Of a DNA stretch of 64,000 bases, positions 1 through 64,000 are shown piece by piece (positions within the stretch are counted from its first letter, which is position 1; each line of letters begins with the position of its first letter). Source of the DNA: Ligula intestinalis (lineage: Eukaryota; Platyhelminthes; Cestoda; Diphyllobothriidea; Diphyllobothriidae); contig JAYGXS010000007.1 of assembly GCA_036362985.1 (NCBI GenBank), positions 26,044,872-26,108,871 of the forward strand. The letters run 5' to 3'. Made by a program: the position numbers and the translations under genes. The notes under the pieces were generated by a model, which was given only the letters and a program-made list of their open reading frames with translations, ran no database searches and had not been told where the DNA came from.

Positions 1-211
1 ACTGGGAAGAGAAAGCAAGACGGCATCATGCCGACCGAGATCACCGTTTCTTTGACTTTCACATATCTCCGGAAGACTCGGTTAAGGAACTCCTCAGAGA
101 AGCGTATTTTTGTCACAATCTCGTTTATGCTACTGTCTGGTTGTACTCTACAGTTATCCGACAACTCACTGATCGAATTCTACAGAAATTTGAGCGTTCT
201 TCTCTCCATTT

Positions 212-1154
212 ATACAGTAGTCTCCGAAAATCACGCAACATGCCGACTTATGCGAAAGATTGGTACTCTTTCGCTAATCGGCATGGAATCAGGTTATGAT
301 ACTGATTATCACGTAGTCTACTCTGAGGAGATTCGTTCTGACCACTAGCAGAACGTAGCTATTATAAAAACTGACTACTAAAGTAGTACGCCTTCGTATC
401 ATTGATTTTAACTACCTGTATAAATTCAAATATATTTTATGGAAAACATGCACGAGAAAATTATTTTTTGTACTTGTTTGATAGCAAATTACGCCTTCTT
501 TAAAATTTATACTGAAATTAAGGGTATCTCTGGTCTTAAAATATTTCTAATAATGATACGTTTTAAAATTTCCGCGTGTTCATCCATAGAATATCGTATC
601 CGTCAATTTCTTAATGCTGTCTATACTGTATAAAGCATGTTACACACTGATTGGAACATTTTATGAGAAATATGTGACATCCCCCTCAAACTCTAGGGGA
701 AAAAGTATTTTTCCCCAGACAGGATGCACACAGTGTGCAGTTTTTAAACTTTGCATTCGAGTGTAGCATTCACTCGTTTAGAAAATTGTTCGGCAATTGG
801 GCAATTTTTTTAAAGCCGAAAGCTACCCTTTCTTTGTGTATAAAATTTAAAGAGGGCGTAATTTGCTATCAAACAAGTAAAAGCAATACTTTTTCGTGCA
901 GGTTTTCCAAAAAATAAATTTTTCATAATAAATGATAAAAAGGCATACCACTTAAGTAGCCAGTTTTTACAATGAATAGGTTTTACTAGTGGTCAGAAAG
1001 AAACCCGTTAAAAAGCCCGCATCCTATCATGACTGAAATGACTTCAGAAAAGACAACACGATAATCAAAATCAGAGCCTGATTCAATACCGATCAGCGAA
1101 AGAATATCAATCGCTCGCATATGTCGGCATGCTGCGTGATTTTCGGCTACTGTA
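212..1154. repeat. Long imperfect inverted-repeat (foldback) element
   Basis: Two arms of about 320 bases, roughly 212-535 and 830-1154, are reverse complements of each other with scattered mismatches. They flank an AT-rich loop of about 300 bases. Matching landmarks are CCGAAAATCACGCA at 224-237 against its complement near 1133-1146, and GTTTGATAGCAAATTACGCC at 477-496 against its complement near 856-875. The loop and right arm recur, reversed, at about 48216-49030, so this is a dispersed family. I see no transposase. It is best read as a non-autonomous foldback or MITE-like element. The short ORFs inside it show no conserved protein. Confidence 0.7.
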
Positions 1155-1255
1155 TCTACTGTCGCGGTAGACTGTGCCCCGCATCCAATGCGGTTTGCCC
1201 TTTATAGAGTCCAGTGCATATTAATCTATCGACAATTTCTCTGGTCTAACTGTGA

Positions 1256-1572
1256 AAGACGCGGCGGTCACGGTTGAGTTCGAACCCCCCACGAAAACAG
1301 CACAAGGGCTTGAGTACAGGCGACGCTCCAACCAGCGGAGCTACGATGCCCCAACCAGGAAGTATGAGTTTAATTAGAACTGGGCCAAATGGCCCACTAC
1401 ATGCACTGCAACATCTGGAATCCACTACCATATCATTCCATTTTTTTCCTGTTCCATTTTAGCTTGTGTTGGTGCAAAAATTCTGGAAGAAAAATACTAA
1501 CCAGAAAGGTAAATTTTCTCAACATGTATGGTATAAATTGTTAAAATGCAGTCAGTATCTGGCAGGAGCGGC
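1256..1572 (-). mobile_element. tRNA-derived SINE, family 1b
   Basis: On the minus strand a tRNA-like head is visible. Box A reads TCGTAGCTCCGCTGGTTGG and box B reads GGGGTTCGAACTC, in complement around 1268-1355. A 3' body of about 200 bases follows toward 1572. A second diverged copy lies at 4141-4463. The head lacks a proper acceptor stem, so this is a SINE and not a tRNA gene. Transcription by RNA polymerase III is expected for such heads but was not tested. Confidence 0.65.
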
Positions 1573-1770
1573 CTGGCAGTAAAGTACAAGCAGTAGGTTG
1601 GGCGGGTAAATCAACCCAAGTGTAATTAAATTCACGGCTCACGGTGAGCCTCGTAGCTCAATAGTAGAGCGTTGGCTACGCGAAAGCCATCCCTGCTGTG
1701 TGGGTTCGAATCCCATTGAGGTTAAACATTTTTCACAATAAGGTCAAATGAATTATTCAAATCTGCCAAA
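1573..1770 (+). mobile_element. tRNA-derived SINE, family 1a
   Basis: Box A (TCGTAGCTCAATAGTAGAGC) and box B (GGGTTCGAATCCC) lie about 40 bases apart at 1650-1722. A conserved 3' body (TTTTTCACAATAAGGTCAAA and so on) follows. The same unit recurs at 3150-3400 and 43455-43730, including upstream sequence ending in CACGGTGAGCC. The anticodon arm is degenerate and no acceptor stem pairs, so this is a SINE copy. Confidence 0.7.
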
Positions 1771-2339
1771 CCCTCCGCCGGTATGCATTCCTCTGAATTA
1801 GAGAGAACAACGATACAATTAACCGGGCAGCCATGTACACGGTCTGTAGACCCAGTGAAAGCGCAAGCGCATGCAACGACAGGGAATCAGATCCAAGGAA
1901 AACTGCCAGCGCACACAAGGCCTTGGGGGGTCATTGTTTGTGGCATTGCATATGCTCACAATCCGTAGATTTCAGAAGGGTGAGGAAACAGTCCTGCGCT
2001 TAGCTTAGGCCATTACCCGTCAGAGACGGGATAACCATTCAGTCATCCACTGAGAGGTACTATAGGGCTATGTAGGCGCGTTCGCTAACCAGAAGGATAT
2101 ATTTTACTGCGAACTATCGCCCTGCATCCTCTTTGGCCGCTATTGTTACCCAGACGCCCCCGTCGGAGCCTCAAATTAACGCCCATAATGCAGCAGCTAT
2201 GAACAGGAGTTATCCTCCAAATAGTTGATTTTCCACGGGCCAGGATCGGTGCTTAGGACGCGGAATGCTCGATAGTTCTGTAGCACCGTCCACCGCCGGC
2301 GCCAAGCCCACAAACCATCACGTGGCTGCACTTCTCTAT

Positions 2340-2700
2340 CTGCCTCTGGGAAAGCTAATCACAGGTGCCGTATACTGCTAAGCAGTTGAACAATCGGCCA
2401 GTGACTCACTCTCGCACGACGTTCAGGCATTCACGACCACACCACGGTAACAGACACGCGCGCGATGGACCCGGGCCTGCGGCGCGTCGGGGCTTCAGAC
2501 TACTACTGAGCTCCTGCATACAATAAGCAACTCCTACTGGTCTTACCCTCTCTGTTACTGTACGGAAGTGAGCACGATATTTGTAGTATTCTAAGCACAC
2601 TCGCGCATAAAAAGGTCCAACTGATCTTGCCCTTTATCTTCCTATGGAGAACTGGGGATTATAATTGTAGTGCCTGAGCACACTCACGGCTTAGACCCAC
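2340..2700 (+). repeat. Dispersed repeat R3, fullest copy
   Basis: This stretch of about 360 bases contains GAAAGCTAATCACAGGTGCC near its start and CAACTCCTACTGGTCTTA near its middle. Copies occur at 30990-31180 (5' part only) and at 35290-35458 plus 37003-37135, where one copy is split by an insertion. It has no coding potential and its class is unknown. It sits in the intron just upstream of the kinase exon. Confidence 0.6.
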
Positions 2701-2712
2701 ATCCATTTATAG

Positions 2713-3399
<687 letters not shown>

Positions 3400-3400
<1 letters not shown>

Positions 3401-4015
3401 AAAGTGTTTTATGTTGGAGTACATAAAGGCCTGCCATAGTCCGTGTCCCACCCTGGCGGCCAGCCTACTCGCATCTGTGAATTTTAGCCTACTCTACAAA
3501 CTATAACGCGCACATAAAGGCCTTTAAATTTTCCAAAAAGGACACAGCGCCCTTTAACCCGGAGCACTTTATAAATTCATTAATTCTGGTCTTACTGACC
3601 TCAAAGCGATTTCGTGTGGTAATGGACGATGCGTTATTAAGGAGCGTCGAAAAGGAGTGGTACTACAAGGCCATACTGTCGTTCGAAAAAATGACTACTG
3701 CTCCGTTCAGTGTCAGAAGCCTACATCGGATCTAGTCTGCTGAAAATCCATTGGCCACCTGCCACCCCGAACGGTTACCAACGCCTGAAAAGGTTTGTCA
3801 AACAGAATGGGCCAACAATTGATGCGAGCAGAGAGAGAGAGAGAGAGAAACAATGAATTTCCCCACCCCGACGGCCTTGTTTGTTGTGTTTCCAAAGGCG
3901 CTGCGGATTAATCTGTTGCTGCCACCCGAGAAGCGAGAGGGAGAAAGAAAAGAGAAGTGAAATCATGCAGCTATCAGGCAGGCAGACAGGCCGGTCAGGA
4001 AGGAGCCAGGCTTTA
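3400..4015 (+). repeat. Diverged 0.6-kb duplication, unit A
   Basis: This stretch aligns over its whole length with 4515-5130, with scattered substitutions and small indels. Shared landmarks include GAATGGGCCAACAATTGA, ATGACTACTGCTCCGTTCA-like sequence and GGCAGGCAGACAGGCCGGTC-like sequence. A (GA)n run lies at 3829-3847. The ORFs in it (minus strand 3713-3966) are low-complexity and not conserved in unit B. I see no gene. Confidence 0.6.
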
Positions 4016-4140
4016 ACCTGTAAATTGTTTCCGCAGAGCTTTTGTTAACTCCCTTCCTACAGTACAATAACCAACTTAATCGGTCTTACCTGACTTCTGA
4101 TTTCTAGAGTCGACAATCACTCGTTAGACACTGGTGACCC

Positions 4141-4463
4141 CGACGTGGGCCGGCGATTATGTTAACTCACCGACGGGATCCCTGCGATAGGCCTGAGTAC
4201 GGCCAACACTCCAAACAGCGGGGCTATGAGGCCCCAACCAGGAATTGTGAATTCAATAACGTCTGGGTCAAGTTACCCGCTCCATCTACTGCAACCTTTG
4301 GGATCCACAACCTTATTATCGTCTTTTTTCAGCTCCATTTTATGTAGTGTTTGAGTACCGATTCTGAGGAAAATATTAACTGGGAATGTAAAATTTCCAA
4401 ACATGTTGTGGAGGTATTTTCACCTCAAGTATCACTGACCAATGAAACAGGCAGGGGCGGTAA
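4141..4463 (-). mobile_element. tRNA-derived SINE, family 1b (degenerate)
   Basis: This is a second copy of the 1256-1572 element in the same orientation. The complement shows TTGGGGCCTCATAGCCCCGC (degenerate box A). The same 3' body follows, including a block resembling TGTAAAATTTCCAAACATG. It lies exactly between the two units of the 0.6-kb duplication. Confidence 0.55.
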
Positions 4464-4514
4464 AAGCATTCTTAGATGCCCTGCTTAACAAAATATTAAC
4501 TAATTATAACTCCC

Positions 4515-5130
4515 ACCGCGAGTTAAGTGTTTGCTGTCGGGTACATAGAGGCTAGCCATACGTCACGTATCCAAACCGGGAGGCCAGCTTACTCGCTTAG
4601 TCAGTGGATTGTGCCGCATTTTCCCAGATTCGAAGGCGCAGTTAAAAATCTTTAATTGTGTCAAAAAACGTCAGTGCGCCTTATACATCGATTAATTCTG
4701 ATCATTGAAGTCGAAGTGATTTTGTGCGGCACAAAACGATGCGTTAATCCCTAGTCAGGAACGCCGAGGAGGAGTGGTACAGGACTTTTAATTGCGAGAG
4801 CCTGTAGTTCCAAAAAAATGACAACTGCTCCGTTCAAGCCCGCACTAGCTAGCATCGGATCCAGTCTGCTCAAAAATCTATTGGTAACCAGCCATCCCCC
4901 CACCAAACAGTAGCCGACGCCTCAAAAAAGCCTGTCAAACTGAATGGGCCAACAATTGACGCGAGTGGCAGGGAGAGGGAGACAATGAATCTCCCCCCCC
5001 CTGCCCCCGTAGCCCTTTTAACTGCGTTTCCATAGGCATTGCGGTTTAGGCTGTTGCTGCCGCCCGAAGAGCGAGAGTGATGATAACAATGCAGCTATCG
5101 GGCAGGCAGGCACACCGGTCAGGAAGAAAC
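4515..5130 (+). repeat. Diverged 0.6-kb duplication, unit B
   Basis: This is the second unit of the duplication with 3400-4015. Both units are followed by GA-rich and G/C-rich low-complexity sequence. Divergence is visibly heavy, with many point changes per line, so the duplication is old or the units are two insertions of one repeat. Confidence 0.6.
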
Positions 5131-5984
5131 TAGGCTTTCCTCTCTCTTTTTGGTGGTGGGGGGAGGGGAGCAACACGGGGGAGGGGGAGAGAGAGGTTAG
5201 TTTGTGTGTGTGACTGTTGTCAATGATGTTATCAGACAATAGAACTCAGAGAATAAAACTCCTGTTGCTGTCGCGTTGCGACAACGATTACTGCGGCAAA
5301 TCCTGCTACAATTACCACAAAATGAATGTCACAACTGGACTGGGACTATCAGCAGGTTTTCAACGGTGAGACTGCATTAAAGCAGGCGCGACTTATGAAA
5401 CGTCCAAAAACAGGGAATCCGCTAGAAAATGGAGGCGGCGGTAAGGTAATGTCGTTGGGTGTACGCAAAATTCGCCAGGAAGGGGACATATTCACGAGTC
5501 AATCATTCTAACCCTTCTAACCTTATTCTATGTCAACATCCGGGGATCAGCATTCTCGCGTATACCAAGCAGATCGTCTCGAAGTGTACGTTTGACCGTC
5601 GTTACTGACTACATCCACTGCGGCACCACCGTTAGAACTTCAAGGCTGCCGTAATTAAGGCCAATCCCGGCGAAAATCTGCCTGTATCTGTTGGTCTCCA
5701 TCCCCCGTACACTGAAGATGAGGAAGCTGGTAAGCTCTTTTTCCCATCTGCTATACCTATTGCAAACACAGGATGCACGTTCTACTATCACTCACTTGCA
5801 TCGCTATTAAGTAATCGTATAAATTGTTGTAGAAGTAGTAGCAACAACAGAAGAAGAAGAAATAGCAGTATTAGTATCACGATACCCATTATTGAACTTA
5901 TCCTATTGCAAATCTGGGACCGAGATAAATTAGGCAAAGGTCACAGAAGTCTGCAAGTGGCCAGCACCAAGCAATAAGACCGAG
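5131..5984. other. No gene recognised
   Basis: The stretch contains G-rich and GA-rich low-complexity sequence (5150-5200), short ORFs without recognisable domains, and a trinucleotide-rich AGA/GTA patch at 5830-5875. Confidence 0.5.
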
Positions 5985-6545
5985 GTTTTCGAGTACATGC
6001 CTGATTTCGAAAACTTCTTCCCCCAGCGCAGAATGACGATTTCGGCAGACAAGTCGTCCGCCACTGTTTTCACGACGGACCCGAAGGATTTTAATCGTCA
6101 CCAGGCCATCATCGTCAACGATGCGTCCTTACGGCTTGTCCGTAAGCCCAGGCTCATTGGCGTACGTTTCGACCCGCTTTTCATGCTCGCGGACCATGCC
6201 AAAGAGGCCGCAGGCGAAGTGAGCCGCTGCACCAAGGTCCTCAAGGCTCTAACGGGCAGCGCCTGGGGCTGCGCGAAAGAGACACTTACAACTACATTCA
6301 AAGTGCTGGCCAAGCCGCACCTCAATTATGCGGCACCTACCTGCTCTCCTACGATCAGCTCTTTCAGCCTCCACCGCCTTCAGTCAGCACAGAACGCTGC
6401 CCTCCGCGCGATCACGGGTTGCTATAAAATGTCGCCTATTGATCATCTTCGTGTGGGGGCTTCTGTCCTGCCGTCAGTTCTGGTGGACCTGTTCTTAACC
6501 TGGCCATCCCAATCACCATCGCTGCCACGCTCCTGAACCCAGCCG
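5985..6545 (+). pseudogene. CR1/jockey-like LINE fragment (C-terminal RT region)
   Basis: The frame at 5997-6536 encodes a protein closely matching the C-terminal part of the LINE RT on the minus strand at 20944-21858. Shared blocks are QRRMTISADKSSATVFT, the block around LVRKPRLIGVRFDPLF, and RLQSAQNAALRAITGCYKMS. The fragment starts just downstream of the catalytic YADD motif, so it has no active site. A deletion near 6460 relative to the other copy breaks the frame. It is a 5'-truncated dead copy. Confidence 0.85.
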
Positions 6546-9500
6546 CAACTTGCGGCCGTCTATTTGAGTGTGGATATGGACTAATCACGAATACTACCCT
6601 CTCCCCCACCCCCCACTTACTCGTAGCTGTACTACAAAAACATGCCAATGCTTGCTGTTCTCTCGAGCTCCACACCAGCAGCCGCGCAACTGCCAGTACC
6701 GATAAAGCCTCGGCTATTGCAATGCCAACGATTGGGTCTGACTGGCTGACGATAACGACTAAGAAGTCAGAATTAGTCGTAATGAAGTCTTCCTTTTCGT
6801 TGTCGGTTGTGAATGGCTTCAGTGAGCATCCTCTAAATTGGGAGCGGCAAGACCTGAACACCAGGCAACTTGGGTGTCCCTCCGAACACGTTCGACAGCC
6901 GCAAGCGGAGACCTGAGTGAGGCATACTTGCGCAGCGCCTCCTGCACCGCTCTGCTACGATGACAAGAAAATGCCAAGAAAATAGATTCCAGCGTAGTAA
7001 CTGACGGAGGGTAAAGGCCTACGTAGAGGAAAACCACCGTACACCCATGCGTGACAGTGTTTATGCGCGCAGGCCGCCACTGCGCAGCCCGATAAACGCC
7101 CATCGTGAGCCAACGGTTAGAAGCATTTTTGCTCCTGTCTGTGTGGCACTGACGGGATAACTCAAACCGCGCGGACAATCGAACGTGTGCTTGTGTGGAG
7201 TGCCTGATTGGAATCAGAGGGCAATGGCTCCTACTTAATGTGGCTTTCATGGTACTCCCCCACTCAGTTGGGATCTGTGCCAGATGTGCCGGCACGCTTA
7301 GGAACGCCTCTGGCCGCGCCAGCCGCCCGCGCCGTCTTCCACCCCCGCTCTTCTCGTCTTGTTCAGGAGACCAGGCGTAGGCGGAAGACAGGAGGTGCGA
7401 TATATTCAGCGAAAGTTTACTCTCACTATAATCTGATTCACGCACTAATTAATGTCGCTGTGGCACTTTGATGTCACCGTTGACCTTGCCCAAAACCGGC
7501 AGTCAAACTTTCTCTCTCAGAACCGCAAGCCAACGCGCAAATCCATTGTGTGGGTGTAGGAGCCTGCCCCCCCCCCTGCCTGCTGGGGCGGCCGACGAAT
7601 ACTCGCTTTGTCTCGGTAGACTGGTGGTGATTGGCTGAACAGCGCAAGTTTGGAAAGGCGAAACTGGATGTGTTCGTAAGTGGCTCAGATGTTTGAGCGA
7701 GAACAGACAGGGGTTGCCGGCAAGTAGCGCCTGACCGCAGGCGGCATTAAGCGCGCAGGCCAAAGGCGCCAAGTGGCTGCTAGGGCCACTACAGTATCAC
7801 CACACTCGCATGTGTGCCCTTCACGTTGGCTCTCACGGGATCATGTATACCCTTCGGCATCGCGAGTCAAGCTGTACGCTGTATAATACTTGCAACTGGA
7901 ATTTCTATCAGAATAAACAGCATGGCGAGTGCTGCAAGAAACTTGTATAAGGTTGTAAAATTTTGGGTTTTTCTCGCATACCAGCGAGAACGCATTTACG
8001 AAAACTTGCAAATAAAAATGAGCAGCAGTTGGCATATTAAGTACTTTAAAGACCTATAAGAAGAACCAAGTGTTTTAAAAAAAACTTAATTTTTCCGATG
8101 AGCCCCAAGTTCTGCTGATGTAAAAAATAGCTATCAATTAGAGCAATAAATTTAAAAATTTAACAAGTTGAAAACGGAATGTAATTTCTTTATATAAAAA
8201 ACACGTTTCTTTAGTCCTTATATTTTGTTCGTATTACCATTAGTGGATAACTATTTACTGAATATCGTCGAATAAAGTCTGTCATTATTTTCTTCCTTTT
8301 CAGTGTCTTCATTGATAAATTGAAAAAAATTGCGCTTTCGTTCGACGTTTACATCAAAACCTTTAAAGTAAGATATATTGTAGGAGCTTGCTCCCCCCCC
8401 GCCCCCAGCGCTGACATGATCACTCATTCTGCCTGCTCTGTCAACGTGGCCAGTCAATCGATTTTTGGCGCATCGTGATTACTGGTTCACACTGGACTCG
8501 TCTCGCCACTTGTGATGACTGATCTACTAAGCGTAAACTGGCAGTCAACTCAGTCAATCGATTTTTGCGTACCGCTGATTGCTGTTATGCGCCGGATTTG
8601 TGGTCAGCGCTGGCAGAAACACACTTCACACTTAGCCCATTCAACAGGCAAGGCGGAACCCACTCGGCCTTTCGCCCCGGTGCGCGGCGGACGCGAGGCT
8701 GCGGCGCTCTCTCTCTCTCACTCCCCATGGTCGAACTCTACCCCAGGCCGAGTCAACCCTTCTGTTAATTCTTCTCCTACTTATTCTGCACAGAATATAA
8801 TCTCCTTCTACCTTGGATTCCAAGACTTCTATCTTCTTATAAGAAACTGGGCCTGGAAGATTGCAGTAGTTACGGTTTAACCGGCTTAGCCTTCACCACT
8901 TTGCGATATGGGTAGTCAAGAGAGCGCGCGCAAACCCACACAGTACCAAATGCGTGCGCTCAAGATAAGTTAAGGCGCCTTGACGGCGCGGTATTCGCAA
9001 GCGTTGCAGCATGTCACGCCTGGACTTGATTAAAAACCCCCACTGAAAGCAGCCAGTCTACACCCGCAAGTGAGAAAAAACACATCTTCGAGGCCAGGGC
9101 GAATGCCAGATGCACTAAACACGCGATNNNNNNNNNNTTTGGGAAAACGTCCGCCTTCATCCTCTTCGTTAATGTGATGAAACATCCGGACAAATGTACC
9201 CAGACACGGAAGAAAAACAGTGAAACCAAGCGGGAATTACTTTGCTAATGAGGGGGATTAAGCTGGCGGGGGCGGAGAGATTAGTCCAAACGAATTAGGG
9301 ATTATTGACAGGTTATAAAAAAGGCACCTGTCATGGCGAGGTCGACGACAGTGGCCCAATTCAAAAGCTAACAATTTAAAGCAAAGATGTTTTTTTCAGT
9401 GCTGGACTGGCTTGTAATTACCTTTTTTCTTCTGTTTCTTCTACCTACTTCAAAATAATCGTCTAGGTCACCTCTAATATGGGTGGAGTTGGGTCGCATT

Positions 9501-9705
9501 ATCTCTTGAAATTCGGACGGTTAGGCCCCTTTCTCTCGCTGGAACCCATTGTCTACGGCTTCCCGATATTTTCACACAAAACTATTTTCGGTGGACCAAG
9601 AACACGGTGTATCCCGCTTGCAACCTATCTGTTATCGTCCTCCTGGAATGCTATGGTTTTTATCCAAAACCAATATCTGCGTAAATGGGCGTACGAGAAG
9701 GGTTT
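6546..9705. other. Unassigned region, no supported gene
   Basis: ORFs of up to 208 codons occur (minus strand 6819-7445), but they lack recognisable domains. Part of that ORF (about 7215-7260) resembles sequence at 50150-50220 and 41610-41650, suggesting a dispersed repeat. A short direct repeat around CAGTCAATCGATTTTT occurs at 8452 and 8552. AT-rich sequence without features fills 8040-8340. Confidence 0.45.
9128..9137. other. Assembly gap (10 N)
   Basis: Ten unknown bases. The true gap length is not known from the sequence. Confidence 0.99.
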
Positions 9706-9719
9706 AATGCCGTTAGCTA

Positions 9720-9972
9720 GTGTTTGGGCAGGAGTTTCCTTGGTAGCGCACACATGTTCTTATTGATATTTAAATGCCCACACAATTAAGTTCTGTTACG
9801 GTTGGGATAAGGGCTGGGGTTAGGGTAAGTGTTAGGCTAAGGTTGGGATAGTGATATCGCATGTAAAATGCCCCAAGTTTCTGTCTTACGGGAAGCGTTG
9901 GAGTAGGCATTTAAATATAAATAAGAACATATATGTGCGCTACCAAGGAAACTCCCGCCAGTGTTTGGCCTG
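9720..9972. repeat. Small foldback element with GGTTAGGG-like loop
   Basis: About 60 bases at 9721-9779 (TGTTTGGGCAGGAGTTTCCT and so on) are the reverse complement of 9904-9969, with a few mismatches. The loop of about 125 bases contains a degenerate run of GGTTAGGG/GGTTGGGATA words at 9797-9850. It is likely a short inverted-repeat transposon. The loop resembles telomeric TTAGGG only loosely. Confidence 0.55.
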
Positions 9973-10469
9973 TTGGGATTCAGCGCACAAGTCCCATTCT
10001 AGTGGTCGAACGAAGGGGGTGAATGTAAATATATCCATTATCTACCTTTAATACCAGCTGCTACGGCAGTCAGGACCCCTGTCATTGGGGAAAGAGGCTT
10101 ACGGCTCCTGTTTCCGACTTTTCTTGTTCAGGAGACGCAAATTCAAGAGCACTATGCGGACGAAGCTACGTTCACCCCCCTCCGCTTCAACAGCAAGCCG
10201 TTCGTTTCCCTTAAGGCCCACCGAAATGGAAATGCCCTTAGAAAAGCAGGTCCATCATGGAACTAAAATTCGTTTTTTTTCTGCGAGGAATATCTCCGAG
10301 CATGTTTATTTGCGTGGACGCACATAGACTATTCAAACAGTGGGCACGAATTACACACTCCATTACTTTCTAACTTTCTGAGGATGGCTTATGAGCCAAG
10401 GTTGACGATTCTATTCTCCCTTGTCTTTACTATCTGCCTATATTGCCAGCTGTCAAGACTTCTTTCAAG

Positions 10470-10850
10470 ACCCATGAGTTTCGTTAGCGGTCCGGTGAAC
10501 GTTCATCAACGAATGTCAATATTCCCCGACCGGCGAGACAGCAAACTCTTGGCCCAATGGTTGTGACATTAGACACTGATCAAACAGGTCGCGAGCTGGA
10601 GCCCCGAGTGCTGCACCACTTGGGTCTGGATATGACTGCCTGACGACGGCTAATATGCCAGAAATGGCCATTCCAGTCTCCCTCATCTTTGACGGCAACA
10701 CCATTTGTCTACCTCCAGCCGTTACGACTGTCGGGACCTCTGTCGACGTCCTAGACCGAACGGGACAGGTAAATTCCGATAGCGGTCAGGTGAACGCTCG
10801 CCGAGGTGTGCCAAACATTTCTTTGTGTGTCATCTAATAGAATTCGACTC
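10470..10850 (+). mobile_element. SINE family 2 copy with hammerhead motif
   Basis: The SINE2 body is present, with GCCAGAAATGGCCATTCCAG at about 10656-10675. The family tail word (TAGCGGTCAGGTGAACGCTC) follows near 10780-10799, and a second tail-like word lies at 10478-10515. The hammerhead-like segment is 10634-10678 and is listed separately. The tRNA-like head is poorly preserved here. Confidence 0.55.
10634..10678 (+). ncRNA. Hammerhead ribozyme motif in SINE2 (copy a)
   Basis: The order is helix I strand GACTGC, core CTGACGA, helix II with 3 pairs (GGC/GCC), core GAAA, the self-complementary helix III AUGG/CCAU, H17 = U, and helix I strand CCAGTC. The base-adjacent pair of helix I is a C/C mismatch; the next five pair. 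The core is intact. The predicted cleavage site is between 10672 and 10673. Confidence 0.55.
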
Positions 10851-12974
10851 AAATGGGGGTGGTGGAAAAATTTATTTGTAGGCCCCATCTAGATATCAAC
10901 TACTTAACGTTTTTTGTGGTCAGACATGAACTTCTGTTGCGCAGGTTACGAATGCCAATTAAGGGAAATTCGACCTGTTGTAGGCGGAATTTAACGAAAA
11001 TGGAAATTCCTCCTCCAAATGGTAGAATTTTACGAAAAAAATTCAAAGTCAGACTACTGAACATTTAAAAGTAGCTTTTATAAGTCAAGTGGATTTTGGG
11101 GCCCCTAAAATCAGTTCTGCTGCAATCACTACCCATACCCACCCTCCTCAATTACGGCATTGTGAAAACAAAAGGCCCGAGTCTGAAAGAAAACAGGAAA
11201 TGAGTTGAAAAACGCCCTCTTCGAGTCAAGATAAGTGAGGATAGGGTTCAAGTTAATTTGAAGCGATAACTTCATGGCTAGATTGTAGGGTGATATTGGG
11301 AGTAAGATTATAAAGACTGTTCAGGTTTGCGTCTGGGTGTTTCCTTCCAAACAGGCCGCGCGGTAGATGCGCTGGAACAACCAAAACGGGACCAGAAAAG
11401 GATATGGCAGGCGTTATTCGTATTGCGCTCCCATATAACAAATGTCGAACATGGGGGGACGTGAGGTGGGACGTGTAGAGGCAACTTCGGCCGCGACAGC
11501 CGCCTAGTGCTTCCGCTGTCTACAGTGAGTTGAAATCCCTTCCGAAGAAAAGTATAGGCCCGACAAAGTGCTTCGAATTGCTTCATGACAGTTAGAGCAG
11601 TCTGAATTTTTCAGCTTAGGATTAAAAGATAGCATCAGCTAGAAACACGACAGGACGACGTGAGAGCTTAAATCCCCCCCCCCCCCCCCCCCTCCTCTCT
11701 ACACAGACCCAAATGAGTACAGTACAGCCACGACAAACAGAGAGAGAGAGAGTGTGTGTGTGTGACTGGACAATGGGAATACTTAAAGCACAAAGAACTT
11801 GCGGGTTTTGTAAAAAAAAGGGGTTGGAGGATCTAGTGCAATGAAAAATAATTAGCGGGGGGTGGAAAAAGAGGTGGATGAAGAAATAGGAGAGGGTAAT
11901 TTCGTGAACTACCTCCTGACAGATCAAAACAGATAGGCTAAGAAAGGAACAGGTGATTAATGGTAGGCCGACGATGATTAATTGCCTGTCAGGTCAAACT
12001 CCGTCGACTGTACTGCGATCCCAGCCAAGACGCTGGCGGTAGAAGACCGCTAACCTTCCGTGACCCCACAGGACTATGTTGACGTGTAGGGGGAAGGGGG
12101 AGGGCGCTTGAAGTGGCGGCATGCCTAGAAGGGACTAATCACTGGATGGGGGGAGGAGGTGGAATGAGGGATCTGTAACGGTGCCAACTTTTTTTCTCGT
12201 CAACAGAAGTGTGCATAGGGAGAAAAATTCGGGAAACGGCAACTATTCTCACCTAATCACTAATCTCACCATCACTAGAGCATTTTGTTAGTGAGGATAT
12301 CAATCATCCAACAGTGAAAAGCCAAAGCACCGCACCCCCCTCCCCGAACGATTGGCGGCAAGTGTGAACAAAAGATGCTTCTACCTCAGCACCCCCTTCT
12401 ACAGTTGATTCAAAATTCGGCCGCCTAACATGCCCCGCCCCCACACCCACTTCGCTTTCTGCGAAGGTACGGACTGGCCACAATTAAGAACTCCCCCCCC
12501 AATTACATTTAGCACCAAAAAAACAATACGACGAGAAAGTACGTGGGGAAAAAACTACCAGAAAATGCTGTAGAAGTACCAGTCTTTCGGCCGCTTAACT
12601 TAGTACTGTGTGGAACACAGAAGGTCAACGACTCTCTACAGCCAAGATTTCGGTACAGTGGACTGGGTTTGACCCGCCAGGCAGTTAATCATCGTCAGTC
12701 TGTCATTAATCGCCTGCCCTTTCTGGGTAATTTTGAAAAGGTTCTGCGGCGAAAGTCAGAAATGAAAAGAATTCACCTTAGAAGTAACCTACAGCCACAG
12801 CTGCCTTCAAATTTTCTTCCATAAGACGTACCATTTATATTCTTTGCAGTTATCAGGTGCTTCATTCTAATGGATACCTGACAAGCTTTTTACAGACCTG
12901 CCGCTGACTTCAGACACGGCCACGAAGCGTCACACCCAATTGGGACACTGTACTACATACATTATACTCCCTCG
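10851..12974. other. Unassigned region, no supported gene
   Basis: The region contains low-complexity tracts: a run of 19 C at 11674-11692, (GA)n(TG)n at about 11738-11765, and G-rich and C-rich stretches near 12090-12170 and 12330-12500. The ORFs are short and without domains. Confidence 0.45.
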
Positions 12975-13143
12975 GTGAGGAAGAAGCAGTGTCGAGTACC
13001 GGAACACGTTGTTTATTATTCTGAGCTCTTCGACTCATACAGGAGTCCATCGTCAGAGATCTCTGACGATAGACCCCTAAAAATATCGAAAGCTCAGAAT
13101 AATAAACAACGTGATCCGGTGCTCGACACTGCTTCTTCCTCAC
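12975..13143. repeat. Palindrome of two PLE-type tails, with hammerhead remnants
   Basis: The left arm (12975-13060) and right arm (13061-13143) are near-perfect reverse complements, from GTGAGGAAGAAGCAGTGTCG to its complement. The centre is CAGAGATCTCTG. The right arm reads CTGACGA (13063-13069), a degenerate helix II, then GAAAGCTC (13088-13095). The left arm, read on the minus strand, has CTGACGA, a good GACTC/GAGTC helix II and a broken GAAGA core. This matches the tail of the PLE family at 54.9-55.8 kb, so it is probably two tails joined head to head. Confidence 0.6.
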
Positions 13144-13359
13144 CGATGCAAATAGCTGGAACGCGATCGTTCTCCTTGATTCATTACACGCCCTTTGCGA
13201 AACTCAAAAAGGGGGGTTCCGGCAGCCAAGTGTATCGCCCGCAAGATAGTATCCTCAATGTGCACCCGTGTTGGCTGGAGAAGTGTGCCCTGTAACTGAT
13301 GGATGTACGCCGATGTGCTACCATTATATATTTACAGTATAGCAGAGAAATAGTGCAAT

Positions 13360-13700
13360 TTTCATGAGGAAAATTGACTTGCTAGTTAAGCATTTATTTG
13401 GTCGGGTTATTTTGATCCACTGAGTGGATTAAATCCTGGGTAGTGGGCATTCATTGTGGCGAAATCGGGAGAAGTCGCCTATCGAAGGAATTTTCTGTGC
13501 TATCAAGTACGACAGAACCAAACTGGTTACTAATACGCACAATGCCACGAGAACTGTAAAATTTTGTCCGAAGTTGCTCAAATGCAGTAACAAAAAAGGT
13601 TTGACCGCATCAACCATTTGGGAGGTTACCAAAACTGCTCATATAGTATTGCAAAGATGAAGGTAAAAAAACTTATAAAATCTTAATAATGTTGAAATAC
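13360..13700 (+). repeat. AT-rich dispersed repeat R5, copy 1
   Basis: It shares blocks such as TAGTTAAGCATTTATTTGG, TTATTTTGATCCACTGAGTG and AATTTTGTCCGAAGTTGCTC with 56000-56330, and more weakly with 42205-42560. In the 56-kb copy it is followed by a Tc1-like transposase remnant, so R5 may be part of that transposon family. Confidence 0.55.
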
Positions 13701-14019
13701 CCTATTTAACACACTATAGCTTCCGCTTACGGATAATTTAGAAATGTGACAAACTCATAAGAATTTTATCAACATCTTAGTATGCATTCGACCATCCCTT
13801 TTTTACATTCACAAGCATAGAACAGAACCCGGAGGTAAATCGCTATGGTGGCAAATACTCCAATTTAAAGAAGACAATGAGTTCTTTCATTTCCAGCCAC
13901 ATTTTATCATTTATCTCTAGGTAAATTAAAACACTTGTCAAAATGCTCTATTTTAATTTTGGCATAACTTGGGAAAAAGGTAACATGCCCAGGCATTCAC
14001 AGCTGAATATCCAATTAAA

Positions 14020-14445
14020 GCGCTTTTTAAAAAGGTAACCTATTACAGAAAGCTTTTTTAAAATTAATCTTAGGAACGACAAATATCAGACTTCTATTGT
14101 GGACGTTTTTGCTCGACAATGGGTTTTTACTGTCTGGACGAATTTCTAAATATGGCTTTCATCACCATCTTTATAAGAACTTATATCCAAAAACTCATTT
14201 TTTTCGTTAAATGCTTTTAACAACAATGTTATCTTAAAGGATTTGATATGAATATCGAAGAAAATCTACGTTTATGAAATAAAGCTTGAAAGGCTACCAG
14301 CATTTAAACGTCAGTCTGTAAGCAATTGTCATTAGATAACGACCATATGCTTAAATAATTTGACTGAGTAAAAGTGCTTTTGAGATAGAGAAAGTGATAA
14401 CTAACGAAAATATTCAAATTTATTGTTCTTCTTCGGAAATATTTT
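14020..14445 (+). repeat. AT-rich dispersed repeat R6, copy 1
   Basis: It aligns with 26480-26895 over about 420 bases. Shared words are TTTCTAAATATGGC, CCAAAAACTCATTTTT and TTTGATATGAATATC; the 14.4-kb end also matches 15925-16055 (GTAAAAGTGCTTTTGAG). It is non-coding and its class is unknown. Confidence 0.5.
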
Positions 14446-14639
14446 TCACGTCTTGGGAACTTGAGTGTTATTAAGAAAAATTTATTTTTATTTTAAATAA
14501 CAATTTTCCCTGAAGCTGTTCATAACTATTTCTATGTTTTGTACATACGATAATGCCGGCATTTTGCATGACTTCAGCCGAGCCGTACTGTACAGGCACG
14601 AACACACATGAAAAGAAACGATAGGACGACAATGATGCC

Positions 14640-14995
14640 GGGAGGCAGGTTCACTTGAACGGATCTGAATGTACTCCTTGATGAACGTTCACTCGACCGC
14701 TAACAGAACTCATCTGTCCCACTCTGTCTTGGATCTCACCAGAGGCCATGGCAGCTGTAACAGCTTGTAGAATAAGCAGATAGTATCACCGGCAAAGACA
14801 GGGGAGACTGAAATGGCCATTTCTGGCTTATTCGCCGTCATCAGCCAGTCATTAGGAGACCCAATTTGTACCCCATTCGAGCCTCGAACTCGCAAACTTT
14901 TTTGATCACAGTCTTACGCCCTAACCATTTAGCCATGAGATTGTTGTCTTACCGGTCTAGGTCAGGGGATGGGAGTGGATCTTAATGCATCGGTT
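14640..14995 (-). mobile_element. SINE family 2 copy with tRNA-like head and hammerhead motif
   Basis: On the minus strand a tRNA-like head lies around 14870-14940, with box A-like TGGCTAAATGGTTAGGGC and box B-like GCGAGTTCGAGGC. The hammerhead motif (14806-14850) follows, then the tail containing the TTAGCGGTCGAGTGAACG-type word at about 14685-14702. This is the clearest example of the full order of head, ribozyme and tail. Confidence 0.65.
14806..14850 (-). ncRNA. Hammerhead ribozyme motif in SINE2 (copy b)
   Basis: Helix I is GACUGG/UCAGUC, six pairs including one G-U. The core CTGATGA and GAAA are intact. Helix II is GGC/GCC (3 pairs, loop including AATA). Helix III is AUGG/CCAU with no loop, and H17 is U. 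The predicted cleavage lies between 14812 and 14811. The base of helix II is a C/A mismatch, as in the other copies, which may lower activity in cis. Confidence 0.65.
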
Positions 14996-15789
14996 TAGGG
15001 CCGGCAGGTGTTGCTAGCTTCCGCAACTCAGACCGACAACCCCGAAGGTCAAACACAAATGAAGGCTCTTATAAAGAAGCGAACATAACCCGATGCTGAA
15101 ATGTCGTTGCATGCAGTTACCAGAGTTCAATTCCCCCTGCCCTCCCGCAATGCATCCACTGTTATAATATCAGCAACAGGGCAACCACGGGGAGTAAGAG
15201 TACGAACGTGGACCAATCCCTCCACAACTATGGTCAGGTACCCTCGGCGGAATACCCTCGTGTCCAAACTTTCACGCAATCAACACTACTACTTCGATGA
15301 ATTATTAAGCTCACATCCGACACGTACGACGAAACCGCGGCAATTAATGACTCGAAAAGCGAACTACCAAACCACCACCCCAGAAATTACGACCCCAAGC
15401 GGAGCTGTTGATAATTATAGTACGCATGCCGATGGCCGTTACGCACTATAAATACCGCACAATCTGTGCATTTATCACGCCAATCTATGCCTGTCTAACA
15501 CCATTTTACGGTGACCTATGATTATGGATTCTCGACAGAATCGGAAACGCCAGGAAAATAAAATTGTTGCGCCGTATCTTTTAGGGCTAAAATGCTTCCC
15601 GGAACTCGCATATTCGCTTCTATCGCCAAGTCCACCACCAGTGATCATAAAACTCCGACAACATAAGTTACGCAATTAGCCGTTGGCGGAGCTGTAGGTG
15701 CACGCACAGAGTGCAGAAAACTGCCATTTAGGACAGCTGATGGCCAAACTGACGAAATGTTGTGACATCTACAAGCAACATTCCTGTTG
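14996..15789. other. No gene recognised
   Basis: The longest ORF (15101-15451, +) has no recognisable domain or repeat match. I see no mobile-element signature. Confidence 0.4.
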
Positions 15790-15866
15790 AGCCAAAAAGC
15801 GATTAAAGTTGATATTTCGGCGTCGAATATCTGTGTACATTAACCCCTTGAAGATTAAGTCAGGAC
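15790..15866 (+). repeat. Dispersed repeat R7, left piece
   Basis: This is the left part of an R7 copy that matches 53905-54000 (ATATTTCGGCGTCGAATATC against the equivalent with a few changes). It is cut at 15866 by an insertion. The last 21 bases are repeated exactly at 16483-16503. Confidence 0.6.
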
Positions 15867-16482
15867 CTTCAAGGAAGGTAAAGTACACGACCATTCAACG
15901 CGTAATACCTGCTTGAAGTGCTTCTTTCTGTAGGCCATTGCCACTAGATAACGGCAATATTGAAAAAATATTCTGACTAAGTAAAAGTGCTTTTGAGGTA
16001 AAGCAAGTGATCAGACTATCCACTCAACTAACGACAAGATTGAAATTTATTGTTGAAGGTGGAAAGACGTTATCTGGGACCAGTATTATATTTGTCCGAG
16101 GTTTCGGACTCACACTCGAGGCCATTGTCAAGGGATAACAAAATGTACAGCTCAACGTGTGTTTAGCTCAAATCTGCCGGGAATGACCTTCAGCACCACC
16201 ATCGATTTTTTGCGCAACGCGAGATAGGCTTCAGGAAGTTCGATACGCTTGTTAATTGAATCCGCGTGCGAGTGCAATGCCTCCTGCCAGAGACGTGAGA
16301 TTCGGGCGCCCGACTGACCCAGTATTCGCACGTGTTCGAAATCGAAGCCGTGCCCTGACATGGATGCGTGAGCGGCTACCAACGAAAAGTTGTCATTCCC
16401 TCCCCCGGCGAGTTCATGCTGGTGCATCCTCGTGAGAACCCGTTTCAAGTTTTCGCCAACATAACTGGCTTGACTTTACCCT
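15867..16482 (-). mobile_element. Composite insertion: R6 fragment plus PLE family II 3' end
   Basis: This 616-base insertion into R7 is flanked by a perfect 21-base direct repeat. Its left part (15925-16055) matches repeat R6. Its right part is a minus-strand PLE 3' end: a tail at 16056-16150 with GGACTCACACTCGAGGCCAT in plus orientation, then a coding piece (16152-16473) matching the end of a GIY-YIG domain (the HEH-like LHQHELA and HGFDFEHVRILGQSGAR). The uninterrupted R7 copy at 53.9 kb serves as the empty site. Confidence 0.65.
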
Positions 16483-17340
16483 CCTTGAAGATTAAGTCAG
16501 GACGAAAATGGAAAATTTTGGCTGTTTTTTCTGACTTCTTTCTGCTGAAAATTCAAGAACTCACTTTCATAGGTAAACCGGAGCAGTTTTTAATGTACTT
16601 GCTTACTTCTAGGCTCAGTCCTGAGCTGACAAAAAGAGAGCAGAGTGGCAGAACATCAAAGATGATTTTGAGAAAACTAATAATCTCCCGTCAGTTCCAT
16701 TCCAAGATTTTCTATTCATTGACTCTGCTCTATAGATACAAAATGTTGGGATATCGCTTGCATACGGCTTGACGGCGAAAACTGACGACAAGTCCGGCGT
16801 GTCTGTTAATATGCTTGTCGATGGTCATTAATTTTGGTGAGGTCAAATAAAAATACAGCCTCATAAGCTTATTAATTCATTCTATGGCACAAAACGGAGC
16901 AGATTCGCATATTACAATTTTTTAAAACTTTACTGGTCCCCCATTTCCCGACAATAATGCATTATCTCATACGTGCACTTTCCTCAATTTCATGACCGCA
17001 AAACAAAATAGTATTTTCTTTGAACATATACTACTAAAAAGTTTCAGATCTTTATTAATGTTCTTTTATAGCACAAAACGCACAAACAGGAAGTTTTGGG
17101 TTTCAGAGTTGAAAAGCGCAGGAAATTCCTTGGATTTAGTCCATTTGCGCCCCCTATTCGCCCCACAGTATGCTGATCTGAACTGAACTCTTGCTAAGTA
17201 CACAGTTTTTTGCGCTTCAAATCAACCCACTGAACAAAATAAACAACTTAAAATGTACGTCAAGTCCCCCACTCAAATGTTGATATTTGCATTGCATCAG
17301 TATGGCAACCTACTGTATATCGCAACTCGACCTTGCGGTC
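16483..17340 (+). repeat. Dispersed repeat R7, right piece
   Basis: It matches 53960-54835 over nearly 900 bases with moderate divergence. Shared blocks include GTAAACCGGAGCAGTTTT, CTCAATTTCATGACCGCAAA, GGAAATTCCTTGGATT and the GCGCTTCAAATCAACCCACT type. It has no conserved ORF (16368-16772 and 16992-17186 are not maintained in the other copy). It is probably a non-autonomous DNA transposon or an eroded element. Confidence 0.6.
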
Positions 17341-18395
17341 TTAAGTACCAGAGTTTAACCTACAGAAACCACGCGTGGTGATCGTTTTCTACCCGATCAA
17401 AGAGGGGGAGTGGGCGGATAGAACCTCAAATCTACCCGGCTGTCAGAACGAACTAGGGTGTGACGACAGCTGCGTCAGACACAATCTAAGGTAGACGATA
17501 ACTATTGATTGCGACAGTTACAAAACTGAACGAACCCCGGACTTCCAACTTCACAGAGTTCGTGGTGCACAGAAGCTAGAAATGGCCACATTCCACTGTG
17601 CCATGTCTTGCGTACTTTGCGAAGCATGCTTCAGGATTGCCTTACTCACCTACGTGACACAGCACGGGGGGGGGGGGGGGGGGACCTTACAAAAGTCATG
17701 GAAATTTGCAGCAGACTGCACATTGTGGTGATCGCGTGGGGACTGTCGCAATGACGAGACGACAGGAAGAAGAAGAGCGTGGCAGTTTGCTTAAAAAAAA
17801 GGCTGACGGTCAGATCGCGTGATATCGACGTGCCCATTACTCGGGTCGTCAACTTTCATCCTGCTGCTGGGTGGATGGATACATTAGCCCCGCTCCAACT
17901 CCATGGTCCAGAACTGGGAGATGCTGATGAGGATGGGCGACTTCCGCAAAAAGCAAAAGCATGACAGCAGAAGGCTCCAGATGCGGAGGAAGGAAAGGAA
18001 AAGGACAACAATTATGACGGCAGGATCTGGAATCAGTTAGACCGGTTAGGGGAAGAGTGCTCCATCAATGCGCTGGGGCAAATGTGAATGGATAAAGCAG
18101 TGGTTGACGTTCTTAACGGGCAAGGAATGACTGAGAATTTAGGGCTGAGACGTGCCTGTAGCCCACGGCAATTTTTGACTGCCACCAGTGGCGACGTCCG
18201 CCGCGTGCCTCAGGGCAGCACCGGTGACTTGCATAGCATCTACCGCACTCTCAACTTCCTCAACTAGATCGTTTCAATGGTTAGAAGGAATTCAGATGGC
18301 AGCAGGTGGACATGAGCCCACTAGGTGATAGAAAAGCATTGGTGTGGCAAATTCTTGCACAGGACATACACTAGTTGGTGGTAAATAAGTAAATC
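17341..18395. other. Unassigned region
   Basis: It holds a run of 18 G at 17666-17683 and short ORFs without domains. I see no supported gene or mobile element. Confidence 0.4.
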
Positions 18396-19080
18396 GAAGG
18401 TGGAAAAACGTTCTTTGGGACCCGTATTTTATATGCCCGACATTTCGGACTCTCACTCGAGGCCATTGTCAAGGCATAGAAAACGAACGGCTCACTGTGT
18501 GATTAAGTCAGCTCTGCCGGGGGTGGCCTTGAGTTCCCATACTTCGCTCCGCCGCAAGTGACCTTGAGCCTGCCATTGCTCGCGCAACGCGAGATAGGAA
18601 TCTGGGAGATCGATTTGCGTGCGAGTGCCATGCTTCTTGCAGTACGCGTGAGATTCGGTCGTCCGACGGGCCTAGTATTCGCATGTGTCCGAATTCGAAG
18701 TCATGCCCTGGCGAGGATACGTAGCCGGCGACCAAAAATAGTTTGTCCTTCCTTTGCACGGCGAGTTCATGCTCGTGCAGTCTCGTGGCCACCACTTTCC
18801 CGGTTTCGCCAACACAATTGGCTTGACCGCAAAGACAGTTGATTCGGTAAATAACACCCGATTTCTGGTTGACGGGTATTGCCTCCTTAGGCTGCATGAG
18901 TTGCCTGCGGCGAGCGAAAAATAAGAACTCGAAGTCACCCACGGCAGAGCTGACTTAATCACCCAGTGAATTGTACGTTTTCATTCACTGATAATGGCCT
19001 CGAGTGAGAGGCCAAAACGTTGGGAAAATAAAAAACTGGTCCCAGAGAACGTTGTTCCGGCTTTGATTCAACTACCTGGA
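18396..19080 (-). mobile_element. PLE family II: GIY-YIG fragment between inverted tails
   Basis: The minus frame 18508-18942 encodes a GIY-YIG endonuclease piece: GVIYRINC, CVGETGK in place of YIG, then RLHEHELAV, and the downstream GHDFEFGHMRILG block. Its natural 3' tail lies at 18396-18507 (minus). An inverted copy of that tail lies upstream of the gene at 18945-19080 (plus). The tails share CCTCGAGTGAGAG and GGTCCC ends. GIY-YIG domains end the RT protein of many Penelope-like elements. The RT part is missing, so this is a 5'-truncated copy. Confidence 0.75.
18972..19025 (+). ncRNA. Decayed hammerhead-like motif in PLE family II tail
   Basis: The order CTGATAA, then a perfect GGCCTC/GAGGCC hairpin, then AAAAC, resembles a hammerhead core with G8 changed to A and G12 changed to A. 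The minus-strand tails at 18.4 and 16.1 kb keep GAAA but read TTGACAA. No copy has a complete core, so this is a fossil. Confidence 0.4.
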
Positions 19081-19439
19081 CCTCGCATATTTTCGACCAT
19101 TGAAAATAAGTAAATGTCGTGACCGAAGTCCTGGTGGGTAAAACGACAGTGGAAGCGTTGTAGCTGACAAGGTCTGCCGTGTGCACCAGTGTAAGGAGGC
19201 ACAGGGACGGCGACTCGCGCGTGAATTAAATTATAGTTAGACTAGAATTGCGCTGTCTCTAACACACTATCACCACCCCCTGCCATCTGGACTCCGACCA
19301 AGTCAAGAAAACCACTGCCAGGGATGGGCGGTAGGCAACATGGAGAGGATTTGCTGTCATTTTCGCTATTTGGATTGATTTGCAGTGCGCTAAGTCTTCT
19401 CTCGTAAGAAATCACTTCAAATCTGTTTGATGAAAAGAA

Positions 19440-19945
19440 AATAGGACACCTTTAAGCTAAATTGGACCTTTCCTGAAACCCACGGTTAAAGTTTGCCTAT
19501 TTTATTTTTAAAGTTGCGAAAATTCCAATTAGATAATTCAGAACACAAGTTTGGCGAGCGAACGCTTTCAGTAACTTCTCATCAGGCCAAATAGTTACAA
19601 AGGAGGTTTAAATTTAAAAATCTATAGTATGTCTTTCTTTACATGCAGGGTTCAAACAGAGTGCGGAAATATGCAGCCAGTTAGGTAATCGTTGGCCATG
19701 CCAAGTTGGGAGCTTGCACGAGATTCTTTTGTGCACACAAAATAGGTTTCCTCAATCGGATTACGGTTGCTTCTGCTGTTGCCAGCAGACGTTGACCCAG
19801 GGACTTTGGGTAACTTGGTGGGACCTTGATATATACCGTAAAGGCTTCGCTTTGGTCCACACGATGTCCGGTGTCAACCACGTGTGCCAAGAACCAAATG
19901 GAAAGCACTCGGGTAAAGATTGATGAACTGGAGCTTCACGTGTGT
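19440..19945 (-). pseudogene. PLE family I: inverted 3' end (tail plus C-terminus)
   Basis: The minus frame 19681-19908 encodes the last ~75 residues of the PLE protein, ending NLAWPTIT, nearly identical to the C-terminus at 25216-25440. Its 3' tail runs to about 19440 and carries a hammerhead motif. This truncated copy lies head to head with the plus-strand element that starts near 19946, an inverted-flank arrangement seen at several PLE loci in this window. Confidence 0.8.
19550..19591 (-). ncRNA. Hammerhead ribozyme motif in PLE family I tail
   Basis: Minus strand: helix I strand TTTGGC, core CTGATGA, a short GAAGTTACT in place of helix II, core GAAA, helix III GCG-TT-CGC closed by the A-U pair, H17 = C, and helix I strand GCCAAA (6 perfect pairs). 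Predicted cleavage is between 19556 and 19555. Helix II is at best 2 pairs. Three sister tails (25535, 46010, 47035) carry core changes. Confidence 0.6.
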
Positions 19946-20719
19946 CAACGCGCTGCCGTTCTAGGCACTTTGACCGAGGAAGAAAAACAGGAATTCAGCA
20001 AATACTCGCATATTATAGGAATAAAACGTGGGGATGCCAGGAGATAGTCACTCCTTCAGAAGGTACAAGAAATCAAACCACAGTCAAGATTCCCAAAAAA
20101 TCCACAGAGCTATGTCCACAACTACTCTTCTCTACCACTTCATACAACACTTCTCGAAGCATTATCGCTGGGTACAAAATTCTGTATACCTAGGCGAAAG
20201 GTTATTCAGTTAGAACTAGAAACTCAGTTTGAGAATCTCTACAATCAAGTTTATGACCTCAAGCCGATCTCCGCTGACAGTGTCCAGCACTTCAAATCAA
20301 CACTAGTGAATTGTAGTTACCAGTACTTGAACCGGAGGCTAATAAATCGCGGAATACTGACAAAAGAAAAGTTAAAACAACTGAGAGCAAACAAGGAGAT
20401 ATTGGTTACTAAACTAGACAAAGGAACAGGCGTCGCTCTAATGAATAGATCGGACTACGTTACCAAGATGCAGACCATACTATCAGATCCGACGAAATTT
20501 AAGAAGGTAGACAAAGAAAAAAATTGTACGGATGAAGTAGAGGTACACCTGACCGGCTGCATAAGAAGACTACACACGACAGGATTTCTAAGTGACCGAG
20601 ACCTCGAACATTTGCAACCAGTAGGCACGCACATTCCCCGTTTATATGGTCTACCTAAGATCCACAAGAATGGGCTGCTAGTTCGCCCGATTTTAGATAT
20701 GAGAAACTCGCCGTGTGTG
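19946..20719 (+). pseudogene. PLE family I: RT N-terminal half
   Basis: The frame readable from about 20185 to 20719 encodes the Penelope-type N-terminal RT region: QYLNRRLINRGILT, the KLDKGTGVALM nucleotide-binding-like motif, PRLYGLPKIHK and RPILDM. The part before 20185 is in shifted frames. The frame ends at 20719, where an antisense LINE interrupts it; it resumes at about 24063 (HAIAKWLAKKL). PLE proteins use the RT for target-primed reverse transcription and GIY-YIG for nicking. Confidence 0.85.
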
Positions 20720-20943
20720 TGTCGTAGCCCGTAGTTGGATCAGGAATCCCCGCCGGAATCCAAACTGGGAGTAGTTGGGAGACGGAGAAAAGCCACGACC
20801 TCGACCGGCTTCAGCCACAGGTCTGCGGGAGTGAGGTGGGTGCCTGGCCGCAATCAGAGGTGGATAGCCACCCAAAAGGACCGGGGGACGTTAACTCGTT
20901 TCTACTCGACAACGACTCTCTGGTGGAGACGCTGGAAGCCTGT

Positions 20944-22658
20944 CTAGGTGGCAGAGCTATCAACAGGTAGATCCGCGAGAGACAAGGCAACAGCTTCCTT
21001 GTGGAGTGCTCGAATAGACGGCCGGACATTGCGGCAGGGCTCGGGAGCGGTGCAACGGTGATGATTGGGATGGCCGGGTTGCGAACAACTCCACCAGAAC
21101 TGCTGGCTAAAGAGAGTGTTGTGATGGGCGACCAGTAGAACAGAAGCCTCCGCATTAAGAGGATCTATAGGCGACATTTTATAGCAAGCCGTGATCGTGT
21201 GGAGGGCAGCGTTCTGTGCTGACTGGAGGCGGCGGACGCTGGAAGAGCTCATCATAGGAGACCAGATTGATGCCGCACAAGTGAGGTGCGGCTTGGCCAG
21301 CGCCTGGAAAGCAGTCGACACAGGCTCTTTCGCGCAGCCCCAGGATGTGCCTGCTAGAGCCTTGAGGACCTTGGTGCAGCGGCTTACTTTGCTTGCGGTC
21401 TCCCTGGCATGGTCTGCGAACGTGAAAAGCGGATCAAAAAGCACACCAAGGAGTTTGGGCTTGCGGACGAGCGGTAAGGACGCCCCATTGACGGTGATGA
21501 CCGGGTGACGATTAAACTCCTTCGGATCAAGCGTGAAAACAGTTACGGAAGACTTGGCTGCCGAGATCGTCATTCCGCGCTGGGTAAGGAATTTTTCGAC
21601 AACAGGCATGAACTCCGTGAGGAGCTGTGCAGCCTGATCGATGTCATGGTGCCGGCAAAAGAACTTAACATCGTCTGCGTAGGATACCACTTGCACAGGT
21701 GCCCGGGGGAGTGGGAGCTCTCGCATGTAAATGTTAAAGAGCGTCGGGCTGAGCACATAGCCTTGAGGGGCGCTACATGTCTGCTTACGGGGCTTAGAGA
21801 GAGAGCGCCCCGAAAAAGGGCACGATCGTGACGGCCGCGGATGTAAGCCGCAAACCATCGGACCAGGCTAGTTGGGACGTTCAGCGAGACCAAGTCCTGC
21901 AGGAGCTGATCATGGCGGACGCAGTCAAAGGCTCGTTACAGGTCAATCGAGACTTCCACGGTCCGCAAAGCGGGCTTCTGTTGATTGAAGCCCTCGAGGA
22001 TAGCGTCGCTGAGCTCGAAAAGCGCCGTTGTAGTCCCACGACCCTATCAGAAACCACGTTGGTGGCAAGATAGTTCCGCCACAGGCGTCAGAATTGGGTG
22101 GACGAGCCGTTCCAGGATCTTCGCCAATGAACTGAGGAGGGCAATTGGGCGATAAGAGGTCGCTAGGCTGAGGTCCTTGCCCGCTTTGACCAGGGGGATA
22201 ATGATCGACTGGCGCCAGCAATCGGGGATGATTGAAGTTCCCAGTGAAAGGTTGAAGAGGGCGGCAAGGTAGGCAGCCACCTTCGGGCCGATGTGGCGCA
22301 CATGGATAGGCGCCAGACCATCTGGTCCTACGGCTTTCGAAGCTCTAGTTTTCTTGACGGCGGTGAGGATGGCATCAGCCGAAAAGGAAATGTCTGGGGG
22401 CGGGGCTTTATAGAGGAGACGAAGAAGGGAGCGCTGGCTTTTGGGATTGGGCACCGAGTGGGGCGAGAACAGCTTTTTCATCTTCGCGGCGATCTTACCG
22501 TTGTTGGGAATGAACTTCTCGTCCCCGAAGCTACTAGATTGGTTAGATGTATCAGCCCGGGGTTTGGTCAGGTTTCGTAAACGCTTCCAAGTGGCAGCTG
22601 AGTTGCCGCTGAAATTGCAATCTGAAACTAGTTCATGCCAGCGTTTGGCATTTGCCAT
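20944..22658 (-). pseudogene. LINE reverse transcriptase region, frameshifted
   Basis: It lies in two main frames. The first (22658-22047) carries the N-terminal RT with KAVGPDGLAPIHV and SYRPIALLSSLAKILERLV. The second (21858-20944) has APQGYVLSPTLFNIYM, the catalytic VSYADDVKFF and the thumb region RLQSAQNAALHTI. The segment between them, with YIRGRHDRALFRG, is in a third frame (21893-21570). At least two frameshifts make it non-functional. Confidence 0.87.
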
Positions 22659-22685
22659 CGGTGATAGTCTTAGTGATTAAGCCAT

Positions 22686-23339
22686 TCAGTTCGCTAACGC
22701 GCGGGTCACTGGCATCACGCGCTCGTATTTCGTATCTCTCTCTTGTTCCAGGCGGGAGGCTTCGGGCGGATAGTTAGGACGGAGAAGGGGAATGCGGCCG
22801 TTAGGGATGTGGTGACTTGCTGCTGCTAGGAGTAGTCGACGAAGGGCTCGCTCAGCCGTGTGGACACAGATGGGAGGCGGTAGGCCATCGATCTCGGCTT
22901 CGCATTCGGTCGTGAACGCTGCCCAATTGGCTTTCTTGAAATTAATGAAGTCCAGGTTGGGGGCCTTGATACGCTCGGCGGCGGTGGCCAATTCGAGCAC
23001 AATGGGGAGGTGGTCACTACCCAGGCTGATTTCCGTGTTCCACATGGTGGAGGCTACCAGGCCGAGACTGGCGAGGGAAACATCGGGCGAGCTGGAGGCG
23101 CCGTTGGTCGGGAGCCGCGTTTGGCTGTTCTCGTTGAGAACGGCAAAGGGGGCGTGTTCTATTTCATTAGCCAGCGCTTCCCCTCGCGGGTCGGCTGCCA
23201 AGTTAGAGCACCACAGGTCATGGTGAGCGTTGAAGTCACCTAGCACCAAACTGTCTCCAAAAGGTAAGTAGGGAGCGATAGAGGCGGTGAAACCGGGAGA
23301 AGTTGGAGAGATGTACACGTTCACGACGGTTAGCGGCAC
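22686..23339 (-). pseudogene. LINE AP-endonuclease domain
   Basis: This is the longest intact frame of the endonuclease. It includes the start of strand VNVYISPTSPG, LGDFNAHHDLWCS (metal-binding and catalytic Asp/Asn) and LGSDHLPIVL (catalytic His). The N-terminal part (FNANGLLGKLDQ and AAIQETKW) is in a second frame at 23610-23340 with two stops. The enzyme would nick the target DNA during retrotransposition. It cannot be made from this copy. Confidence 0.85.
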
Positions 23340-23544
23340 CGGGCCAATGTCAAGGAAAATCGCAAGTACTTCCGTGGAATCGGCTCCAAGCGGGGGGAGC
23401 TGGTGATGGCAATGGATTTGTCCACTAGGAAGGCCAAACCTCCGCCTTTGTTGCGGCCGCGGTCGCGACGGACAATCGTGTAATCGGCACAGGAAGGGAC
23501 CTAAGTGGAGTTAGACCACTTTGTCTCTTGGATAGCAGCCACAG

Positions 23545-23946
23545 CTATGCTGTGTAAACGCATGAAGGCCAGGAGCTGGTCAAGCTTCCCAAGGAGGCCG
23601 TTGGCGTTGAATTATAAGATTTTAAGACCAGGTGGTGAGGCAGATCGGAGATCAGAGGATTTTGGTTAAGGACTGGACGGGCTGGAGGCATGGAGATCGG
23701 TGGGGGTACGGGACAGCTGGGACACGCGAAGGCGGGCGAGCAATCGGCAGCCGTGGCGAGGCCACTGCAGCGGAGATGGCACCAACCATTGCAGGAGCCG
23801 CAACGTACAGACCAGTCGCGGCAGCCCAGACGGACTCGGCAGAACGAGCCGTACCAGAGAGGTCCAGGGTTGGCCTCGATTCCGGCGGCGAGGAGGAGGA
23901 GTCGATGCAGCGTGGCTGGGAGGGGCTGCTCCGTCACCAGAAACAC
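23545..23946 (-). pseudogene. LINE N-terminal frame with 2A-like motif and PHD finger
   Basis: The predicted start is followed by a Leu-rich run (RLLLLAAG) and GIEANPGP (residues ~22-29), then a cysteine-rich PHD-like region with WCHLRCSGL and CPSC. Known 2A peptides end DxExNPGP and cause ribosome skipping. Here the Asp is Gly, so activity is doubtful. The frame ends at a stop around 23545, before the endonuclease. Confidence 0.7.
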
Positions 23947-24059
23947 AGATAGATAGAGAGGAGGAGGAGGGGAGATAGATCCACCCTAGGGAGGTTTGGT
24001 GTAGCAGACCTTGGCCGCCGGGAGAGCGGGTACGAACGCGATTCGTAGACGCGTCTGCA

Positions 24060-25440
24060 ATATCATGCAATAGCGAAGTGGTTGGCAAAGAAACTAAAGG
24101 CCATACAGCATCAGCTGGCACCACATAGCTAAAAAGATACGTTCCCATTTATCGATGGCATCAAGGACATGAAATTAAACGGCATGATGATGATCTCCCT
24201 AGACGTCTCATCACTGATTACAAACGTTCCAGTAACAGAAACAGTCGACTATATCTCCGACTTCGTAGTGGCAAATCAAATAGACGTAGGAATACCATCA
24301 GACGTATTAAGGGAACTATAACTCAAATGCACATTAAATGTGCAATTCCTTTTTGACAACCAACTATACAGACAAATAGACGGCGTCGCTATGGGCTCGC
24401 CTCTCGGGCCTCTCTTGGCCAACATCTTCATGGGCAAACTGGAAAAATTTCAATTCAACAAGCAGATCCATGAGCTAAAACACTATGGCCGATATGTCGA
24501 TGATATCTTCGCCATCGCCCCAGCAGATACTGATGTAAATGCACTTCTACATACTGTTAATCAAGCACACCCCTCCATTAAATTTACCTTGGAGGTGGAG
24601 ACGGCAGGTTCGCTTCCTTTCTTGGATGTCCTCCTAAGTCGAAGACCTGACGGTAGCATCCAAAGGAGCGTTTACCGAAAGAAAACCTGGTCCGGACAGT
24701 ATACAAACTTTAACAGTTTTGTACCTATCCAACAGAAGCCTAACTTAGTCCGCTACTTAATGCAAAGAGCCAGAAAAATCTGCTCAGCTGACACTATTGA
24801 AATGGAGCTCCAGAAATCCCAGGACGTGCTTCGAGAGAACGGATATCCGGACAGATTCATCATAAAGAATATGATGGAGAAAGGAACAAAGCCCACAACG
24901 CCCACGGTGGAATAGAAGACGCTATTCCTCAAAGTTCCTTTTCAAGGGGATGCAGCAGGCGAACTCTTAAGCAGACGCCTCAAGCAAGCCGTAGCACAAA
25001 CCTTCCCAGCAGCGAAAATTCAGGTGTTATTTTCAACCAACCCGATACTGCACGGTGAGGGTAAGGATAAGCTGCCAACTCAGACCACTTCTATGTGTAT
25101 CTACTCATTTACTTGCTCCTGTAGAACTGGTTATATCGATCGCACGAGTAGGCGCTTATCTAAAAGAATACGGGAACACCTCCCGGCATGGCTAGCCAAA
25201 GGCGAAACCAAAAGCCTAAACAGTTCGATCCTCGCACACATGGTTGACACCGGACATAGTGTGGACACAAGCGAAGCCCTTACGGTATATTACGAGGTCC
25301 CACCAAACTACCCAAACTCCCCGAGTCAACGTCTGCTGGCAACAGCAGAAGCAACCGCAATCCGATTGAGGAAACCGGTTTTGTGTGCACAAAAGAATCT
25401 CGTGCAAGCCCCCAACTTGGCATGGCCAACGATTACCTAA
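24060..25440 (+). pseudogene. PLE family I: RT C-terminal half and GIY-YIG domain
   Basis: The frame resumes after the LINE. It shows SLDVSSLITNVP, the core motif GVAMGSPLGPLLANIFM, the catalytic YVDDIF, LPFLDVLLSRR and the GIY-YIG region IYSFTC...GYIDRTSRRLSKRIREH, ending AWPTIT. In-frame stops occur after LAPHS and LREL. A third (24913-24915, TAG) replaces the AAG of the 46-kb copy by one base change. The YIG motif is YID here and in the 46-kb copy, but YIG in the fragment at 25.9 kb. Confidence 0.9.
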
Positions 25441-25675
25441 CTGTCTGCACATTTCCGCGCTCTGATTGGACCCTGCATGTAAAGAAAGACGAACTTTCGA
25501 TTTCTAAATTTTAATCTCCTTTGTAACTTTTTGGCCTAATGAATGTGACTGAAAACGTTCGCTCGCCAAAATTGTTTTCTGAATTATCTAATGGGAATTT
25601 TCGCAACTTTAAAAATAAAAGAGGCAAACTTTAACCGTGGGGTTTAGGAAAGGTCCGATTTTGCTGAAAGGTGTC
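25441..25675 (+). repeat. PLE family I 3' tail
   Basis: This is the direct 3' tail of the element. It matches, in reverse complement, 19440-19690 and part of 45995-46110, and directly 46948-47105. The hammerhead motif position reads CTAATGA (G5 changed to A) and GAAAACG at 25535-25570, so the core is damaged. Confidence 0.7.
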
Positions 25676-25999
25676 TTCTCATCAGGCCAAACAGTTACAA
25701 AGGAACGTGCTTCGAGAGAATGGATATCCGGACAGATTCATCCTAAAGAATATGATGGAGAAAGGAACAAAGCCCACCACACCCACGGTGGAAAAGAATA
25801 CGCTATTCTTCAAAGTCCCCTTTCAAGGGGATGCAGCAAGCGAACTCTTAAGCAGACGCTTCAAGCAAGCGTAGCACAAACCCCAGCAGCGAAAATTCAG
25901 GTGTTATTTTCAACCAACCCGATACTGCCTGGTGTATCTTCTCATTTACTTGCTCCTCTGGAGCTGGTTATATCGGTCGCACGAGTAGGCGCTATTAAT
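25676..25999 (+). pseudogene. PLE family I: small 3' fragment
   Basis: It begins with a piece of inverted tail (TCATCAGGCCAAACAGTTAC) fused to coding sequence for VLRENGYPDRFILKNMM. The frame then shifts, keeping pieces of IQVLFSTNPIL and AGYIGRTSRR. The GIY-YIG motif has the canonical Gly here. It ends near 25999 in unrelated sequence. Confidence 0.75.
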
Positions 26000-26109
26000 T
26001 TTCAGTCTGCGCCTTATGATATTAGAAGAACACCTAGAAAGGTTTCGATTAAGTCCCCTCTGGAACCATAAAAAAGGCTTGTGCGGCAATTCGGGAGTAA
26101 TTCGCGCAT

Positions 26110-26480
26110 TGCTTTGTTTTTCAAGAAATGAGTAGCAGTAGATTCGGCCTGAGCAAAAATTCATGGCGTTTTGTTGACATAGAACGCAGTATTCAAACCT
26201 TGTTTGGCAGTATTTTGTTTTGCTACTACACTTTAAAGCAAAAGGCATCAGTACTCGCGAAACGGTGTCACGTTTCTGTGCCATGTCAAAACACTTCCAG
26301 TCAGAGGCTTACTTTGAGTGCATCGGCAAATTGACAGCCGAAAGGCTGCTGCATGGACAATGCGTACACTTCTTGCCAGGTAACACTCCAGATAGTTGCT
26401 AATGATAGAACTGTGCCTAGAAAAAACTGAGAGACGGATTACAAACGGTCCAGAAGTCATCAAAACTGATTAAAGGGTTT
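26110..26480 (+). pseudogene. Possible Tc1-like 5' remnant
   Basis: It shows weak similarity to the region preceding the transposase remnant at 56.46-56.62 kb. The best block is AAATTGACAGCCGAAAGGCTGC. The frame is not conserved. It directly precedes an R6 copy. Confidence 0.3.
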
Positions 26481-26895
26481 TCCAAAGAAGTAACCCATTA
26501 TAGAAAGTTTTTCATCAAAACAATATCAGGCTTCAGCTGCGGACCTGCTCAACCTGTGTTTTGCTATTTAGAGGGATTTCTAAATATGGCCCACATGGCT
26601 ATTTTCTTAGGAACGAATATCCAAAACTCATTTTTACGCTAAGTGCTTTTAATGGATATCCTATCTTTAAGGTTTGATATGAAGATCAAACAGAACCGAT
26701 TTTTATGAAATGAAGCTTGAAAACACAGAAAAAAGTCGAAAATTTGTCGGAATTTAAAGGTCAATCTGTAAGTAAGTACAATAAGGTAACGGCAATATGT
26801 TAAAAATATGTGGACTAAGGAACACTTCTTTTGATAAAAAAGTGGTCTGGTTATCCAATCAACTAACTAAAGGATTTTTTGTTCTAATTTATAGC
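26480..26895 (+). repeat. AT-rich dispersed repeat R6, copy 2
   Basis: It matches 14020-14445 in the same orientation. Shared words include TTTCTAAATATGGC, CCAAAACTCATTTTT and GGTAACGGCAATATG (the last also at 15955). It has no coding signal. Confidence 0.5.
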
Positions 26896-26934
26896 AAAAT
26901 TCAGCATTGCGCATGACTTCTCCGCCGTAATGTT

Positions 26935-27330
26935 CTAACCTTTGATGGCTCTGCCACCAAGACAGGCTTTCAGCGTCTTCACCAGAGAGACGTTGGCGAC
27001 GAAAAACGAAGTTACCACCCCATGGTCCTCTTGGGTGGCTATCCACCCCTGATTGCGGCTTCAGAACAACAACTCCCGAGGGTCACTCGCTGTACTCTGG
27101 CTCAACTACACAGTGGCTACTCTATGCTCCTTCGCCAGTGCCAACACCGACTCAACCCATCCACACCTGACCCGAATGTCAGCATCCGTCTGCCTGCAGT
27201 TTCCGGTCAGGCACCCACCTCAATCCCGCGGACCTTTGGATCAAGCCTGTTAAGGTCTCGGCTCTGCTCCATCTTCCAAATACTACCAGTTTGTAGTCCG
27301 GCGGGGACTCCTGATCCAATCGGAACTAGC
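26935..27330 (+). mobile_element. CR1/jockey-like LINE 3' end fragment
   Basis: It matches the reverse complement of 20725-20950, including TGGGTGGCTATCCACC, AGGCACCCACCTCA and GGACTCCTGATCCAA at the end. It carries about 150 extra bases (27063-27210) that are absent from the 20.7-kb copy, so one of the two has an indel. Confidence 0.75.
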
Positions 27331-28550
27331 GAACAGCGTACTGCTTCCGTGAAATCCAGTTAATCACGGAATGGTTTGTGTGCGACTGAAATGTTATTTC
27401 GCGACTACCTCTGACAGCCTGTTTGACTGTGCCGCTGTCGTTGTTAAGCCAAACCTTTTCGCGCATACAATACCTTGTGTTACGGCAGAAGAGTTGAACC
27501 CGTAACCATGTCTGCTCTTTCCCGACTGCGTTGACTATAGGAAAATACCTTAAATGCGAGCATTCAGAAGCCAAATCTATCTACATTATCTAGATTTTCT
27601 TGAGACTTGGACAGTTCCGTGACAGTACATGCACAAAGACCAGAACAAAATGGTCACATCAAACCTAGGGAAACCGAACTGATACGAGCACGCGACGAAC
27701 GCATCCCAAGGGAAGACAGAGAGATAAAGCACTCTCCGTCGAGTTGGCGAGGTGAAACGCCAGCCAACGTAAGAAGACTGAGACAGGCAACGAAGAAACC
27801 AAATACATCAACTGAAGGCCAACTAGCTCGGCCAGTCCCTTAAACCTTTGATCGCTTCGAAGTAGAGAGTTGATTAAGCTCTTCGAAACGTGAGCAACGG
27901 GGCAAAACTTCTCCAGTGACCAACTACAGCCCATCAGATTGCCCAGTCCAAATTTGACCAGACAGTTTCACATTGTGCCCTCATTCATTCGCATTTAAGT
28001 CAGGAATAACCAGGTCATTAATTTCGTCACATGAGAGATTCGCGTACGCTTAAAAGCATTTCCGCTTTGCCTTAGGAGTGAGAGCTGTGTAATGAAAAGA
28101 CAGACTATCACCGAGCGATAACCCAGCAGTTGTCTCTACCTAATGCATTGCAATGAGAAGAACTGCAATCACGTGGGGGAAACCAGACGGAAATTTCAGA
28201 CGCATCTACAAATTGGCCACTCGGAGGCTGCACTCACACCCGCAGGGGAGAAACTGTTAACCTTCAGGTGAGGATTTCCGCCTCGCCTGGAAGCTGGGAG
28301 CCGAGAGGCAGGGGGAGAATATCAATAAATAAGTGAGATCTTTTTGCCTACAAAGATAGGGAGAGGCCATGTCTGGCCTAGTTGCTGCCATCAACCAATG
28401 ACACGAGCATACCTGGCTGAGCAACCGAGATTGGAGTAATGTTGATGCAGTAGCGGACGGATGACATGTGGGTTGGGCTTGACTGTGAAGGCGGCTTGCC
28501 CGTTAAGTTAGCTGCTGGCTACCCGGCGCGTCCACGGGTGGCGGAACGAC
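27331..28550. other. No gene recognised
   Basis: Short ORFs without domains. I see no repeat family that is shared elsewhere in the window. Confidence 0.4.
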
Positions 28551-28552
28551 CT

Positions 28553-28870
28553 TCAGGGAAGGTAAGCTGTGAAATAAACAGACTCTCGGGTCTGGCGAAT
28601 AAGCAGTCGCGGACCAGCAGCGGCAGTGCTACCAGCGTGCGGCGGGCTGAGGTCTAGCAAGCCAAAAGCCTGACGACGGTTCTGTGACATGCCGAGCGTG
28701 AACCACCATGCAATAAGTTCGCTTGTCACCGCTGCCTTGTGGTTAGGCTATCGAGCCAAAGCGCCAGAGACAACCTCGAAAAAACAATCCGAGCGACTGT
28801 TTGGCATCCCTCCATATTCACAATTTTCAAGATACCTTATGAAAAACTATGTCCGATAACCTCACGAGCT
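28553..28870 (+). repeat. Dispersed repeat R9, copy 1
   Basis: It matches 44850-45215. Shared landmarks are AGGCTCTCGGGTCTG-like, GACGAGCGTGAACCGCCAT-like and TGCCTTGTGGTTAGG. It is immediately followed by the coding end of a LINE-like protein (28895-29094), so R9 may be part of the same retroelement. Confidence 0.5.
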
Positions 28871-28894
28871 TAGTGGAGCTGCCCTCGACTTGAA

Positions 28895-29094
28895 ACCGTT
28901 ACCTAATTTGAACCGTCGAAGAGGGGATCAACTCAAAACCTGGCTCGACTCAGTCCGTGAGGACAAAGAATTGGTTCTTGGACCCTCGGTCTGCAGCGCT
29001 GGCGAAGAGAATGGCTCGAACTGTCCAGGTCTGCGGCCACGGTCCGTCGCGCGTGGAGAAGCACCATACGGGACATAATTGAAGCCGGCTAGAT
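28895..29094 (+). pseudogene. Probable RTE-type LINE C-terminus, frameshifted
   Basis: One frame gives GDQLKTWLDSVREDKELVLG; after a +1 shift near 28990 the next gives LQRWRREWLELSRSAA and RSTIRDIIEAG ending in a stop. The arrangement resembles the C-terminal end of RTE-like LINE proteins, but the assignment rests on recall of the pattern. A tRNA-like fragment follows at about 29150. Confidence 0.45.
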
Positions 29095-29149
29095 CAGTCA
29101 TGATCGCAGCCGCAAGAAGTACGAGTGCAACGAGCCTGTGCCTGACGGT

Positions 29150-29255
29150 TAGAGCGTTGGGCTTTTAACCAACAGACGGCAAGCTCGTGGTGCAATACCT
29201 GCGATTGTATATGGCTGCTAGACGACCAGAAACGGCCGTTTCAGCCAGGCGGCGG
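29150..29255 (+). mobile_element. SINE family 2 fragment, degenerate ribozyme
   Basis: A tRNA-like half (GGTTAGAGCGTTGGGCTTTT) is followed by GACGACCAGAAACGGCCGTT. The latter matches the core-to-helix III part of the SINE2 hammerhead. Helix III is ACGG/CCGU here instead of AUGG/CCAU, a compensated pair change. The CTGATGA core is broken by an inserted base. Confidence 0.45.
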
Positions 29256-30989
29256 GCGGCTATTAATTACGTCACACCCTCCCAATGCTCGCTGCGTCAA
29301 CGGCATGTGTCTTCACAGGCGGCTGTTCCCAGTTGCTGGCCTGAAGACCACTTGACCGAAGTACAGTCACGCAAATACGTGCGCACACGCCCCCGCACAT
29401 ACACGCGCGTCCAAGTTAGCACGCCCACCTAGGGGCCACTTAACACGCCACCTCTTTGTCAAAGGCAGCCGGGGGCCTTTGCAGGCGACACCTTCTCGGA
29501 CAATAACAGAAAACTTGAACCTGCTCCGCAATCCCACTTAAGCAGCTGCCACCACTGTCTCATTCTATCTCAGGTCTGGCTGGACGCAGTCCACACTAAA
29601 CACTGCCACCTAAGACAGCAATAGGGAGTTTTGCACACAATAAATCATTCCTTCTGGTGACTTCTGCCTTTTACCTTTTAATCTGTGATTTCGAACTGTA
29701 CTGATCTAGGCACAAACACTACTCAGACCGCTAGGGCCGTTCCTACTTTCGTCATTAAATTTACTCTGCCTATATTATAAGTCGATGTGCGGCTGCTCTC
29801 GGGATGCTAAATTGAGCGCACAGGGACACGTGCAATACCTCAAATGGTAAGCATCCATCCACCAGTTCGCAGGTCTTCGTACGTGCCTTATAGCTAGATG
29901 CGGCAAAGAAAGGATGCGATGAAAGGTAAATAAAGACGAAAAAACGTGTTGAGGCCCACATTCTCGCAGGGGATGACAATATTTTTAGCTCCCCTCTCTC
30001 TCTCTCTCGCTCCCCACCAATGCTGTGAATCGTGGCGGTCTTGGGATCGACGTCACTATCACTGACTTAGTGCACCCAGCAACCCTGCATTTGCGATGAC
30101 TGTCCGTATCTCGCTCCTGGCCGAGCCACCCACATTGTCTGCCTCTCGGTCGGGTCGATGCCACACGCCCTATTTCTTTTGCATAGTGAGCCTGACGCCA
30201 CTGTGCAACTTTTCCTGAGTGGCTGAGGCAACAAAAAAGTGGACTGGCTTGCGTCTAATCCAGCGCGCGCGGACATAACAACTGGCTTGTTTACTGCGAG
30301 TTGCTCGTTTCTGCAGAGCCTTTGGTTAGCTTCTACCTTACAGTATACTGTCCAACTTGGGGGAACCTTCTGTAGTCGATGAGCACTCCTTCCCTCAGCT
30401 CTCCAGCCGACGTTCCATATTTCAGACAGAAATACCACCTGGACATGTGGACGAATAGCGCTTCAAGTGAAATATAAAACGGTCAAATTGTTGGGTTTTT
30501 ATCGTTCCAGTACTCAATATCTGGGATCGAAATGGCCGCAAGTAACGGCTCCAACGTGGATGGGGATCACTTGGTTGACGCCACCACAATCCGTCCGCCA
30601 GGACACAACAATTGGCACCTATCCGGAAATTCGGATGGCGGCATTATGCGACTTCTCCTTCAATAACCACCTTAGTACACATATCCTTGGAAATGTGACG
30701 AATAGTAGGACACCAACTTGCAATCGGCAACCCGGGGTGGGCGCTGGAGCAATGTTTAACACAACTATCCTATTTTTAACAACCACCGTCCACAGAATGG
30801 ATACTGCGCTCTTAGATCGTGAGGATCTCCCCTAATAACTACGTGCTCATGCACATCACTGAAGCCGAGCGGGCGGGTAGCGGTCGGGTCTGGGGTATCC
30901 TCACATTTCTGCCTTGATGCGTCACCTTGAACTCAGAACAAAGTTGACTGTCTGTTGCATCGACCACAACCACCGATATCAAGCCCAAA
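29256..30989. other. No gene recognised
   Basis: Short ORFs, a CT-rich run at 29993-30011, and no similarity to other parts of the window that I could find. Confidence 0.4.
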
Positions 30990-31180
30990 AGCCGTTACGT
31001 GATTGTAATCCTCTAGCTGCCTCTGGGAGAGCCAATCACAGGTGCTATGGACTCACTCTTGCATAACGTTTACGCTATCACGCCCACAGTACGCTAGCAG
31101 ACAGACACAAGCGCGTGGCCTGCCGCATATCGGAGCTTCTGACCACCACTGAGTTTCCGTATACAATAAACAACAGGTCA
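30990..31180 (+). repeat. Dispersed repeat R3, 5' part
   Basis: It matches 2340-2530 (CTGCCTCTGGGAGAGCCAATC and ACAATAAACAAC). It ends abruptly where other copies continue with CTCCTACTGGTCTTA. Confidence 0.5.
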
Positions 31181-31914
31181 GTTCGGGAATGTCATGGGGT
31201 GGAATACATCCAGGCAGACGGTAGTTGGGATTTCCGAGGGGGCAGGGAGGGGTGGGCGGTGGAGGATGGAAGAGAGACAGTTTTCCGACTATCGAAAACG
31301 CCAAGCAGCAATATCTCCCCCCGAGGCGGTAGCGCTTAAATTTACATAGGACAGCCGGCAGCAGCATTAAAATCCGCCTTTCCCGTCCGCTTTTTTGTGC
31401 CCTTAGGGGCAAGAGGTTGGACTTGCTGCCTGGGCAGGCATTCCAGCCTGTGACGGCAGCTCAGTCGACGCGAAACAGAACTTTTGCCCCCGGGCTGATG
31501 TGCCACACCGATAAGACCTGTCACAAAGTCACGTCAAAATGCAGGTAGTCCAGGCTTTTCAGTGTTATCCTGCCAGGTAGCAGCAGCAGAAGAACCCGCG
31601 CGAGTCAATAAGGGGAAAAATGGGTTCTACTATAGCGTGATTTCTACCATCACTGTTTTTTTAAATACAGTATGCTTGTTAAAATGTTTTTGATGTAAAG
31701 AGAGTGGTGCACAGCAAAAAATCGTCATCAGGATATGTTCCTCTTCCCCCCGAGATTGTTTCTTGGAAGGGTAAAACTTTCGCCGCGAATGGGCTAGGCC
31801 GGAGATATTCGCTAACATGAAGGTCTGCGGACAGAATGTGTACGGGCAGTAGGAAGGACTGTCAGTGGGATAGAATCGAATAGGTGAGCTCAAGGAAGCA
31901 ACCCAAAAGTGGAG
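31181..31914. other. No gene recognised
   Basis: G-rich low-complexity sequence near 31215-31270 and short ORFs without domains. Confidence 0.4.
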
Positions 31915-31941
31915 GATGCGATCGCTGGAACAGGAAGCTTA

Positions 31942-31988
31942 TTTACCTGACATTTCGGATTCTGTCGATAACTCTTCCTCAGAGATAA
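31942..31988 (-). ncRNA. Hammerhead-like motif in PLE family IV tail (left)
   Basis: Minus strand: helix I strand TTATCT, core CTGAGGA, a poor helix II, core GAAA, helix III with U-G next to the A-U pair (GAAATGTC), H17 = C, and helix I strand AGGTAA. Helix I has 6 pairs including one G-U. The weak helix II makes activity uncertain. Confidence 0.45.
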
Positions 31989-32520
31989 CCGTAGAATAGG
32001 GTGATACATGCACAGATTAAACAAAATGTAGTGGCCGCGCGATCGCAGGCGTACTACAATTATAAGCTCCCGTAACCACCACTAGGGGTCGTAATTAGCA
32101 CGGTGATCGCCTGGTTGTGCACTTTCGTGTCACTAATGCCCGCGATTTCACCGTCCGTGTTGGATGCAGGCATGATAATTACGCGGCGATTATGTTCGCT
32201 GTCGTTGGAGTTGATGCTGGACCTAGCCCTTCCCATGCGACTGATTCTCCTGCTCAGACAATGTCGCAGTAGGGAGTATGGACACGGCAAGTCGTTGCGC
32301 TTGTCGATGGACTGGGGGTCTGGGAACCATGATTCGAGCAGCTCGCGGCCCACTCGGTTGTCCCCTCTTGCGAGGATTTCGGCCTCGCTAAACTTAAAAA
32401 TATGGCAGGGTTCTGACGAGTGAGCTGCAACCTAGGAGCTAGGGTCTTTCCTCCCCAATGCTGCTGCATGCTCGGCTATTCGCGCCCGGAATAATCTCCC
32501 ACTATCACCCAATTCTACGG

Positions 32521-32565
32521 TTATTTCTGATGAAGGGCTCTCGACAGAATCCGAAACGTCAGGCG
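32521..32565 (+). ncRNA. Hammerhead-like motif in PLE family IV tail (right)
   Basis: Core CTGATGA (32527-32533), then a 20-base helix II region in which only part of GGGCTC/GAATCC pairs, then GAAACGTC (32553-32560). The last forms the 2-pair, loopless helix III and H17. Helix I is weak (AGG against TTT). The core is intact but the helices are eroded. Confidence 0.45.
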
Positions 32566-32609
32566 AACAAACTTCTTGTTCCAACGATTGCATCTTCGAC
32601 TTCTGGATT

Positions 32610-32735
32610 GCCGGTCTGTTTAGTCAGTAAAAAAGGAAAACGAATTCTTTCAATTTCACTCGTCCTCCGTCACACCCCCTTAGGTTTTGCCACTAGGATA
32701 AGGGGTAGGGTTAAGAGTAGGTGCGATCGCTGGAA
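32610..32735 (+). repeat. Short repeat R11, copy 1
   Basis: About 100 bases shared with 34055-34150: TTTCAATTTCACTCGTCCTC, TTTTGCCACTAGGAT and GGGTTAAGAGTAG words. It lies between the two PLE family IV units. Confidence 0.45.
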
Positions 32736-33280
32736 CAAGTTTAAATGCTTGACGTTTCGGATTCTGTCGAGGACTCTTCGGCAGAGGTAACCATAGAATA
32801 GGGTGAACTATGCATAGATTACGCAGTATTTATAGTTCGTAGCGGCCAGGCGAACAAGGGCGCAATATAATTATCACCTACCGTAACTGCCACAGTGATG
32901 GCTTGGCAATCCGCTGTAGGATCATTAATAGCCGCGACTTCTTCGTCTGTGTTGAATGCGGACCTGATAATTATGCGGTCTCCTGCTCAAACAATTTCGT
33001 TAGTTGGTGCACTAGTTGCTCGCGGCTTACGTGGTTGTTACCAATTGCGAGGATTTCAGTCTAGGCAAACTTTAAAAAAATTGTCGGGCCCCATCGAGTA
33101 AGCTACATCCTAAGAGTTAGCGTTCTTCATCCTCACCACCGTTGTGTGTTCGGTTATTCGCGTCCGGAGTAATCTACCGGCTTCTCAGACGAAGTTGCTA
33201 TGACCTCTGGTGAAGGACTCTCGACAGAATCCGAAGCGTCAGGCAAATACGCTTTTTGTTCCAGCGACCGCATCTTCTTC
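32736..33280 (-). mobile_element. PLE family IV, degenerate second copy
   Basis: The same inverted-tail layout as 31915-32600. A tail on the minus strand at 32736-32810 carries CTGCCGA in place of the core. A plus tail at 33190-33278 carries CTGGTGA and GAAGCGTC. The coding part between them has no open frame. Both ribozyme positions are broken. Confidence 0.6.
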
Positions 33281-35130
33281 TTCTCGTCTGTTTAGTCAGT
33301 AAGGAAGGAAAACCAATCCCTTCATGCATTGGAATCCGTCGTCCCGAGCAACTGCGCTGACTCATGCTGCCTTTCGTGCGCTGAGCTTCGCTCGCTGCGC
33401 GCTATTGCCCTTTTTCACGCTTGATGCCAACTCACCGCGCTTACGCTTGCAGGTAATTAATACTCCTGCCTCATTTGACTGGCGGCGGCCGATCGATTAT
33501 TCATTGCACAGTCTAAACTTGTCAAATCCCCACTTTCGTACCTGCACGGCTGGCTATCGTACACAGCGTCATTGTACAGCTTTTTGAGCAGTAAAGTTTT
33601 TCGAGTTCAATCAGTCTTCCCAGACTTGTTATTTGGGGATCCTTCTGGTGTCGAGACAGCAACTATCGCTCAATACATTATTGCGAGTTGAGCGGAAGAC
33701 TCCTCTGTAATTTAAACCTCAGCGAAATTTTCTGAGTTGGTTTATCTCTGGTGCCAGAGATTGCCGCTGGAAAAGGTGCCAAATCTCACTTGTGGTTCAC
33801 AAAATGCTGTAGTTGACTGGTCGAAAATAACTGCCGGATAGTCTGCTTCGAATTGAGGCTATCGCTAGGAGAGGAAATCTGAATGGAACATCGGGAAACC
33901 CAATACAAATCATTAAGTCCACAGTTGCAGGGCACCGTAATGTCCAGCGTGGCAGTCTTTTAAATGGGGATGCACTTGCCGCAGTAAAAAAAACAGACGA
34001 TATTCAGTACAGAATTATCGGAAGCACGGTTCAGGTGCATACTCTTGTCATATGAACAGGTTTACTTTAACAACCCTTCAATTTCATTCGTTCTCCTTCC
34101 CTTAAGTTTTACCACTAGGATTAGCGATGGAGTTAAGAGTAGATGGTTTGAGGTCGGAGGGGGTTTCGAGTTAGAGGTTAAGTCATCACTGGCATCAAAC
34201 TCAATCACTATATCTTCACTCACGGTCATCACCAGAGTCAAATTTGCCGATATATACTTCTTTCTTGCTCCTTTGATGTGACTGATCATCACGGACGCCG
34301 AAAATCCACCTGGCAGATCTAACCAATGGCCACCAGCTTACAACCTCTAACTTTCATTAATTTAAAATGCGCGATTGCGCTTTAACAACTAATTTGTGTA
34401 TTCAAACAAGCCCGTGACATAAAATTAAATTTTTAGCGGCAGTTTTCCCAAACCAGCTATATGTCAGTCTGTCAGTATCAGTCAGTATATTTGCAGTAAA
34501 TGACAGAAGCCCTTAAACCCCACCCCCAATTGAAACGGTACAGGGAATGCATAGGATGTAGTGAATATGCAACAATTGTTACAGGTCGCGCTTTGCTATG
34601 CAAATTGCATAAAAATATTTAGGAAACATGAACGGTTGACCAGGTGACGCGTTTGCGAAATAACAGCGTCAGTTTCATTCACCCCACATTCAAAACAACC
34701 CATCTCCCTAGTAGAAGAGTCGCTGCCTCCTGCTGTGTGAGTGGAGCCACTAATTCGGTCGTCATCTAAATTCACGTTTTGTTGACGAAAGTGCAAAGGC
34801 TGCTGAGCGCTGCATGCTATCTCACTTTCCCCTTTCCTTCGTTTCCCATAGCAACGGGGTGATTGGGGATAATCAACTGGTAATGAGACTAGGTATAGCG
34901 TCCGCCATAGCGTGCAGCTTACTTCTAGAGGGTACTTTGTACCGAAATCGGATTTGAGCGATGTAGGCGCGTGTTGCTTAGCATAAAAAGACGATTTCAC
35001 CCCGGGGTAAAAGCTTACAAACCGGAAAAGTGAAGGGAATAGACGAGATATACTGGACTTTGACAGTTAAAAAGCGACGAAAATTATGTGATCCGGCTGG
35101 GCAGCGTTCAAGCCAGGCATCCTTCACTAA
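33281..35130. other. Mostly unassigned; one short R11 copy at 34055-34150
   Basis: Apart from the R11 copy and AT-rich sequence (34330-34470), I see no gene, RNA or named mobile element. Confidence 0.4.
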
Positions 35131-35144
35131 ATCCACTCAACCAG

Positions 35145-35235
35145 GGAGAACTCTAGATCCTCAAACCTATGACAGGACGGCTTGAATGCAGCCACCGCTC
35201 TTACCAACTGAACTAGGGGGCCCCAATCGAAAAGG
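35145..35235 (-). repeat. tRNA-like sequence, degenerate
   Basis: The complement has TAGTTCAGTTGGTAAGAGCG (box A-like) and a damaged box B (GGTTTGAGGA). The acceptor ends do not pair well. It is a SINE head or tRNA pseudogene. Confidence 0.45.
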
Positions 35236-35458
35236 GTAAGGTTTAGCGGCGTGAACCATCAGCGTCAAACCCGCAAACCTTCATTTCATTGCGCTTTTTT
35301 CTGCTTCTGGGAAAGCCAATCACAGGTGCCAAAGATTGCTATTGGCTAAGCAGTTGAACAAGCGGCCAGTGACTCACTCTTACACAAAGTTTACGCATTC
35401 ACGCCGACAGCATACTAGCAGACAGAAAGACCAGCCAGGCGTCGGGGCTTCGAACCAC

Positions 35459-35640
35459 AGCAGACGCGTCTCCATCGCGTTCCCACCCGTCTTCACGGTG
35501 GCCAAGGTCTGCTACACCAAACCTCCCGACGGTGCATCTATCTCTCCTCTTCTCCATTTGTGTTTTTCATGACGGAGCAGCTCCTCCCGACCATGCTGCT
35601 TCGACTTCCCCTCCTCGCCGCCGGGATTGGGGTCAAGGAC
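35459..35640 (+). mobile_element. LINE 5' end fragment (first)
   Basis: It starts CAGACGCGTCTCC and matches the 5' UTR of the minus-strand LINE (23870-24045, reversed), including GGTCTGCTACACCAAACCTC. The coding start is present but the NPGP motif has been lost. Confidence 0.75.
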
Positions 35641-36784
35641 AGTCTAAAAAGTGCTAGCATTTTGTATTTGTACAGAGTCTGTATTATTTTACTGTTTTTG
35701 CGCTTCCCTACCTGAAACAAGTTTATATTTAACATCAGACCAATGACCCTTAATGCAGCCATTATCTGAAGTTTGAGTTTTTAGTAAAAAATAACTATTT
35801 TTGTTTGAAGCATTTAGCGCTTACAGTAAATGCAAAGGGTCTTGCTATCACTTTGTCGGCTAAGCTTTTGTGGTCACCTCATGTTGGTCTCTTGTGTATA
35901 ACACTAGATATTTACGTCATTTCCACACACCACCGAGCCTGAATAATCCCTCTTTTTGGTTGCTTTCCATCAAGATTTTTTCCCTGCAATACTCAGAAAA
36001 GATACTGCTATTTAAAGACCTATCCTACGCAGGTTCTCTCCCGTCGAGGACGTATGTCTATTCTGTCTGGTTTATATCATGGCAAAACGGTCAGCTATGT
36101 CGCCAGCTCAATGCTCATGCCCGTCCCCTGCTAGAAGGTGGTTCCGACCTTTCCGGCGTGGCGTCCGACATATCGCCTGTCATTCGGCCGGTCAGAGCAG
36201 TGATGTGCATTGAGATCAAAGAGGATATGAACTGTCTCTCTAGTAAGGAGCTACAAAAACGCGTATAACGCCCAGATTCTGAAGGTTCTGTCATTGAAAT
36301 AGGCTTGCATGGGAAAGGCGGGGCAACTCCTAGAAACGCCCAAGCGACCATTAGATAGCGATAGGCTAATTAAAGTATTAGGTATGAATAAAAGTCCGGA
36401 CTGTCCGCGTTGGCCGAAAACCTCATGAAGCATGGGATATCCCGCTTGTACATCAAGTAACTCGCCCTCACTAAACACCCCTTTCTCGGTACCTGGTGGG
36501 TGTTGAACTGCAAGGAGTTTGCCTCGGAAACGGGAGCAGGCAGTCGTGTCATTATGGTGCCATCTGCTTTTTTTACCTTCAACCCGGGATTTGGCCCACT
36601 GGTTGTAGTGCTCGAAGCACAAACGCTGCTTAAACTCATACTGACCACTGCAATGTGGGAATTCCGTAAGCCTGAGTCCGGAAGTCGAGCAGACAGCAGA
36701 CGTCGATAATACATTTGATAATGACGGCGTGGCAAGAGGCTTGGGATACCACAGTCCACGACCTTCGTGTATGGGAACCACAGC

Positions 36785-36985
36785 AGACGTGTCTTTGACC
36801 GCGTTCCCACACGCCCTCACGGCGGCCAACTTCTGCTACACCAAACCTCCCTACGGTGGATCTATCTCCCCTGCTCTACATCTCTGTTTTTCTGACGACG
36901 AAGCAGCCCCTCCCGACCACGCTGCTCCGACTCGTCCTCCTCCTCCTGGCCGCCGGGATTGAGGCCCACCAGTCAGGGCTGTGGA
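36785..36985 (+). mobile_element. LINE 5' end fragment (second)
   Basis: The same 5' end as 35459-35640 in the same direction, 1.3 kb further on. The leader encodes a Leu run and AAGIEA but not NPGP. The sequence between the two fragments (35641-36784) holds ORFs of up to 192 codons on the minus strand that I do not recognise. Confidence 0.7.
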
Positions 36986-37394
36986 TCCAACTAGGGCTAC
37001 TAGCCAGCCAGCCAGCTTCGGACCACTATTGCATTTTCGTACACGATAAACAACTCCTACTGGTCTTATTACTGCTCTTCCTATACGGAACTGGGCGTGA
37101 TAATTGTAGTGCTCTGAGTATACCCAGAGCTTCATAGTTGGGCTAAGTTACTCGCCCAACAGGTTTGGGTAGGGGAGCATGAATTCCTTGTACTACAGGT
37201 GACATTGCGCTTAATTACAGTGGGTTAGGATTACAGTGTAGACACGAGGATATGCACCATCCTGGAGGTTCGCGCAAGGCGTTCGTATTCTCCTATCCAA
37301 CCTGGGCACTACTTCGCGACATAAAGTCATGGTAGAAACTTGAGTCAGCATTTTATATTGCTTCTTAAACGCATAAACTTATTATGACTACCCC

Positions 37395-37975
37395 ATAAAG
37401 CATAGTGGGTGCCGACTTGCTACCGGCACACGCAAGCCCTATTATAGCATTCTTCTTAGTGGTCCTAGGAAGAATGATCACTAGAATTAGCATTCTTAGT
37501 GTAGGCACACTGCTTCTGGCAACAGTATCCTAGTGCTCATAGTTCACACTTAGAAGAAAGTGCCACAGTCTGGTGGATATAGCTGAGTGGGCAGCAACCA
37601 AGGGAAGCCATTTTGTGCTCCAGGCTTCAAGCACATATTTAACCGGAATGGCATAATCCAAGATTCACACTACTTGCTGAGAATAAGGGGATATGAGCCC
37701 AACGATGACGTTAATCAGCGTTACTTCAAATATTAGCGTCAGTAATAGTATCACTCAGCGACACTGCTAGATAGTAGTAGTACTAATAGAAATAGCAGTA
37801 GTACTTGCCTTGGTCTCCTCGAGTCTGTCTTGACACCTGCGGAAGGTCAGTGAGGATTGATAGTGCGGTAATACCAGCGCAAAAAGTCGACTGTAACTTA
37901 AGACTACGTTACGCTCGGTTCTGGCCTGCATTCGAGAAAGCGGCCTACGCCTGATCCTATTCGGCCTGGTCACCG
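37395..37975 (+). repeat. Dispersed repeat R8, copy 1
   Basis: It aligns over about 580 bases with 58975-59545 and 60115-60690. Shared features are AGAATTAGCATTCTTAGTGT-like, GGGGATATGAGCCC, a TAGTAGTA-rich patch, TCTTGACACCTGC and CTTAAGACTACG-like ends. It has no ORF. It may be an LTR or a non-autonomous repeat. Confidence 0.6.
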
Positions 37976-39780
37976 GTTTAAGCAGGTTGAGGGTTCAGAG
38001 TTAGGTAGACGGCTGCGCGTTTATTCCAGTTAAATCTCGTCTGATTACAGACACCCCCTGCCCGTAAGCACACGGTGAACTTAATTGAAATCGACGGTCG
38101 AACTATCATCCGAGCTTTTCTCCGCGTCTCCAGTTTTAGCCTGTTGGCAGTTAAGCAAGAACAGGCCAAAGGAACCTGAAGTGTAACAAAAGTCACACAA
38201 AGAGAGAGGGGGACTGAACGGAGTGAAAATGTGCTCATAGTTCAGAGCGCTGCCCAGGATCGTAAGGAAAACGAACAACATGTTACGGCACATACAGCGT
38301 AAGTTCTCGAGGCGCGGCCAAACCGATAAGCGTCGATGGAGAGAGAGAGAGAGAGAACCGGGGCAACGAGTGGGCATGAGAATATGCAACCAGAAATTCA
38401 CAGGAAAAAGAGAGACAGGTAGACCAAGAACAGTCTGACGTCAACTGCGCGGATATCTACTCCGGCAGCGGCCACAACAGTTGGTACACAGAGCGCAGCG
38501 AGGCATCAAAAGAGTTTACCTGGCATAGAGACGCAGGAGTCGCGACCGTGGACAAGAGCGCAGAGCCTCTTCAAAGTGCCTTGGATCAAAAAGAACACGG
38601 GGAAGACGAAAGTGAGATAACGTGTGTGGGGGTGGTTGGGGGTATGAGATATGGGTATTTTAGTATTGAGAGTCAAAAGATGTGCGTTCCTATCCAGCTC
38701 TAGCTGAAACCTCTATAGGACCTCCAACACCAAGGCACGGGAGCACGAGTCTGCCGGGGTAGCAGGTGACCGTTAAAAGAGCACAAAAAGTATGGAGGGA
38801 CGGACGGACGGTCAGTCGGTCAGAGAGGACCAAACAAAAAGCCTACTTGGCCGTGGCAATGCGTAGTCGACTGAACCATCGGCTATAAGCAAGAAGGCAT
38901 TACGCATCAGCCAATGGGAAAACGTTTGTCGTTAGATAGACCCTACCTCGTTCCCCCCCCCCCCCCCCCCATCTGCATTAATTAGAGACAGGCACGTCGA
39001 ACAAGTAGTTATCTCCCCTCCCTGAAATGGTACCTACCAGCCGAGAATTTGTCAGTTGCTTCGAGAGAAGTCAGTGTACCGCAGAGTACCTCACAACATC
39101 AGTCGGACAGTCCTGCAAGGTTTTACAATGCGCGCGCCTGTAATTTATTACTGATGGATAAAATGCGACCGCAAAACACAGTGGCTGCTGGGATCGGTGG
39201 TTTTTGCTTGTGTAAGAAGAAAACAAACAAGGATATTCGGCAGACAAGGGCCGTACCGACGGGACAGGCGGAGCGAAGACCACAGAGACGACGCACTGAA
39301 CGGCTCCGGCCAGGGCCAAAGCGTGTATAATGTGGGCTGGAATCGAGATTGTCATTGTCTCAATTCAGTACCTGAGACAGGATTAAGCTACTCGAAACGG
39401 CTGTGTCCTGACCTCCGAACAGGCTAGATTGACAAACAACTCTACTGCAGCGGGAAGCTAGCATTATGCAGCCTCGTACCTCATCAGGTGCGGCCTCGAG
39501 GATGAGAGAGAGAGATATGCTTAACATTGAAAATATAATTCAAAAAATTTCGGCATAAGCGGTCTTCATTCAGCGTGGATAAAATGAGGCACAGGAGCCA
39601 CAAGCAATGCAACATGGCCGAAGACTGCAATTTCCGACATCGTGGAGAAATGTCCTTGAATATGTCGCAAAACGCAGGCCAAATTGGACTTCTTTAAAAA
39701 TGGTGCTAGTATCGTGCGCTGATGACCTCATTGTTGTGGTTCAAATAAAAATGAGGGATCAAAAATTGGTTTCTAATGGG
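37976..39780. other. Unassigned region
   Basis: It contains (GA)n at 38339-38356, a run of 18 C at 38953-38970 and short ORFs without domains. I see no gene. Confidence 0.4.
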
Positions 39781-39784
39781 CGTA

Positions 39785-40080
39785 CTGAGCTCGTATCTCG
39801 TTGGTTAGGACGTTTGCCCTGACCGGAGAGATCGCAAGTTCAAAACTCGGGTGTGGCAGCAATTAGAGCGGCAACACTGGAGTTGGGTATCACTAGCTGA
39901 TGACACCCAATAAGGCAGAAATGGCCATTCTAGTGTCCCGTATCTTGTCGGTAATGTCCTTCCGCCCATATCCTAGCTGCCTCGCGGTGGATGCTCGAGT
40001 GAGAGCCCCAATGGCAAAATAGATGGACGAGTGGGTCCTCTGACAGGTCGGTGTACGCGTATTTGCTACTATATAAGAAA
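39785..40080 (+). mobile_element. SINE family 2 copy with head and hammerhead motif
   Basis: A tRNA-like head (TATCTCGTTGGTTAGGACG, then GCAAGTTCAAAACTCGGG) at 39793-39852 is followed by the hammerhead at 39891-39935. The SINE2 body follows (GTCGGTAATGTCCTTCCGCC). Confidence 0.65.
39891..39935 (+). ncRNA. Hammerhead ribozyme motif in SINE2 (copy c)
   Basis: Helix I is CACUAG/CUAGUG, 6 Watson-Crick pairs. Two of them are changed on both strands compared with copies b and e (G-C to A-U, and G-C to C-G). The core CTGATGA and GAAA are intact. Helix II is weak (2 pairs). Helix III is AUGG/CCAU with H17 = U. Predicted cleavage is between 39929 and 39930. Confidence 0.6.
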
Positions 40081-40324
40081 ATGTACACGCGAATGGAGAG
40101 GAAAAATGGCGGACTAGTTTAGAACATAAAGAACAGACACAGTGAGGCAGAAGGCGAAATATATGCTGGTGCGCGGCTTTTCGATTAATGTTTGAGGAAA
40201 AACTTTTGATAATTGAGTCTGACGCTGTATATCAATGAGCCACGGGGTGTAAACGGGAATATTAATTGCGAAAGAGTGGCGCTCACGGATCAAGCTAGAG
40301 CGACAGGCCTGTCACGCTGTGGCT

Positions 40325-40490
40325 TGGGGCTAAATCTAGAGCCCTTGCGGGTAGTTACATGGTAACGAAGATCCAGGGTTAGAATGCCAGATGTTCCACC
40401 CATCTGGGATTCGTTGAAGCTGGCTAATAAGCAAGACATGGCCATTTCGGTGTGCTTGTCCTTGTCGGATCCACTCCGTTATCTGCAGAG
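40325..40490 (+). mobile_element. SINE family 2 fragment, ribozyme deleted
   Basis: It shows GCTGGCTAATAAGCAAGAC and ATGGCCATTTC words in SINE2 order, but about 10 bases spanning the CTGATGA core are missing. A weak tRNA-like head lies upstream at about 40350. Confidence 0.45.
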
Positions 40491-40499
40491 CATACAGCA

Positions 40500-41915
40500 T
40501 TCTGAGCTACACAGAGGATAGACAACCACTACAGACGAACGGTCAGTTCATGACTAAGTTCAAGTTAGACTATTGCTTGCGTCATTGGGTCGAGTTGTCA
40601 GCACAGTTCGTAGTAAAGCACCAAAAATCTAGATGACAAGCGAACAAAAAAATATGATTAACTGAAGCTAATCTGGAGCAAAGGTAGTTAGTCGTCGGCC
40701 TGCATAATCTCCAGTACAGCATGCCACAAGCAATAACAAACAACGTCAGTTTGCCGTGATTAAAACTGTTAACAGTATAACCGACCGGTGTTTGTCATTT
40801 TGCAAACGGCATGAGACAGCGCTTCTAGCCTTTTCGAAGATTCTACTCTGTTGGACAGGTCTAAAAAATAGACTTGGCGGAAGTTCCGAGGGTGTCGGAG
40901 GCCGCCGCCTGCCACACAGTGGCTAATAGACTTGCGCTGCATCCACCTCTCTTTCTTTTAGCTTTTTCCCCTCTCTCCGCTGACTAGAATGGGAGGCCAA
41001 AGCAAAGAGCTATGGGCTCGGACGCAAAGCAAAACAGTACAGCTACGTGTGCAACACACGAGCCGGTCACGCAGAAATGTTCCCAATTTCTGCGAGGATG
41101 AACGGGATTGCCATGAAGTATCGGCAGCACCACAGCTATACTTCTTCCAGTGAAGACCTCCCTCTATGAGTCTTATAGTCTGTCCGTAGGTCAACCTGGA
41201 CTTTTCAGCAGACAATCGTTGGACACTTCATTTACTGTTACGGTTACTGGAAACTATTATCGAAATTTACCTTACTTCAGACTGACCCAGCGTTGCTAGT
41301 AATCGCGTGAAAGCAAACCCTGATCTCCTAAGGAGAACCGAAGAACAGAAATGAAACGATACATAAATAACGTAGGTTTACACAAAAGCCTGACGCGGTC
41401 ATATACTTGGCAGGCAGCTGAGGTAGACTTGCGAGCCATATCTTGCCATATCAACTGTGTTCTAGTGAAAAGTCAATGTAGGGGCGGCCGAACGTGGGCG
41501 TGGACGCGGGGGCTGGCAAAGCAAAATACCCCGTCTACGCGTGCCAGACACGGGAACTGGTCAACAAAGAAATGTACCAAAGTCCTGTAAGGGTGAAACA
41601 GATGTCGAATGTCTGAGATTGCCATGAAAGCCACACTGAGAAGGGGGCTCACCCTCACAACTGAGAAGACCGAGTTATCTCGACGGCCACGTCGTGTGGA
41701 GCAATACAAACTACAGACCCCAGACGGATATGGTACAGTTCTATGTTAGCACCAAGCAAACACACACACACACACACACTGGATTTCGAAACATGCGGGC
41801 TCGATCTGACCTCCACACCAGGGCGGGACGAGTATCTGCTGTAGCTGATTGGTGTATGGCCATCTGCCCCTGTATATCCACAATCAAATACCGACAAGAT
41901 AGCGAGCCCGCGGAG
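40500..41915. other. Unassigned region
   Basis: A (CA)n run lies at about 41760-41779. The remainder shows short ORFs only. The 41610-41650 part resembles 7215-7260 weakly. Confidence 0.4.
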
Positions 41916-41917
41916 CA

Positions 41918-42195
41918 GTGGTTGGGGCGTTGGACTTCTAACTAACAAGGTCGCGGGTTCGAAACTCGAGTGGGCACAAATTTCTGGAGCATGATTAGCT
42001 GACGACTGCCAAAAGGCCAGAAATTGCCATCCTAGTCTTCCTTGTCTATGTCGGTAATTTCCTTCTGCCACAATCATTAGCCACCTTGCGGCGTTGCTCG
42101 AGTGTGAACCCAAAAAGCACGAGCGCGAGACGAGTGTGTCCTCTAACTGATCGAAGTACGCCTGGCTGCCACTGTACAGAAGTCGCTAAAAGCCA
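41918..42195 (+). mobile_element. SINE family 2 copy with tRNA-Arg-like head and hammerhead motif
   Basis: The head has GTGGTTGGGGCGTTGGAC, an anticodon-loop-like TTCTAAC and box B GCGGGTTCGAAACTC at 41953-41967. The hammerhead motif follows at 41993-42037, then the SINE2 body. The TCT-like anticodon loop suggests origin from an arginine tRNA; this is inference. Confidence 0.65.
41993..42037 (+). ncRNA. Hammerhead ribozyme motif in SINE2 (copy d)
   Basis: Helix I is GAUUAG/CUAGUC, 6 pairs with one G-U. The core CTGACGA and GAAA are intact. Helix II is GCC/GGC, offset by a mismatch. Helix III is AUUG/CCAU with one mismatch, and H17 = C. Predicted cleavage is between 42031 and 42032. Confidence 0.55.
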
Positions 42196-42204
42196 TGCAA
42201 CTTG

Positions 42205-42560
42205 CACGACGAACTTTGACCTGATACTTAAGCAGATATTTAGTAACACTATTTTGATTCATTCAGTTGATTAAATTCCACGAAAGCCTTTTTGTTAGGA
42301 AAATCACCATTTTAGTGAGGTTTATTAAGAGAAATGGCCATTAATTTTAGGGAGTAATTTTAGTAGTCTCATTTCGAAGGAATTTCAGATGCTATTACGA
42401 AAGACAGAACCAAACTGCTTACTTATGTCGATTATACTATGAAGGAACTCCAAAAAAAAGGTAAAATAGGTATAGAAGATACCTCTTCCAGATCTGGCAA
42501 ATTCTGTCACAAATTGTTCAGATTCAAGTGAAGCCAAGCTGAAGGAATCGTATTACTTTG
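42205..42560 (+). repeat. AT-rich dispersed repeat R5, copy 2 (diverged)
   Basis: It shares the AACCAAACTG and AATTCTGTCACAAATTGTTC-type blocks with 13360-13700. It is cut by the assembly gap at 42582 soon after. Confidence 0.4.
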
Positions 42561-42581
42561 CACTAACATTTGAGATTTGTA

Positions 42582-42591
42582 NNNNNNNNNN
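42582..42591. other. Assembly gap (10 N)
   Basis: Ten unknown bases. Confidence 0.99.
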
Positions 42592-43454
42592 GACCACGAT
42601 GAAAGTCGGAACTCTTCTACAGTCCTCAGCGCTCCGGAATCGCCCAATTGTTCGGCTCTACGGAACAACCCTGTTCTTCCGGACGTCCCTAATCCTAGAG
42701 CGCTGGAGCAAGCACCTTAGATGCAGCTTCAACTGCAAATCTATGAGTAAATTAACAGAAAACTCCACTGAGTAAAAAAAGAGACGAGGAGAGTACAGTA
42801 CATATCTAACGGAAAGGTCCTGGACCCCAGTTTCAACATCGGAATCAATCGTCAACTTTTGAGCAAGTTGTGCTCAAGTTGCCAAGAGGTACGAGGTAAC
42901 AGGCAACACTTACAGGACCGTAGAAACACCCCGCGGGCGGCGCAGAAAATGAAAACACTATTATTTCAGTCTCATCTGCCTCCGAGGACTGAAATTGAAG
43001 TTAACTTACAGGATACAGATACAGGAAACCTAGAAATCAATCACAGGGTCCGGAAAAACCTCGCGAGATTCAACAGGCTTAGTGCACTAGCATAGAGTAG
43101 CAATCCTTGAAGTTGGTCGAATAAGGTAAGCTACGCAAAACCCGAGTGCAACGGATTAACATCCCAAACGGCCAACTGTCATTCGGAGGACAGGTTGTTG
43201 ATCTTGTTGGGCAGGGAATTATCAACACATTTGCACTAAACACTGGCAACTTCGCCTCGATAGACGCACCTCCCACCTGTTCTCAACACGTTACCGTCCA
43301 GGTTAACTTTGGTCAGACATCCAGATTTCCTACCAGTAGGGTTTTTTAGCAGGTTTAAATAATTCACTTTATCCACCGAGGCCGCCGAGTTTTTCATAAT
43401 TGGGTCAAATTAATTATTTAAAGCTACCACTTCTACCCGCCCCCTACTAATGAA
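42592..43454. other. No gene recognised
   Basis: Short ORFs without domains. The right end (43340-43454) resembles SINE1 3' sequence (TTTTCATAATTGGGTCAAAT). Confidence 0.4.
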
Positions 43455-43730
43455 GTGTACCTAGTGGTCATCTGGTTGCATAGAAAAACCCTGCTTGGAC
43501 AGTCAGCTTACTGTATCAGAATTCGTGGATTCCATACGCTGTGCAGTAGGCAGGACAGGCAAATTGACCGAGGCGCGATTAAACTCACAGCGCTCGGCGG
43601 CGGCGGCCTCGTAGCTCAGTTGGCTAGAACATTGGCTGTGCTAAAGCCTTCCCCCTCATTGACGTGGGTTCGAATCCCACCGTTTTTTTCACCATTGGGC
43701 CAAATAGATTCGCATTTCTACCAGAACGAA
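43455..43730 (+). mobile_element. tRNA-derived SINE, family 1a
   Basis: It has the strongest polymerase III boxes of the family: CCTCGTAGCTCAGTTGGC (box A) and GTGGGTTCGAATCCCACC (box B). The upstream part matches 3160-3245. It is not counted as a tRNA gene because no acceptor stem closes and the anticodon arm is irregular. Confidence 0.7.
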
Positions 43731-44849
43731 AAACAGCATCAGGACACACAAAAAGCATTCACGGCCACTGGTATTTTACACTAACCTAGATGCTACATTA
43801 ATTGTCTCGTGAAACCATATAAACGCAGAGCCACCTTCCTCTCTCACTAACACATACACAAGCTTTCCCAAGACCAGTTTCACCCTGCGTGGCGTTAGTG
43901 TTGAACTTGTGTGGTTCCCTTGTCAGGAGATTTGACCGGCTGCCTTCGCTCTTGACTTGGTGTATCCATTGTTGAGTACCGTACTGCCTTGATAGTTGTT
44001 ATCATTGGGTTTGACGTACGCGTGACTGCTGGATACAGTCAGAGAAGTCAAGAGGACGAAACAGCCTTCAGTATGCCATTTCACTAGGCGAGCACATACG
44101 AACACAGGTGGAAAACTATGCATGAGACTATTCGATCACAGACACAGACATGCTAACCGTCTGAAAAGCATTATACACCGAGCACACAACAACGGATGTT
44201 TGACTGTTGAGGTGAAAAATCAGCCTTTGGGTGATGTTCACGCATAAAGAAAACAGTCCACGCTTGCGGAAAGAAGGACATTCTACGTTGGCAACCAAAA
44301 GAGTTCCATGTTTGGGCTCTCTTATTCGGCACCGCAGCTCATTCGAAAGCGTTGCACAGGGATCAACTTAACACCTGAAACTGTCTGCGGTCTCCTATAG
44401 CCGGTTGGTTTCCGTAGAGAAGGGACTGGACCGAGTGCTCCCGAACTACTGCTGCGGGTGAGCACGCGTAGAGGAGAGGGAGTACCACCTGCGATATCAC
44501 CAACTCCGGCTTGATAGGGTATACTTGTACTTGTACATGCTACGACTGTGACCATGCCTGATCTAGCCGGCCGTAATGATGACACGGACGGTACGTCTCT
44601 ATGCGTGAAGATTGGCGGCATCGGATCTGGAGAGCTCCACCCAGTCCCTTCTCCAGCGACGGAGACCGAAGATAGAAGGTCCAAGAACTGCCTTGACCGA
44701 CGGCACCAAGCCAAGTCTTCAGTTGCCCTCGTCTTCGACGCTTCCAGGTGGGCCGCGGCGCCGGGTCGAGGGCAGCATAGCTAAGCTCGTGGGGCGGACA
44801 ACGGTGAACGTGTCCAAACCACCTCAGTCGCCATTCTTTAATTACCTAG
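43731..44849. other. No gene recognised
   Basis: Short ORFs only. Part of it may belong to the retroelement that carries R9, but I cannot show this. Confidence 0.35.
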
Positions 44850-45215
44850 GGAAGGGTAGCTGCGAAATAAGCAGGCTCCCGGATCTGACGAAGAAGCAGT
44901 CGCAGACACAGCAGCGACAGTGCTACAAGAGCGCGGTGGACTGAGGTCTGGTGCACCGAATGCCCTTTTAAAATACCCCAAGTCCCAATGACGGCACTGT
45001 GACATGACGAGCGTGAACCGCCATTAAATAGGTTTGCTTGCCACCACCTCCACCTCCACCACCACTGCCTTGTGGTTAGGTTCTTGAGCCACAGTGCTAG
45101 AGGAGACAACTTCGATCAAAGAATCTGAGCGACAGTTGGGCACCCGCCTGTATTCAACATCCCCAAGATTCCTCATGCAAAAATGTCGGCTTATGACTAC
45201 ATCCGTACCAAGTAC
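44850..45215 (+). repeat. Dispersed repeat R9, copy 2
   Basis: It matches 28553-28870 with small indels, including a CCACCTCCACC expansion at 45041-45064. The downstream LINE-like coding end seen at 28.9 kb is absent here. Confidence 0.5.
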
Positions 45216-45990
45216 AAGCACGTAATCCGGGCGCATAGAACGCGCATGGCCGAGAAAGATGGCGCTTAGGGCCATAAAACTACGCCTGCGTAAATAAGAG
45301 TGTTTACCCATTAAGGCGAACACAAACGCAAATGATCGCCCGAAGGGATGAGAGGGGCTTAACGCGGAACTCGAAAAAAGGGGGAGGAGGAGGAGGATGA
45401 CATAGAAGACGAAAAAGAACGCAAATTGCGATGAATAGACCAGGCCGGTATCTCTCCCCCCCTTCCCATTTTCTCTCAAGTGGGCCTGCGACAGAGCAGA
45501 GAGTAGATTCAGCAGCAATCGAGAAAAGCACAACGAAATTGCGCACATAGATAAATCTTCTTTGCCTCTGTGTGCGTGTGTGTTTCCGTTGGGAGAGATC
45601 GAGATGGCAAAACCGACCATTTTAATGGACATCTCTCGCTCTCTCTCTGGAGGATAGTTCTGATACGCAAAAAACCTACAGGGCACAATTACCTAACAGG
45701 ACCTCGAGATTCGCTTCCATGCAGGCAGGGAGGGAGGGAGGGGGTTTGTATGGCAGTATATATTTGCGGCGCAATATAAAAGCAAGTCGGAGGAACATCC
45801 GGATAATGATTACTATGGATTGCAGAGCCACTAGACTGTTCACAAGAACCGCCTAGTGACTTGCTGTATTAATGCTGTGTGCCTATTTTGCGAACACTTT
45901 GTCTGTTTCTGTGGGGGGAGGGGGGGGGACAAAACGCACTACAAATGCACTCCTGTTAGAGTTAACAGTCAACGGAGAACGTCCTGTAAT
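45216..45990. other. Unassigned region
   Basis: The minus frame 45024-45686 (220 codons) has hydrophobic and low-complexity stretches but no recognisable domain, and it overlaps repeat R9. I do not call it a gene. Confidence 0.4.
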
Positions 45991-46110
45991 TATCACATGC
46001 AGAACACAATTTTGGCGAGCGAACGCGTTCAGTAACTTCTCATCAGGCCAAACAGTTACAAAGAAGGTTTAAATTTAAAAATCGATAGTTTGTCTCTCTT
46101 TACATGCAGG
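45991..46110 (-). repeat. Inverted PLE family I tail
   Basis: It matches the minus-strand tail at 19540-19660. The hammerhead motif position keeps CTGATGA but has GAAC instead of GAAA. It joins the coding segment directly at about 46110. Confidence 0.7.
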
Positions 46111-46113
46111 GCA

Positions 46114-46947
46114 GGTTCGCTTCCTTTCTTGGATGTCCTCCTAAGTCGAAAACCTGACGGTAGCATCCGAAGGAGCGTTTACCGAAAGAAAACCTGGTCC
46201 GGACAGTATACAAACTTTAACAGTTTTGTACCTATCCAACAGAAGCGTAACGTAGTCCGCTGCTTAACGCAAAGAGCCAGTAAAATCTGCTCAGCTGACA
46301 CTATTGAAATGGAGCTCCAGAAATCCCAGGACGTGCTTCGAGAGAACGGATATCCAGACAGATTCATCATTAAGAATATGATGGAGAAAGGAACAAAACC
46401 CACCACACCCACGGTGGAAAAGAAGACGCTATTCCTCAAAGTCCCCTTTCAAGGGGATGCAGCAGGCGAACTCTTAAGCAGACGCCTCAAGCAAGCCGTA
46501 GCACAAACCTTCCCAGCAGCGAAAATTCAGGTGTTATTTTCAACCAACCCGATACTGCACGGTGAGGGTAAGGATAAGCTGCCAACTCAGACCACTTCTA
46601 GTTGTATCTACTCATTTACTTGCTCCTGTAGAGCTGGTTATATAGATCGCACGAGTAGGCGCTTATCTAAACGAATACGGGAGCACTTCCCGGCATGGCT
46701 AGCCAAAGGCGAGATCAAAAGCATAAACAGTTCGATCCTCGCACACGTGGTTGACACCGAACATCGTGTGGACCCAAGCGAAGCCTTTACGGTATATTAC
46801 GAGGTCCCACCAAACTACCCAAAGTCCCTGGGTAAACGTCTGCTGGCAACAGCAGAAGCAACCGCAATCCGATTGAGGAAACCGGTTTTGTGTGCACAAA
46901 AGAATCTCGTGCAAGCCCCCAACTTGGCATGGCCAACGATTACCTAA
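46114..46947 (+). CDS. PLE family I 3' half, open frame (RT end plus GIY-YIG)
   Basis: An uninterrupted reading frame runs from AGSLPFLDVLLSRKPDG through ENGYPDRFIIKNMMEKG, FSTNPILHGEGKDKL and the GIY-YIG region (IYSFTC, GYIDRTSRRLSKRIREH) to NLAWPTIT and a stop. About 278 codons are free of stops, unlike the 24-25 kb copy. The catalytic RT motif YVDD is upstream of the truncation and absent. YIG is YID, changing the conserved Gly. It is a truncated element and probably not expressed as a host protein. Confidence 0.8.
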   Translation, partial: GSLPFLDVLLSRKPDGSIRRSVYRKKTWSGQYTNFNSFVPIQQKRNVVRCLTQRASKICSADTIEMELQKSQDVLRENGYPDRFIIKNMMEKGTKPTTPTVEKKTLFLKVPFQGDAAGELLSRRLKQAVAQTFPAAKIQVLFSTNPILHGEGKDKLPTQTTSSCIYSFTCSCRAGYIDRTSRRLSKRIREHFPAWLAKGEIKSINSSILAHVVDTEHRVDPSEAFTVYYEVPPNYPKSLGKRLLATAEATAIRLRKPVLCAQKNLVQAPNLAWPTIT

Positions 46948-47105
46948 CTGGCTGCACATTTCCGTGCTCTGATTGGACCCTGCATGTAAAGAAAGACGAA
47001 CTGTCGATTTCTAAATTTAAATCTCCTTTGTAACTTTTTGGCCTAATGAATGTTACTGAAAACGTTCGCTCGCCAAACTTGTGTTCTGAATTATCTAATG
47101 GGTTA
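46948..47105 (+). repeat. PLE family I direct 3' tail
   Basis: The same tail as 25441-25600. It reads CTAATGA...GAAAACGTTCGCTC, so the hammerhead core is damaged as at 25.5 kb. It closes the second inverted-tail PLE locus. Confidence 0.7.
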
Positions 47106-47309
47106 AAAGGGTTGCGACTGCAGCGAATTGGCAGTGACAGACGATAACACATTTATCAATTTTGTTTTAACCAGTCACCACTAGGCACAGGCTGAGTATG
47201 AATGGCAGAGGCACATTGCCTACAAAACCGCCATCTGGCTTTGAAACGGCAAAGCAGTGAAAAGAAAATAATCTTCCTGTGAGAGAGAGAGAGAGATGAG
47301 AAGGCAGTT

Positions 47310-47600
47310 AAGGCCGTAGATCCTTTGTACTGTCACACAATAGGGTGAAGACGCTGGAATGTTGTCTTGATGATGGAGCCATCAACGGGTAGATCCGAGA
47401 GAGACGAGGCGACAGCTGTTTTGTGGAGAGCTCGAATAGACGACCGAACCTTGCGGCTAGGCTCAGGAGCGTTGCAACGATGGTGATTCGGATGGCCAGG
47501 TTGTGAACAGATCCAACAAAATGCTGGCCTAAAAGTTTGTTGTGAGGGGCAACCGGCAGGACAGACTGGTTTAAACCTATGGTGGCTCTGAATTCTCCTC
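47310..47600 (-). pseudogene. CR1/jockey-like LINE 3' fragment
   Basis: It matches 20930-21140 in the same orientation, including GCTCGAATAGACGACCG and GATGGCCAGGTTGTGAACA. Only the end of the RT protein (FELSTKQLSPRLSRIYPL) is covered, with frameshifts. Confidence 0.75.
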
Positions 47601-47689
47601 GACTAGCTGAGACAGACAAAGGCTTAACTCTGTTCATGTCAAGCGATGACCGACCTGTCGTAACCCCACTCGGGCAGGTTATATCAGAA

Positions 47690-47800
47690 GAGCAAAATAA
47701 GTAGGTTTAACTGGCTGATGACGGCTAATAAGCCAGAAATGGCCATTCCAGTCTCCCTTGTAATGCTACAGCTGCTGTCAGGGCGGAGCGATGAGGACTG
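47690..47800 (+). mobile_element. SINE family 2 fragment with complete hammerhead motif
   Basis: Only the ribozyme and the start of the body (GTCTCCCTTG) remain. The tRNA head is not seen upstream. It contains the best-paired SINE2 hammerhead of the window. Confidence 0.6.
47709..47753 (+). ncRNA. Hammerhead ribozyme motif in SINE2 (copy e, best)
   Basis: Helix I ACUGG/CCAGU (47710-47714 with 47748-47752), core CTGATGA (47715-47721), helix II GGCU/AGCC with loop AAUA, core GAAA (47736-47739), helix III AUGG/CCAU with no loop, and H17 = U at 47747. Predicted cleavage is after 47747. One C/A mismatch sits at the base of helix II. All invariant core bases are present. Helix III is self-complementary, which would favour a dimer. 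Confidence 0.7.
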
Positions 47801-48215
47801 ATGATTAAGTAGCTATCAACAGGTGAGGTCAATTTTCACTGCATCTAGAATGGCCTATCGGTAACTTGACCTGAGTATGGACTTTTATGCAGGAAAGAGA
47901 GACAGATAAGGTCAGAATCATTCCTATGTGCGAGGCTTATAAATCGCTCAAACTATATTCGTCGAAACTTCCCATCGTTGCAGCTGACGTGTTTAGTCTA
48001 GGCCGTAACCAGACTGTCGCAACCTGCGAGGCCCACACTTTGGCTCCCCTAATTTCGACAGCAAGACACGTGCGCAGGGGCAAATTACTTGTCCGTTAAA
48101 TAAGGCTTCCCACACACACACCGGGTTGAATAGACTAAGGTTACACAGTCGACGCTTTATGCTGGAGGAGAGAGCCCCCAAATTTTGAAACCTAGTGACC
48201 GCTACACTGGAATTC

Positions 48216-49030
48216 AAGGTTTACAAACTGCGCGTTGTGTACATCCTGTTTAAGGAAAACTACGTTTTCGCCAACAGCTTGACGAAGATTTCACATAGCT
48301 CCCACATAATGTTGCAATAGATGTGGAGCATGCTTTATACAGTAAAGGCAGCATTAACAAATGACGGATACGCTGTTCACTGAATGAACACCTGAAAATC
48401 GTTAAAAAGCTCATGATAAGAAATTTTGTAAACCGAAAGATACTGTACCTCCTTCCGTAGGTATTCGTTTTGTCCCGCTCCCCTCCCCCTTTCAACAGTA
48501 ACATAACAATCTTTCTACTTCTTTAACACTATACACATTAGCTTGCCGTTATACCCCTTGGCATTATCGTTAATCTTAATTACTTGACATTTTATATTAG
48601 TTAACACCATACTGTTTATCTTATACTTGATTGTTCCCCATTTTGGTAGTTGCGCCCCCCTTTTGTTTTTGTTAAACCCCTTTTATTCGTTTAAATGCCC
48701 TATACTGGTCCCGCGAAGATTGATATTATCTCGCTGTCTCGGACTTGGAAACTTTGTGTGTAAGAGTACTATTTATGTTTTTCCTAATCTCCAATTATAG
48801 AACCGTACTCGACTTACCGATACCGTTATCGCTTAAAGCACCACGCGTATACTCAAGTTAACAAGTAAGAACCAGGCCGGCCTTACGCATCTGGTTTATT
48901 ATAGAATCCCAATTCTACAGATACCCTTTCTTTAAATATAAAATTTAAGAAAGACGTAATTTGCTACCAAAAGAGTACAAGAAATAATTTTTCGTGCATG
49001 TTTTCCAAAAAATATATTTGAATCTATAAA
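48216..49030 (-). repeat. Foldback family, second copy (one arm missing)
   Basis: 48216-48450 matches the reverse complement of 490-735 (AACTGCGCGTTGTGTACATC-like and GCATGCTTTATACAGTA). 48925-49020 matches 825-920 (AATATAAAATTTAAGAAAGA-like and CGTGCATGTTTTCCAAAAAA). The left arm is missing. About 470 AT-rich bases between the matches are unexplained. Confidence 0.5.
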
Positions 49031-49150
49031 GGCAGGCTATTGCACGATATAGTGAATCTACTTTAAGTAGGTTTGCGTCCGGAGAACTAAGGCTCGACTG
49101 AAGTTGTCCACTGCGTGCACGTCACATCAAGGTGAAATACTGTATAGTGA

Positions 49151-49632
49151 TATAGTAGTCGCCGGTTATTAAGCCCACCTCGGGCCCAGACCAAAATGGG
49201 CTTAATAAGCGGCGGGCACACTAACCGGAGAGTCCTAGTTCTTGATTAGCAAACGCAGGATAGGCACTATACATTACATAGTTACTGCATCATGTGTAGA
49301 GCTTGGTTATGTACAAGAAAAGAATGCTGTTTGTCTGTATCGTATGCAATAACAAAAAATGATTTGGGACACGTTTAAAAGAAGCGGTCTAGTGTCAGTT
49401 GTTTTGGAGGACATTTCACTCGCAAGTGCTCTTTGGTGTCCTTCTCCAAGCACCAGAAATCACAGAGAGATTAGAATCTCACTCTATCCTGTCGGCAAAC
49501 TGGGCTTTGAAGCCGGCGACTGGGCTTATTAGCCGGCGGATTTTGCTATGTAAAATTCCGTCCCAATCTGATTTGGGCTTAATACCCGGCTGGGCATATT
49601 AACCGTGGGCGTAATAACCGGCGACTACTGTA
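49151..49632. mobile_element. MITE with TAGTAGTCGCCGG ends, copy 1
   Basis: Near-identical to 57488-57951. The terminal inverted repeat is TA(T/C)AGTAGTCGCCGGTTATT at the left and its complement AATAACCGGCGACTACTGTA at the right (about 49613-49632). TA dinucleotides at the ends fit the Tc1/mariner-pogo superfamily. A 67-codon ORF (49399-49602) is shared by both copies but is too short for a transposase. It is non-autonomous. Confidence 0.75.
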
Positions 49633-51289
49633 ACAGACAAGCACGGAATCCAAAATACCGTGACCACCCTTCAGCCCCCTCCTGTGCCCGGTGTCGAGAC
49701 AGCGTCAAGAAGACCGGAAGCTAGATCATACGCAGGTGGCGTGAATCCGCGCCTACATAGGACACCACATCTTCTGCCCCCCCCCCCCCCCAGCCCCAAC
49801 ATTTGACATATATCATAAATGGACATCTCCAAGAGCACCCGCCCTGTCCGCGTCTGACAGCCGCGTTGGTTCAGCACAGGTAACACGTGCCCCCCCCCCC
49901 CCCCCCCCGGAAGGAGATCACGCACTTGCGGACCAACCGTGATAATGTCAGCAGAAGGCGAACGATCGGGGTGCGGCAAACTATTGGACAGAGACCGATG
50001 ACAGACGGACATGGCGCTCATTTAGACAGATAGTATTGCCGACAAGGAGAAGGGAGACGGCAATGTCCGTTTCTGGCTCATTAACCGTCGACAGCGCTGT
50101 GCGCGAAACACACTAACATACACCAAAACAACACCACCATACTAGGTAGGCTCCCACGTGTGCGGGGCGTCATAAAGGCCACATTAAGAGGAAACCATTG
50201 CAGCCTGACTCTCATTTCACAGTAAGCCCCTCCACAACGCAATAAACACTGGGCTGACTGCGGTGTCCAAATCATCCCGTCAGTTGGCAACCCTCCGTGC
50301 CACGGCTTTTAGTGCACCGCGATTGCTTCAAGCACATCAGATTGTTTTTAGTGGGGAAAGAAATGCGCTGAGGGTCGACCTCACGCTCTCACCCCACCCC
50401 ATCGCCAATTTTATCGGTTGCCTGAGTAACATCCTCCGCGTCTGTTGTTGCTTAACAAAGCCTGCCAGCCTGCCGGTCAACTCGCCCACAATCAAGATAC
50501 GAGCTGCGTGGACACTGGCTTGTCGGCTTCTTTTAAATCCTGAAGGTCGTCTACCGGCAGGTGAAAGTGGTGGTAAACTCAACGGGGCGAAGCCTGCCCC
50601 TCCCCCCTCCTCCTCATTCGGCTATGGCGTCGCAACTGTTGCCAGTAGGACGAGGAGGGGGAGGGAAGCTTATGTGCGCACAAACCATTGGTGTAGCGTG
50701 GAAAGGCTGTTGTCGCAACCGTTTAGAGACAAATAGCATCAGTTTGTTATCTTGGGGAGGGTTGGGTTGGCCACACGCCGGAGATGAAAGCGTAAGAGGA
50801 AGCGCGCTTGACTGTGCATACATAATGTCTTAAGTTCGCTTAACCTGTACGCAGATAGACACACGGACAGACGATCTGCCCTTGGTAATGGTCCAGAACG
50901 GCATGATGTTATTTTCCACAGAAGACGGCTCTCCGTTTGCACTAAAAAAACATCTGATGTTGACTTGGAAGGACATTTGAGTGCTGCTCCCAGAATGCCT
51001 GGCTTAAAGAGGACATCGAGCAGGTTCTCAGATTAGAAGCAGACACGTGTATACCCCCTTCCATTACCACGGCGAAGTCATGTGCAACGCTGATAATAGA
51101 GAGCATCTTAGGGGGTAGGGATCAGTTTAATGGACGTCGCAGCAGGACAAGTGAACAGGAACCACGAGTAATGAAGAGTTAACATAAGAGTTAAGGTCAG
51201 GATCAGAGCCAAGCACCGGTTTTTTTATTACTGCCTGGGTTAGAACGTCGAGGTCAGACTACTGGAATATTTACACCTTCCCTAAATTT
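49633..51289. other. Unassigned region with SINE2 traces
   Basis: It holds runs of 15 and 19 C (49777-49791 and 49890-49908). A SINE2-like trace in reverse lies at 50055-50100 (AATGTCCGTTTCTGGCTCAT). An ORF of 157 codons at 50263-50736 is without domains. I see no gene. Confidence 0.4.
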
Positions 51290-51670
51290 TCACAAGGTCA
51301 TCTGTTAGTATAGGCATATAATATTGCCGGCGAAGACAGGGAAGACTGGAAAGGTCATTTCTGACTTATTAGCTGTCTTCAGTCGGTCATACCTAGACCC
51401 AAGTGGTATCTCACCCGAGCGTCAAACTCGCGACCTCGTTGATCGGAGTTTAACGCCATAACCATTGAGCCACGACCTCTTTATCTCGTCGATTTAGGTC
51501 AGGGAATATCGACACCCGGTTACGAGTGTTCACATGACCGCTAACGAGATTCACCTGTCGCGTTCTGACTTGGGCCTCGCAGCAATACTATCTGCATAGG
51601 CCCAAACCAGTGTAAGACAGATGAGTTCCGTTAGCGGTCAGGTGAACGTTCGTCAACAAGCATTATGGGG
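51290..51670 (-). mobile_element. SINE family 2 copy with decayed hammerhead
   Basis: On the minus strand the tRNA-like head is at about 51420-51490 (TCGTGGCTCAATGGTTATGG, GTCGCGAGTTTGACGC). The ribozyme position (51330-51395) reads CTGAAGA and GAAATGACC but helices I and III no longer pair. Tail words (TTAGCGGTCAGGTGAACG and its complement) lie at 51510-51655. It sits between two diverged copies of a 100-base sequence (51190-51300 and 51670-51760). Confidence 0.55.
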
Positions 51671-53900
51671 TTACGGTCAGTAGCAGGGCTGAGAATTACA
51701 GTTTGAGTTAAAACCCCGAGGTTAGGCGACTGAAATATTTCGCAAAGCCATTTGTACCATAAGTAAATTGTTATTCTAACTCATCAGGGGGCATTATCAA
51801 AACAAAGTTAGCATTGAGGGAAAGCAAGGATAAGTTAGACAATGGTTTAGGCGGCCAGATATATGGCAAAATATATAGAAATAGTGCTACGGATAGAAAG
51901 CAAAGTGCTTCACGTCTGCCGCCGATTTGTCCTTTCGTGTAAGATGCCTTTTTATGACATTTTTGGAAAAATTGTAAGCTCAGAGGGAGGCAGCAAAAAA
52001 ACCACGATGAAAGTTGGAGGTCGTCTATATTCCCCATTCCTATTTGCGGGTACTACTGAGCAGTTATTTCTTCCTATCGGTTGCATTCCTCATTTCAATT
52101 ATCGCGCACCAAATATTCGATTAAATAATTATTTCGATTATTTTATTTTTTATAAACTCTACTCGTTTAAATTACTTTTTTTATTTTCTCTGAAATGCCC
52201 CCCACTATTGCCACCGCTTCCGTATTATAGAATGCTGGGGATTTCGCTTGCTCTAGTGGGCCCAAAAGGAAACTGTTACCATTCTTTAAAACAAGAGCCA
52301 ATAGGACAGAGGGGGTACGCGCCACCCTTACGAGTGAGATGTTCCCAGAAGCACTCAGGGTAGAAAACGTTTTTCTTCCCGATTCATGTCAGCTCCACAT
52401 GTGGAGCACTAGACCTCTTGAATCACCTAAAAAACAAGGGCAATAACTGTAGCAAGTTCTGACATAGTTCACTGAGCACCCTTGTCCACTCTGGACCAAA
52501 CATACTAATTACTTTTGGTTCAATAATCATTGTTATCTGTGACCATAGTTTTCATGGCAAGAAGTAATGTCGGTGAAACTGATGAATTGTGAGGGAATAA
52601 AAATCAGACATTTCTTCGAAATGTCCTTATCTGGTACTCGAACGGGTTTAGGAGGAACTTACAAGGGCAAAAAAGAAGCTGTTACGCGATTAGTCTACAG
52701 GAACTGGCGGATTTCAGCTCATAGCAACTTTTGGACCAACAATAAAAAGGTTTGTTTCGAAGAACTTACTCCAAGCTGGCACATTAATTTCCTCGATAAT
52801 TAAACAAGGTGACATGAAGCGGACGATCAGATACCAGCAGAAAACACACGGGGAACGCTGGGAGACTGAGTGGTCAGCCGAGCCCCTTTTAGCTAACAGC
52901 TAACCAATATTCAGGACATGCACGCTTCACAGATGTATGAAGGGATTTTCTTCGCTGTTGTTTTATTTCCTTGCAAATTACAGTTGGTAGATAAATTCAT
53001 GCAATAAGTTAAAAAACGTAATAAAAGTCATTTTGTGCGAAGTCAGCTCACGCTGCGTGCCCTCAAACTAACAATGCAGTAAAGCTAGAACTATAAGTAA
53101 AACACATCAGAGTTTGGTTGATAAATTACTATTTACTAGCATAGAAAAATGTAATTTTTACGAAAATCTGCAAGCTCAAGAAATGGCAATATGAAAATTT
53201 ACTGGTGCAATGTGAAATAAAAGTGTGTTTAAGGCATGGGAATGGAAAAGGATGGCAAGATAATACAGAATAAGTAAAATTACAAATTTTGTATAAACTA
53301 AATGTTTTCCAATAACATTTGAACTTGCACCAAATATGTCAGAAATAAATGCACGAAAAGATTCTCGCGTGCTTTGTATCAATTTCTTTTGACAATTGCA
53401 AAAAGATTTTCTATGGAAATCACATCCCGGCTGTTGAGTGGATTTAAAAAACATTGACGGCCACACACGGATAGGCTGGCTGTTTACTAAAAAGTTAGAT
53501 TACGGTTGTACTTGTAACCAAATTCATATCATTTTGTGTATGTTGAAAGAAATTTCCGTTCGTCACATTTTTAAAAAAATATTTCGAGAGTTCGAGTGCG
53601 ACGAGCAGCAAACTGTTTTGAAAATGCTACTGAACACTTTACGAATTTCACAGTTTTGCTTTGTTTGTCTAAAAAGACCGATTTCTTTCAACCTATTTAC
53701 CGAAAACTTAGAGATAAGAATTATCTTAAAAGCATTTATCTAAATAATGAGTTCTTAAACATTCCTCCTTTGATAGCTGCCCGTGTGGGTCATGACTTTA
53801 GAATCGCCCAAACATGTCAACTCATTGCCGAGAAAAATGAATTTCCTTAACAGAAGCCGAGAATGGATACGACTAAGATTAATTTAAAAATTTTCAAGAA
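51671..53900. other. Unassigned AT-rich region
   Basis: ORFs of 166 (51863-52363), 101 (53438-53743) and 84 codons (53596-53850) show no domain I recognise. The last two overlap in different frames. The base composition is AT-rich, so chance ORFs are plausible. Confidence 0.4.
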
Positions 53901-53904
53901 CAAG

Positions 53905-54835
53905 GTACCGCCTCAAAAAACGTTTTAGTTAGATATTTCGAAGTCGATTATCTGTGTACGATACGTTTTTCGAAGTTAAAGTCAGGATCAAAATGGCATA
54001 TTTTGACCGGTTTTTGACTTCCCTAAAACTGAGAGGAAAAAATTGTGCTGGAAACGAAAGAACTTACATTTCTACGTAAACCAGAGCAGTTTTCAATGCG
54101 TTCTTTTACTTCAGGGTAGTGTTCTTTGATTTTAATTGGACAACAGAGTGACCCAAAATATCCTCCAATATCTTTCAACATGATAATCTTCTACTTCTTC
54201 CGTTTGGAGTTTTGATATTTATTGATTTCCGTCTATATTTTGCCAACATTTGGATGGATGTAGTTTACGAGGTTGATTAGAAAACATATGAGATTATGAG
54301 GGAGGCCATCTAAAGTCAAATAGACCTACTAATTTCGGCGTAGTAAAATCCATTTTTGCGTCTTGCAATTTTATTACTTATCTTTAGGGCACCAAACGTA
54401 ACATATTTGTAGAGCAAACATTTGCTAATAAGATTCATCAACATTTTCTCCAATCTAGTCCTGTATCTCGTAAGTACACTGACCTCAATTTCATGGACGG
54501 AAAACAAAATTTTCTCTGTAGTGAACAAATATAATTTAACTTTTTCTGCTCTTAGTGAATGTTTTTTATGCTTCAGCACGCACAAATATGAATCTTTTCT
54601 CCGCAGTGCTTAATAGCATAGGAAATTCCTTGGAAATCAACAAACATTGGATTTTGCCCATTTCTGCCTATATTTTCTCAAAGTATACTGACCTGAATGG
54701 AATTCAATTCTAGTTAACAGTATTTTGCGCCTCAAGCCAACCCAATGAACTAAATAAACGACCTCAGGTTTGTGTTAAATCCTTTAATCCTCAACCTTGC
54801 ATCAGATATGCGACCTACTGTAATTGTCAGGCGAG
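53905..54835 (+). repeat. Dispersed repeat R7, uninterrupted copy
   Basis: This is the empty-site partner of the interrupted copy at 15790-17340. The junction reads CGAAGTTAAAGTCAGGATCA without the 616-base insertion. It ends near GCGACCTACTGTAA. Confidence 0.6.
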
Positions 54836-54884
54836 CCTTTTATACTCATTTTCTCAATGGAGGCAGATGTTTGCATCATAGTTT

Positions 54885-54940
54885 TACTTGTCTGAGCTTT
54901 CGGGCTCTTTCTAGAGTCCGTCGTCAGAGATAAAAGGCAT
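54885..54940 (-). ncRNA. Hammerhead ribozyme motif in PLE family III tail (left)
   Basis: Minus strand: core CTGACGA (54927-54921), one extra C, helix II GGACTCT-AGAA-AGAGCCC (6 of 7 pairs), core GAAA, helix III of A-U plus G-C with no loop (GAAAGCTC), H17 = C, then AGACAAG pairing with TCTATTT-type sequence (3 pairs, mismatch, 3 pairs). Predicted cleavage is between 54894 and 54893. The extra base after the core is shared by other PLE families here. Confidence 0.6.
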
Positions 54941-55411
54941 CAACGAAAGACAAGCAACAGTTATAGGAGGCAGGGTCTAATCAACCGTTATGGACGGGAG
55001 GGGGGCGGCAGTCAACCACGAGTGCCATCAGTCCGGAGATGCCTGCGCAGAGCGATGCATGCCGGCGCCAGATCGATAAATCGATTGACTAAGTTCTCAT
55101 TCAAGGCGGCCCAGGCTTCAATCAATTCGCGGCCTCTCTTGTTGCCGGCGTGCGCGATTACCCTCCCAGCTGCGAAATTTAACTCGTGACCGGCCTCGTA
55201 GGTATGGGCAGCCACTTGCGATAATGCGTCACCCCGTCGTACGGCCAGCTTATGTTCGTGTTTGCGCGAACCAAGCATACGTCTCTGATGATAGTCACGC
55301 ACACAGAGACTAACTACCAGTGTACTCAAGAAATGCTGTAAAAAGGCTAGTGGGCAATGACCACTGTCGAGTCAGGTGCCTTTATCAGTCAGCAGTATGA
55401 CAAGCCTGGGT

Positions 55412-55446
<35 letters not shown>

Positions 55447-55711
55447 AGGTAGGGGCCAATCAACCGTTATGGGGGAGGGGGGAAGGGGTAGGGGAACAGT
55501 CAACCAACGGTGCCATCATTCCGGAGATGCCTGCGCAGCGCGATTTATGCCGGCGCCAGATCGATAAATCGATTGACTAAGTTCTCATTCGAGGCGGCCC
55601 AGGCTTCCATCGATTCGCGGCACTGTTGCTTGGCTGTCCTCCCCCTTCTCCCTCCCCCCATAACGGTTGATTGGCCCCTGCGTACTATAACTGTTGCTAG
55701 TCTTTCGTTTA

Positions 55712-55768
55712 TGCCTTTTATCGCTGACGATGGACTCTAAAAAGAGCGCGAAAGCTCAGACAAGTAAA
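55712..55768 (+). ncRNA. Hammerhead-like motif in PLE family III tail (right)
   Basis: Core CTGACGA (55724-55730), helix II GGACTCT/AGAGCGC with 5 of 7 pairs, core GAAA (55750-55753), GCTC (55754-55757). Helix I begins with a mismatch. It is an eroded sister of the left motif in the opposite direction. Confidence 0.5.
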
Positions 55769-55999
55769 AGTATGATTCCGGTGGTCGAAACGCCTTCTAC
55801 TTCTCTAGCATTTTGTGAGTTGATATAATCATTTGAGACGAGGTCTATCGGCTACAGCGGACTAACCATGTAAACTTAATCAAGAGACAACAGGAAACTG
55901 TAAACATGTAGGCTACATGATACGTAACACTGATAAAGCAGGTGCTAGCTGCAAAACTAGACATATACAGTATGGCAGGTCCTGCATGCAAATTTCATG

Positions 56000-56330
56000 A
56001 CAAAATTTAACTTGGTAGTTAAGCATATATGTGGACAGGTTATTTTGATAAGCTGAGTGGATTTAATACTCAGAAGGGCTTTAGTTTGGAAAAATGCTAT
56101 CTTATTGAAAGTTATGGAGCGAATTAAGCACTAATTTTTGGCTAAATCATGAGTAAGTTTATATCGAACAATTCTCCTATGCTATAAGGTACGGCATTGT
56201 GCTGTGGAAGGATTCCAGAATAAGTAAATAAGTAGAATAATAATCCCTTCCAGAACTGGAAAATTTTGTCCGAAGTTGCTCAAATGGAAATAATGCCAAG
56301 TTTAAGGAACCGCATTCAGTTTCAGAAACA
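56000..56330 (+). repeat. AT-rich dispersed repeat R5, copy 3
   Basis: It matches 13360-13700 (TTGGTAGTTAAGCATATATG, TTATTTTGATAAGCTGAGTG and AATTTTGTCCGAAGTTGCTC). It lies just upstream of the Tc1-like remnant. Confidence 0.55.
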
Positions 56331-56459
56331 AGTTCAGTAGTAAAAATTATAATTTGCTACTGTGTGAAGTTTTACGTCATAAAAGGCAGTCATAAATTTT
56401 TATGGTAAATCTGGTTAATCGTAACAATATCTATGAGCGTCAACTTGATATATAAGCGG

Positions 56460-57486
56460 AACCCGCGAGTTGCTTTCATTTTTCTATGTTCTGTCGTGGT
56501 GTTCAGATGTAAAAACATTTACTGGCTGACACTGACTTCGTGCGCATACGAAAATTGGCAGCCGAAGGGCTGCCGCGTAAGTCGTTAGCTAATATGTTTG
56601 ATATTAGTAAGGCCATAATCTCGAGAATTATTAACTAAAGGACAGTGCCCAGACGTAAAATTCATGGGCAAAAACGGTCAAAAACGAAGCAAGATGACGG
56701 ATTTATTCGTCGAATAGTAATAAGGTACCATTATGTGTCCGTTAGAGCTATTCAAAGGCAATATTTGTCAATGTTCTCTCGGAACATAATAACAAAAAAA
56801 ATGCACGAATGCGACCTTAGTCGGCAGACAGGTACGATGAAGCCATATTTATGTAGAAAACTAATGAAGGAAGTTTCCTTTTTGCTCAGGAATATATTAC
56901 TCATAGGCTTTCATATTGGAGGAGTATTTAGTTCTGCGATGAAGTCCTATTTTTAGACAAGCCGTCAAAGCCGGCACAGTAGAACTCTCCAAAAAAATAA
57001 ACAGCGTCGACGCCGACTTTTAAGAACTGTTGTTGCCTCATGGTTTGGATAGCCATACAGTTCGGACAGCGGCCGATTTGGCGGTCAACAAAAGGCACCA
57101 CAAAGAGCCACACCTTCCTGGGCATGGTAATGGATGCCCTCGAATACAACAACATTCAAAGACGTCGGATGGACACCGTTATGCTGCAAGATAACGCCCC
57201 TGTTCATCGATCAAAGAAGGTATGATAATTCTTTTTTTAGACGACAGCTTGTCTTTCTGCCTTCGGAGCACTTTTATTCCTCCCAATTCTCCGGACCTTA
57301 AGCCAGTTGAAAATCTATTTGCGTTAATCAAGAGGAACTGGGCGAAGCCAACTAAACATCTATCAATGGAGCAGAAGGTGAACTGAATAATTGTATAAAC
57401 CAAACAACCATTGACAACTTAGTTCTCTCCATGCCCTCCCGACTTACGGCTGTTTTGAAGGCTAAAGGACAATCCACGAAATATTA
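56460..57486 (+). pseudogene. Tc1/mariner-type transposase, broken
   Basis: The reading frame shifts several times. Recognisable parts in order: a helix-turn-helix-like N-terminus (about 56590-56830); QDNAPVHRSKK containing the second catalytic Asp (about 57187-57220); PNSPDLKPVENLFALIK, where the Glu would be the third catalytic residue (about 57272-57325); and the C-terminus SMPSRLTAVLKAKGQSTKY with its stop (57484-57486). DDE transposases of this family cut and paste DNA at TA sites. Multiple frameshifts and stops make it dead. Confidence 0.8.
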
Positions 57487-57487
57487 G

Positions 57488-57951
57488 TACAGTAGTCGCC
57501 GGCTACTAAGCCCACCTCGGGCCCAACCCAAATTGGGCTTAATAAGCGGCGGGCGCACTAACCGGAGAGTCCTAGTTCTTGATTAGCAAACGCAGGATAG
57601 GCACTACACATTACATAGTTACTGCATCATGTGTAGAGCTTGCTTATGTACAAGAAAAGAATGCTGTTTGTCTGTATCTTATGCAATAACAAAAAAATGA
57701 TTTGGGACACGTTTAAAAGAAGCGGTCTAGTGTCAGTTGTTTTGGAGGAAATTTCACTCGCAAGTGCTCTTTGATGTCCTTCTCCAAGCACCAGAAATCG
57801 CAGAGAGATTAGAATCTCACTCTATCCTGTTGGCAAACTGGGCTTTAAGGCCGGCGACTGGGCTTATTAGCCGACGGATTTTGCTATGTAAAATTCCGTC
57901 CCAATCTGATTTGGGCTTAAAACGTGGGTTTAATAACCGGCGACTACTGTA
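57488..57951. mobile_element. MITE with TACAGTAGTCGCCGG ends, copy 2
   Basis: It starts one base after the stop codon of the Tc1-like pseudogene and ends CGACTACTGTA. It is nearly identical to 49151-49632, with a ~25-base deletion near the right end, which suggests recent movement of the family. Its transposase source is not in the window; the neighbouring Tc1-like remnant could be unrelated. Confidence 0.75.
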
Positions 57952-58974
57952 TGTAACAAATATATTAATTTTCCTTATTTTTTACTTTTATCGCTTTTTC
58001 CTACACTGGTGTCACTTGCACAAAGACTTAAATAATTGACCGGCCGTATATTCCTTTTCGATAAAACTAATTCGTGTTCATTCAATAAACGATACCTTTT
58101 AAATTCAAATATGCTTTCCTTTTGAGATGTATTGTTCCTCAAACGTAATATCAATTGTGCGTCCGTTGGGTAAAAGCTCTGTGAGCTGCAAGGGTTTTCG
58201 TACGAAGTTGATGGCGTTGCACGCAGCACTCGCCAAACTGTGATTCGCGTTTATCCTGCCACTGCATGCCAAAGCTGTGAGGAGTATGGTTCACGCTAGG
58301 ATTCCGTCTCTGTGTTCTGGTACATGAATTCAATGCCCTGCCACGTCTTGTTTAATTTTAGTGGAACATTGGAATATACACCAATGAGCCCAACCCCTCA
58401 CTGCAGCGTCATGCGCCAACACGATCAGTGAAACAACGTCAACTCTGGGATCCTTCGCAGCAGCAGGCCATCCGATTTTCATACACACGCTCTCTCTCTC
58501 TCTCTTCCTCTCCCCCACGGGCCACAGTTTTTCTCCTTCAAATCCCTCAAGTGGCATTCAAGTGCCTACAAGTTCTGAACAATGCCTGAGGAGTTTTTCA
58601 CTGTCTGCCCTTTTACGCAATCCCATTACGGGCAACGCCGCATGTTCTGCTGAACCAATGCATTTCACATCTGCTCTGTACCAACAGGGAGTTCAACAGT
58701 ATTTAACTTTACTTGCCTTAATACAGCTGAGCCGACCTGGCTAGTAACAGCATCACCAACACCGCTACATTACTAGTTAGCAATGGAGGAAGACAGTGCC
58801 TTGTGGTTATGCATTGACTATCGCAAGCTAGATGTTGTAGTAAGCCTGCAGCTAGCTTATAGACCGCAAGAGGCACTACGTTGTGACGTAAATGCAGAGT
58901 AGAACTTCAGCTGTTATTTAATAACGCTTTATTTAACCAATAAGCTATTTACCGCATACCGATTGAGAGTGCTT
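57952..58974. other. Unassigned region
   Basis: The first 100 bases (CACTGGTGTCACTTGCACAA) may be the end of the Tc1-like element displaced by the MITE. A (CT)n run lies at 58490-58505. I see no gene. Confidence 0.4.
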
Positions 58975-59545
58975 ATTGGGCGCCGACTTACTAAAACACA
59001 CACAGGCCGTATTATGGTATATTATTTACTGATCTTAGTAAGTATGACTACCAGAATTAGCACTTTAGCGTAGGCAGTTACTTTTAGCAGCAGCATCCTA
59101 GCCCTCGAAGTCCAAACCAGTCGAAACGCCCAGATGGACTTGAGAGGGCGGGAAACAGGGCAAGTCTTGATGTGCTCCGGGACTTAAACATGTATTTACT
59201 CGAAATAGCATAAACCTAGATTTACACACCTTATTGAGATCAACGGAGTGTGAACCTCAGTGCTGATTTTTTACTCAGCGTCACCTCAGACTAACATAAG
59301 CGTCAGAAATAGCACCAGTACTACTAACACTCAGTTCCATTGCTAGTTAGCAGTAGTAATAGTAGAAGCCGTATCAATCTCAGCATCCTTGAGCCTGTTT
59401 TGACACCTACTGAAGGTAAGTGGACGTAGGTAGTGCGGTAGTACTCGCGTAAAGTCTACTGTCACTTAAGACTGAGTTAGGCAGCCTTTTTTGGCTTGCA
59501 TTGGAGAAAGCGGCTAATAGCTGATCCTGATTATTCTTCTTGACC
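58975..59545 (+). repeat. Dispersed repeat R8, copy 2
   Basis: It aligns with 37395-37975 and 60115-60690. It contains TTGAGCCTGTTTTGACACCT, whose complement also occurs at 62358-62377. Together with copy 3 it could form a pair of direct repeats around about 570 bases. Confidence 0.6.
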
Positions 59546-60114
59546 CCACATGAAGGTGGAAAGTACGGTGGGCGCTTGCAACGTTTACTATCCCTTAAAT
59601 CCACCCCCTGATCTCCAGTCGCATTTCCTGTCCAATCATCGAAATCGATGGTCGAACACACACATGCTGTCAATATGGTATACAATTACGTAGTTTAAAA
59701 CTAGAAGAGTGATTTTGGGCAAAATACAAGTGTACAAGTGTCGCTGTCCCATGGCCAATAGGCAGCTTAGTGTTAGGGGATTGTGAGTGTACTATCACTT
59801 AACCTACCTGCTACTTGTTGTTACAACCGACTTTAGTGTATGCATTCATTCATAGACACAGAATAATAAGCCTATGACATTTCCAGACATAAAATTCTCC
59901 TTAATGATTTCATTAATTTTATGATACTAGACGCAGAAGCTGCATCCTGCACCACAAATTAGTTTATAGTGATAGTAGACTTGCGTAGTCTAACGCACCT
60001 TGGCCACCTTCACACACGCACACTTAAGACCGGCTTCATGAGAGTAAAGCAGACCAGAAGCGGGATCTAACGCAGATCCTGCTGGCACGGCGTGAGCCCG
60101 GACCGAGTGGGCCT
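59546..60114. other. Spacer between two R8 copies
   Basis: No ORF or motif is recognised. If the R8 copies were LTRs this would be the internal part, but I find no primer-binding site or coding sequence. Confidence 0.35.
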
Positions 60115-60690
60115 GTAGTACTTATAGTATACTATCTATTGGCCTTAGTAAGTATGATAACTAGAAATTAGCACTTTAGCATAGGCACGTGTCTATAGCA
60201 GCAGTATCTTAGTCCGTACCTAGCAGGAACGTGCACAGCTCGATGGATCGAGTTGAGTGCGAAAACCAAGACAAACGCTGCTGTGCTCAGGATTTCAGGC
60301 ATGTACTTACCCGAAATAGCTAAACCCAGAGTCATACTCCTTCTTGAGACCAAGGTGATATGAGCCCTAGCGTTGGCATAATCAGCGTCACCTCTGAAAA
60401 ATGCTGGCATCAGTGCTAGCACCAGTAGTAATACACATCCTGATGAGATTGAGGGAATATGAGCCCAGTGCTGACTTTAAGCAGCGTCACTTCTGACTTA
60501 CAAAACAGTCAGTACTAGTACAAACAAGTACTATCACCCCAGTAAGTAGTATTAGAAGTAGCAGTGCCAGTCTTGGATTACTGAAGTCTGGCTAGACACT
60601 TACAATAGGTGAGTGAGGGTAGATAGTACAGTAGTAACCGTGCGAAGTCTACTGTCACTTAAGACTAAGTCAGGTGGACGAATACACACA
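60115..60690 (+). repeat. Dispersed repeat R8, copy 3
   Basis: The same order of words as copy 2: TTAGTAAGTATGA, AGAAATTAGCACTTTAGC, GATATGAGCCC, TAGTACAGTAGTAACCG-like and CTACTGTCACTTAAGACTAA. An internal repetition of about 100 bases (GATATGAGCCC at ~60357 and GGAATATGAGCCCAG at ~60453) is specific to this copy. Confidence 0.6.
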
Positions 60691-61516
60691 CACGCACCCC
60701 CCAATAAAGCCTGCAGTGCCCTGATTGGTTCGCTGTAAGAGGACCACATGACGAGGCAAGCACTCAAACACAATCTGCTACCACATCTTCCAGAAAAAAA
60801 GAACGTCCCGTTACTTAGTGAACGGCTCAGTAACATAGATATGGAAGTTTCTGTGGGGGCTATCGAGTGAGAGGAAAATGTCACAGTACAAATAGGAGGC
60901 TGGTCGACACTAAACACGGGTTTCGCACCGATGAAGCCTTCTGTTGTACTATGGTTACATTGACAGATCCCCTCCCCCACGCGAAGCGTGCAGAGTAAAT
61001 CAGTCCAAGTCATGCATCTCCCATGGCCCAACGTACACCCCGCATAATTAATCCATTACCAGTTGTGATGTGCGCATCTACCTGCTATCCCTCTCCCCTC
61101 ACTGACACTAATCACGCCGTGGTCCAGTGTGTTGTTTCTCACAATTTGCTTGACAAGGTACACGCATTAAACAGATGAAGAATTGCCGACAAAAACTTAA
61201 CTTGTGTAGCGGGTACATCCTCAACTGGACAGGTCTGAAGTAGTGCTAATATTCCTCTTTCCTCAAGTTACCAGCTCAACGTAGTACCACTTTTACCGAT
61301 AAAAGCCAACAGTAGTAGTGCATCTCATATACACCTAGGCTTAGCATGTTTTCCTACAAAAATGGGGGTTATAGGACGTTTGGGGATGGGGCAATATATA
61401 AGCAGTGGCCGGAATCGGCCTGGCAGGCGGTCACCCGTTGGGGACCTCTGACCACCACATGAACTTTGTTTAGTTCGGAAGCCTATTCGATCGGTGTTCG
61501 CACATTTCTGGGTGAA
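60691..61516. other. No gene recognised
   Basis: Short ORFs without domains. A (TA)n run at 61517-61532 borders the satellite-like array. Confidence 0.4.
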
Positions 61517-61567
61517 TATATATATATATATATGATGTTATACCATACGTCCGCATAGATACTAGCT

Positions 61568-61650
61568 AAAAGCCCAGACACGTGTTTCGCCGATGTTTTA
61601 TGCTACTGCATGATACAGCAACGAGGGGTTCGGCTCTTCAGTAGGCCCCC
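61568..61650 (-). ncRNA. Hammerhead ribozyme, satellite unit A
   Basis: Minus strand, identical to unit B in every helix: GCCTA, CTGAAGA, GCCGA, long loop, TCGGC, GAAA, CAC/GTG, TC, TGGGC. Predicted cleavage lies between 61577 and 61576. All core bases are intact. Confidence 0.78.
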
Positions 61651-61754
61651 AACGTTCTCTATGCGGTTTATAGTATATTAACTCCAGATAATAATCCAGG
61701 AAATAATCGCGGAAATTATTAGGTGCATGACATGGAAACCGCATAGAGAACGTT

Positions 61755-61836
61755 GGGGGCCTACTGAAGAGCCGAACCCCTCGTTGCTGTATCATGCAGT
61801 AGCATAAAACATCGGCGAAACACGTGTCTGGGCTTT
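61755..61836 (+). ncRNA. Hammerhead ribozyme, satellite unit B
   Basis: Helix I is GCCUA (before the core) with UGGGC (after cleavage), 5 pairs including one G-U. The core CUGAAGA is at 61764-61770. Helix II is GCCGA/UCGGC, 5 perfect pairs closing a 36-base loop with its own possible TGCT/AGCA hairpin. The core GAAA is at 61817-61820. Helix III is ACAC/GUGU with no loop. H17 = C at 61828, so cleavage is predicted after 61828. This is a type I hammerhead, as in schistosome satellite DNA. Helix III is palindromic and may need two molecules. Confidence 0.8.
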
Positions 61837-62111
61837 TAGCTAGTATCTATGCGGACGTATGGTATAACATCATTGTCATATAGAATTCACACTACTTGTA
61901 GTGCTACTCGTTTGTAGAATGGACATTTCCGTGGTTATTCCGCGGCAGTTGATCGTCTTCGACGAAAATGTTAATCAAACTCTAGGGTCTGATCCTTCAA
62001 AGTCATGTTCCATCCACCTACTTCCATGTCGTGCACCTAATAATTTCCGCGATTATTTCCTTGATTATTATTATCTGGAGGTCATATACTAGAAACCGCA
62101 TAGAGAATGTT

Positions 62112-62192
62112 GGGGGCCTACTGAAGAGCCGAACCCCTCGTTGCTGTATCATGCAGTAGCAGAAACATCGGCAAAACACGTGTCTGGGCTTT
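62112..62192 (+). ncRNA. Hammerhead motif with broken core, satellite unit C
   Basis: All three helices match unit B, but the second core block reads AAAA (62173-62176) instead of GAAA. This replaces the catalytic G12. It is predicted inactive. Confidence 0.75.
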
Positions 62193-62346
62193 TAGCTAGT
62201 ATCTATGCGGAAGTATGGTATAACATCATTGTCATATGGAATTCACACTACTTGTAGTGCTACTCGTTTGTAGAATGGACATTTCCGTGGTTATTCCGCG
62301 GCAGTTGATCGTCATGTCCCATCCACCTACTTCCATGTCATGCATC

Positions 62347-62400
62347 GAATAATTTCAGTAGGTGTCAAAACAGGCTCAAGGATGCTGAGACTGATACAGC
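62347..62400 (-). repeat. Reversed fragment of repeat R8
   Basis: It reads AGTAGGTGTCAAAACAGGCT and continues as the complement of 59375-59415. It is joined directly to the end of satellite unit C. Confidence 0.6.
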
Positions 62401-63290
62401 ACCCCTTGCGTTATGCTGAGAAAAAGCCATTGTTAAAGTCAGTGGACCCGAAATTAAGAATGTTCTTGACGCCAGACCTGAAGAACCACCTAGGCTCTGT
62501 GGTGAAGGAACCACCCATTCGCTCGCCAGACTGAGCAGGTAGATTCGCGTGACCAGTGCAAAATGGGTCGAAAGACCAGTCAGTTACTACTAGAAATTGG
62601 ATTTGCAGTCCTGACTGGCAAATTAACAAAGTCAAACCGCAGGCACCTAATCGAGCAGCACCCAGCACCCCGCAATGCCGTCGTCTCGTATCGCAACATA
62701 TAGTATTCCAAGCCTGTGTGTTCTGGTGTCAACTAAATTTGCCCAGATCTCTGAAAAGCTTTTAGGTCTTACTTATGTGACCAACGGCATAGCTGTGAGA
62801 GGACAAACTGAGACCAAACAAGGCCATCGCGATAAGACGCGCATTATATTGTGACATTGGTGCGCGTATTCCAGTGAGCGAGTGTTTGCCTTTCAAACCA
62901 CGCTTCGGGATACTTTTGGAGCCTTCGATGAGCATACGATCTCGACTGGCGTCCGCGTCATTCAGCAAAGCGATTGGCTGAAGGCACAAGGGTCTGGCTA
63001 ACACGACACTGTATTCAACACCCCCTGTGCTGGGTTGTGACGAAAACCGCAGAAACTAACTGAATGCCATTTCTACCGGCCTGATGACTGAGTGTCATTT
63101 TTTTAAAGACCAAAATGGGATAGCTCTGAGAACGTAGATATGTACTTGGTACACACAGAGACACAGAGGCGAAAGGAAGCAGAACAAGGCATTGGTGCGG
63201 GGAAGTACGGCACCCGACGAGTGTACTCCTCCGAGCAGGTTTACGCAAACTCTAGATGAGCCTACCTCGGTCGGCCAGCTTCACCCATTG
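62401..63290. other. No gene recognised; 3' flank of the stomatin-like gene
   Basis: It should include the 3' UTR and polyadenylation signal of the gene ending at 63291, but I cannot place them. Short ORFs only. Confidence 0.4.
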
Positions 63291-64000
63291 TCATACAAAC
63301 ATGTTTTTGCTAAGCTGATAGGGATCACTGATATCGTCCTCGTAGGCGTAGTTCTTAGCAACTCCGGTTGGGGATGGTGGAAAAACAATGGATTCATTAG
63401 TGGTGGAGATGGTCGTTCCCCTGGTCAGAATAGGACGATATGGCGGCTTTAGGGACGGCCAATATTGTTCAGGAGGAGGAGGCGGGGGAGCGGTCGAAGA
63501 AGCCACTGCCGACTGGATGGAGGAGGAGGGGGAGTGTAGGGGGGATTCAGACGAGTAGGCACCACCGCCGACCAAATCATCGCCGGTTTTCACGGACGGT
63601 AGGCAATGGGAGGAGGGTGGTGGTGGTCCTGGAGAAGCAGCATTAACAGCGCACCGTCTGACCAGCGCTGATCGAAATAGGCTTAGCAGATCCATAGGCA
63701 GGGGGAACACAATGGTTGAGTTCTTCTCTGCCGAGATGCTGGCCAGAGTTTGCAGGTAACGCAGCTGCAGAGCTATTGGACAGATGGCTATCTCCTGAGC
63801 GGCCAGTTTCAGGGAGTGCGAGGCTTCCTCTTCACCCTTGGCTGCAATCACCTTAGCACGGGCCTCCCGAGTGGCCTCTGCCTCCGCGGCCATTGCACGC
63901 TGTAGCTGCAATGGTAAGCGTACATCCTTAATTTCCACACGCTCTACTTTGACACCCCAGGTGTCGGTGGCACTGTCCAGAGTCTCCTGCATCATGGCAG
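63291..64000 (-). CDS. Stomatin/MEC-2-like protein, terminal exon (partial)
   Basis: The frame is open to the window edge, so the start is outside. Residues near the edge match the end of the SPFH (band 7) domain: [55 protein letters not shown], then the C-terminal helix [20 protein letters not shown] and VFPLPMDLL. Stomatins are membrane-hairpin, cholesterol-associated scaffold proteins that regulate ion channels. After the domain comes a tail of about 120 residues rich in Pro and Ser ([14 protein letters not shown]), ending in a stop at 63291-63293. No splice site is needed inside the exon. The tail is not part of the family core and is probably lineage-specific. Confidence 0.92.

Follow-up and report, generated by a model that had tools for sequence, protein, structure and literature searches.

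Small retroposons that carry a hammerhead ribozyme have a precedent in flatworms. According to the cited passages of PMC2770079, the Sm-alpha and Sj-alpha elements of schistosomes are SINE-like and contain a hammerhead, and about 38,500 hammerhead candidates have been reported for S. mansoni (passages from PMC2770079 and PMC8490949). A second group of related elements is known as the metazoan non-LTR retrozymes. These are described, in the cited portion of PMC7229834, as units of 150-450 bp that occur as dimers to multimers, encode a type I hammerhead and have target-site duplications when these are present.

Here, a comparable element is described from the tapeworm Ligula intestinalis, whose assembly comprises 644 Mb in 2377 contigs. 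The window is the whole stretch of DNA that was analysed, which is 64 kb (64,000 nucleotides) in length. A retroposon family with a tRNA-like head in this window contains a central block with the letters, helix order and covariation of a hammerhead fold. The function of the conserved central domains of SINEs is an old open question, and one SINE-like central block now gains a concrete, testable RNA structure. A preliminary description had held that a polymerase III SINE able to trim itself would be notable in this lineage, which is tempered by the schistosome elements (PMC2770079, in the passages cited). A hammerhead fold probably kept by structural selection in an abundant tapeworm retroposon would nevertheless lie beyond the schistosomes, the flatworms from which elements of this type have been described. 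For cestodes, no report of a hammerhead SINE was present among the matches listed from the open-licence literature.

The block at 47.7 kb and its copies

The block is numbered 1-50, with site 1 at T47708, and the full set of hammerhead core letters (CUGANGA, GAA, A15.1-U16.1 and H17) is found on the forward strand at 47708-47753. The 5' strand of helix I spans 47709-47714 (sites 2-7) and the 3' strand 47748-47753 (sites 41-46). Both covary among copies, ACTGG at 47710-47714 faces CCAGT at 47748-47752, and the outer pair is A.C in this copy. The CUGAUGA core, C3 to A9, follows at 47715-47721 (sites 8-14), position 7 being the variable one. Stem II with its AAUA loop occupies 47722-47735. Here, GGCT-AATA-AGCC is located at 47723-47734 (pairing sites 16-19/24-27), and 10.1, a C at 47722 (site 15), faces 11.1, an A at 47735 (site 28), in a non-canonical C.A. 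The remaining part of the core, 47736-47747, comprises G12-A13-A14 at 47736-47738 (sites 29-31), A15.1 and U16.1 at 47739 and 47746 (sites 32 and 39), the palindrome AUGGCCAU of helix III, and H17, which is U at 47747 (site 40). The predicted cleavage site is after 47747. As the palindrome is loopless, helix III can be drawn as 2 bp with a 4-nt loop, or as an 8-nt palindrome.

The block observation itself is confirmed, and the motifs named beforehand (ACUGG/CCAGU, CUGAUGA, GGCU-AAUA-AGCC and H17 = U) are all where they had been placed. The letters AUGG/CCAU are also present, but the 4-bp hairpin proposed for them is impossible. The C.A at 10.1/11.1 had been overlooked. A loose descriptor in which 10.1-11.1 is free finds two sites in the 64-kb window, both of them copies of the block, whereas a shuffled window has on average 0.007 sites with a 5-bp helix I and 0.02 with a 4-bp one (150 shuffles). 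The strict descriptor, in which a standard 10.1-11.1 pair is required, finds none in the window. A chance motif was rejected on this shuffled-window control and on covariation. Pattern scans of viral contigs gave no matches.

Searching the window with nhmmer gave 12 block matches at E<1e-3. In addition, 28 ten-kilobase stretches (contigs C1-C3) were picked without regard to matches. Together, window and stretches yielded 29 copies at E<1e-3, 11 from the window and 18 from the stretches, and the 17.6-kb match, the twelfth of the first search, was absent from this second one. The stretches have approximately 255 kb of readable letters, and their density extrapolates, roughly, to about 45,000 copies genome-wide, that is, tens of thousands.

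On the forward strand of the window, the other copies include a degenerate block with an unclear head (6706-6808), a multi-unit element of the form block-tail-head-block-tail with blocks 260 nt apart in two head-to-tail units (10373-10830), a head-block-tail copy of family C (39783-40086), whose block at 39890-39939 differs by compensating substitutions in helices I and II, a partial head and block (40368-40487), and a copy longer than one unit, in the order tail-head-block-tail (41800-42180). On the reverse strand are a head-block-tail copy of family A (14652-14988), a degenerate block (28333-28404), a block without a recognisable head (50019-50095), and a tail-head-block copy (51205-51580) that ends at 51301 or 51205 depending on the model. 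Adjacent to the latter is an inverted, 5' inversion-like tail fragment on the forward strand (51598-51662). The recurrence of the block, already proposed in the preliminary description, is borne out by the nhmmer matches and is wider than was listed, with further copies near 6.7, 10.4, 28.3 (-), 40.4, 50.1 (-) and 51.4 (-) kb. The 10.6-kb copy had been listed as one with no clear head; its head begins at 10526, and another unit, from 10373, precedes it head to tail.

The window has other features of its own. At 19550-19591 (-), the ends of a Penelope-like element carry another hammerhead-like motif (TTTGGC, CTGATGA, GAAA, GCGTTCGC, GCCAAA), which has a weak stem II; there are relatives around positions 46020 and 47050, and pieces around 25600. 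Penelope-like reverse transcriptase is encoded in two copies, 24322-25440 and 46036-46947 (+), which are approximately 96% alike over 1 kb and have a possible GIY-YIG-like region. The Penelope-type enzyme at 24322-24915 shares 77-78% identity with Sparganum/Spirometra proteins, and its best-scoring D. latus match is 66% over 88% of the length, which points to a diphyllobothriid tapeworm or a near relative as the likely host. At 20944-23510 (-) there is a broken LINE, in which both an endonuclease and a reverse-transcriptase domain are present. A tRNA-Arg(GCG) and a decayed relative, at 1647-1724 and 3258-3342 (+), lie within a 185-bp repeat that is 87.6% alike. Finally, long nested inverted and direct repeats (61532-62356, 89-97% alike) form a hairpin that matches the miRNA model MIR477 below cut-off on both strands, and a palindromic repeat at 55451-55679 also has a miRNA model match below cut-off.

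Covariation of the helices

Three copy sets were used: 24 copies from the window and the 28 stretches, 39 near-consensus copies chosen by match, and 39 copies of the C family. For the 24 copies, a first copy-level test gave compensated fractions of 5/9 in helix I, 5/8 in helix II and 1/2 in helix III against a background of 93/191, which is no clear excess. A second copy-level test found 11 compensated pairs where 5.6 were expected (P 0.02). A shuffle test on 20 copies was weak (13/500 for paired cells, 22/500 for covariation and 22 to 63 of 500 for other measures).

Instead, the deciding covariation evidence comes from the subfamily level. The copy at 39890 departs from the consensus at eight sites, and six of these changes make up three compensatory pairs. 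Eight random changes produce at least three compensated pairs in 4.25e-5 of simulations, or in 0.005 if confined to stem sites. As a result of these compensatory changes, the genome was searched with the 39.9-kb copy (2376 candidates, 40 scored; 39 of the 40 other matches retrieved), and this provided the C family. When the consensus of these 39 copies is set against the reference consensus, only block sites 2, 6, 17, 26, 42 and 46 are different, and the six changes are three compensatory pairs: 2-46 from GC to CG, 6-42 from GC to AU, and 17-26 from GC to CG. Further swaps exist inside the family, where 7-41 is CG in 9/39 copies and 33-38 is AU in 10/39, the latter showing that helix III covaries as well.

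When 20 copies of the first set were combined with 38 of the 39 C copies, 57 distinct rows were obtained. In these, 88.0% of hammerhead pair cells are paired versus 76.2% after shuffling, there are 73 doubly changed cells versus 27.4, and covariation is 0.336 versus 0.155 (0/500 shuffles for each). Row shuffles ignore relatedness, and for this reason more weight was given to the swaps seen separately in subfamilies and to controls with slid structures; structures slid along the 57 rows reach a covariation of at most 0.076. Two stricter counts, on which relatedness has the least influence, gave no clear result, with 8 pairs changed on both sides versus 6.6 (96/500) and 24 further pair types versus 20.9 (33/500) in the same rows. 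Of 1081 column pairs ordered by corrected mutual information, the hammerhead pairs 17-26, 33-38, 2-46, 6-42 and 7-41 take ranks 1, 4, 5, 7 and 10. The remaining five in the top ten, for example 2-6 and 9-38, are not hammerhead pairs and reflect linked subfamily changes. When 13 hand-listed subfamily-level changes were placed at random, a single run out of 1,000,000 yielded five compensated pairs. Three helices in hammerhead order, with the open end in helix I, are supported by covariation. The preliminary description had stated that its proposal would fall if genome-wide copies kept no pairs in helices I and III beyond neutral decay. The genome copies did not refute it, as all three helices show compensatory changes in them.

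Core letters, the 10.1-11.1 pair and predicted folds

The 10.1-11.1 pair is the most conserved hammerhead pair after A15.1-U16.1, and U.U at this position permits more cleavage than other mispairs (both from the cited part of PMC3088659). In the tapeworm element, 10.1/11.1 is C.A in 20/24 copies, in 28/39 near-consensus copies and in 36/39 C copies, and C.A is the consensus state of both the reference and the C groups. A standard pair, as hammerheads have, is restricted to 4/24, 8/39 and 1/39 copies, respectively; in 7/39 near-consensus copies it is U10.1-A11.1 with an intact core. The rest of the core is that of a hammerhead, as the consensuses have CUGANGA, GAA, A15.1-U16.1 and an H17 that is not G.

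The complete set of 11 fixed core letters survives in 8/24 copies, in 33 of the 39 near-consensus copies and in 23 of the 39 C copies, and most copies in the 24-copy set are decayed. Core letters are better conserved than stem letters, at 0.871 versus 0.786 in the 24 copies (Mann-Whitney p 0.0011) and 0.981 versus 0.917 in the near-consensus copies (p 0.007). Across 29 aligned rows, conservation of core letters is 0.79-0.90 and that of 11.1 (A) is 0.97; position 7, which is free in CUGANGA, is at 0.61 among the least conserved sites of the block. H17 is mostly U and is G in none of the 24 + 39 + 39 copies (one of the 24 is gapped there).

Variants do occur. U4 is replaced by C in 9/39 C copies (L086, L087, L091, L094, L095, L097 and L102-L104), a natural core-variant set in which the helix III A-U swap is present in eight and H17 = C in seven. 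Pair 19-24 is A.A in 10/39 C copies. Of 20 near-consensus copies, 11 have A and 9 have G at site 2, which means that many A/B copies have A.C as the outermost pair of helix I. Six of the 20 have G at site 43, so that 5-43 is sometimes a wobble. For the schistosome W element, the cited passages of PMC8490949 describe two hammerheads that are inactive in vitro, one mutated in the core and one with a deletion at the cleavage site, and three intact ones with a very short stem III that are active.

In Rfam searches, 20 of the 39 C copies and 20 of the 39 near-consensus A/B copies were used. Hammerhead_HH9 (RF02275), a model built independently of this element, matches four of the 20 C copies in the fold of the block (E 0.00076, 0.026, 0.063 and 0.089), with an alignment that includes an outer part of helix I. 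Scores are 20-27 bits, the best being 26.6, against a gathering score of 52. The remaining 16 C copies gave no hammerhead at E<=10, the 20 A/B copies none at E<=1, and the 64-kb window none at the gathering score; the window has a sub-threshold HH9 match at 39878-39954 (21.6 bits, E 0.93). Given the 10.1-11.1 pair and these scores, the block is classed as a hammerhead-fold variant and not as a consensus hammerhead ribozyme. RNAalifold predicted no structure on A1 or A2. Minimum-energy folds are 5-9 kcal/mol below the hammerhead in all four consensuses, and helix I is present in those of C1 and C2. A rival hairpin, CUGGCU/AGCCAG, was considered and rejected because the C family disrupts it and because it scores below its own shuffles (500/500).

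What do these features mean for catalysis? Activity that is weak or has been lost is suggested by three of them: C10.1.A11.1 is conserved, helix III is minimal, and alternative folds are more stable. Since C.A is the rule, cleavage is expected to be slow. It is likely that the RNA cleaves its own transcript at a low rate or once did; for present or recent source elements, self-cleavage has about even odds. Cleavage might be aided if two AUGGCCAU palindromes pair with each other in a dimer, or if the C.A is protonated to C.A+, and the U10.1-A11.1 copies would be the better enzymes. A more specific version, in which an active subclass keeps the C.A, perhaps as a protonated C.A+ wobble or through rescue in palindrome-joined dimers, and cuts the multimeric RNA of an abundant tRNA-headed retrozyme, is conceivable, albeit doubtful. 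In any event, the family is a natural one for testing cleavage with C10.1.A11.1.

Element anatomy, competing readings and known systems

In the unit models, a tail (T), a tRNA-like head (H) and the block (D) can be told apart. For approximately 10 of 22 or so heads in the window and the 28 stretches, by our count, T is directly upstream on the same strand; the others are H-D-T. The heads have A- and B-box-like letters by eye, ARAGORN calls a tRNA in 1/20 copies, and the Rfam tRNA model matches below gathering in 2/20 (L032, L043). Elements longer than one unit, arranged head to tail, are found at 10373-10830 and 41800-42180 in the window and at 6434-6946 in L024. From block to block, the unit measures 260 nt in the first of these (10373 to 10633) and 320 nt in L024, inside the 150-450 bp range of retrozymes. 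In the tandem elements read, the upstream unit is partial and 5'-truncated. Tail-head-block elements in L021, L023 and L019 end just past the block; the L012 and 51-kb elements end near it by one model and are extended by another. L024 has a 10-bp target-site duplication, TGCCCCAGGA, and the other nine of the ten elements examined have none of 9 nt or more. Inverted tail pieces adjoin the 51-kb element and L023. With its tandem and permuted units, the element is more retrozyme-like than a plain SINE. Of the tRNA-derived SINE with a self-trimming hammerhead that had been put forward initially, the retroposon with a tRNA-like head and a hammerhead fold is upheld, the trimming is a prediction, and the plain SINE gives way to the retrozyme-like form.

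The preferred reading is that each unit encodes a type I hammerhead fold, with matched changes in helices I-III, that likely cuts, or once cut, a multimeric transcript after H17 (probability roughly 0.6). The fold itself is a hammerhead by letters, helix order and covariation; that it is under structural selection in an Sm-alpha/retrozyme-like element is suggested by the sequence comparisons, and cleavage is plausible. The tRNA-like head would direct transcription by RNA polymerase III, and multimers would be cleaved to units of about 260-320 nt with 2',3'-cyclic phosphate and 5'-OH ends. An enzyme of the tRNA-ligase type may then circularise the units, and circles or multimers could be reverse-transcribed by a LINE. 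Such templates would produce copies with shifted start and end points that sometimes exceed one unit. Units head to tail and opened at varied points would be the trace expected of circular or multimeric RNA templates, as in retrozymes (PMC7229834, cited passages).

The tandem copies could also be ordinary SINE dimers made by template jumping of the reverse transcriptase, with no ribozyme involved. This is a simpler account of the tandem part, it agrees with the partial, 5'-cut upstream units, and the inverted tail pieces fit LINE-type priming, but tail-head-block elements that end just past the block and the covarying hammerhead helices are left unexplained. We consider it rather unlikely. Another possibility is a fossil: the block would descend from an active type I hammerhead, C10.1.A11.1 would have become fixed in the source gene at the expense of useful cleavage, and the fold would be retained for a different RNA role such as recognition by a LINE reverse transcriptase or RNA stability. 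C.A in both consensuses, U4 to C in nine C copies and helix pairs that covary still are consistent with this, as are elements that stop just past the block, which would put it close to the 3' end, the expected binding site of a LINE enzyme. However, core letters that a mere three-way junction could dispense with are better conserved than the stems, H17 is never G across all three sets (one gap aside), and 7/39 near-consensus copies combine U10.1-A11.1 with an intact core. We consider the fossil rather unlikely.

SINE superfamilies have conserved central domains, such as CORE, V, Deu and Meta, and the block might be one of these, conserved at the protein or DNA level and like a hammerhead by chance. 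It is common to families with different tails, and in 56/276 pairs chosen for head identity above 0.62 the identity is 0.73 for blocks, 0.66 for heads and 0.36 for tails, a comparison that favours the block since the copies were found by it. Against this are the compensatory changes in all three helices, the HH9 match, a loose descriptor that is expected only 0.007-0.02 times per 64 kb, and a protein search with the open frame crossing the block that found no relative. This reading is highly improbable.

The hammerhead-fold reading can be set beside four known systems. Hammerhead_HH9 shares the fold and is the best Rfam match of 4/20 C copies, although at 20-27 bits versus 52 and with no match in the other 16. 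The minimal hammerheads of Penelope-like elements/Terminons (PMC7229834, cited passages) have the short helix III in common with the block; they differ in helix I and stem II, and no reverse-transcriptase gene was seen in the tapeworm unit. Sm-alpha/Sj-alpha, likened by description in the cited passages, are alike in the flatworm host, the tRNA-related SINE-like element (335 bp in one example) and the type I hammerhead. The tapeworm element is set apart by its cestode host, the C.A at the start of stem II and the minimal helix III, and its cleavage is predicted whereas, per the same passages, that of Sm-alpha is proven. Finally, retrozymes differ from the tapeworm element, which has a tRNA-like head, many single or partial units and C.A at 10.1-11.1, yet the two are alike, as far as the cited description goes, in unit length, in head-to-tail units and in the type I hammerhead fold.
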